From positions 1 through 34,326 of IMG/VR virus record IMGVR_UViG_3300033149_004060: a stretch of DNA of 34,326 bases. One strand, 5' to 3'. The stretch's first letter is position 1; every line of letters begins with the position of its first letter. Shown piece after piece: positions 1 through 34,326 of this stretch. The DNA is from a virus. A program made the position numbers and the translations under genes. The notes beneath the pieces are model-generated. The model worked only from the letters and a program-made list of their open reading frames with translations. It did not search any database and was not told where the DNA came from.

Positions 1-114
1 CATCGGGACATTTATTAAAAGGCACAGTATCGACAAGATTATATCCTTTTTCAATAGAACTGCACAGTAGCTTTTTCTTTTTTAGGAATACTTCCATACC
101 AGTTTTCATTTTCC
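1..114. repeat. terminal redundancy, left copy
   Basis: These 114 bases are identical to 34213-34326. A gene is continuous across the join, so this is most simply the overlap left when a circular or circularly permuted genome is written as a line. The sequence alone does not separate an assembly overlap from a true terminal repeat. The short length and the fact that it cuts a gene favour assembly overlap. Confidence 0.93.
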
Positions 115-169
115 ATTTGTGAGTGTTCACTGGCCAGAACACAGGATCGACTTTTAATATATGTTTCAT
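1..169 (-). CDS. 5' part of junction-spanning gene (214-aa protein, unknown function)
   Basis: This is the amino-terminal part of the protein that continues at 34212 and ends at 33737. The likely start is the ATG at 169-167, preceded by GGTGA (178-174). Those bases also contain the stop of the upstream holin-like gene, so the two genes are translationally coupled. This start adds 20 residues (MKHILKVDPVFWPVNTHKWK) before the internal Met at 109, which would look like the start if only the right end of the window were read. The complete protein is about 214 residues. Function is discussed under the right-hand part. Confidence 0.85.
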   Translation of the reverse strand, partial: MKHILKVDPVFWPVNTHKWKMKTGMEVFLKKKKLLCSSIEKGYNLVDTVPFNKCPD

Positions 170-173
170 TTTT

Positions 174-353
174 TCACCATCCAAGCGGTTGTTTTGTTAC
201 CAACCTCAAGAGTATATTTACTATGGGTAGTCCTCTTGCCAGCCAAGTTTCTACATTTTCTACTTTTCCAGTATATCCTGCATATACTATTGCAGCTACT
301 GAAATTATATTTACCCATAGTGTTTTACTTGTCCACCAATGTTTGTTTTCCAT
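174..353 (-). CDS. small holin-like membrane protein
   Basis: A 59-residue protein with a short polar start (MENKHWWTSKT), one clear hydrophobic segment (LWVNIISVAAIVYAGY, about residues 10-25) and a second weaker one (GLPIVNILLRLV) near the end. Size and pattern match phage holin-like proteins that open the membrane at lysis. The ATG at 353 is preferred over the one at 359 because AGGAGG sits 8 bases upstream of it but nearly touches the other. It lies directly downstream of the structured non-coding region and overlaps the signal of the junction-spanning gene. No lytic enzyme is recognisable nearby, so a role in lysis is inference; a structural membrane role is possible. Confidence 0.72.
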   Translation of the reverse strand: MENKHWWTSKTLWVNIISVAAIVYAGYTGKVENVETWLARGLPIVNILLRLVTKQPLGW

Positions 354-393
354 TTCCATCTCCTCCTATATTAGTGGTGGGAGTAGGGATCTG

Positions 394-413
394 AAAAAAA
401 ACTCCCCGACACC
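394..413 (-). terminator. stem plus T8 at end of structured region
   Basis: On the minus strand GGTGTCGGGGAG is followed directly by TTTTTTTT (401-394). The GC-rich arm is complementary to 537-526 (12 Watson-Crick pairs including ACTCCCCGACAC). The T-run alone would suffice as an archaeal terminator; the stem resembles an intrinsic one, although the loop is unusually long (about 113 nt). It precedes the holin-like gene, so read-through could control that gene. Confidence 0.5.
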
Positions 414-758
414 TTATGATAAAATGCGGCAATGATGTAAATCGGAAGCATACAAGGACGCCCATCTTCGTGATCGAGGTTCTACCACCGCACCATTCAG
501 ATCCGAACTTCCCATTTCAATTAGTGTGTCGGGGAGTCCGTCGAGCTTGGATATTATTGAGGAGCCAACGACTTCCCGTTTCGGTGCGGGTTACAAGCCT
601 CTCCCCGACACTTTAACTCGGCAGGGTTGCAGAGCAAGGTACTCCTTTTCCAGTCTCGGCATAAAATCCCAATCCAGCTACTCACTTCATAAATGCCCGA
701 CCGAGTTGATGAGTTAGTACTTCACGGCAACAGAAGTTCGATTCAGTATTCAAACTTC
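394..758 (-). ncRNA. candidate structured RNA / attenuator upstream of holin-like gene
   Basis: A gene-free stretch, visibly richer in G+C than its neighbours, with several long complementary segments. In minus-strand order these are: a hairpin at 758-733 (9-bp stem including one G-U); a 7-bp stem pairing 707-701 with 621-615, enclosing a TTGC-AGA-GCAA mini-hairpin (637-627); a perfect 11-bp stem pairing 611-601 with 536-526, enclosing a CCCG/CGGG hairpin; and a third copy of GTGTCGGGGAG at 412-402 that can pair with the same 536-526 segment and is followed at once by eight T. The 536-526 segment thus has two mutually exclusive partners, as in an antiterminator/terminator switch. Minus orientation is favoured by the T8 tract and by the flanking genes. 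I do not recognise a known family; it is not a tRNA. A stable small RNA is the main alternative to a leader. Confidence 0.6.
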
Positions 759-803
759 CTATATCCATTTTCTTTTATTAGTTTATAAAGTTTATTGTTA
801 TCC

Positions 804-1310
804 TCATAATTTGAACATTTTATGCCAAGAATAAAAAGCTCGTTTATATTGTGTTCTTCTTCGCTTTTTTAAACTATATACATAATCTACAAACTTTTTT
901 TCATTATTTAAAAGTTTTAAACGAAATAATTTCTGAACAGTATAACACAGACCAGCAGCAGAACCAGAACTGAGACGCTCTTTATCACGTAAGTAACAGT
1001 AGAATTTATTTAAATTTTCTTCGAACTCCTCGGGATAGGGATAATCGTTGTGAATTACTTTATATCTTCTCCATAAATCTTTATTTTTTCTTTTATAAAT
1101 GTCATAGTGGTGCAAAATTGTGATGTAACGCATTCTGGATTTTAGACTAATATCTTTTTGTTCTAATATTATATCATTATCAAACCATTTTCTTTCTATT
1201 ATTCTGCGAAATCTTTTTTTGTATTCTTTTTTTGTGTCATCTCTTGCTCTGAGGTTATCTATATATTTGTGGAATCCTTCTATATCTTTTTTTGTTATAT
1301 TTTCAATCAT
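804..1310 (-). CDS. basic helical protein, possible recombinase core-binding-like domain
   Basis: A very basic 168-residue protein with no close family recognised. The opening (KKDIEGFHKYIDNLRA...DDTKKEYKKRF) follows the pattern of the core-binding (SAM-like) domain that begins tyrosine recombinases, and the second half (SSGSAAGLCYTVQKLF) could be another helical bundle. The catalytic domain with its R-H-R-Y residues is absent, so this is not a working integrase by itself. It is the last gene of the leftward operon and overlaps the zinc-ribbon gene by 8 bases. A DNA-binding role is plausible from charge; anything more specific is speculation. Confidence 0.75.
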   Translation of the reverse strand: MIENITKKDIEGFHKYIDNLRARDDTKKEYKKRFRRIIERKWFDNDIILEQKDISLKSRMRYITILHHYDIYKRKNKDLWRRYKVIHNDYPYPEEFEENLNKFYCYLRDKERLSSGSAAGLCYTVQKLFRLKLLNNEKKFVDYVYSLKKRRRTQYKRAFYSWHKMFKL

Positions 1311-1485
1311 GTTTTATACCTCCATTCATCCATTTTTTTAATTCATTCAGACAGACAGGACAGAGATCTCCCAATACTGTGAACTCCTCACTTTCTTTGC
1401 CTGCATTCTTCACTGCTTCTATCTGCTTGAAATTTGTAGTGATAGTTCCACAACGATCACATTTTCTTCCATTTATTCTACTCAT
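1303..1485 (-). CDS. zinc-ribbon protein
   Basis: A 60-residue protein with two CxxC knuckles (CDRC at 9-12, CPVC at 42-45), about 30 residues apart, so it should fold around one zinc ion. GGAGGGATGATAT before the ATG gives a good ribosome site. It sits between a hypothetical gene and the basic protein in the leftward operon, overlapping the latter. Small zinc ribbons of this sort in viruses are often nucleic-acid or protein binders; the partner is unknown. Confidence 0.82.
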   Translation of the reverse strand: MSRINGRKCDRCGTITTNFKQIEAVKNAGKESEEFTVLGDLCPVCLNELKKWMNGGIKHD

Positions 1486-1488
1486 ATA

Positions 1489-1806
1489 TCATCCCTCCAA
1501 AAAACATCTGTAATATTCATCTTCAATATACTTTATTTCTTTATTTTTACCTATATAAATAGAATGCCAAAATTTTCCTATTGTTATGGGCGCATAGGGA
1601 TTTCTATCCATTATCATATCTACTTTTCGTTCATGTAAAATAATATCTTTTACTATCTCACAAATAGTATCTTCGGAAGGTGCGAGTGTATAAGATATAC
1701 CTGACTCATCTATCCCTTTTAAGTACCATGTAGGATATTTACTATCACGATATTTAGGATGTTTACATACCCCAGGTCTTATAACTATTTTGATAGTGCC
1801 ACTCAT
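1489..1806 (-). CDS. hypothetical protein
   Basis: A 105-residue soluble protein with no family I recognise. It contains a KYPTWYLKGIDESGISYTLA stretch that looks like beta strands and a C-terminal NKEIKYIEDEYYRCFLEG segment. It overlaps the stop of the ParB-methyltransferase gene by 4 bases, so it is co-translated with it and might assist it, but nothing in the sequence proves that. Confidence 0.75.
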   Translation of the reverse strand: MSGTIKIVIRPGVCKHPKYRDSKYPTWYLKGIDESGISYTLAPSEDTICEIVKDIILHERKVDMIMDRNPYAPITIGKFWHSIYIGKNKEIKYIEDEYYRCFLEG

Positions 1807-3002
1807 TTACTGCACCTCTTTATAGAAATAAGATATTTTTCTTCTTCAATTTCATAAGCTATACACTTCCTTTTCTTTAGTTTACATGCCCATGGAATTG
1901 TACCTGTTCCACAAAATGGATCTAATATCAAATCGTTAGGCTCTGAAAAACGGTCTAACAAGGTAATGAATGGTTCTACTGATTGTTGCCATTTGTCTAA
2001 CTCTTTATTTGGTGCAGGGCTATCTATTAAATCACAAAATTGATGAGGTTTCTTCATTGGTGGTTTTTGATATATTAGGATTGGTTTCATCCTGCAACTG
2101 ACATTCTTTTGAAATACTATTTGTTTTTTTCCAAGATGATTTAGACCTGCTAACCAGAAATAATCCAACTGTCCACCCAGATATTTCATGACCTCTGGTA
2201 AATATGTTTGGCCTGAATATGATATTAAAAAACCAGATGGTTTCAAAACTCTCTTTGCTTCCATTGCTAAAGCTTCATATAAATATAAATATTCTTTTGG
2301 ATATGGTGGATCTGTTAAAATTAAATCTATTGAATTATCTTTTACATTTTTTATTAAGTCTCTAAAATCTCCTAATTGAATATCAATACCTACATCTTTA
2401 AGCGAATCTTCTACCTTTTTTCTCTCTTCTTTTATTACTTGTGCTTCTTTTTGGCGTTCCATTTTTTTGATTTCTTTATATACACCATATATCGACTCTT
2501 CTCCAGTTTCTACTTTTGAAATTAGTGTTGGATCACCGTATTTCAATATTTTTTTCATGTAATCAACTGTACCATGAGAAACTCCAGCAAGCTTTGCAAC
2601 TTTTTCTCTAGTGTTTACAGGGTCTAAACTTTTTGCCAAATTTGGCAAAAGGTCAGTTCGTGTTCCCTGGTTCTTCTTGGCCTTCTCTCTGAGAATATCC
2701 TCATATTTCAAACCGAGTTCTATGCGTTGTGCCTTGATTAAATTCCTTCGTGCTAACTGATTTTCAATAATCCACAGCTTGACATCATATACATCCTCGA
2801 AATCCATTTCTACAACTTCAAAAGGAATATTGTATTTTTTACAGATTTTATATCTGTGGTGGCCATCTACAATTGTGCCGTTCCACACAACCAAAGCATC
2901 TCTACATCCTTCTTTTTTTAAACTATTCTCTAAATTTTCTTCTTCCTCTATTGTGAGAGGAGGTATCAATTCTTCAAATTCTTTACTTATTTTTAAATTC
3001 AT
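1803..3002 (-). CDS. ParB-like domain / DNA methyltransferase fusion (DPPY type)
   Basis: A 399-residue two-part protein. Residues about 1-85 are a ParB/sulfiredoxin-like domain with the typical DGHHRY motif (46-51). Residues 131-155 form a KorB-like helix-turn-helix (TREKVAKLAGVSHGTVDYMK). A basic helical linker follows. The C-terminal half is an amino-methyltransferase with DPPYP (231-235) before DPFCGTG (361-367), the beta-class motif order. DPPY suggests N6-adenine, but N4-cytosine cannot be excluded. It should methylate viral or host DNA, with the ParB/HTH part probably adding DNA recognition. No restriction enzyme is adjacent, so it is likely a solitary modification enzyme for protection or regulation. 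It overlaps both neighbours by 4 bases. It is one of two such fusions here; the other is at 25900-27132. Confidence 0.9.
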   Translation of the reverse strand: MNLKISKEFEELIPPLTIEEEENLENSLKKEGCRDALVVWNGTIVDGHHRYKICKKYNIPFEVVEMDFEDVYDVKLWIIENQLARRNLIKAQRIELGLKYEDILREKAKKNQGTRTDLLPNLAKSLDPVNTREKVAKLAGVSHGTVDYMKKILKYGDPTLISKVETGEESIYGVYKEIKKMERQKEAQVIKEERKKVEDSLKDVGIDIQLGDFRDLIKNVKDNSIDLILTDPPYPKEYLYLYEALAMEAKRVLKPSGFLISYSGQTYLPEVMKYLGGQLDYFWLAGLNHLGKKQIVFQKNVSCRMKPILIYQKPPMKKPHQFCDLIDSPAPNKELDKWQQSVEPFITLLDRFSEPNDLILDPFCGTGTIPWACKLKKRKCIAYEIEEEKYLISIKRCSK

Positions 3003-3451
3003 TCTGTCACCTCGTCAAGTTCTGGTTTGTACAAAATATACTTATCTCTCTTGCCGAACATACCGTGTTTATATACTTTAATCCTTCCATCCATACACAT
3101 TTGATCAAAATATGAGATCGACGTCAATCTCGACACTTTAAATTTTGAAACGCAGAATTTTATGAACCTCTCTCTAAAAAATGGCATTAATGTAAAATTA
3201 TTATAAATATATTCTAAACGTTTTTCACGCACACTTATATAGTTTTTTTCAGGTTCGGATGTAGTAAGAGTAGATAGTGTATTTCCAGAAGAACCGTTAT
3301 TTCGTTCTAAATACTCAGCCATTGCTTTTGCTAACTCTAAACCGTAAACAGTATGTTTTTTTCCGTATTTTTCCAAAACAAACGATTTAAATTTCTTTAC
3401 CACATCCACATATTCTTTCGGAACTCGTGCATTCACTCTTTCTTCTAACAT
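2999..3451 (-). CDS. putative DNA-binding regulator (RHH-like N-terminus, winged-helix-like C-terminus)
   Basis: A 150-residue protein. The start (ERVNARVPKEYVDVVKKFKS) and following helices resemble a ribbon-helix-helix domain. After a Ser/Thr-rich linker (residues about 53-65) comes a basic part (FIKFCVSKFKVSRLTSISYF, then GRIKVYKHGMFGKRDKYILY) that could be a winged helix. The gene has its own TATA box, and three copies of a TTGACGT motif lie between TATA and the start codon, with a fourth inside the gene at 3120-3130. That layout suggests it represses itself. It overlaps the methyltransferase gene by 4 bases, so it would control that gene too. The fold is by eye only. Confidence 0.7.
   Translation of the reverse strand: MLEERVNARVPKEYVDVVKKFKSFVLEKYGKKHTVYGLELAKAMAEYLERNNGSSGNTLSTLTTSEPEKNYISVREKRLEYIYNNFTLMPFFRERFIKFCVSKFKVSRLTSISYFDQMCMDGRIKVYKHGMFGKRDKYILYKPELDEVTE
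3120..3130 (-). promoter_or_regulatory. fourth operator copy inside the regulator gene
   Basis: AGATTGACGTC on the minus strand, identical over 11 bases to the first upstream copy but inverted and about 350 bases into the gene. It could be an auxiliary operator allowing looping, or chance. Confidence 0.4.
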
Positions 3452-3472
3452 ATTAACACATTCTTAAGTTTT

Positions 3473-3517
3473 AGATTGACGTCAAAGTAGTAAGATTGAC
3501 GTAAAATTGACGTCATT
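3473..3517. promoter_or_regulatory. operator array, three TTGACGT repeats
   Basis: AGATTGACGTCAA (3473-3485), AGATTGACGTAAA (3493-3505) and AATTGACGTCATT (3505-3517). The ATTGACGT cores start at 3475, 3495 and 3506, so the spacings are 20 and 11 bases, close to whole helical turns. The core TGACGTCA is itself palindromic. They lie just downstream of the TATA box of the regulator gene, where a bound protein would block RNA polymerase. Confidence 0.7.
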
Positions 3518-3540
3518 CTGTATATATTATATATAATATT
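3518..3540 (-). promoter_or_regulatory. probable archaeal promoter of regulator-methyltransferase genes
   Basis: A 20-base run of A and T (AATATTATATATAATATATA on the minus strand, 3540-3521) provides a TATA box about 75 bases before the start codon, after the terminator at 3616-3629. No clear BRE is visible, so the exact box is uncertain. Confidence 0.5.
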
Positions 3541-3544
3541 ATAA

Positions 3545-3575
3545 GAATAGAATAGAATAGAATAGAATAGAATAG
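3545..3575. repeat. (AATAG)6 microsatellite
   Basis: Six perfect tandem AATAG units (3546-3575) with period-5 structure beginning at 3545. They sit immediately upstream of the AT-rich promoter. Unit number could vary by slippage and change promoter spacing or upstream activation. Confidence 0.9.
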
Positions 3576-3615
3576 AGCAAAAATTAGAATTTATAAATTT
3601 ATGTTTTATATTTTT

Positions 3616-3629
3616 AAAAAGAAAAAAGA
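3616..3629 (-). terminator. T-rich terminator
   Basis: The minus strand reads TTCTTTTTTCTTTTT here, about 70 bases after the stop of the 133-aa gene and before the promoter of the regulator gene. T-tracts like this terminate archaeal RNA polymerase without a hairpin. Confidence 0.55.
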
Positions 3630-3696
3630 ATTTTAAATTTGTAGTCATTGTTATCGTCTCTGTATTTTTTAGGTTATAAGTGTGTGTGATCGTTTT

Positions 3697-4098
3697 TCAT
3701 TGTAATAGATCTTTGAGTTCTTCAATTATCAGAGATGCCTGCTGTTTTGTTAAGTCTGCTGTTTTCACATCTGTTGATCCAGTTGCAGCTTTAAAAATTC
3801 CAATGACATCTGTATTTAAATGTAATTGGTTTGCTTTACCGATCAGACTTTTTATATAGTCTTTCTGCTTATCTGTTGCTTCAGACAGATCGTCTTCCTT
3901 TGCTTTTATCTCTGACATTTTCATAGACTTTGTTCCTTCAGCTGTTATTTTTTTTGAGAAGTAGTTTTTCAAAACCCACTCTCCATATACTGACGCCTCT
4001 ATATGTATTCCTCTTTCTCCAAGTTTTGTAAGTCTTTCAGCTATTGCATCCGCTATTTCAAAACCAAATTCTAAATATTCTTTATCCTTTTCTTCCAT
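3697..4098 (-). CDS. hypothetical protein with QKDYIKSLI-type C-terminal domain
   Basis: A 133-residue acidic protein. The C-terminal third (TDKQKDYIKSLI ... DLTKQQASLIIEELKDLL) has the helix-loop-helix pattern often appended to archaeal and phage proteins of DNA metabolism. The N-terminal part (FGFEIADAIAERLTKLGERG) is helical. No catalytic motif is seen. Its first 31 bases, including the ribosome site GGTGA and the codons for MEEKDKE, are identical to the start of the gene at 24893-25060. Last gene before a terminator. Confidence 0.75.
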   Translation of the reverse strand: MEEKDKEYLEFGFEIADAIAERLTKLGERGIHIEASVYGEWVLKNYFSKKITAEGTKSMKMSEIKAKEDDLSEATDKQKDYIKSLIGKANQLHLNTDVIGIFKAATGSTDVKTADLTKQQASLIIEELKDLLQ

Positions 4099-4237
4099 TT
4101 ATTTCACCTTTTCCCTTTCTCTTTAATCTCGGACAGTCGCCCACTTCCTGGAGGAAACAACATACAAGCCAGCATTCTTCTGTTGTTTCACATCCATAAC
4201 AAGGATGATCTGGAAGTCGGCCATATTTATCTTTCAT
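4082..4237 (-). CDS. cysteine-rich mini-protein
   Basis: A 51-residue protein with six Cys (PCYGC at 12-16, then C22, C26, C27, C35) and HPC/CPR contexts, so it probably binds zinc. GAAGTGAAAGT precedes the ATG. The end runs 17 bases into the next gene in another frame, typical of the tightly packed operon. Function unknown. Confidence 0.65.
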   Translation of the reverse strand: MKDKYGRLPDHPCYGCETTEECWLVCCFLQEVGDCPRLKRKGKGEINGRKG

Positions 4238-4241
4238 ACTT

Positions 4242-4433
4242 TCACTTCCCCACTCTTGCTTTTTTTAATATTTCTTCCAATTCTTCATCGGAAAATACTG
4301 AGTCAAGAATCCTCAATATCTCATCTACAAGTAGTGTGTCCCCAAAATATTCTTTAAGTTCCTCTTTTGGCACATCACTCAATGTTTCTGTAACCAGATC
4401 GTTGAATTGATTTTCAAAATCTATAATACTCAT
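4242..4433 (-). CDS. small acidic hypothetical protein
   Basis: A 63-residue, strongly acidic, helical protein (DEILRILDSVFSDEELEEIL). It starts 4 bases after the end of the preceding gene's stop region and ends 4 bases before the Cys-rich gene. No family recognised; acidic mini-proteins of this type can act as DNA mimics or protein inhibitors, but that is only a possibility. Confidence 0.68.
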   Translation of the reverse strand: MSIIDFENQFNDLVTETLSDVPKEELKEYFGDTLLVDEILRILDSVFSDEELEEILKKARVGK

Positions 4434-4613
4434 TTATTTCGCCTCCCAATTTTTATATTTTTCCCAAATTTCTGGCCATGTTTTTTTTATTTTAAAAATA
4501 TTCTCATCGTCTGCACACATCAATGCACAACCGAGATGATACTCAAATTCTCCACCGTACCTAATCATGTTTTCAGATACTATATATGCTTCGTGTTTGT
4601 CAATTTCATTCAT
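4434..4613 (-). CDS. small hypothetical protein (WPEIWEKY motif)
   Basis: A 59-residue protein, start ATG at 4613 with GAGGG upstream. It has an INxxE-like helical start, CALMC in the middle and the motif KKTWPEIWEKYKNW at the end. That ending recurs in short uncharacterised phage proteins encoded in early regions. Its stop touches the start of the next gene. Confidence 0.68.
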   Translation of the reverse strand: MNEIDKHEAYIVSENMIRYGGEFEYHLGCALMCADDENIFKIKKTWPEIWEKYKNWEAK

Positions 4614-4641
4614 TTTTAATCCCTCTCAATTTTTATTGTCA

Positions 4642-4785
4642 TTAATATCCCCTCTTTGAAGAATCTACAACTTCAAATCCTACTGCTTCTAACTTTCTCC
4701 GAACCTCTAAGATTTCGTTGTAGTCGCATTCTATCTTAAAGACGTACTTTCCTACTCCTGTAGTTTTCAAAATTTTTGCTTTCAT
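4642..4785 (-). CDS. small hypothetical protein
   Basis: A 47-residue protein (MKAKILKTTGVGKYVFKIEC...). The predicted strand-strand-helix-strand pattern could be a small ferredoxin-like half fold. It starts 4 bases after the stop of the 48-aa gene upstream. Function unknown. Confidence 0.62.
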   Translation of the reverse strand: MKAKILKTTGVGKYVFKIECDYNEILEVRRKLEAVGFEVVDSSKRGY

Positions 4786-4789
4786 TTTA

Positions 4790-4936
4790 TCAAACCTCTG
4801 TTTTAATGTCAATTCTTATCAGATCGTTACCAACTTTATATCCCTTAATATTCTCAATTTCTATTTTTTTATATGTATTATCTCTCAAAGTTTCATAAAT
4901 ATTACATATAGCTCTTTCGATTTCTCTTTCATTCAT
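4790..4936 (-). CDS. small hypothetical protein
   Basis: A 48-residue protein starting MNEREIERAI. Its ATG overlaps the stop of the upstream gene (ATGA at 4936-4933). An N-terminal helix is followed by alternating strands (KKIEIENIKGYKVGNDLIRI). No recognised family. Confidence 0.62.
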   Translation of the reverse strand: MNEREIERAICNIYETLRDNTYKKIEIENIKGYKVGNDLIRIDIKTEV

Positions 4937-5082
4937 TTTTTCACTTCCTCATATATTATTTCACCGTTTTTCCATACCAGTTTAAGCTCTACGTCTGTCC
5001 TGGCCAACAGTTCCGGACACTTTTCAAGTGTGTTCAGTGTAGCTTCTTCAATTAATTCTTCCAATTCTTCAGTTTCATTCAT
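4933..5082 (-). CDS. small acidic hypothetical protein
   Basis: A 49-residue protein (MNETEELEELIEEATLNTLE...) with a strong GAGGAGG site 8 bases upstream. An acidic helix is followed by a beta hairpin (DVELKLVWKNGEIIYEEV). It overlaps the stop of the HExxH gene and the start of the next gene, so it is translationally coupled on both sides. Confidence 0.65.
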   Translation of the reverse strand: MNETEELEELIEEATLNTLEKCPELLARTDVELKLVWKNGEIIYEEVKK

Positions 5083-5428
5083 TTATATCCTCCTCATATT
5101 TCATTAAGAATTTTGCCAAATTATCCGCATAATCTTCATTTTTTGTATTCATGACTATATGAGCGAGTTCGTGATATATTGTCTCTAATGTAAGCTCCTC
5201 AACAGAATATAACTTTCCAAAACGATCCTTAATATTCTGAGAACAATATTCAAATGCCTTAGTAACACCATCAAAATAGACTTCTATATTCTCTTTTAGA
5301 TCAGTTGCTCCTGTGATGACATTGTGTTGATCATCAAATACAGAACCGTCAGGGAGTATGACTACACCATCTAAGGCGCTATCATGTAATTTACAAAATC
5401 TAATTTTAATCAAGTCCCACACCCCCAT
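5075..5428 (-). CDS. small putative zinc metalloprotease (HELAH)
   Basis: A 117-residue protein with the gluzincin-type motif YHELAHIV (HELAH at 86-90). A possible third ligand or activating acidic residue is at E98/D99 in NTKNEDYADN. It is close to the minimal size for such a fold and resembles the ImmA/IrrE or minigluzincin type, known to cleave repressors in phages; the target here is unknown. First gene of the leftward operon. The ATG at 5428 is directly preceded in frame by a stop, so the start cannot lie further upstream. No ribosome site is visible before it. Confidence 0.72.
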   Translation of the reverse strand: MGVWDLIKIRFCKLHDSALDGVVILPDGSVFDDQHNVITGATDLKENIEVYFDGVTKAFEYCSQNIKDRFGKLYSVEELTLETIYHELAHIVMNTKNEDYADNLAKFLMKYEEDINE

Positions 5429-5510
5429 TTAAAAGGAGGCAATAAAATGAGTAAGCCTGACTGTTGCTGTTCATGAGTTTCAGACATCATACATAATATT
5501 TCGTCATAAA

Positions 5511-5530
5511 CTATTTAAAGCTTTCGTTAC
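5511..5530 (-). promoter_or_regulatory. archaeal promoter, leftward early operon
   Basis: The minus strand reads GTAACGAAAGCTTTAAATAG: BRE-like CGAAAG next to TATA-like CTTTAAATA. It shares CGAAAGCTTTA with the rightward promoter at 5967-5980, so the two early promoters probably use the same factors. Expected transcription start near 5490, giving a leader of about 60 bases. Confidence 0.75.
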
Positions 5531-5949
5531 TTTTACAAGACTGTATAACTAAACACTCAGAATTACAGAGATTTCAAAAAAGTGACTGAAAAAACCAATT
5601 TATATTTTTGCGAATAAGCCACGATCATAACTACGTACGTATAATAATACTCACGGGATTTTGACCCTCTTAAATCGTCTATACGTACGTAATAAACGTA
5701 CTGTAGCGTCATTTTTCACGATTTCCAGTTTACATATCTTAAGAGTTAAATTTTAACTTTATTTCTAAAATAAACGAAAAATATGAGTTTTTCATGTCAC
5801 TTATAGTTTTTAGGTGTTTGTCTTGTAGTCTTCTATATGAAGGAATACAATATATAGTATGTCTAAAATACGTCTATTGTACGTTAGAATTACGTCAATA
5901 GTAGTAAATAGTATATAGTGTAGTATATGTCTCACGTACGTATGAAGTT
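5531..5949. other. divergent control region with ACGTACGT repeats, candidate origin
   Basis: No convincing gene lies between 5429 and 6016. The stretch holds palindromic TACGTACGTA at 5632-5641 and 5682-5691 (50 bases apart), CACGTACGTA at 5933-5942 and GTACGTA at 5988-5994. Many looser ACGT-containing words (ACGTAC, TACGTC, GTACGTTAG) and TATAGT-type repeats at about 5850-5930 lie between them. A repeated palindrome set in an AT-rich gap between divergent operons fits an origin or a multi-site operator. Which one cannot be told from the sequence. Confidence 0.5.
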
Positions 5950-5963
5950 TTACAACGTTGTAA
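5950..5963. promoter_or_regulatory. 14-bp perfect palindrome upstream of rightward promoter
   Basis: TTACAACGTTGTAA, a perfect palindrome ending 4 bases before the BRE of the rightward promoter. The position is that of an archaeal activator or repressor site for a dimeric protein. It does not match the TTGACGT operators, so a different regulator is expected. Confidence 0.6.
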
Positions 5964-5966
5964 CAC

Positions 5967-5980
5967 CGAAAGCTTTATAA
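5967..5980 (+). promoter_or_regulatory. archaeal promoter, rightward operon
   Basis: CGAAAGCTTTATAA: BRE-like purine-rich CGAAAG followed by TATA box CTTTATAA. Expected start of transcription about 6002, only some 15 bases before the ATG at 6017, leaving just room for the AGGTGA ribosome site. Confidence 0.8.
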
Positions 5981-6016
5981 AGGGGAAGTACGTAAGTATA
6001 TTAAAGGTGAGAAAAA

Positions 6017-6277
6017 ATGAAGGATAAAAACATGAACATCAAAAACGCAACTGGGAACGAAGCCCAGCCCGGACAGGCGGAAAAACCTGACGAAATAATT
6101 GAAAAGAAGAGAGCTGAGGTATGTGCAGCTCTCACAAACATGGCAGCGATATGCTTAGATGAGAGATTATCTATAAAAGAAGGAACAGTACATATCGAAC
6201 ATATAGAGAAAGTACTGAACCTATATTTTGAAATTCTGTTAGAAAAAATAGACGCTCTTAAACGTGAGGGGGAATAA
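6017..6277 (+). CDS. hypothetical protein, first gene of rightward operon
   Basis: An 86-residue protein with AGGTGA ribosome site. The first 30 residues are polar and probably disordered (GNEAQPGQAEKPDE). The rest is helical (EVCAALTNMAAICLDERLSI, then IEKVLNLYFEILLEKIDALK). As the first product of the only rightward operon, beside the operator palindrome, it is a candidate early or regulatory protein. No HTH is evident and no family is recognised. Confidence 0.75.
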   Translation: MKDKNMNIKNATGNEAQPGQAEKPDEIIEKKRAEVCAALTNMAAICLDERLSIKEGTVHIEHIEKVLNLYFEILLEKIDALKREGE

Positions 6278-6451
6278 ATGAATACAAAATATCTCTACAG
6301 ACACTGGACAGATGATCTCTTTGTTGCAATATCAATCAAAGAAAATTCAGAGAATATGGGTCGTATTGCCCGCATACGACCACGTATAAGGAAGGGAAAG
6401 AGAGACGGCTGGTGTGTCTATGAATATATGAATATGAAGAAGGTGGAATGA
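6278..6451 (+). CDS. small basic hypothetical protein
   Basis: A 57-residue protein starting at the first base after the previous stop. The centre is very basic (RIARIRPRIRKGKRDGW), flanked by aromatic segments (KYLYRHWTDDLF and CVYEYMNM). The charge suggests nucleic-acid contact. Its stop (TGA 6449-6451) abuts the next start. No family recognised. Confidence 0.68.
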   Translation: MNTKYLYRHWTDDLFVAISIKENSENMGRIARIRPRIRKGKRDGWCVYEYMNMKKVE

Positions 6452-6868
6452 ATGAAATATGATAAACTTGTAAAAAAAAGGCACGCAGATATTCTGAGTG
6501 CAAATGATGAAACACTTGAGGAAGCAAGAAAAAAGGAACATATCGTAGAATATGAAGATAAGATAATATGGAAACTAATGAGAAAGGGGTATATAGTGGT
6601 AGAAATACCACAATGGTTGGCAGAGAAAAAAATACTCTGTTATGGTGGTTCGTTTCCACCAACAATATTTTTTGGAAAAATTGAAAAGGAGACTGAGAAA
6701 GCTATATTTTTTGAGGGAAAAGCGATGGAAACAGATGAGAGAAAACTCAAAACAATTCTTGAAAAAATAATTGAAAATGAAGTTACAAAACCACTCGAGG
6801 AACTTTTCGGCATGAATCATATATCTGCGTGGCTTCCAAGAAGCCAAGTAAAAATTTGGGTGATCTAA
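6452..6868 (+). CDS. hypothetical protein
   Basis: A 138-residue soluble protein. N-terminal helices (LSANDETLEEARKKEHI), a central stretch of probable strands with an FPPTIFFGK motif, and a C-terminal helix (KLKTILEKIIENEVTKPLEE) followed by AWLPRSQVKIWVI. No family recognised. AAGGTGG sits 8 bases before the ATG. Confidence 0.75.
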   Translation: MKYDKLVKKRHADILSANDETLEEARKKEHIVEYEDKIIWKLMRKGYIVVEIPQWLAEKKILCYGGSFPPTIFFGKIEKETEKAIFFEGKAMETDERKLKTILEKIIENEVTKPLEELFGMNHISAWLPRSQVKIWVI

Positions 6869-6994
6869 ATGAAAATAAAATGCCCAAAATGCGGACACGA
6901 ATGGAACTACAGCGGAAGAGCAAAAGACGATGAATTTGTAACCTGTTCAAAATGTCATCGTTTGCGTCTCTTGAAAAATTACATACATCTTTAA
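6869..6994 (+). CDS. zinc-ribbon mini-protein
   Basis: A 41-residue protein made almost entirely of one zinc ribbon: CPKCGHEW at residues 5-12 and CSKC at 27-30. The start follows the previous stop without a gap. Last gene of the rightward operon, followed by a T-tract terminator. It may bind nucleic acid or host RNA polymerase-type proteins; unproven. Confidence 0.75.
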   Translation: MKIKCPKCGHEWNYSGRAKDDEFVTCSKCHRLRLLKNYIHL

Positions 6995-7008
6995 TTTTTC
7001 TTTTTTTT
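6995..7008 (+). terminator. T-rich terminator, rightward operon
   Basis: TTTTTCTTTTTTTT directly after the stop codon of the zinc-ribbon gene and overlapping the end of the convergent tail gene. No hairpin is needed for archaeal termination. Confidence 0.65.
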
Positions 7009-10000
7009 ATGTTTGTTTTGCGATAATTACACTATTTTCAGGTTCGTTTTGAATACCCAACACAGTGACAATATCCCCTATACTCAGAGACCCAACCATA
7101 GATCTCACTCTATAGAGCCTCTGAACTCCTCTCACCTGCATAAAATCCACCGTTGCTGTTCTATTAGTAGAATTATAATCTATAACTCTCCCTGTATTTA
7201 TTGAAGTACCTAATCTTTTAATTTCTTTTTGCACTTCATGTAGAATCATATCTAATGCAGTATATGGATTATTATCCAAGGTTAATATACATCTATCCGG
7301 AAAATAGAAATCTACTCCAACAACATAGTAAGACCCGTTTATATCGTCTTCATCTGTGTTCAGAGTGACATAACTTAATAATTGATAATTTAAATCTAAT
7401 TTAGTATTTATTTTAATAATTTTATGTATATCCTTATGAGTGTTCACATACTTTTCAGCAACTTTATTCACACCTCTTAAAGTCCTGACATCTGAAATAT
7501 CTAAGTATTCATGGAATCTTGGTTCATCTCCATACGACGAGGCCGCTGTGCTGTCCTGATAGTAACCCTTTATAGTGTATGGTTCTACTTTTCTTATAAG
7601 ATTATTCAACGTACTTGATCTACACTCACTTGCATACAAATAAGCATCTAAACTTGTCATAGCTAAATATCCTTTGTACTCTGTTGCAGCAATATCTGTT
7701 GTCCATGTTTCGCCTTCGTCTGTGGTTAAGCGTATTCCCCCATGATTATTTGTATTATCACCCTCCCAACATGCATAAACTGCATAATCTGTTACAAAAA
7801 TATGCCTGCATCTCGCAGCAAAGGTAGTTGTTTGATCATCTGAAGAAACCCATGAGGTTCCGTCAGCTACCCCTTTGAAAACAGTTCCGCCACCAGCTGT
7901 TTTCTCGAAAGAAGCATAATACTCGTAATCCTCTAATTGTTTGTTGAATCTCTTTGTTATCCAGTAAATTGCGTTATATGTGCTGTTTACCTGTTTAACC
8001 GTTGTAAATGTGGGACTCGCATCGAAAGGATTTGTACATCTTTTTATTAGTATTTTCTCACTATTTGTAGTATTATTGTAATATGAAACTATAAGTGTGC
8101 TTCCATGACCATTCAAACCCAAACTGTAAATGTAATCTGTATCATAATCTATCGCTGTCCACGATCCAGAAGGCAACTCTTTTCTCCATATTGTTGGCCT
8201 ATTACTATTTGCCGAATCTTGTGAGCATGTGAACAAATACTCCTTATTATCTGAGGGATTAGTTAATTTTATCATTTGTCCATAATAATCTCCACTGTCA
8301 ACTTCCTCTGTCCAAGAACTACCAGATAATATTCCCTCTGGCGTATTACTCAAAATGCCATCATGACGGGTCATGACATATATTTTATCATTATCTTCAT
8401 CGTAATAAATAGAATAAGGATAACTTCCATTTGTTGTTAGTGTCCTTGAAGTTGTCCATGTTTCGCCTTCGTCTGTAGTGTAGTCTATCTTCCCTGGATT
8501 TGATCCGTCCACATAAAAACCACCTAAAATTAGATCGTACCATGTTCCTGAATAGTTTACTGTCAATGTAGACAGACAATACGGAAATCCTGTATTATTG
8601 TATCCTACATCTTTCTGAATTACGAACCAATCCTCACCAGTACCTCTCGAATATACTGTACAGGTATGTTTCAAATCTCTACAATCTTCAGAATATTGAA
8701 TCACATTATATTGAGATGAATTTAGAGTTATATTATTAGTAGCTTCACGTTCTTTAAGATAAAAACAGTTAGACTTCATATAAAATAGATATTTTGATCT
8801 ATCTAATAAATTTAATAATCTATTTAAAGCACTTAATCTTGTCTCTCTATGCGATGTTGTGAATTTTGATATTTCTTCTGTACATTCAATAGAAGATGTC
8901 AAATTTTCATCGAGTCCAAAAAGTATTCCATTATCATAGAAATTACTATCATAATCAACTTTATTATAACAATACTCCACAGCATCAACATAAACGTCAG
9001 TTCCTGAATCACTTGCCGCTGTTATTTCTATATCAAAATAGCAATCGTCACTAACATCTATTGAAGTTTCCAAACAAGCCCATTCATTACCACCTGCTCC
9101 AGAATCTGCAAATGTGTATGTACTACTACCACTACTATTGCTCAATTTTAAATATGTATCTGAAGTATGTACAGGAGTCCCATCATAATACACTCTACAT
9201 CGTACTTTTGCCGTATCGGGTTTGTCGTCTGGATCAAGATATATTCTTTTTTTCAAAGTGGCCGATGCGTTATTCACTTCAGTTGTAAATTTGGCAGATT
9301 TAATACCTTCATAAACATATGTTGTATCTGTATTTTCCACAAAATTGGTGATTGCCCCATAAGAGACCTGAACGTAAACTTGAGTGCATCGTATTTCAGT
9401 ATTAATTGGGCTGCCATCAGGGTTTTGGGGTCTTTCGGGGCAGTATAATTTCACTCCTGCTATTAGATCATTGATCTCTGTCCACGTCCATGCGTTTCCT
9501 GTGTTTGGATTAGTTGTCCATGTGTATGAAAAAGTTCCGTAATCAGGGTTATAATCTTCTAAGTCAAATTGAGAACTCTCATATGTTGTTCCATGTGTCT
9601 TGATCTGCGCATATGCATACCATTTTCCCTTAGTTCCATCTCCAGCAGAACCGTACCATCTACATCGAACCGTGACCCTAACCCAGTTAATTGTGTCTTC
9701 TCCCTCTGTTGAAGTATTCTGGATCGTGTAGAGGTCACTTTTTGGATCATAACTCCCACTCTCAAACAAATAAACATAAGTTGAGTCATCATCTGCTGTA
9801 GATTCATCAACATCTTCATAGTTTGATTCTCCTGTCCCCGGTTCTGCTGAGAGTTCCACTATAGAGTCTCCATTTGGTCTGAGAGTTTCTGTTCCTGCAT
9901 TTGTCGAAGAGTATGTGATCCATCCATCTAATCCCTCTTCAAAACTTGAGTTTCCAAAAGGATGATATGTTCCTTTTATTATTTCTGCAACGGTTTTATT

Positions 10001-10306
10001 CTCAAAATCAGCATCGATACAATTTGCCGAAAGTAGAGAACTCAAACGATCCCTACCTTCTACATGAAGAAAGTTTATTCCTCTATCACTTATTCTCTCT
10101 CTTTTATCAATTACACCTACAAAATGTTCATTTTTATTAGCATATATTTTACATTCTTTAGTTAATCCTACATCTGATATATTTATACCTCTCTTCAAAG
10201 GTATATCAAAAGAAAAGAAGCCAACTCTATTTACTGCATTTTTTGTTACGAGATTGGAAATGTCATAAATGGTTTTATCGTCAATGGTTACATATGCATC
10301 TGTCAT
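7007..10306 (-). CDS. tail-tip hub protein with inserted glycan-binding-like and Asp-box propeller-like domains
   Basis: A large (1099-residue) tail protein. A hub-like frame is split into three pieces: residues about 1-115 (YVTIDDKTIYDISNLVTKN ... GVIDKRERISDR), 455-545 and 925-1030. A C-terminal OB-like part follows (GRVIDYNSTNRTATVDF ... SIGDIVTVLGI). The first insertion (about 118-450) is Trp- and beta-rich and looks like jelly-roll carbohydrate-binding domains (HPFGNSSFEEGLDGW, YVDAVEYCY). The second (about 550-915) has two exact Asp-box motifs TTDEGETW (610-617 and 861-868), the hallmark of sialidase-like beta-propellers. Sialidase catalytic residues are not evident, so binding rather than cleavage is likely. 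The ATG at 10306 follows GGGGAGTGA; a GTG at 10312 is less likely. Last gene of the virion operon. Confidence 0.82.
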   Translation of the reverse strand: MTDAYVTIDDKTIYDISNLVTKNAVNRVGFFSFDIPLKRGINISDVGLTKECKIYANKNEHFVGVIDKRERISDRGINFLHVEGRDRLSSLLSANCIDADFENKTVAEIIKGTYHPFGNSSFEEGLDGWITYSSTNAGTETLRPNGDSIVELSAEPGTGESNYEDVDESTADDDSTYVYLFESGSYDPKSDLYTIQNTSTEGEDTINWVRVTVRCRWYGSAGDGTKGKWYAYAQIKTHGTTYESSQFDLEDYNPDYGTFSYTWTTNPNTGNAWTWTEINDLIAGVKLYCPERPQNPDGSPINTEIRCTQVYVQVSYGAITNFVENTDTTYVYEGIKSAKFTTEVNNASATLKKRIYLDPDDKPDTAKVRCRVYYDGTPVHTSDTYLKLSNSSGSSTYTFADSGAGGNEWACLETSIDVSDDCYFDIEITAASDSGTDVYVDAVEYCYNKVDYDSNFYDNGILFGLDENLTSSIECTEEISKFTTSHRETRLSALNRLLNLLDRSKYLFYMKSNCFYLKEREATNNITLNSSQYNVIQYSEDCRDLKHTCTVYSRGTGEDWFVIQKDVGYNNTGFPYCLSTLTVNYSGTWYDLILGGFYVDGSNPGKIDYTTDEGETWTTSRTLTTNGSYPYSIYYDEDNDKIYVMTRHDGILSNTPEGILSGSSWTEEVDSGDYYGQMIKLTNPSDNKEYLFTCSQDSANSNRPTIWRKELPSGSWTAIDYDTDYIYSLGLNGHGSTLIVSYYNNTTNSEKILIKRCTNPFDASPTFTTVKQVNSTYNAIYWITKRFNKQLEDYEYYASFEKTAGGGTVFKGVADGTSWVSSDDQTTTFAARCRHIFVTDYAVYACWEGDNTNNHGGIRLTTDEGETWTTDIAATEYKGYLAMTSLDAYLYASECRSSTLNNLIRKVEPYTIKGYYQDSTAASSYGDEPRFHEYLDISDVRTLRGVNKVAEKYVNTHKDIHKIIKINTKLDLNYQLLSYVTLNTDEDDINGSYYVVGVDFYFPDRCILTLDNNPYTALDMILHEVQKEIKRLGTSINTGRVIDYNSTNRTATVDFMQVRGVQRLYRVRSMVGSLSIGDIVTVLGIQNEPENSVIIAKQT

Positions 10307-10308
10307 TT

Positions 10309-11616
10309 TCACTCCCCGTATGTATATCTATAGCAATACATTCCAAAATAATCAACAAAGAAATCTGTTGTATCTCCTAAACTTAGAGTTACTTTTAAAT
10401 CCATATCTGAACTCGCAACCAAATTCGGACAGTCTAAAAATATCATAGTCCAGTATTTATTTATTTTCGTGTTCAAATTTGATGTATTTCCAGCTGTATA
10501 AAAAGTATCACTAACACTTTGACTTCCAGTATTATCTATAAGTTGAAAAGTAACATAATCATCTGGATCTGTTATTACATCTGATCTGATTCTGCAAAAA
10601 GCTTTATAATGTCCGTTTCTTTCAATTAGATTAGTACCACCATCAACCATTATGTAATCTCCTGTTGTTGAGAGTTCTGCAGACTCATTATTATATGCTT
10701 TTTGGTTGTTTGTTTCATCTGTGCGTGTAACATTTGCAGATTTAGTCCAGTCACCCCAAGTTCCCCAGATTTTTGAGTTATGACCATATTTAACCAATTC
10801 CAAATTAAGTTCATTCAAAGCTGTTGTTCCAGGTTTCACTCCCTCTTGAAAATTTGTTAATGCATACCAACCAGATTTATCTTCATATGTTCCTATTGTG
10901 GCTGTATAAGGTGTATAAAGTGAAAAATCGTCAACATATGCCGTACCGTCTGGATTTCCATCAGAATTATACCAATTAAACTTAAGTCTAATATATCTAC
11001 AGTCTGCGGGACACCACCCATCACCAGGTTCGAATGTTTTTGAGTGTTCTGTCCACTCAGTTTCAGCTTCTGTTGCCATAACTATAGCGCTCTGTGACGG
11101 AGAACAAGAACTAAGATTTTCATCATAAAATAATATTAGAACATAGAATTTTGCTGTATTTAATGTTTTTACATATGTATATACTTTTACTAATGTTTCT
11201 TGATTGCCGATATAAATATAGTTGCTGTATCCCCCATATGTGTTGCTCCCCGAAGCCACCAATTTTGCAGAATACGTTCCAGAGTGAACTTCTTCAGTAC
11301 TCTGTGTTTCACTACCACCCCAAGTTCCAGATTCAAACCCTGGATTAATTACTTTGTTCCCAGGATCGAACTCTATCCAATGATGAGTTGTGTATGGTTC
11401 TTCACTGATTTTTTTGATAACTTTGATAATATTCGTATAATCTGAAGTTGAATCAAGATTGCATTTCAATCTGAGAAGTTCAGATGATTTTCCAAGATCA
11501 ATTACATTAACAAAACCTACATTTAATTTATTACTTACAATTCTCTTTTTTATAACACTTGATGCGATCTCTACATTATTTAGAGTTATATCCCAAAATT
11601 TTACAGTAATTGCCAT
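10309..11616 (-). CDS. distal tail protein with carbohydrate-binding-like domains
   Basis: A 435-residue protein between tape measure and hub, the usual place for the distal tail protein. The N-terminal 95 residues (VKFWDITLNNVEIASSVIKK...) are the likely ring-forming part. Residues about 100-235 begin NPGFESGTWGG and end TAYVDDFSLY, the signature pattern of CBM4/9-type jelly rolls. A second similar domain occupies the C-terminal half (GTWGDWTKSANVTRTDE ... FFVDYFGMY). It should sit at the tail tip and contact surface glycans. The ATG at 11616 is preferred, GAGGG being 6 bases upstream. Its stop overlaps the start region of the hub gene. Confidence 0.78.
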   Translation of the reverse strand: MAITVKFWDITLNNVEIASSVIKKRIVSNKLNVGFVNVIDLGKSSELLRLKCNLDSTSDYTNIIKVIKKISEEPYTTHHWIEFDPGNKVINPGFESGTWGGSETQSTEEVHSGTYSAKLVASGSNTYGGYSNYIYIGNQETLVKVYTYVKTLNTAKFYVLILFYDENLSSCSPSQSAIVMATEAETEWTEHSKTFEPGDGWCPADCRYIRLKFNWYNSDGNPDGTAYVDDFSLYTPYTATIGTYEDKSGWYALTNFQEGVKPGTTALNELNLELVKYGHNSKIWGTWGDWTKSANVTRTDETNNQKAYNNESAELSTTGDYIMVDGGTNLIERNGHYKAFCRIRSDVITDPDDYVTFQLIDNTGSQSVSDTFYTAGNTSNLNTKINKYWTMIFLDCPNLVASSDMDLKVTLSLGDTTDFFVDYFGMYCYRYTYGE

Positions 11617-11625
11617 AATCATCCC

Positions 11626-13632
11626 TCAAGTTGGTTGAATACCTCTACTCACCATTTCTTCCCATGTCAATCCAGCACCACCACCGCTTTCCTGAACTTC
11701 AGTCTCAACTCTTGTCTCTCCGCTACCTCCCACATCCACATATACGTTGATCGTTGGATTAAGTTTCAAATCTTTAATTGAAGCAGCTATGTCTGAAAGT
11801 ATAACATCTGTTGTAGATATATACTCCTGCATACTTGCCCCAAGTTGATCTGCCAATGCAACTTGTTCTTCATGTGTCAAACTCGACCAGAACTCGGACT
11901 GTTTCATTGTCTGCAATGCAATATCTTTCATATGTTCTCTTGTTCTCATTGCTTCAAGTTGTAGTTTTATTCCCTGCTCAATATTCCTTTTTTCTTCATC
12001 ACCTATATAATTCTGCATTTCCATTCTGTCCAGAATACCCTGAAGTAAATTGTTTATGTTTCCGGGTGTAGCTGCATGATGGCCAGGTATATATCCTTTT
12101 TCTCCTTTCACTCCCTGTTCTTCAACTGCTCCGACTCTTGAAAGAATATCAACCAAACTCTTACCAAAATCCATACTTACTTTTGGCATGACATTCTCTA
12201 TCAAATCCATAGTGCGTTCAACGCCTTCTTCCCATACCTTTGCTGCTTTTGAAGCTGAATCTAAGAATTTATCACTCATTGTTGCGGCTTGTATTCCTAT
12301 ATCTGTTGTGATTTCATGAACTCTTCCAGCAAAATCACCTATACTTCCATAAGTCTTACGTTCATATTCAAATATTTCACTCCATATAGTTTTTATTCTT
12401 CCAGCATGTGCAACTTGCCGATCCAATGCAACTGAATACGGTTCGGGTCCTGGTGCTGTCATTTCTTTATATCTTTTATATGCATCTAAAATATCTATAA
12501 ATTCTTTAGGTAATATTCCCTTAATTAATCTTGATGGCAATTCTTCCCCCATACCCCCTGGGAGAATACTTTTAATGTCCTGATACAAATCAAGAATTAT
12601 GCTAAGATAATCTATCCACTCAGACAAAAAGGGCAGTATTCCTTCTCCTATATCTCTCTTCACACCTTCTATATTTTCCTTGAATATTTTCATCTGCTGT
12701 TCGTAAGTATCTGCCATTATCTGGTACTTTTCGTTTAAAATACCTGTCGAATTAGCGAGTTCGTTCTGGAATTTTGTAAGTTGATCTGTTTCCCCTGAAA
12801 GTGCAGTTATGAATCCGGTTAATCCTCTGACTCTTGGAATCCACTCTCCCATAAGTTCCATATTTCCATTAGATTCCTCATAAAGTCTCTGAAGAATACC
12901 TATAAAACCTTCAGCATCTATTGCATTTTGAGCAGTTGCATATCCCCACTCTTGAAATATAGCTTTCAGGGCATCGGTGGGTTTTACCATAGCGTTCATT
13001 ATTCCACGCATGGCAGTTATAGCTTCTGAAAAATCAATACCCTTAATTGTCAGGACATCCAGAATAGCAATTAGTTCCGTAAATTCTACACCCATTTGTT
13101 TGCCTAATGAAGTAACACGGCCAATTTGTCCTGCGTATTCTTCAAAAGTATATTTTCCGAGTTCTACACCCTTAAGGAGTATTTCAGAGACTCTTGTAGC
13201 ATCTCCAACTGCATCACCATATGCGTTCATTACATCTATGATCGTTGAAGCTGCACCCTTTACTTCGGTGAAACCGGCCACACTTGTTTTCATGGCAACA
13301 TTGAGAATATCCATTCCCTCAGCACCTTTGTGACCTGCAGAATATATATCATATAAACCCTCTGCGGCATCCACAGCACTTTTTCCAAATTTGACAGATG
13401 TTTTTTCAAGAGAACTCATCTGGTCTTCAGTTAGTTCTCCAATTGTTTTCACTTTTGCAAATGCCGTTTCGAGTTTCATAGCAGATTCAACAGCATCTTT
13501 TCCCAGTTTTGTAGCTATAGCTATCCCTGCACCTATTGCGATATTTTGAAGAGAGAGAAAACTACTTCCAATTTTTGAAAGAACAGGACTCGCCATGTCC
13601 TTTGCTATTACTTTATGCTCAACTGTTGCCAT
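11626..13632 (-). CDS. tail tape measure protein
   Basis: A 668-residue protein beginning with a domain typical of TP901-type tape measures (VIAKDMASPVLSKIGSSF, then IGAGIAIATKLGKDAVESAM and ELTEDQMSSLEKTSVKFG). It is rich in helices and has membrane-compatible segments. It sets tail length; at roughly 0.15 nm per residue this implies a tail near 100 nm. No lysozyme or peptidase motif is visible. It sits directly after the chaperone genes and before the distal tail gene. No sheath gene accompanies it, so the tail is non-contractile. Confidence 0.92.
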   Translation of the reverse strand: MATVEHKVIAKDMASPVLSKIGSSFLSLQNIAIGAGIAIATKLGKDAVESAMKLETAFAKVKTIGELTEDQMSSLEKTSVKFGKSAVDAAEGLYDIYSAGHKGAEGMDILNVAMKTSVAGFTEVKGAASTIIDVMNAYGDAVGDATRVSEILLKGVELGKYTFEEYAGQIGRVTSLGKQMGVEFTELIAILDVLTIKGIDFSEAITAMRGIMNAMVKPTDALKAIFQEWGYATAQNAIDAEGFIGILQRLYEESNGNMELMGEWIPRVRGLTGFITALSGETDQLTKFQNELANSTGILNEKYQIMADTYEQQMKIFKENIEGVKRDIGEGILPFLSEWIDYLSIILDLYQDIKSILPGGMGEELPSRLIKGILPKEFIDILDAYKRYKEMTAPGPEPYSVALDRQVAHAGRIKTIWSEIFEYERKTYGSIGDFAGRVHEITTDIGIQAATMSDKFLDSASKAAKVWEEGVERTMDLIENVMPKVSMDFGKSLVDILSRVGAVEEQGVKGEKGYIPGHHAATPGNINNLLQGILDRMEMQNYIGDEEKRNIEQGIKLQLEAMRTREHMKDIALQTMKQSEFWSSLTHEEQVALADQLGASMQEYISTTDVILSDIAASIKDLKLNPTINVYVDVGGSGETRVETEVQESGGGAGLTWEEMVSRGIQPT

Positions 13633-13875
13633 CTATACCGACCTGAAAACCCCCCAATTTCTCCTTTTAGATTTAATTTTCTCTTTTGTGGTTTTTGGTG
13701 TTCTTGAAAGCTCAGCCTCGTAAGCCTTGAAAGCAAGAATAAAACTAAATTGCGGTTCTGTTAGTTCTGAAACTCTTTTAAAGTCCCAATTAAGCTCCTT
13801 ACAAACCACCCCCAAACCGAAGAGAGCTTTATTTTTTTCGAGATCGTTTTTCACGAAAGGATGTCTGTTTCTCAA
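13633..13875 (-). CDS. tail assembly chaperone, downstream frame (probably made by frameshift)
   Basis: The open frame overlaps the 3' end of the chaperone gene at 13829-14215 by 47 bases in the +1 (equals -2) frame. Its first possible start is a TTG at 13875 with no good ribosome site, so independent initiation looks poor. The upstream gene ends CGA AAA AAA TAA: slipping forward one base at AAA-TAA, or back two on the A7 run, joins the frames near 13830. The fusion would be about 192 residues, the long G-T type chaperone known in many tailed phages. The unique part is basic at the end (KEKIKSKRRNWGVFRSV). It ends 1 base before the tape measure start. Confidence 0.78.
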   Translation of the reverse strand: MRNRHPFVKNDLEKNKALFGLGVVCKELNWDFKRVSELTEPQFSFILAFKAYEAELSRTPKTTKEKIKSKRRNWGVFRSV

Positions 13876-14215
13876 TTATAATAGAATTGAGCTCATCCCT
13901 ATGCCAATCTGGTAGGACCTTATCATATATCTCAGCAGTCATCTTGTGATTTCCTGTATCGTCTGTATATTCTTTTACCCAGCTTAAAAAGTTATTTTTC
14001 AGAGTATCTACAAAATCTTCATCCATCACAATGGTTTTAATTGGATTTCCGTCTTTGTCACGGACTACATTTCCTTTATCGTCAGTTTCAAATCCTGTCT
14101 TAATTTTCTGACTCATTTTAAGTCTTTCGGTATAAGGTGGATATTCTAATGTATATACTATTCCATCTATCTCATGAGTGAATCTTTTTTTAAATAAATC
14201 TTCAAGTTTAGCCAA
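13829..14215 (-). CDS. tail assembly chaperone, upstream frame
   Basis: A 128-residue acidic protein between tail tube and tape measure, the invariable position of the short tail chaperone (lambda gpG analogue), which coats the tape measure during assembly. It contains LEYPPYTERLKMSQKIKTGF and a helical C-terminal half. It ends in a run of seven A just before TAA, the likely frameshift site that makes the longer form. Assignment rests on position, length and overlap rather than on a strong motif. Confidence 0.8.
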   Translation of the reverse strand: MAKLEDLFKKRFTHEIDGIVYTLEYPPYTERLKMSQKIKTGFETDDKGNVVRDKDGNPIKTIVMDEDFVDTLKNNFLSWVKEYTDDTGNHKMTAEIYDKVLPDWHRDELNSIIIEKQTSFREKRSRKK

Positions 14216-14225
14216 TTAAATCACC

Positions 14226-15212
14226 CTAATAACCTGAAGCATCCACATTGTTTGAGAGTTCAGCCTTTATTATCGAGGAACTCGAAGAGTCGTAAATTGC
14301 TACCCAATCTACCGAAAGAGTTGGAATATCTCTTCCTGTCGTGTCTTCAGGTGAAGTTGTTAGGAATGCTTTCGCTATTGTCAATTTCAGTTCATAATCA
14401 TGATCGTTTGAATCTCCTCCAGTGTAGGTGTCACCGTTTTGGAGCGTTGCTATGAGTGCTTTACTTGTCTGTTCATTTGCTACACCTGTCGATCCCGTAT
14501 TTCCGAGAACCATCTCTAAGAAATCGTCATCTGGATCAACTACATCGAAACTTCCAGATACTTTTATACCTCCTGATGCCATGACTGAAGGTTCAGGTGC
14601 TCCTATTGCGTCTTTGAGAATGTTGCTTCTATCTATTGTAATGGAAAAAGCATCTACTTTGTATGATGTACTTCCTCCAATCGAAATAGTTGCATCATTT
14701 GCAATAAACGGTGCAGTTGTATCAAATGAAGAAGTTGTATTTGAATCATTTTCAAAGTTCAAATCTCCAACATCCCAGGTCGTAGAAACTGAAGCCACAT
14801 CTCCAGCTGGTATATCTATAGTGAGAGTCCTTAAGAGTGAGTCTCCACACTGTCGGTCTTTGTCGAAGTTTGTAGCATCATGTAGATATATTGTAGCAAA
14901 ATCTACAGTTGCTGATGGTGTTGTCCATGTATTTTTTCCAGTGTTGGAATCCCATGTTGCAGTTCCGAAAGTGCAGTGGAGTATATAATCTATGTTTTTC
15001 GGTCTTGCTGTTATATCAAAACTCAGATCATATCTTGCATTTCCCGAAGAATACAATGCAGTTCCAACTGTTCCAATTGCATCTTTTGTTACTCCGCCTC
15101 TCTTTGGAACGAGACCCCAATGCTCAGCATTTAGGGTCTGGGATGAAGTCGCAGTTAGACTTCCCTTTGCGGTTTGTGTCGCTATATTCAAGCATCTATT
15201 CGCCAATGCCAT
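14226..15212 (-). CDS. major tail tube protein
   Basis: A 328-residue beta-rich protein (MALANRCLNIATQTAKGSLT...) rich in Thr, Ser, Asp and Gly. It resembles phage tail tube proteins and lies just before the chaperone pair. It polymerises into the tube through which DNA passes. An extra domain may be present near the C-terminus (ELKLTIAKAFLTT ... LSVDWVAIY). It overlaps the preceding small gene by 17 bases. Confidence 0.85.
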   Translation of the reverse strand: MALANRCLNIATQTAKGSLTATSSQTLNAEHWGLVPKRGGVTKDAIGTVGTALYSSGNARYDLSFDITARPKNIDYILHCTFGTATWDSNTGKNTWTTPSATVDFATIYLHDATNFDKDRQCGDSLLRTLTIDIPAGDVASVSTTWDVGDLNFENDSNTTSSFDTTAPFIANDATISIGGSTSYKVDAFSITIDRSNILKDAIGAPEPSVMASGGIKVSGSFDVVDPDDDFLEMVLGNTGSTGVANEQTSKALIATLQNGDTYTGGDSNDHDYELKLTIAKAFLTTSPEDTTGRDIPTLSVDWVAIYDSSSSSIIKAELSNNVDASGY

Positions 15213-15408
15213 TTATTTTCGCCTCCTTTTTTCTTATTCTTTTTTCTTCCTTTACGAAGTCTGAAGGATGGTTTTTCAATAGCCATTCTCCCGTTTTCTC
15301 CGTAACTATTATTTTATACTTATATTCTTTGTTGTTTATTTTCTTGACTTTTATAGGTTCTAATACAAAACCTCTTACTTCAAAGTCTCCCGTTGTTAAC
15401 AATTCCAC
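15196..15408 (-). CDS. small hypothetical protein in tail module
   Basis: A 70-residue basic protein with a probable small beta domain (DFEVRGFVLEPIKVKKINNK) and a Lys-rich helical end. GTG start at 15408 with GGGGTGAT upstream. Position between the head-tail joining genes and the tube suggests a minor structural or assembly role, not identified. Confidence 0.65.
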   Translation of the reverse strand: MELLTTGDFEVRGFVLEPIKVKKINNKEYKYKIIVTEKTGEWLLKNHPSDFVKEEKRIRKKEAKINGIGE

Positions 15409-15420
15409 TTTATCACCCCT

Positions 15421-15645
15421 TTAATTTGTATAAATTTCTTGTGAGTAAGTGCTTTCCACAGTGCCGTAATCTGAAGAATGCCACTTGATTGGAGTTCCGT
15501 TTCCATAATGTGCTTCAATTTCATAGTCTTCTTCTGAATCCTCATAATCAGTTAATAACTCTAAAATTATATCTAATAGGTTAGTGATTTCTTCCTGTTT
15601 TTCTAATATCTTTTTTAATAAGTTCACTATATTATTTATTTCCAT
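15421..15645 (-). CDS. small coiled-coil protein in tail module
   Basis: A 74-residue acidic protein. The first 35 residues (MEINNIVNLLKKILEKQEEI...) form a heptad-like amphipathic helix; the rest is polar and Tyr-rich. It follows the gp10-like gene with no gap. Possibly a structural or assembly helper; unknown. Confidence 0.62.
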   Translation of the reverse strand: MEINNIVNLLKKILEKQEEITNLLDIILELLTDYEDSEEDYEIEAHYGNGTPIKWHSSDYGTVESTYSQEIYTN

Positions 15646-15993
15646 CTATTCACCTATTGTATTTTCCAAATCTGCTAAAAGCTCCGCTCTGTCCATATTT
15701 ATTGCTTCCATAAGACATGGTCTTGCAGGCATCCTGTAAGTTCCCAAGAAGACATAACTTGCATATTCTGCACCGTTTCCAATTATCAACTCCTCACAAC
15801 CAATAACTTTATGATATGTTTGTGATCTTAAATATCCAGTCTTAAATGCTTTCACAGTGATTATTTTTTTTGCAGTAGTTTCCATAATTCGACCATGTTT
15901 CTGTAGAACTCTTTTAATATTTCCTCTTACATCTGTTTTAAGACTTTTCAACACACCATCGTATCCACTCGTTACTATCCTAAAAAAACTCAT
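15646..15993 (-). CDS. HK97 gp10-like head-tail joining protein
   Basis: A 115-residue protein with the family pattern: an N-terminal basic helix region, KAFKTGYLRSQTYHKVIGCE, then GAEYASYVFLGTYRMPARPC followed by a helix. The AEYA-YV--GT-RMPARP core is typical of gp10-like proteins, which join the finished head to the tail. Its place between the connector and the tail terminator candidates agrees. Confidence 0.82.
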   Translation of the reverse strand: MSFFRIVTSGYDGVLKSLKTDVRGNIKRVLQKHGRIMETTAKKIITVKAFKTGYLRSQTYHKVIGCEELIIGNGAEYASYVFLGTYRMPARPCLMEAINMDRAELLADLENTIGE

Positions 15994-15997
15994 GAGA

Positions 15998-16405
15998 TCA
16001 CCTATTGTGAGGATAAAGAACTGTTAGAATTTTAATGCCATGATAAATAACACCCTCTGCTTTATCAGGTTCTTCTATAATTTCTTCAGTGTCAGTAAGA
16101 ACTGTTAAAGAAAAGTTATCCTTAAATATATCATCCAATTCATCTATAAGAGAGTTTACGTGAGATCGAGTTGTAGAAAATACATCTACTTTATATTTTA
16201 GTATTTGTATATCTTGAGTATGAGAAATAGTATGCCGAGATTCCTTATCTATTTTCGTAAACCAGATAACAGGAAATTGAACAGAAACATTATTAGGCCT
16301 ACCTGCAAATATCCAATTTTCTGATCTGTTCAGAGGATCTGTAAGATTGTCACGCATGCAATCTCTTAATCCTGTCTCCACTTCCGTTGAAGTTGAATAT
16401 CCCAT
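15998..16405 (-). CDS. putative tail terminator / neck protein
   Basis: A 135-residue protein. N-terminal helix (STSTEVETGLRDCMRDNL), then alternating strands with helix (VQFPVIWFTKIDKE ... KYKVDVFSTTRSHVNSLIDE) and a final strand, the alpha/beta layout of tail terminators. The position next to the gp10-like protein supports this. It follows a 260-base gap with repeats, so it may have its own promoter. Confidence 0.68.
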   Translation of the reverse strand: MGYSTSTEVETGLRDCMRDNLTDPLNRSENWIFAGRPNNVSVQFPVIWFTKIDKESRHTISHTQDIQILKYKVDVFSTTRSHVNSLIDELDDIFKDNFSLTVLTDTEEIIEEPDKAEGVIYHGIKILTVLYPHNR

Positions 16406-16428
16406 TTTATCCCTCCGTTGAGGTTTTC

Positions 16429-16446
16429 GTTACCTAAGATGGTAAC
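16429..16446. promoter_or_regulatory. inverted repeat GTTACC-N6-GGTAAC
   Basis: A perfect 6-bp inverted repeat with a 6-base spacer, 24 bases upstream of the tail terminator gene. As DNA it could be an operator; as RNA a small hairpin in the leader. Confidence 0.45.
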
Positions 16447-16468
16447 TAATTACACGACTGTTTATTAT

Positions 16469-16576
16469 AGTTAATTATGTGTTCATTCTACTGTTATAGG
16501 GTATTTACTCTCCGCAGTTAACTATATGTCCATTGTATTTAACAATATGTTCATTACAGTTAACATATTCTTCTTT
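16469..16576. repeat. 19-bp direct repeats, candidate operator or enhancer array
   Basis: AGTTAATTATGTGTTCATT (16469-16487), AGTTAACTATATGTCCATT (16516-16534), ATTTAACAATATGTTCATT (16537-16555) and a partial fourth copy starting AGTTAACATATTC (16558). The last three start exactly 21 bases apart, two helical turns. They fill the only sizeable gap (16406-16668) in the virion operon. An internal late promoter with a cooperative binding site is the simplest reading. Confidence 0.6.
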
Positions 16577-16668
16577 TTAAATAAAACTGTGTCGAAAACA
16601 CACTTTTTAACTGTTTTAACCTACCCTACAAGGGCGATATTTACCAATTTAAACAGCCCTCATAAGGT

Positions 16669-16872
16669 CTATATCAGTCCCTTTATCTTTGCCCCTAAAA
16701 TTCCGAGTAAAAATGTGAGAACTCCGAGTCCTCCCATGATTTTATTCTGCCAGTTCTCTAAACGTTCAATTCTTTTGGTTTGTGTTTGGTTAATCTCGCA
16801 GAGTGTGTTCATCTTTTTTTTAATCCATTTCACATCGGTGCTGAGTTCAATGAGTACATCATGATCGTTCAT
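16669..16872 (-). CDS. XhlA-like small membrane protein
   Basis: A 67-residue protein: a coiled-coil-like soluble part (VLIELSTDVKWIKKKMN ... RIERLENWQNKIMG) followed by one transmembrane segment (GLGVLTFLLGILGAKIKGLI). This is the layout of the XhlA/holin-accessory family. Unusually it sits inside the head-tail module, just before the repeat-bearing gap. It may assist membrane permeabilisation or be a minor virion component. Confidence 0.72.
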   Translation of the reverse strand: MNDHDVLIELSTDVKWIKKKMNTLCEINQTQTKRIERLENWQNKIMGGLGVLTFLLGILGAKIKGLI

Positions 16873-16876
16873 AGTA

Positions 16877-17383
16877 TCACCCGAAAATGTTTGAGTAGCT
16901 TTTTTCTTCGTTCAGAACTGAAGTAACAATGAACTCTTCACCTTGATAGCTTGTATTTCTCTGAAAGTAATCTGTATCCTCGTCATGCTCTATGAGTGTA
17001 TTAATCAAGTTAATATATTTCTGTTTGTACACTCTTGCTTTAGCGCCATCCATCCATGTTTGGTCGTATTTTAGAAACTCATCTCTTCCAGGTTTTACTG
17101 TATATTTTATGTCCACTGAATTGAAATTATAAGCAATAGAGCAGCAGAGATAGAGACATGCTTCTTTGATCACATCCAGATATTCAGTTGGAACATAAGA
17201 ATCTCCGTCAGAGTCGGTATCTTGAAAATTCACATATTCATCATCTGATCTATCCGCTTCAAGGTCTGAATTGATTTTTTGTGTTGCTCTTTCTATGATT
17301 ACCGAACAAATATTATCTGTCAGGATTGAGTCAGATAAGCCTGTTTCTGCTCTTATCTCTGCTGCGGTCACATAATCAGCCAT
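16877..17383 (-). CDS. head-tail connector (adaptor) protein
   Basis: A 168-residue protein whose start (YVTAAEIRAETGLSDSILTD) and helical body with a central CLYLCCSIAY segment match gp6/gp15-type adaptors that bind below the portal. Located between the decoration candidate and the membrane mini-protein, four genes downstream of the portal-head block. The role is inferred from pattern and synteny. Confidence 0.75.
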   Translation of the reverse strand: MADYVTAAEIRAETGLSDSILTDNICSVIIERATQKINSDLEADRSDDEYVNFQDTDSDGDSYVPTEYLDVIKEACLYLCCSIAYNFNSVDIKYTVKPGRDEFLKYDQTWMDGAKARVYKQKYINLINTLIEHDEDTDYFQRNTSYQGEEFIVTSVLNEEKSYSNIFG

Positions 17384-17395
17384 AAGGGATCACCC

Positions 17396-17800
17396 TTACA
17401 ACTGCCTTTCAATGAAAACTACAACTTGACATTCTCCCTTTGTTGTCGTTGTACCAGCCGTCACAATTTTCAAAGTATCTCCAGCACTGAGTTCATAGTA
17501 AGTGTCATCAATTTTGAAGAACACTCCATCTCCAGCTGAATCTGTACCTTCAGTAAATGTCTTTGTATCCGAAATGTCGTTAGTTCCATCTGTGAGTTTC
17601 ACAGTGTAGGTCTTACTCGAAGCATCAGGAACTTCAGCGAGAACAACATACCCTCCCACGATCTTTACATCATAGGGTGGTGTCCACATTGTAGTAGTTG
17701 CTTTTCCATCTATATATTTCCATCTAACTTCTTGGTTTCCGTTAGATAGCTGTATGTCTTCAAATTTTGGGTGATCCGTCTGAAACGTTGTGTAACTCAT
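17396..17800 (-). CDS. putative head decoration / minor capsid protein
   Basis: A 134-residue beta-rich protein (YVVLAEVPDASSKTYTVKL, DTLKIVTAGTTTTKGECQV) immediately after the major capsid protein. Its Thr/Asp/Gly-rich makeup matches the virion proteins around it. Decoration proteins often sit at this place. A head-fibre role is possible. Confidence 0.65.
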   Translation of the reverse strand: MSYTTFQTDHPKFEDIQLSNGNQEVRWKYIDGKATTTMWTPPYDVKIVGGYVVLAEVPDASSKTYTVKLTDGTNDISDTKTFTEGTDSAGDGVFFKIDDTYYELSAGDTLKIVTAGTTTTKGECQVVVFIERQL

Positions 17801-17812
17801 CAGATCACCCCT

Positions 17813-18745
17813 TTATGCCTTTGCGGACACTAACAATCCAGCTGCATTTGAATCAAGAAGCTGTATATCCTGTTTGTAGCTCATTGATATTTCGTACAGA
17901 GTCGTTTTCTCTGTTATATCTACTCCGAAATGAATGTCCTCGTTTTCATAGATTCCATATGCTCTGTTCACGTCAATCATGAGACCCTCGTATCCATCTG
18001 TGTTGAAGTCCGCTGCTGAAGATGAGTACGACTTTACATTTGAAGTTACAATTATCTCAAGTCCGAGTAGTGTTGGTACATGACCAGTTCTTACAGCTGT
18101 GTTGCTTCCGTACTCCATTGCTGATCTCACTGCAGAATCCTGTATCAGCTGATATTCCTGATACGGATGTATGAACAGATGCGTTGGATGACAGTCGTCT
18201 TCTTCAAGTTTTGCTTTCAATTCTGCAATGTCATTAAGAGTTAAAATATCTCCAGAGTCCACTGTAGCATCCGTACCGGCAATGACATAATGCGGAATAC
18301 TTGAAGCACTGAGATCACCGTTTGCATCATTTGTTATTATATCTACATCTTTTTGTTTAGCCATAGCCAGAGCCAGCTGTTTCTTTATGAGGTCTAAACC
18401 AAGACCCAGCTTTTTCTGAGACTGCAGAGCGTCGAGAGTAATCGGTACGGTCAGACCCTTTCTCTTATCTACTGTTGTGAATGTCACAGTGTCGAAGTCG
18501 AAGTCGTCTGTTGCGAAGGCATCATACTGATTCGTTCTTGTAGCAAAACCGGTTAGCATTCCAGAACTCGTTATCACCGGCCAGTAGAATGTCTCTTCAG
18601 AACCTCTCACGATCATGCCGTTTGAGGCCAGAACAGAATACGCTTTTGTTAGTGGTTGTGCAGCATCCATTATAGTAGTTTTCCAAGCTTTTATTTCATC
18701 TCCTGTGAAACTATCGGATTCGGTTGTTAATTCTTTATATCCCAT
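17813..18745 (-). CDS. major capsid protein (HK97 fold)
   Basis: A 310-residue protein right after the protease-scaffold gene. Features of the HK97 fold: a long helix region (LGLGLDLIKKQLALAMAKQK), a peripheral domain with THLFIHPYQEYQLIQDS and GHVPTLLGLEIIVTSNV, and a final strand set (DITEKTTLYEISMSYKQDIQ). The N-terminal arm is short, consistent with the scaffold being supplied by the neighbouring fusion protein rather than by a delta domain on the capsid protein. Confidence 0.9.
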   Translation of the reverse strand: MGYKELTTESDSFTGDEIKAWKTTIMDAAQPLTKAYSVLASNGMIVRGSEETFYWPVITSSGMLTGFATRTNQYDAFATDDFDFDTVTFTTVDKRKGLTVPITLDALQSQKKLGLGLDLIKKQLALAMAKQKDVDIITNDANGDLSASSIPHYVIAGTDATVDSGDILTLNDIAELKAKLEEDDCHPTHLFIHPYQEYQLIQDSAVRSAMEYGSNTAVRTGHVPTLLGLEIIVTSNVKSYSSSAADFNTDGYEGLMIDVNRAYGIYENEDIHFGVDITEKTTLYEISMSYKQDIQLLDSNAAGLLVSAKA

Positions 18746-18757
18746 TTTTACACCCCC

Positions 18758-20119
18758 TTATAAATGTATTCCTCCGTTTTCGAGGATTTTGTCTATGATT
18801 GCCATTTCCAGCTTTTTCTCTCTATTGAGTGTCTTTTTTTCACCGTCTTCAAGTTTTGATTTCAACTCTTTTGGTTTGCTTAGTTCTTCTATCTTTTTCT
18901 TCAGTTCTTCGATTTCTTTGTCTTTTTCTTCTATTTTCTTCAGTATCTCTGTTTTTTCTTTTTCTTCTTTTTCAATTTTTTCTTTTTCTTCAAACTGAGC
19001 CAACTTATTAGTCAACTCTTCTAATTTTTTATTCATTTCTTCTAATTCCATTTCTTTAACACCCCCTAATTCAAAACTTTCATAATCTCCTACTCCTAAT
19101 GCTTTAGCATGCTTAATTAGATGTGCTCTTGCTTTTGCTTTAGCTTCATTGGAGATTTTTGATTGCGGTAACCTTGCCAATGCATTTCTTAAATGAGGAA
19201 TATCTACACTATTGTGTTCACTTCCTCTTTTCACGGATGAATTGTGATGTGGAAAATGCCTTAAACTTCTTGGAACTGTTTTTCCTTCTTCGTCTTTTTC
19301 ACCGCCAGGTTCTATATATGCAAAAGCAGCATCTGGTAGATCATTTATGAATTTCCTGTCCCACTTCGCCAAATTCTCAGAGAGTCCAATTCCACATCCT
19401 TCCTTTTCTGAACAGGCACCTTTCTCAACAAGAGATAGATGTACAAATTCAACATCATACATTATATCTATTGTTTTATCTCCGAGATTCACAGTCGAAT
19501 AAGTCTCCCCCCATAATCCAACCGAAACATTAGGAACTTCACCACTTTTAAGTTTTGTTTTTATATGTTCTCTTGCCAATTTATCAAAAACTCTCACATA
19601 AGCCTTTGCTTTATTATCTTCCTTATGTGCATTAAATACAGTTCCAATTATTTTTTCTTCTTTGTGATCATAATTGAAAAGTGCACCATTCAGAGTTTCC
19701 ACAGCTTTCTCAAGTTCGGAGTCCGGAATAAAAACTCCTGTTCCGTTATCGTGTAGAAGTAGAGTATTGCTCACAACTGCGGTCACTTCATACACATCTG
19801 AGAATTTACCCTCTTTAAAGGAGTCTAAACATATATTTAGAAATTGTTTATTACTTTCTTTTTTTGATAGTCTCTTATCGTTGTGTAGAGTAGAGCATAT
19901 TTTATATGCGTGTTCCTCTTTTAGATCAGGATTTCTTTTTAGAACTTCGCCAACACAAGATTCTATTTTCTCCGTATTATCCACCCCCTGATTTCTCCTT
20001 TTCCACATACTCGAGCATATAGCAACTGCTCTCTTTTGATCATCTCCCTCTTTTATTCTGATCGGGATACAATCCCGCATGAAGTCTTCTCTATTGTCGT
20101 AATCCTTTGGATCGGGCAT
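18758..20119 (-). CDS. prohead protease fused to scaffold
   Basis: A 453-residue multi-domain protein. Residues 1-85: two Cys-bearing helical repeats (RDCIPIRIKEG ... AVAICSSMWKRR, and ESCVGEVLKRNPDL ... AYKICSTLHN). Residues about 105-245: a maturation protease core with candidate catalytic H152 (FNYDHKEEKIIGTVFN) and S199 (VPNVSVGLWGE), then VHLSLVEKGAC. Residues 258-345: a small domain seen in other viral proteases (DAAFAYIEPGGEKD, SLRHFPHH, DIPHLRNALARLPQS). Residues 356-430: a highly charged coiled coil, the likely scaffold (Glu/Lys-rich). It organises capsid assembly and then cleaves the scaffold. Starts the base after the previous stop. Confidence 0.85.
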   Translation of the reverse strand: MPDPKDYDNREDFMRDCIPIRIKEGDDQKRAVAICSSMWKRRNQGVDNTEKIESCVGEVLKRNPDLKEEHAYKICSTLHNDKRLSKKESNKQFLNICLDSFKEGKFSDVYEVTAVVSNTLLLHDNGTGVFIPDSELEKAVETLNGALFNYDHKEEKIIGTVFNAHKEDNKAKAYVRVFDKLAREHIKTKLKSGEVPNVSVGLWGETYSTVNLGDKTIDIMYDVEFVHLSLVEKGACSEKEGCGIGLSENLAKWDRKFINDLPDAAFAYIEPGGEKDEEGKTVPRSLRHFPHHNSSVKRGSEHNSVDIPHLRNALARLPQSKISNEAKAKARAHLIKHAKALGVGDYESFELGGVKEMELEEMNKKLEELTNKLAQFEEKEKIEKEEKEKTEILKKIEEKDKEIEELKKKIEELSKPKELKSKLEDGEKKTLNREKKLEMAIIDKILENGGIHL

Positions 20120-20326
20120 TCATAACACTCTCCATCCTTTTATCCAAATTAATTCAATCAGTAATAATATAGGCCACAAAAATACAAATGGAATTAACTG
20201 TATTACTGTTAGATTTTGCCAATTACCTTCCCATCCTTGATCTCTTGTCAAATATATATAGTATGCAAATATTATTCCTATGAGAATATATATGAATGCA
20301 CCTATGATATAATTCTCAAATACCAT
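20120..20326 (-). CDS. small two-helix membrane protein in head module
   Basis: A 68-residue protein with two hydrophobic segments (IIGAFIYILIGIIFAYYIYL and LIPFVFLWPILLLIELIWI) separated by a short polar loop (TRDQGWEGNWQN). It sits between the head morphogenesis gene and the protease. Such a holin-like protein in the head block is odd; it might be a second membrane-lysis protein or an assembly factor. Confidence 0.72.
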   Translation of the reverse strand: MVFENYIIGAFIYILIGIIFAYYIYLTRDQGWEGNWQNLTVIQLIPFVFLWPILLLIELIWIKGWRVL

Positions 20327-20330
20327 ATTA

Positions 20331-21017
20331 TCACAACGTTTTTGGAGCCCAGCAACACCTACACATCGGATGCAGAGGTATCAAACCCTCAGCTTCCTCT
20401 ATAGTGAAAACCCTCCCATCATTTGTAGCACATTCAGGACATGCTCCTACTTGGCCATCAATCCATTCCACTTTTTGTATTTTCTCTTCACTATATCTCT
20501 GAAGTGTTCCTGAAGAGACGGCTCGCATAGTTTCTGTTCTTGCTATTCTCATTATTTCAAATCGTGTTCTATCTGAGAGATCGGGCATGATTTCTTTCAT
20601 GATGTTCTGAATGCTTTTTCCTTGAGAAACTCCGAGCCGGACTTTTTGTATTATTTTTGTTTTTAATCTGTCTGAAACTCCTTTAATTGATATATTTGTG
20701 ATTCCTTCCACATCTTCGATTCTGTTTATATCTTCGTTTGAAAACGGATCAATTGAAAGTTTTTTGAGATTTTTATTAGCATAATTCTGTCCGATTACAT
20801 ACGCAGACCTGATCGATTCATGAATTATAGGTTTTGTTTCATCTGTTGCTTTATTGAGTTCGTTCTCAGTGTAGTTCTCAAGATCGTTGATTTTTGTATT
20901 AGGTGTTACGAAATCTTTTATATTTTTAATTTTTTCTCTATATATTTTCCAGAGTTTATACTCGAAGTTCTGAGTGAAAGTGAGGACTCTGACAGGCTCA
21001 GGTCTTTTCTTTTTCAT
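20331..21017 (-). CDS. head morphogenesis protein (Mu gpF / SPP1 gp7-like minor capsid)
   Basis: A 228-residue protein with the signature C-terminal domain: IARTETMRAVSSGTLQRYSE, then WIDGQVGACPECATNDGRVF and the end PLHPMCRCCWAPKTL. The Cys/His set (CPEC, HPMCRC) probably binds zinc. It lies directly after the portal as usual and is packaged as a minor head protein that helps procapsid assembly. Confidence 0.92.
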   Translation of the reverse strand: MKKKRPEPVRVLTFTQNFEYKLWKIYREKIKNIKDFVTPNTKINDLENYTENELNKATDETKPIIHESIRSAYVIGQNYANKNLKKLSIDPFSNEDINRIEDVEGITNISIKGVSDRLKTKIIQKVRLGVSQGKSIQNIMKEIMPDLSDRTRFEIMRIARTETMRAVSSGTLQRYSEEKIQKVEWIDGQVGACPECATNDGRVFTIEEAEGLIPLHPMCRCCWAPKTL

Positions 21018-21040
21018 GAAATACCTCCCACACCCCCATC

Positions 21041-22243
21041 CTACTCCTCACTGATTTCTAAAGGTTCGAGACCAATTCTTTCTCTATCTCGATTAATTAC
21101 ATCTATTGGAATACCTCTATCTATGTACAGACTATCAGCTTCAGCATGTGTTTTTCTTATTTTTGCTTCTCTTTCCTTATCTTGAGGCATTAGATCAGCC
21201 CAGACCACATAAAGCTCTGGTCTTATTTTTGAATAATCGTAACCTTTCATTTGGCAGAATAATTCAAATAATCTACCTAAAATAATCTCATCTTCGTAAT
21301 AATCCTGAATGGGGAGTAAGGTATTAAACCAATCTTTTAAATTTGTTTCTGAAGTTGATATAGTTCCTTGCCCTGCACCGACTAATAGAGTTTTCGGAAT
21401 ACCTGATCCAGCGGAAATTGCATCAAGGAGAACATCGTAAATATCTTTAAATGGAATATTCAGACCCCCAAAACCCTTCGGTTCTACTTTGTATCTTTCG
21501 GAATGTACGAAATCTGTTTCTCCCATTGCTTTTCTCACATTTTTAGATACTCTTTCTAATTCACTTCCTTCCTTTACTCCGTCAATTGTTACATCGTAAA
21601 AAGGAGTGGAATATTTGTGCATGATGTCCTTTATTGATCTTAAACCCTCGTCAGCACCATAGCAGGCATGGTAAATGGTTTCAAAGATTCTCATTTTTTC
21701 AAAAACATCGGAAACAAGAACTCTATCTTTATGTATTTTTTTTCGAACAGGATCGGAATCTTCAATATCATATCCCTCAAAGGTATCATCTTCATTCTTT
21801 TTTACATGCTTTTTTATTTCTCTGTTTACTCTGTCAATTGAATCTATCAAACCGAAATAAGAAAATGCGTCAACTGGTTCGTCAACTGGTTTGTCATCGT
21901 TAAATACAATTTCTAAATATCCAGTCCCGAAAGTGATCGAATCCATGTTCAAGATTCGTAAATATTTTTTAGCTTTAATTTCTTTTAAAAAGTCATTAAA
22001 CTCTTCAGCATATTTCTCAAATTTAGAATTATCGGTGTCAATTTTAAAGTCTGTAAAAATTTCATTATATTTTGAGATGACCTTCCGACCCCAAGGAGAG
22101 ATCATTCTCATTAAGTAGAGTTCGTCATTTGAAATATGTTGAGAGCTATATTTATCTTTACCTGAATAAACACTAACATGCAGTGTTGAAGATTTTATTC
22201 TTGAACTTATTTCAAAACTGAGAGTCCGTAACCAATTAAACAA
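21041..22243 (-). CDS. portal protein
   Basis: A 400-residue portal of the DUF1073/SPP1-related kind. Typical parts are MDSITFGTGYLEIVFNDD near the start, the segment SAGSGIPKTLLVGAGQGTIS followed by SETNLKDWFNTL, and a C-terminal crown end (DVINRDRERIGLEPLEISEE). It forms the dodecameric ring for DNA entry. The start is TTG at 22243, supported by GGAGGGG a few bases upstream. First gene of the virion operon, with an archaeal promoter at 22285-22301. Confidence 0.9.
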   Translation of the reverse strand: MFNWLRTLSFEISSRIKSSTLHVSVYSGKDKYSSQHISNDELYLMRMISPWGRKVISKYNEIFTDFKIDTDNSKFEKYAEEFNDFLKEIKAKKYLRILNMDSITFGTGYLEIVFNDDKPVDEPVDAFSYFGLIDSIDRVNREIKKHVKKNEDDTFEGYDIEDSDPVRKKIHKDRVLVSDVFEKMRIFETIYHACYGADEGLRSIKDIMHKYSTPFYDVTIDGVKEGSELERVSKNVRKAMGETDFVHSERYKVEPKGFGGLNIPFKDIYDVLLDAISAGSGIPKTLLVGAGQGTISTSETNLKDWFNTLLPIQDYYEDEIILGRLFELFCQMKGYDYSKIRPELYVVWADLMPQDKEREAKIRKTHAEADSLYIDRGIPIDVINRDRERIGLEPLEISEE

Positions 22244-22284
22244 AATACCCCTCCAGTTTTAGTTATATTATATACGCACTACAA

Positions 22285-22301
22285 GTATAAATACTTTTCG
22301 G
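22285..22301 (-). promoter_or_regulatory. archaeal promoter of virion operon
   Basis: The minus strand reads CCGAAAAGTATTTATAC: BRE-like CGAAAAG and TATA box TATTTATA. Expected start about 22263, some 20 bases before the portal start codon. The sequence further upstream (22300-22345) is almost pure A/T. Confidence 0.75.
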
Positions 22302-22354
22302 TAATATTATTAAAATTATTAAAATAATTAATTTTAATAGAAAAGTAGCTTAAG

Positions 22355-22371
22355 GTAACAGATGTTGTTAC
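22355..22371. promoter_or_regulatory. inverted repeat GTAACA-N5-TGTTAC
   Basis: A perfect 6-bp inverted repeat about 60 bases upstream of the virion-operon TATA box. It could be an activator site for late transcription, or a hairpin at the end of the preceding transcript, since a T-tract lies just before it. Confidence 0.5.
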
Positions 22372-22374
22372 TCT

Positions 22375-22387
22375 AAAAACAAAAAAG
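22375..22387 (-). terminator. T-rich terminator of the two-gene cassette
   Basis: Minus strand CTTTTTTGTTTTT, 15 bases after the stop of the 49-aa membrane protein gene and before the virion promoter. Confidence 0.6.
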
Positions 22388-22401
22388 ATGTGGTGTTTTT
22401 C

Positions 22402-22551
22402 CTATCGAAAGAGATATATGTAAAAAGCAAACAACACAGTTGCAGCACCGAGTAAGAAGGTTTCAACAGTACCCACATGAAAGAACTCGCATGCAAAACC
22501 AATTGTCCACATTGGAACAAAGGCTAATATGAACTTATATCTCTCTTTCAT
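22402..22551 (-). CDS. small two-helix membrane protein
   Basis: A 49-residue protein (MKERYKFILAFVPMWTIGFA, then LLGAATVLFAFYIYLF) with two hydrophobic segments and a basic start. It follows the 134-aa gene and ends at the cassette terminator. It could be a holin/antiholin or a superinfection-exclusion membrane protein; the sequence does not decide. Confidence 0.68.
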   Translation of the reverse strand: MKERYKFILAFVPMWTIGFACEFFHVGTVETFLLGAATVLFAFYIYLFR

Positions 22552-22564
22552 TTTATCAGTTCCC

Positions 22565-22969
22565 TCACCAATAAATTAGTGGTATATCATGTTTTTTACA
22601 GAAATCTTCCAACTTGTGAAATCCCTCTCTTATTTTTTCAGATCTTCGTTCATTTCCAATATCTACTATTTCAATTCCTATATTAGAATGAGCTATAATT
22701 TCTATAGCTTCTTTTCTCAGGCCTTCTATATTCAGTCCAAACTCATGAGTACACACAGGCCTTTGGAGTAATAGTTCAACACCTTTATGGAATGTTTTAA
22801 AGTCAGTGAGTATTATGTCCTCGAACAGTTGAAACTTGGCTATTTCTTTAGGATCATCTGATTCCCACCAATGATTTTCACCATATTTTTGCATCGCTTT
22901 TAACATAGCTTTTTTGTTCTCTTCAGGTATGCTCACACACCTTTCCCTTATAAATTCTTCATTTTTCAT
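22565..22969 (-). CDS. hypothetical protein in separately promoted cassette
   Basis: A 134-residue soluble protein with His, Cys and Trp residues spread through it (RERCVSIPEENKKAML, ENHWWESDDPKEIAKFQ, RPVCTHEFGLNIEGL). The helical end is KLEDFCKKHDIPLIYW. No family recognised. It has its own BRE/TATA promoter 12 bases before the expected leader and its own terminator downstream, between terminase and portal genes that normally sit together. This is the arrangement of an accessory (moron) gene. Confidence 0.72.
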   Translation of the reverse strand: MKNEEFIRERCVSIPEENKKAMLKAMQKYGENHWWESDDPKEIAKFQLFEDIILTDFKTFHKGVELLLQRPVCTHEFGLNIEGLRKEAIEIIAHSNIGIEIVDIGNERRSEKIREGFHKLEDFCKKHDIPLIYW

Positions 22970-23000
22970 ATTGATCTACCATTTAAAATTACGACTTATC

Positions 23001-23020
23001 GCTTTAAATAGTTTTCGTTT
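23001..23020 (-). promoter_or_regulatory. archaeal promoter of the accessory cassette
   Basis: Minus strand AAACGAAAACTATTTAAAGC: BRE-like CGAAAAC and TATA-like TATTTAAA. Expected start about 22981, 12 bases before the ATG at 22969. Confidence 0.7.
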
Positions 23021-23100
23021 GTGGTAGTCATCTTCCTTTTTATCACAACAACTCTATCCCAAGATTAAACGCCTCTTAAATACCCCTTAAACGCCTCAAA

Positions 23101-23325
23101 CTAACGACCTTTCATCTCCTCATAAACTAATTGAATGTTCAAAGCTCCAGAGTCGATGATTTTCTGTAATGTTCTCGGATGATGCTCTGCAAAATTCTTA
23201 ATCAGATAAGAAACAAAGGCTTTCTGCTGTCCATAACGCATTGAAGAAACAATCTCTCCAGCTTCTCTATCTAACTGTACTGTGTAGCTTTTCCTTTTTT
23301 TTTCTTTCTCTTTTTTAAAAATCAT
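23101..23325 (-). CDS. small hypothetical protein overlapping large terminase
   Basis: A 74-residue protein. The N-terminus is Lys-rich (KKEKEKKRKSYTVQLDREAG), and the KSYTVQLDREAGEIVSSM stretch plus following helix resembles a ribbon-helix-helix monomer. It overlaps the end of the terminase gene by 11 bases and is followed by the cassette promoter. A regulator or a packaging accessory are both possible. Confidence 0.68.
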   Translation of the reverse strand: MIFKKEKEKKRKSYTVQLDREAGEIVSSMRYGQQKAFVSYLIKNFAEHHPRTLQKIIDSGALNIQLVYEEMKGR

Positions 23326-24499
23326 AAACCTTACCTCCTGAGGCTATTTCAAGACCGCCCCGCTGTCTATAGAAGTTTGTATATTCCGCATATCTTACAG
23401 CATCCATGAGATGATCTCTGAATTTAACTGGTTCTTCTAAAACATTGTTATTTTTATCCTTTTTATAAGAATATCCTCTTATTTCCTTAATTAGATTAAC
23501 TGAGTCTTTTGTAATGTGTTGTTTCTTTCTTTTTACAAAGTCAATTCCATCTTTAACAGACTTCTCAGATGGGAGAATGTCAAAACCCACTCTATAGATT
23601 TCTTCAATCCTTGCCGGCTCTGCTGAGTCTGCATAAATTCTTTCTTTAATTTTGAGAGATTCTAAACGTCTGATTAAGTCTTCATTTGTTAATTTAGTCT
23701 CGTATATTTCTTCCTTTAAGTAATACTCATCGTCTTTTATTCCAATCTTTACAAGTGCAGTTTCATTGTTATAACCAAAGTCAAGACCATAAATGATTTC
23801 ATCACAGTTTTTTGGGAAGTGATCAACGGTATCCCAGTTACGATATATGATGTTCTCCAAAACTCCCCATTCACCCAATGTGTATATTCTATAGTAATTT
23901 ACATCCTGATTAATTAAATCTTCCAATTGATGGATGTACTCTTTCGCTAAGAAAGGATTATCTTTATAGTTCGATTTATGATAAACAACATTATCCATCT
24001 TATCTATTATATCCGTTTTAATCCAGTGGTTTTCGTCTATGGGGTTGAAACTTAAGAACATCTGATTAGTACTTTTAGGCTGCCTTCGGAGTCGTAAATT
24101 CAATTGTCTGAAATCTTCCAATGTAATCTCAGTCGCTTCTTCTATCCAGATGTAGTTAAATTCAGTGCTCTTAATCTTCTCAGGTTGATCTATAGACTTG
24201 AAAATTAGTTCAGACCGTGTCGGTGTCGTGATAATTAGTTCTGATTTATTTATTTCAAAAGGAAAATTATGCTCTTTTAATAATTCAATAACTAACTTTA
24301 AACAGCTTAATCTCAGTGAGGGGAGAGTTTTTCTTGTGATTAAAAATCTTCTATCTCTCTCAGAATATGCCTTAAAAATTAAATGTTGAGCTATTGACCA
24401 TGACTTTGAAGATCCCGCACCACCTAAAAGTATGACTATTCTTGAGGTCTGTTTCCTCAACCAGTCATAAATTGGAGTTGCTTTTGTATTAATTATCAT
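23315..24499 (-). CDS. terL: terminase large subunit
   Basis: A 394-residue packaging motor of the Terminase_3 type. ATPase part: Walker A GGAGSSKS (26-33), the FLITRKTLPSLRLS segment, Walker B IWIEEA (117-122) and coupling motif SFNP (150-153). Nuclease part: GLDFG with D240, ADSAEP with D291 and DHLMDAVRY with D366, the three acidic positions of the RNase H-like site. All key residues are present, so it should be active. It lies downstream of the candidate small terminase with five tiny genes between. Confidence 0.95.
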   Translation of the reverse strand: MIINTKATPIYDWLRKQTSRIVILLGGAGSSKSWSIAQHLIFKAYSERDRRFLITRKTLPSLRLSCLKLVIELLKEHNFPFEINKSELIITTPTRSELIFKSIDQPEKIKSTEFNYIWIEEATEITLEDFRQLNLRLRRQPKSTNQMFLSFNPIDENHWIKTDIIDKMDNVVYHKSNYKDNPFLAKEYIHQLEDLINQDVNYYRIYTLGEWGVLENIIYRNWDTVDHFPKNCDEIIYGLDFGYNNETALVKIGIKDDEYYLKEEIYETKLTNEDLIRRLESLKIKERIYADSAEPARIEEIYRVGFDILPSEKSVKDGIDFVKRKKQHITKDSVNLIKEIRGYSYKKDKNNNVLEEPVKFRDHLMDAVRYAEYTNFYRQRGGLEIASGGKVYDF

Positions 24500-24509
24500 A
24501 TTTCTTCAA

Positions 24510-24650
24510 TTACCACATTTTACAGAGAATTTTCAAACGTTGCTTCCAAGACAAATGTTTAACAATAAATTCTGTTCCCTCTTCTGGACCTGCTGGCTCT
24601 ATCACAAGAGGTGGCGTTGTCTCTTCTGGAGGTTCTGAACTTTTTTTCAT
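24510..24650 (-). CDS. 46-aa hypothetical protein before terL
   Basis: A short protein with a Pro/Glu-rich first half (SSEPPEETTPPLVIEPAGPE) and a basic amphipathic tail (KHLSWKQRLKILCKMW). GGTGAT precedes the ATG. It ends 10 bases before the terminase start. Unknown; a disordered tether with a helical hook would fit. Confidence 0.6.
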   Translation of the reverse strand: MKKSSEPPEETTPPLVIEPAGPEEGTEFIVKHLSWKQRLKILCKMW

Positions 24651-24678
24651 ATTAATTATCACCTAATCAGTAACTTTT

Positions 24679-24891
24679 TCATTCCTTTCTTGACCATCCG
24701 AAATTAAAACTTCGGATACCACAGTGATCTAATGCTCTGGTAGCACCAAACAGAGTTAATTTTAGCTTTTCCTGTGATAACTCAGGATAATTAACAAACA
24801 TCCTAAGAAGCATTCCCTCCAAGTCATTTTCTGCAGTTATGACAATTTGAGGACATATTGATCCTGTTTGTTCAGCTATTTCTACTTTCAT
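24679..24891 (-). CDS. hypothetical protein
   Basis: A 70-residue protein (MKVEIAEQTGSICPQIVITA...) with an N-terminal strand pair and a helix (DLEGMLLRMFVNYPELSQEK) ending in IRSFNFGWSRKE. AAGGAGAT gives a strong ribosome site. No family recognised. Confidence 0.68.
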   Translation of the reverse strand: MKVEIAEQTGSICPQIVITAENDLEGMLLRMFVNYPELSQEKLKLTLFGATRALDHCGIRSFNFGWSRKE

Positions 24892-24892
24892 T

Positions 24893-25060
24893 TTATCTCC
24901 TTTTTTCCTCTATTCTTTCTAATAATGTTTTGTGCATTTTCATAGTGGAATCGTCATCACTACCCTTTGCTAAGACTTCTATTGTTTTCGCTTCGTTTGC
25001 AGTAACTATTTCAACTTTAGTATAAGCATAATGTTCAATTTCTTTATCCTTTTCTTCCAT
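24893..25060 (-). CDS. small hypothetical protein sharing its start region with the gene at 3697-4098
   Basis: A 55-residue protein. The first seven residues (MEEKDKE) and the untranslated GGTGAAATAA before them are base-for-base identical to the 133-aa gene about 21 kb away (31-bp repeat 25040-25070 / 4078-4108). The remainder (IEHYAYTKVEIVTANEAKTI...) is unrelated. Function unknown. Confidence 0.66.
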   Translation of the reverse strand: MEEKDKEIEHYAYTKVEIVTANEAKTIEVLAKGSDDDSTMKMHKTLLERIEEKRR

Positions 25061-25065
25061 TTATT

Positions 25066-25287
25066 TCACCACTTTCTCCTAAAGAGTTTCCACCTGAACT
25101 TCCAAAACAAGTGTCTCACTTTTTTAAAGGGATCAAATTTTTTTCTAAATCCCATGCCCCACACAATTAGTTCACCAGCTTCTATAGATAAGTAGAAATA
25201 TTTTATATCGTTCTGCATTGGTTTCCCATCTATGAGTATTTTTGTCTGTGTCCAATCTCTTGTATCTGCTTCTATTTTTATTTTCAT
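25066..25287 (-). CDS. small hypothetical protein, paralogue of upstream neighbour
   Basis: A 73-residue protein. The ATG at 25287 is preferred because GGTGATATT precedes it; a longer frame to 25371 overlaps the previous gene and lacks a signal. It begins MKIKIEADTRDWTQTKILID and resembles the 42-aa protein just upstream (MKIIAYINKEDKRTKVFLDG), so the pair probably arose by tandem duplication. The C-terminus is basic and Trp-rich (LFWKFRWKLFRRKW). Confidence 0.66.
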   Translation of the reverse strand: MKIKIEADTRDWTQTKILIDGKPMQNDIKYFYLSIEAGELIVWGMGFRKKFDPFKKVRHLFWKFRWKLFRRKW

Positions 25288-25297
25288 AATATCACCT

Positions 25298-25426
25298 TTA
25301 TTTTTCCTGTTTGACTTGAGACATAAAATAGAGATATAACGGATTAAACTCTCTTGGAACTTCTTGACCATCTAAAAAGACTTTAGTTCTCTTGTCTTCT
25401 TTATTAATATATGCAATTATTTTCAT
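25298..25426 (-). CDS. 42-aa hypothetical protein, paralogue of downstream neighbour
   Basis: Starts at the ATG right after the small-terminase stop, with GGAGGTAGAG upstream. The MKI--Y-----RTKVFLDG--V pattern followed by LYLYF matches the next gene's product but lacks its basic tail. Either a shortened duplicate or an independent small domain. Confidence 0.62.
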   Translation of the reverse strand: MKIIAYINKEDKRTKVFLDGQEVPREFNPLYLYFMSQVKQEK

Positions 25427-25852
25427 TTACTCTACCTCCATATCTATTACCTCTTTTTTTTCAGGTTGAACTATTGTAACTTTTACTTCTATGTTTTGAT
25501 CTGGTGATGTGTAAGACTCTAAAATTCCCAATCTCTGTAGTATTTCTATTTTTTCGTCTGTAAGTTTCATGAGAGAGTTTAAAGCTCCTAATTTTACATT
25601 TTCATTTTTTGAAGATATGTAAGTTTTCCATAATTCTTTTCCAATCTCATCATAAGAAGCTACAAAGTGAAAAAGCACCGCCTCTAAGGATTCCTGTCTA
25701 ATTTCATTATTTATTTCTTCTTTGATTCTTTTAATGTCGTTGTTAATTGTGTTTCTATGTACAGTTAAGGCTTTACTTATATCCTCTATAGAGACTCCTC
25801 TGACCAGAAGTGCTTTTACTTTTTCTCTTCTTATTTTTGCTGGTAAACTCAT
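25427..25852 (-). CDS. terS: putative small terminase subunit (HTH protein)
   Basis: A 141-residue protein with an N-terminal helix-turn-helix (VKALLVRGVSIEDISKALTV then HRNTINNDIKRIKEE), a helical oligomerisation region (residues about 50-110) and a beta/acidic tail (IEVKVTIVQPEKKEVIDMEV). Size and layout fit small terminases that recognise the packaging site. It lies upstream of terL in the same operon, though five small genes intervene, so a transcription-factor role is the alternative. Confidence 0.72.
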   Translation of the reverse strand: MSLPAKIRREKVKALLVRGVSIEDISKALTVHRNTINNDIKRIKEEINNEIRQESLEAVLFHFVASYDEIGKELWKTYISSKNENVKLGALNSLMKLTDEKIEILQRLGILESYTSPDQNIEVKVTIVQPEKKEVIDMEVE

Positions 25853-25899
25853 TATATACCCTCTATTTATACATATTTATACATTCTAATAAAGTTTCA

Positions 25900-27132
25900 T
25901 TAAAGTTTATAGGCTTTTTTACCTGTGAAGTCTTCCCATCTTTTTATTATTACACTACAGTAAACTGTGTCTATTTCCATTATATAACAGATACGATTGA
26001 GTTGTTCACAAGCTATAAGAGTTGATCCAGAACCACCGAAGGGATCTAAAACAATAGCATTTTTCATTGAATAAGCTCTTATACACCTTGAAGGAAGTTC
26101 CAACGGAAAAACAGCAGGATGACCTATTTTTTGCTGTTCAACTCCCATAACTTGAGTTATTTCCCATACATTTGTATCGTATCTGGTTAAGTAATTTTCA
26201 TCTATTGATTCAAAGGATGGGTGTTCTTCTTTTCGAAATATTAAAATAGGTTCCCACTTAAAAGCAGGAAAATATTTATGTGTTTTCTTTATATGTCTAT
26301 GTCGTTGACTATAAACAGCCCCTACTTTCACCCAAGCTATTTTATCCTTATAAATAAATCCACATTTCTTTAAAATTTCTGAATGATGCGCTGGAATATC
26401 TAAATGGTTAGTTACATCATCACCTACATTCCAACAGATTAGAAATGGATTTCCAACAAAAAGAGTAATGTTGTTTATTGCTTTTTCTATGTCTTTTAAA
26501 TAATCATTATATTCACTCCATTGTGAATATTCTCTCTCATTATAATAAGGTGGTGAAGTAACTACTAAATTAATTTTTTCCCCATTCATAAGCTTTTCTA
26601 CATCTTGAGAATTTGTAGCATCTCCACACATAAGCCTATGATCTCCAAGTTGCCAAATATCTCCTCTTTTAACATTATAAATATTTTTTTCTTCTGGTAT
26701 AAAATTATCTTCTTTTATTTCTATATCTTCTTCTAAAAGTTTTTCTAACTCTTTTTTTGAAAAGCCCGTTTCTAAACAGATCTCAGTTAGATCCATATCA
26801 TTTTCTAAGTCTTCTATTACTTTTTTGAGCAGATCCTCTTCTGGAGAGCCTCTGAGGTTGTTCATTGCGAGAGTAAGAAGTTTTGCATTACGATCATTCA
26901 CATCTACTATTACGCATTCGATCTCTGTGTATCCGGCCTCTTTACAACAGAGCCATCTATGATAACCGTCAATGATCTCATAGTAATTTTCTTTTTTTCT
27001 GACTAAGATTGGTTGTAGATAGCCGTCTTTTGTTATTTTATCTCTTAAACATCTTAACTTACCGTTATCTATCTTATTTGGATTCCAGGTGTTTGGTTTG
27101 AGTTGATTTATGTCTATTTTTTTTATTTCCAT
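25900..27132 (-). CDS. ParB-like domain / DNA methyltransferase fusion (TSPPY type)
   Basis: A 410-residue protein. Residues 1-80 are a ParB-like domain with DGYHRW (55-60). A helical linker with an HTH-like stretch (LTEICLETGFSKKELEKLL, about 115-133) follows. The methyltransferase part has TSPPYY (192-197), usual for N4-cytosine enzymes, then DPFGGSG (363-369). The motif order matches the other fusion at 1803-3002, but the catalytic motif differs, so the two probably modify different bases or sites. The ATG at 27132 with AAGGTG 6 bases upstream is chosen over the GTG at 27141. No adjacent restriction enzyme. Confidence 0.9.
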   Translation of the reverse strand: MEIKKIDINQLKPNTWNPNKIDNGKLRCLRDKITKDGYLQPILVRKKENYYEIIDGYHRWLCCKEAGYTEIECVIVDVNDRNAKLLTLAMNNLRGSPEEDLLKKVIEDLENDMDLTEICLETGFSKKELEKLLEEDIEIKEDNFIPEEKNIYNVKRGDIWQLGDHRLMCGDATNSQDVEKLMNGEKINLVVTSPPYYNEREYSQWSEYNDYLKDIEKAINNITLFVGNPFLICWNVGDDVTNHLDIPAHHSEILKKCGFIYKDKIAWVKVGAVYSQRHRHIKKTHKYFPAFKWEPILIFRKEEHPSFESIDENYLTRYDTNVWEITQVMGVEQQKIGHPAVFPLELPSRCIRAYSMKNAIVLDPFGGSGSTLIACEQLNRICYIMEIDTVYCSVIIKRWEDFTGKKAYKL

Positions 27133-27145
27133 CTTAAGCACCTTC

Positions 27146-27322
27146 TTATTTATTCAGTGAGATTATATTTTTTTCCTCTAAAACACTAATTTCTAATAGT
27201 ACAAACGAGACTATGTTTGTCTTTATTAAAAGTGGTAATACTTCTTGACCGTTTAGATGGTATATTATCAGTATAAGTACCCATAGAATACTCATTAATA
27301 AAGTTTTTATATATTTATTCAT
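27146..27322 (-). CDS. small membrane protein
   Basis: A 58-residue protein with two hydrophobic segments (LLMSILWVLILIIYHL and IVSFVLLEISVL) and a charged end (EEKNIISLNK). The ATG at 27322 has AGGTG 7 bases upstream; the ATG at 27328 is too close to it. Unknown membrane function. Confidence 0.65.
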   Translation of the reverse strand: MNKYIKTLLMSILWVLILIIYHLNGQEVLPLLIKTNIVSFVLLEISVLEEKNIISLNK

Positions 27323-27337
27323 TTGCATACACCTAAA

Positions 27338-27517
27338 TTATTGTTTATTATAATTATGGTGAACCTCTTTATATTTTATACCAAATTTTTCTTCTAATTC
27401 TTCAATAGTCATGCCAAAATTAGCAATTCCCACAAAGAACAAGGTATCTTTCATTTCTTGTTCAGAAACATTGAATTTTTTCGCAGTCTTTTTTATCCAT
27501 TCTTCTGTTTCATTCAT
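27338..27517 (-). CDS. small hypothetical protein
   Basis: A 59-residue helical protein (MNETEEWIKKTAKKFNVSEQ ... FGMTIEELEEKFGI). It has a helix-turn-helix-like flavour in IANFGMTIEELEEKFGIKY. GAGGTAGAT upstream. Unknown; a DNA-binding mini-protein is possible. Confidence 0.62.
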   Translation of the reverse strand: MNETEEWIKKTAKKFNVSEQEMKDTLFFVGIANFGMTIEELEEKFGIKYKEVHHNYNKQ

Positions 27518-27539
27518 ATTTATCTACCTCTAAAGATTC

Positions 27540-27716
27540 TTATATATCCTCAAGAATTTTTTTAATTTTGTCGAGAGCTTCTACTTTCTTTCTTAGTTCT
27601 TGATCTCTTGTGGTTTTCTTAGGTAAATCTTCCAAAAAGAACACAGCCAAGGGAAACTCATAATATTCTGCAATTCTTTTAAGTTTCTTTAAACTTATTT
27701 CTATTTTATCTTCCAT
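27540..27716 (-). CDS. small protein resembling the XRE-ImmA linker region
   Basis: A 58-residue protein containing LKRIAEYYEFPLAVFFLEDL, a pattern that in XRE repressors/antitoxins fused to ImmA-type peptidases links the HTH to the peptidase (consensus about IA-xx-VPLAxFFL-xx-P). Neither the HTH nor the peptidase is present here, so it may be a shortened derivative or antagonist. GGAGGTAG precedes the ATG. Confidence 0.62.
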   Translation of the reverse strand: MEDKIEISLKKLKRIAEYYEFPLAVFFLEDLPKKTTRDQELRKKVEALDKIKKILEDI

Positions 27717-27736
27717 TTCTATCTACCTCCAAATTT

Positions 27737-28123
27737 TTACCCAATATATCCCTCTGTGGCATCTGATTGTTTCATGGTATCATACATTACTGTTTTTATT
27801 TTTTCGGTTAAATCATCATAACTGTTTCTTGGAAACCGTGTAAAACTTTGAATATCTTTAGTCGGATAAAATCTTATTACTCCTTTCTCCAATCCTTCTC
27901 CTAAAAACTCTATTCCTATGAATTTATCACATTCTGTTATTCCAGCATAGTATCCACTTAAACTGTTTAATTTTTTAAGTGTATCTGCCTGCTCTTTGGA
28001 AACATTCATAACTTGTAGTATTTCTTTAATATGATCGCTATATGTTTTGAAAATGTTTAATATTTTCTTAGGTTTGAATCGTATAAGTATCAGATCCCCG
28101 AAGTCTAAAACCTTTTTAGTCAT
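27737..28123 (-). CDS. hypothetical protein
   Basis: A 128-residue protein. The ATG at 28123 follows GGTGAAACAA; a GTG three codons earlier is less likely. Opening strands (VLDFGDLILIRFKPKKILN), a helical middle, then GVIRFYPTKDIQSFTRFPRN. No recognised family. It overlaps the stop of the preceding gene by 8 bases. Confidence 0.7.
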   Translation of the reverse strand: MTKKVLDFGDLILIRFKPKKILNIFKTYSDHIKEILQVMNVSKEQADTLKKLNSLSGYYAGITECDKFIGIEFLGEGLEKGVIRFYPTKDIQSFTRFPRNSYDDLTEKIKTVMYDTMKQSDATEGYIG

Positions 28124-28376
28124 TTGTTTCACCTATAAATTTTTTCCAATAAGTTGGGTTAGGTATATATTCTGATTCTTCTTTTTCTATTGTTACTACT
28201 ACATCTTTGTAGTCATATTTTTCCCATTCTAACTCACTTAATAATTGCTCAATATGTCTAATTTCTACAAATCTATCTATATATCTATATTTAGCATTAC
28301 TATCTAAAAAATAAAAATCATCATCTCCGCATACATCACAATCATGTACAAATTTACCATGAATTATTTTTTTCAT
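28116..28376 (-). CDS. hypothetical protein with one CxxC
   Basis: An 86-residue protein starting MKKIIHGKFVHDCDVCGDDD. The ATG at 28376 is chosen over 28394 because GGAGAT lies 6 bases before it. The single CDVC plus upstream H could bind metal in a dimer. The tail VVVTIEKEESEYIPNPTYWK is unassigned. Confidence 0.66.
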   Translation of the reverse strand: MKKIIHGKFVHDCDVCGDDDFYFLDSNAKYRYIDRFVEIRHIEQLLSELEWEKYDYKDVVVTIEKEESEYIPNPTYWKKFIGETND

Positions 28377-28558
28377 TTTAACATCTCCTTCCATCTATTT
28401 ATTGCTTCTGAAAAAAACATAATTTTAGTTGTATTTTTTTGAGTTTTTATTTCTATCAAATTGGCATGTATTTCAGAGTTCTCTATTTCTTTTAATACTT
28501 GCTGTTCAAGTTCTCTCCGTCTTGATAACTCTTTTAGATTTTTATTAATATCACTCAT
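28373..28558 (-). CDS. small coiled-coil protein
   Basis: A 61-residue protein: a charged helix (LKELSRRRELEQQVLKEIEN) followed by two strands and a short helix (EAINRWKEML). It overlaps the neighbours on both sides by 4 bases. Function unknown. Confidence 0.66.
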   Translation of the reverse strand: MSDINKNLKELSRRRELEQQVLKEIENSEIHANLIEIKTQKNTTKIMFFSEAINRWKEMLK

Positions 28559-28794
28559 TCTTCCACCTTAATATATGGTACTTTTTTAGTGATAGGAACT
28601 TCTTTAGTTTTTATTTCAAATTTCACTTCTCTCGCAATATAAATATGTGATATAGGATCAACAGATCCATACTTTTTGGACACTTCCTCACGAGTTCTGA
28701 TCCATCTATCTAACTCATCTATAGTTCTAAACAGTTCAAAAAAACTTCCTCCTGTACATTCTGTTTCTACTATATATACCTCATTTTCTTTCAT
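28555..28794 (-). CDS. hypothetical protein
   Basis: A 79-residue protein (MKENEVYIVETECTGGSFFE...) with strand-helix-strand segments (FRTIDELDRWIRTREEVSKK; HIYIAREVKFEIKTKEVP). Translationally coupled to the gene after it and starting right after the 317-aa gene's stop. Not recognised. Confidence 0.68.
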   Translation of the reverse strand: MKENEVYIVETECTGGSFFELFRTIDELDRWIRTREEVSKKYGSVDPISHIYIAREVKFEIKTKEVPITKKVPYIKVEE

Positions 28795-29748
28795 CTAATC
28801 ACCTTTTAAATATTTCTCAACAATTTTTTTCAATTCTGAATTAGAGATATTTTTCAATGGAAAATAACTAAATATAATCGTTGCATCATCCCAATAATGA
28901 TTTACACCTAAAAAAAGTTTCAATTGATCTTTTGTAATTCTATTATCTACAATACAATATATATCTTTTGTTTTTAGAGTATGTTTAAAACCCTTAGGAA
29001 TAACTTTGGTATCATAATCATGGAGATAATATCCTTCAACCCATAAACTATAGTTAAAATTATTAAAACATCTATGAGTTATTTCAAATGTGAGAAAATC
29101 AGAGTAATAAGCATTCATCTCATCAAAACGAGTTCTATGATAGACCTGGGTATTAAATGAAACTGGTACATGCTTGTTAAAACAAATATCTCTTATTTTT
29201 TCTCTTGTTTGAATTTCTTTTGCTAACATAAGCTCCTTAAAGTTTCTCAGATTTCTAAAAAAGCTACTTTTATAAAAATAGTGTAGATAATTAAACTGCA
29301 CCGAATCAATAAAAACTTTATTTTTTGGAAGTTCGTCTAAAACTTCATAAAAATAATCTAATTGCTTTTCTATGTCAAAAGCCCAATATGAGTAAGGCTC
29401 TTCAGTTTTCCAGTCTATATGTTTCCACTTCCAGTCTTTGTGGTTTTTGTAGATCTTGGAGTCTTTACTCATTCCATTGAACCAGTGGAAACGGTAAATA
29501 AGTCGCTCTCCTTCTCTTATTTCATTTATTTCATCAATTATTGATCCAACATTAATACTTATATTTCTAAATTCATCCAAAACATCTTTATAGTATTTAC
29601 AGGTATTGAAGTGAAGCCCGTACTGTTGTACCTTGTACATGATCGTGGTAAGTGAATCTCCAAAAACATCTACTGCTTGATTGTAGAAGTCTCTGGCCTG
29701 TTCTTTCCAGTTTTTACCCTCACAAAAAAGACCTATTCCAAATTTCAT
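28795..29748 (-). CDS. putative TIM-barrel protein, glycosidase-like by eye
   Basis: A 317-residue protein, the largest unidentified product outside the virion block. A series of strand-like segments alternates with helices: KFGIGLF, LTTIMYKV, RLIYRFHWF, YSYWAFDI, KVFIDSVQF, VPVSFNTQV, DFLTFEITH, DIYCIVDNR, ATIIFSYF. Nine such repeats suggest a (beta/alpha)8 barrel. Acidic residues at strand ends (AFDIE, FIDSVQF, FEITH) occupy the positions used as catalytic acids in some glycoside hydrolases. No exact family motif is identified, so the fold is inference and the activity a guess (surface-glycan hydrolase, anti-defence hydrolase or another barrel enzyme). Confidence 0.75.
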   Translation of the reverse strand: MKFGIGLFCEGKNWKEQARDFYNQAVDVFGDSLTTIMYKVQQYGLHFNTCKYYKDVLDEFRNISINVGSIIDEINEIREGERLIYRFHWFNGMSKDSKIYKNHKDWKWKHIDWKTEEPYSYWAFDIEKQLDYFYEVLDELPKNKVFIDSVQFNYLHYFYKSSFFRNLRNFKELMLAKEIQTREKIRDICFNKHVPVSFNTQVYHRTRFDEMNAYYSDFLTFEITHRCFNNFNYSLWVEGYYLHDYDTKVIPKGFKHTLKTKDIYCIVDNRITKDQLKLFLGVNHYWDDATIIFSYFPLKNISNSELKKIVEKYLKGD

Positions 29749-29749
29749 T

Positions 29750-29929
29750 TTACACCTCCCCTTCGTATTTCAATTTAAAAATTCTTAACGCAGGTATGAG
29801 ATACTGTTTTGTATCTATATCACTAATGTGTTTAATGGTTTCGTTGATTTCTTCAGGTGTTTTGTTTTTAACTATCTCATACAATTTACATATTACCATG
29901 ATTTCTGCGAGTTCTCTATCTTTATTCAT
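29750..29929 (-). CDS. small hypothetical protein
   Basis: A 59-residue helical protein (MNKDRELAEIMVICKLYEIV ... IKHISDIDTKQYLIPALRIF). Overlaps the end of the zinc-finger gene by 8 bases and ends just before the 317-aa gene. Unknown. Confidence 0.64.
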   Translation of the reverse strand: MNKDRELAEIMVICKLYEIVKNKTPEEINETIKHISDIDTKQYLIPALRIFKLKYEGEV

Positions 29930-30161
29930 TCATCCACCCGTATAACTTTCTAATAAATTTTTCTAATTTTTCGTGGTCTTCTATTAAATGTCTGACTGTT
30001 AGATACATTTCAATTCCACATTTTTTATTCCATCTTTTGTAGAATTTAACCGCTTCTATAGTACATTTTGAACATATATAACTTCCATCATTTAGCTTTA
30101 CAAATTTATCATATTTTCTTAGTGGTACTCCACAAATACAACATAGCCATTGTTTACCCAT
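29922..30161 (-). CDS. zinc-finger protein
   Basis: A 79-residue protein with two Cys pairs (CCIC at 7-10, CSKC at 30-33), the second followed by a helix rich in Lys/Arg (VKFYKRWNKKCG). It resembles a zinc-ribbon or treble-clef finger. Nucleic-acid binding is plausible. Confidence 0.74.
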   Translation of the reverse strand: MGKQWLCCICGVPLRKYDKFVKLNDGSYICSKCTIEAVKFYKRWNKKCGIEMYLTVRHLIEDHEKLEKFIRKLYGWMNE

Positions 30162-30172
30162 CTAAATCACCC

Positions 30173-30457
30173 CTAACAATACGGCAACCATTTACACACT
30201 TCTTTTATTAATTGCTTCTTTCCTTCATCTGGCAGTTCAACATCACACTGTAATAGTAATGTTTTAATAATATTGAACATAGCATTACTCTTTATTTCTT
30301 CTTTTATCCAGATTCCTGATCCTTTTTCAGTTACACGATATAATTTTCTACATCTCAAACAAAAATAATACTGAGTTTCAATATAGTTTCCTATATATGT
30401 TTTTCTATCCTTTATGATTATCTTTCTGAATTTGTGTCCAAATAATTTACATATCAT
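30173..30457 (-). CDS. hypothetical protein with CxxC, zinc-binding type
   Basis: A 94-residue protein starting MICKLFGHKFRK. The ATG at 30457 follows AAGGTGTGAAATT; a longer frame to 30544 runs through the upstream gene. C3/H8 together with FCLRC (CLRC) probably form a zinc site, the ICKLFGHK start being common in small phage zinc proteins. The C-terminal half is helical. Confidence 0.66.
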   Translation of the reverse strand: MICKLFGHKFRKIIIKDRKTYIGNYIETQYYFCLRCRKLYRVTEKGSGIWIKEEIKSNAMFNIIKTLLLQCDVELPDEGKKQLIKEVCKWLPYC

Positions 30458-30461
30458 AATT

Positions 30462-30599
30462 TCACACCTTATGACTTTTAGCCATATATTTACATTTTCC
30501 ATTCTTATAGTGAACACAATAGTGCGTGCATATATATTTATCACTATATCCTTTTGTAAGCTTACAATATATTATCTCTTCTTTATTATCCTTTTTCAT
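30462..30599 (-). CDS. cysteine-rich mini-protein
   Basis: A 45-residue basic protein with C12, C24, C28, C36 and several His (YICTHYCVHYKNGKCKY), a likely zinc-binding knot. AAGGTGAAATT precedes the ATG and its first codons overlap the stop of the nuclease-like gene. Confidence 0.62.
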   Translation of the reverse strand: MKKDNKEEIIYCKLTKGYSDKYICTHYCVHYKNGKCKYMAKSHKV

Positions 30600-30925
30600 A
30601 ATTTCACCTTATATCTCAGAAATTCAAAACCTAAACTTTCAAAAAATTCTTCTTTTTTTCTAATACTATCTTCTGGTTCTGTATGTTGAATTTCTATAAT
30701 AGTTCTATCGTTCCAATCTATTACATCTGCTATTCTCTTTTGATCTCTGAATTTTATTTCTGTCTCTGTTGAAAAAGTATGACCTCTTTTTTTCAAATTA
30801 AAGCAAATGGGAGTTTTTATAATCTCGTGCAATAGAGAGTTATGAGTATTCAAATTAATAACATTCTTTTTTTCCATGAGTCCGACATATTGTTTAACAA
30901 AGCTACAGTTTTTATTCCATTTCAT
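30596..30925 (-). CDS. PD-(D/E)xK-like nuclease (CoiA-type E-x-Q motif)
   Basis: A 109-residue protein whose second half carries a compact nuclease pattern: a helix with E34, basic strands (KKRGHTFSTETEIKFRD), then ADVIDW with D67, IIEIQ with E78 and Q80, and a helix leading to GFEFLRYKVK. D-(x)10-ExQ followed by an H/T is the pattern of CoiA/Vsr-like members of the PD-(D/E)xK superfamily, where Gln replaces Lys. It may cut host DNA, resolve branched DNA, or act with the methyltransferases. The first 30 residues look like a small extra motif. Confidence 0.68.
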   Translation of the reverse strand: MKWNKNCSFVKQYVGLMEKKNVINLNTHNSLLHEIIKTPICFNLKKRGHTFSTETEIKFRDQKRIADVIDWNDRTIIEIQHTEPEDSIRKKEEFFESLGFEFLRYKVKL

Positions 30926-31149
30926 ACTAATATCTCCTCTTCTTTTTCTTTTGTCAAAACATAGAATCTCCCAACCTTTACATTACAAAACGATTGAGCT
31001 AACTTTATTTTATCTCTCCAGGAGAATGGCACTTCAGCATCAATAGGATTGCGAGTTAAGATCAGCCATAATCCCATAAGTAAATACTTTGGCAAATATA
31101 TATAATACATTATATCTTCTTTTATACCATACATTTTCTTTAACTTCAT
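30922..31149 (-). CDS. hypothetical protein with one hydrophobic segment
   Basis: A 75-residue protein. YYIYLPKYLLMGLWLILTRN may anchor it in the membrane; the rest (FSWRDKIKLAQSFCNVKVGR) is basic. It overlaps the nuclease-like gene by 4 bases. Unknown. Confidence 0.64.
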   Translation of the reverse strand: MKLKKMYGIKEDIMYYIYLPKYLLMGLWLILTRNPIDAEVPFSWRDKIKLAQSFCNVKVGRFYVLTKEKEEEILV

Positions 31150-31193
31150 ATCCTTACCTCTTCAAATTCAATTTTGATTTTTTTCATATTCAT
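31146..31193 (-). CDS. possible 15-aa leader peptide
   Basis: MNMKKIKIEFEEVRI with GGGAT upstream, stop overlapping the next start (ATGA). The good ribosome site and coupling suggest it may be translated to help initiation of the next gene; it is too short to be sure. Confidence 0.3.
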   Translation of the reverse strand: MNMKKIKIEFEEVRI

Positions 31194-31202
31194 CCGATCC
31201 CT

Positions 31203-31544
31203 TTATAAATCTTTTTTTCTTTTATATATACTCTTTCTTATTTCATCTAACTTTTTCTTTATTTTCTTAATATCTTCCTCTCTCCTTACTATTATAGAAT
31301 GCATTGTATCGAAACTATCAAATCTAAGGAACTGTTCTATCCAAATCTCGAATGGTATATCTATATTAACAGATATTTCTCCTATTTGTTCTTCACCATA
31401 TAATGTCCCTGTATCTTCATCAATGTATAACTCTTCAATTTTTCCTCCATCAAAAAGTGGATCTTCTTCGTTTTGTGCTTGTATTTTTTTTATTAATGCT
31501 TCTTTTCCTTCTTCAGTTATCCATATACTTGACACTTTTTTCAC
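31203..31544 (-). CDS. hypothetical protein
   Basis: A 113-residue acidic protein. N-terminal MKKVSSIWITEEGKEALIKK resembles the start of small winged-helix proteins; a strand-rich middle (LYIDEDTGTLYGEEQIGEIS) and a long charged C-terminal helix follow. Possible regulator; unproven. Confidence 0.68.
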   Translation of the reverse strand: MKKVSSIWITEEGKEALIKKIQAQNEEDPLFDGGKIEELYIDEDTGTLYGEEQIGEISVNIDIPFEIWIEQFLRFDSFDTMHSIIVRREEDIKKIKKKLDEIRKSIYKRKKDL

Positions 31545-31548
31545 CTCT

Positions 31549-31779
31549 CTATTCTTCTATATATTCCATAAACATATCAGGAATTGCTATTCTCATAGTT
31601 ATGTTGAAATTCTTTTTTGTTTGTAGTTGAAAATCTGAATATTGATCTATCTCATCGTTTATATTGAAAGTTATGTCTATTCTCGCACTGCGTACTTTGA
31701 AACGAGCATTTTCTAATATTTTCATTGCTTGATTTATAGCTTCCTGTTTTTCAGGTTTTAATTTTATTAAGAGTGTCAT
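31549..31779 (-). CDS. small hypothetical protein
   Basis: A 76-residue protein starting MTLLIKLKPEKQEAI; the ATG at 31779 has GGAGGG 5 bases upstream, so it is preferred over a frame start at 31800. Strand-helix-strand pattern with ARIDITFNINDEIDQYSDFQ. Overlaps the preceding zinc-finger gene by 4 bases. Confidence 0.66.
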   Translation of the reverse strand: MTLLIKLKPEKQEAINQAMKILENARFKVRSARIDITFNINDEIDQYSDFQLQTKKNFNITMRIAIPDMFMEYIEE

Positions 31780-31958
31780 TTTTCCCTCCGTTTGAAACAA
31801 TTTTTTAATAGAGGCTCATCATCCAGATCTCTCACAACTCCATAAGTTTCTTTATTGTGAAAACTACAGTACCACTCATAAATACTCGCATCGAGTCTTA
31901 TATATTCACAATCTCCGCATGTAACTGGTTGTTTTCTTTTCATTTCTTTTTGAGTCAT
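31776..31958 (-). CDS. small zinc-finger protein
   Basis: A 60-residue protein with CGDC (14-17), then C31 and H34 (WYCSFHNKE) and C54, a C2-CH-C pattern that could bind zinc. It overlaps the genes on both sides by 4 bases. Confidence 0.68.
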   Translation of the reverse strand: MTQKEMKRKQPVTCGDCEYIRLDASIYEWYCSFHNKETYGVVRDLDDEPLLKNCFKRREK

Positions 31959-32233
31959 TTTAAATCATCCCCTGTAATATTAAAGAATTTCCTGATCCAG
32001 TTAATTACATTTTCAAAGGGATGATCTCCATATTCATCATATCCACTATCTACAAAGTCTATAACTTCGTCATCCAGATAAGATTTTCCTTCTCGGTTTC
32101 TAAAATCATTCTCGGCTCTTTCATTAAAATCTTTAATCCATTCTATAGCTCCTCTTTTTATAGTGTCTTCTAAGTTAGCACCCTGATTAAGATTTAAATA
32201 CCACTCATCAATTAGCTCTTTTAAAGTCTTCAT
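31955..32233 (-). CDS. hypothetical protein
   Basis: A 92-residue acidic protein (LKELIDEWYLNLNQGANLED ... VINWIRKFFNITGDDLK), mostly helical. Overlaps the phosphoesterase gene by 4 bases. No family recognised. Confidence 0.68.
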   Translation of the reverse strand: MKTLKELIDEWYLNLNQGANLEDTIKRGAIEWIKDFNERAENDFRNREGKSYLDDEVIDFVDSGYDEYGDHPFENVINWIRKFFNITGDDLK

Positions 32234-33087
32234 ATTTCAACCACCGTTTTAATCGTGTAGTGTCCATTAGTTCTTATTAAATCTACATGACCAAATACCC
32301 CTCCCAAAGGACTCGGTGAGTGTTCCTTGATTTCAGAGTAACCTGGTAGTTTTCCCTCTTCGTCTTTGGGATAGTTTTGTTGAAATCCACCAACCTGTGA
32401 TGATTTCATAGGTCTGGATTCAATCCAATCAGTCTCAGGTGTATTACCTCTGTGTGGCATAATTCTACAATCCCTTGCAGCTATAGTTTTATGTTTATGA
32501 CCGAAAATATATAAATCGTATATCCAGGAAGTTTGTTTTCTATTTATGTCGATCATACCCTTCGTTACTTGAGATTCTCCCCCTTTTCCATGGTGATACA
32601 AAATATCAAAAGTAGTTCTTATTTTATTGTTAGTTTTTAGATCATATAACATATATCCTGAATATCCCAAATTACAAATATGCGTCTCAGTACCACAATT
32701 CAATTCTCTGATAGTTCTTGCGGTGGGATCTGTATTATTGTACTTTATAAACGCCAGTTCATGATTTCCCATGCCGATTCCATCTATTAGTGTAGAGTAC
32801 GGATTCAAAATTTTCACAAGAAGTTCTATGGCCTTGTCGACTGCATCATCTCTGCCCTGAAGCTCGGGGATCAGCATGCTCGGATTGTGTCGTGGATCTT
32901 TTGAATAAATTAAATCATATAAATCCCCGATTATTAAAATTCTACAATCACGTTTTTTTGCTTCTTTAAGTTCCTTCTTAAAAAGTTTAATGTCGCATCC
33001 TTTGTTACCGAAGTGAATGTCACTACAAAAATAGAAATCCTGTCTTAATGTTCCATCCAGATTTAATGTCTTCCGGTTTACTTGCAT
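32230..33087 (-). CDS. calcineurin-like metallophosphoesterase
   Basis: A 285-residue enzyme with all five metal-binding motifs in order: SDIHFG (22-27), GDLYDL (54-59), GNHE (107-110), YHHGKGG (164-170) and GHKHK (196-200). It should bind two metal ions and cleave phosphoesters. Viral members include nucleases, RNA-repair phosphatases and cyclic-nucleotide-cleaving anti-defence enzymes; the substrate here cannot be read from sequence. Second gene of the long leftward operon, overlapping both neighbours, so it is probably made early. Confidence 0.9.
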   Translation of the reverse strand: MQVNRKTLNLDGTLRQDFYFCSDIHFGNKGCDIKLFKKELKEAKKRDCRILIIGDLYDLIYSKDPRHNPSMLIPELQGRDDAVDKAIELLVKILNPYSTLIDGIGMGNHELAFIKYNNTDPTARTIRELNCGTETHICNLGYSGYMLYDLKTNNKIRTTFDILYHHGKGGESQVTKGMIDINRKQTSWIYDLYIFGHKHKTIAARDCRIMPHRGNTPETDWIESRPMKSSQVGGFQQNYPKDEEGKLPGYSEIKEHSPSPLGGVFGHVDLIRTNGHYTIKTVVEI

Positions 33088-33617
33088 TATTTCAACTCCT
33101 TTGAATGTATAATACTTTTAATAGTATTCACCTTTTCTAAAAGGGACTGTATATATCTAAAGAGCTTAAAGTCGGTATTATCAATCATTTCATCTATACT
33201 TTCTTTGGCATCTTTGTGCATCTGCTCAACCATTAGATATAAGCTCCAATGTTCTTGCCCAAAGTGTAATGTATCTCCCCATAAAAATTCTCTATTCCCC
33301 ACAGGATAAGGTAGTGATTGAACCAACTTAACTAATTCTTCACTTTCTTCAGGATATTCAAGAACAGCCCATTTATTTATACCATTTATACGACCTTTAT
33401 TAAGAATAACTTTATTATGCTCATCTAATACATAGTAACGAAGAATCTTTATGGTATAAACAATTCCTCTATAATTGAAATTTTCAGAATATACCTCATA
33501 AGCACCATCACGACCGTACCTTTTTTGATCCCGATCTTTTTGTAAAATATTTATACGATTCATAAATTCCTGATCGGATAACTCGCCTTTTATATGATCA
33601 ATATCTATCCATTCCAT
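33087..33617 (-). CDS. hypothetical protein, first gene of long operon
   Basis: A 176-residue protein. N-terminal helical part (IKGELSDQEFMNRINILQKD), a central basic/aromatic beta section (FNYRGIVYTIKILRYYVLDE) and a helical acidic C-terminus. No motif recognised. GGCGGT precedes the ATG and a TATA box lies about 30 bases further upstream. Its stop shares a base with the start of the phosphoesterase, suggesting co-translation. Confidence 0.74.
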   Translation of the reverse strand: MEWIDIDHIKGELSDQEFMNRINILQKDRDQKRYGRDGAYEVYSENFNYRGIVYTIKILRYYVLDEHNKVILNKGRINGINKWAVLEYPEESEELVKLVQSLPYPVGNREFLWGDTLHFGQEHWSLYLMVEQMHKDAKESIDEMIDNTDFKLFRYIQSLLEKVNTIKSIIHSKELK

Positions 33618-33644
33618 GTTAATACCGCCTTTTAGGTCTTGATA

Positions 33645-33657
33645 GGATATATAAAGG
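33645..33657 (-). promoter_or_regulatory. probable archaeal promoter of long operon
   Basis: Minus strand CCTTTATATATCC. A good TATA box with a weak BRE; expected start near 33625, 8 bases before the ATG at 33617, so the leader would be very short. Confidence 0.6.
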
Positions 33658-33683
33658 TAAAGATATACTTAAATAAATTATAT

Positions 33684-33695
33684 AAAAAAAGAAAA
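33684..33695 (-). terminator. T-rich terminator after junction-spanning gene
   Basis: Minus strand TTTTCTTTTTTT, about 40 bases after the stop at 33737 and just before the promoter of the next operon. Confidence 0.55.
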
Positions 33696-33736
33696 TAGAG
33701 AGGATAATTGGATTCAGAGTAACACCTTCCAGCTTT

Positions 33737-34326
33737 TTATCTCCTAATAGCGTTTATTATAGCTATTATTAGATTACGCAGTATATCCCAAATTGTTTGT
33801 TCGGCTGCTTGTGTTACCTCTGCATCAATTGCTTCCATTTCTTCCTTTGCTTCCTTTTCTATGATTTCAGGCTCTGGTATCTCTTTGAGTTTCTTTCTCA
33901 CTTCTTTTATGTCGAGTTCTTTTTTTGAGAGATTTATATTCTGACATCCAAGTCCTCTCTTGCTCTCAAGATGGTTGTACATTGGATCATCGGGGAGACG
34001 CATATTGTGTTCTACAACGTTTCCATTTTCAATTGTGTACCAAGAGACATCGTGCAATCGTATGATCTGTTCACCTGTTTTTTTGTTCACTACATACTCA
34101 GTCTCAACAAAACCTTCGTATTTGGGATCATAAATCCCTGTGTCTTCAAATTCTCCGGGTGTTGAACCCGGCAGTTTCAAAAGAAGATTACCCTTTCCAT
34201 CAAGAATAAAGCCATCGGGACATTTATTAAAAGGCACAGTATCGACAAGATTATATCCTTTTTCAATAGAACTGCACAGTAGCTTTTTCTTTTTTAGGAA
34301 TACTTCCATACCAGTTTTCATTTTCC
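33737..34326 (-). CDS. 3' part of junction-spanning gene (214-aa protein, unknown function)
   Basis: The coding frame runs off the right end and continues at 169-1 after removing the duplicated 114 bases. The full protein is about 214 residues: a beta-rich N-terminal domain (NLVDTVPFNKCPDGFILDGK, FVETEYVVNKKTGEQIIRLH, VSWYTIENGNVVEHNMRLPD), a charged helical linker rich in Glu/Lys, and a hydrophobic amphipathic C-terminus (TIWDILRNLIIAIINAIRR). No peptidase or glycosidase motif is visible. Linked to the holin-like gene, it may act at the membrane or envelope at lysis or egress; unknown otherwise. Confidence 0.85.
   Translation of the reverse strand, partial: KMKTGMEVFLKKKKLLCSSIEKGYNLVDTVPFNKCPDGFILDGKGNLLLKLPGSTPGEFEDTGIYDPKYEGFVETEYVVNKKTGEQIIRLHDVSWYTIENGNVVEHNMRLPDDPMYNHLESKRGLGCQNINLSKKELDIKEVRKKLKEIPEPEIIEKEAKEEMEAIDAEVTQAAEQTIWDILRNLIIAIINAIRR
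34213..34326. repeat. terminal redundancy, right copy
   Basis: Exact copy of bases 1-114. Removing one copy gives a circle of about 34,212 bp in which the minus-strand gene running through this repeat is intact. Confidence 0.93.

Follow-up and report, generated by a model that had tools for sequence, protein, structure and literature searches.

To our knowledge, descriptions of structured non-coding RNAs from viruses whose hosts are uncultured and possibly archaeal are few. Among phages and prophages, GOLLD and ROOL are large structured non-coding RNAs. GOLLD rises during lysis (PMC12286853). In archaea, five to six T are enough to end transcription, with no hairpin needed (PMC2253867). The stretch described here, positions 394 to 758 of a virus record, is a candidate for a further structured viral RNA, shorter than many GOLLD members, which exceed 800 nt.

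The window analysed is the whole IMG/VR record of 34,326 bases, in which nearly all genes lie on the minus strand. Terminase, portal, head and tape-measure proteins are encoded, indicating a tailed virus. The stretch is flanked by a 168-aa gene at 804-1310 and by a small gene that runs from 174 to either 353 or 359. The 168-aa protein is predicted to be all-helical, in a model of moderate confidence, and profile and fold searches detected no sequence or fold relative of it. The idea that it is a recombinase, which came from reading its sequence, found no profile or fold support. Alignment placed the small gene in a family with the motif KTLWVN, in which 6 of the 11 members have a match to a PHROG annotated as holin; the stretch does lie upstream of a holin-like gene, as the earlier note had it. 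Elsewhere in the window, two proteins (1803-3002 and 25900-27141) each have matches among ParB-like as well as among DNA methyltransferase families, and three TTGACGTCA-like repeats with a short tandem AGAAT/AGAAT array (3473-3578) lie upstream of the gene starting at 3451. The features of the locus are as follows.

394 to 760, minus strand: proposed RNA gene of about 365 nt, a non-coding GC island framed by a TATA-like box and T8; both ends putative
782 to 790, minus strand: TATA-like box CTTTATAAA, a putative promoter for the RNA; it lies some 23-31 nt ahead of the 5' hairpin
733 to 758, minus strand: 5' hairpin H1 with a 9-bp stem; z -4.45, pairing probability up to 1.0
668 to 705, minus strand: hairpin CUCGGUC/GAUUGGG with an inner stem; pairing probability about 0.97
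526 to 611, minus strand: 86-nt domain closed by A:B; z -2.87
601 to 611, minus strand: copy A of the repeat word, GUGUCGGGGAG, exact match
526 to 536, minus strand: copy B, CUCCCCGACAC, which can pair with A or with A2
402 to 412, minus strand: copy A2, GUGUCGGGGAG, exact match
402 to 536, minus strand: 3' domain closed by B:A2; z -1.98, probability 0.999 in the finished RNA
401 to 394, minus strand: T8 run directly after A2, proposed terminator
379 to 395, minus strand: 17-nt segment beyond T8, 82% complementary to 512-496, with which it can pair in read-through transcripts
174 to 353, minus strand: small holin-like gene downstream of the stretch; a start at 353 suits the AGGAGG site better than one at 359

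The 11-mer GTGTCGGGGAG is present in three exact copies, two direct and one inverted in between, and nowhere else in the genome; direct repeats of 15 bp are found at 402-416 and 601-615. A direct-inverted-direct layout of an 11-mer within 450 nt or less occurred once in the window, and in none of 200 window shuffles or 2000 local shuffles. A full upstream complement of the 3'-terminal 11-mer (A2, the last 11 bases before T8) was obtained in 0 of 20,000 shuffles. The T8 run itself is one of only two on the minus strand of the whole window. Both the three copies of the word and the T tract after the last of them are thus present where the earlier note had placed them.

The stretch had also been described as richer in GC than its surroundings and devoid of a gene, and both properties were recovered. 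Its GC content is about 0.50, against 0.337 for the genome, and 443-728 scores highest of all GC segments in the window, with 20.5 against a maximum of 15.6 in 60 shuffles. No open reading frame of at least 50 codons was found on the minus strand inside the stretch, and plus-strand frames of 66 and 63 aa gave no matches to anything. By codon usage, the frames tested in the stretch, these two included, differ from the virus's own genes and score as non-coding; the genes on either side score as coding. On these grounds we rejected a protein-coding role for both strands.

Folding gave a divided result. The earlier note had named a lack of folding energy below shuffled controls as grounds for refutation. 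Such a lack was observed for the whole stretch, which, folded on the minus strand, was equal to shuffles (z -0.8 to -0.9), but not for the sub-domains (z -2.0 to -4.5). Among 527 windows of 130 nt, the one starting at 521, which covers the 86-nt domain, had the lowest energy, partly owing to its GC content, its own z value being -2.65. With regard to the flanking hairpins that had been proposed, the one at 758-733 was clearly recovered, but the pairing of 707-701 with 621-615 was mostly disfavoured in the ensemble, which preferred 705-699 with 674-668. The plus strand gave fold values similar to those of the minus strand, as expected with inverted repeats. Since both strands fold similarly, we assigned the RNA to the minus strand from gene direction, T8 and the TATA-like box.

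We then computed the pairing of copy B in growing transcripts by folding prefixes of a transcript starting at 803, a procedure that yields the equilibrium at each length and not the kinetics. Once B was present, the probability of A:B was 0.95-0.99; it was still 0.80 when the transcript reached 404 and fell to 0.01 at 402. The probability of B:A2 was 0.986 at 402 and 0.999 by 400. The computed switch is therefore sharp: B pairs upstream until A2 is complete and flips just before T8. When the transcript was extended to 360, the added helix 496-512/379-395 brought the A:B and B:A2 states to 0.47 and 0.53. Repeat statistics, local folding and this switch bear out the two competing stems for the middle copy, and a structured viral RNA with two such stems is supported.

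Taken together, the repeats, the GC island, the lack of coding and the signals at either end point to a functional RNA as the likeliest explanation. We give an even chance that the stretch encodes a free-standing structured non-coding RNA, about 365 nt long, on the minus strand. Transcription would proceed from the TATA-type promoter at 790-782 and end at T8. During synthesis B would pair first with A, closing the 86-nt domain; A2, once complete, would displace A and close the 3' domain as a terminal stem. The finished RNA would thus fold differently from its precursor, and T8 would set it apart from the holin-like gene below. We infer that the RNA would be stable, and that its role, with whatever partner it may have, would most likely be that of a stable RNA made in infection, with a use comparable to that of other phage structured RNAs. 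Against the RNA gene stand the fold of the whole region, which equals that of shuffles, the moderate promoter match, the mixed signals on the host and the status of the sequence as an orphan without comparative support. We regard it as a credible orphan RNA of putative class and function. If it is made, its late strand exchange is directly testable with short in vitro transcripts.

The candidate promoter of this RNA, AATAAACTTTATAAAC at 796-781, ranked 103 of about 68,600 positions with a position weight matrix, a moderate score. It has the TATA part in common with the virus's other promoters and is devoid of the CGAAA element; the exact 9-mer CTTTATAAA recurs in the promoter of the gene at 6017. 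The distance of the TATA-like box is consistent with a start at the 5' hairpin. The other promoters are best seen in two near-identical, outward-facing sites, CGAAAGCTTTAAATAG and CGAAAGCTTTATAAAG, from 5526 and 5967, upstream of the genes at 5428 (minus strand) and 6017 (plus strand); a similar promoter-like site precedes 22969. We take these sites to resemble archaeal BRE plus TATA elements, and the virus's promoters elsewhere are likely to be of archaeal type. The divergent intergenic region at 5506-6010 contains four TACGTACGTA-like repeats between the two outward promoters, which stand around some 440 bp, and may be a regulatory switch or an origin of the virus. The adjacent gene block at 6017-6994 is on the plus strand, unlike nearly all other genes, and its last gene encodes a CxxC zinc-ribbon protein, followed by a T8 at 7001.

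The host is possibly archaeal, and sequence comparison gives a mixed picture of it. The terminase (47% identical) and a stretch of the head protein (59%) have their nearest relative in a Thermoanaerobacterium phage, and the portal has a weak match to Halorubrum virus Humcor1. In an archaeal host, the T8 would have more than the five T on the sense strand that characterize an archaeal oligo-T terminator. B:A2 need not then be a terminator hairpin, because oligo-T alone can end transcription in such a host.

This last point weakens the reading of the stretch as a leader attenuator of the holin-like gene, in which A:B would allow read-through, B:A2 with T8 would stop transcription, and a signal of infection would set the amount or time of the lysis protein. 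The computed stems are indeed mutually exclusive, the second one adjoining the T run, and the location upstream of a holin-like gene, as well as the further competing helix formed beside the ribosome site in the read-through transcript, is in its favour. However, the candidate terminator stem B:A2 has a loop of 113 nt, and no bacterial intrinsic terminator (a compact GC-rich hairpin with a loop of 3-8, then a T run) was found in 1-1500. Neither a sensor domain nor a leader peptide was recognised, and the promoters are likely of archaeal type. Furthermore, in the holin loci checked, nearly all holin genes lie within about 50 nt of the upstream gene, the exceptions being one gap of 201 nt and one locus without a close upstream gene on its strand. 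Since these relatives have no such leader, lysis timing is unsupported by synteny, and the earlier proposal that attenuation could time lysis gained no support. We consider the leader attenuator unlikely.

Somewhat less probable still is a function at the level of DNA, in which the 11-bp words would be binding sites of a viral protein for replication, partition or recombination and RNA pairing a by-product of their orientation. The nearly equal folding of both strands, the direct 15-bp repeats and the two ParB-like methyltransferase fusions encoded by the virus are consistent with such sites, but three of them leave a GC island almost 300 bp long unexplained, the word has no further copy in the genome and the neighbour at 804-1310 has no recognisable recombinase match. 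Recently acquired GC-rich foreign DNA, functionless in the virus and with incidental repeats, would account for a GC content unlike the genome and for its absence from holin-linked and terminase-linked relatives, but this is equally improbable, as no source was found among phages or plasmids and the repeats sit exactly at T8, far beyond chance.

Returning to the RNA gene, we searched for relatives at several levels. No Rfam family, GOLLD and ROOL included, matched the window at gathering cut-offs, and only chance-level matches appeared at E up to 10, in agreement with the earlier statement that no known family was recognised. Archaeal RNase P RNA (RF00373) was rejected, with a weak best match at 526-611 (E 1.1). 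A tRNA and tmRNA search gave none in the stretch and no tRNA nearby. Blastn against phages and plasmids and two gapped DNA patterns run on viral contigs revealed no homologue. The stretch was not found in relatives reached through the 168-aa and 105-aa neighbours, the holin-like gene or the terminase; the two contigs nearest by terminase (60%) gave no match to it, and the repeat layout was not found across the collected relative loci. A single-sequence covariance model for the 86-nt domain detected no homologue in 280 kb including the window. In 295 genomes from the phylum to which the sole MAG match belongs, blastn gave two matches at chance level, about 30 nt long, and the RNA's own sequence had no match above chance elsewhere in the window. 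The collections may omit close relatives of the record, so that absence of matches is not proof of uniqueness. Novelty at the family level, which rests on this absence, is plausible. More tentatively, and with odds well short of even, the stretch may represent a novel class of viral RNA, in this case probably from an archaeal virus, that refolds by exchange of identical strands at transcript completion.

Compared with known systems, the candidate RNA differs from GOLLD and ROOL by its lack of an Rfam match and of a tRNA nearby. Archaeal RNase P RNA is in a similar length class, but the score of 4.4 bits is far under the cut-off of 84. With bacterial attenuators (2:3 versus 3:4) the locus shares a central strand that can pair with either of two identical partners, the later one being followed by a T run; it differs from them in its 113-nt loop, in having no recognised sensor domain or leader peptide and in its likely archaeal-type promoters. 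Although no named archaeal RNA was matched and the assignment of the host is itself tentative, the locus is like archaeal oligo-T-ended RNA genes in the distance of its TATA-like box, in its oligo-T end and in specifying a GC-rich RNA within an AT-rich genome.
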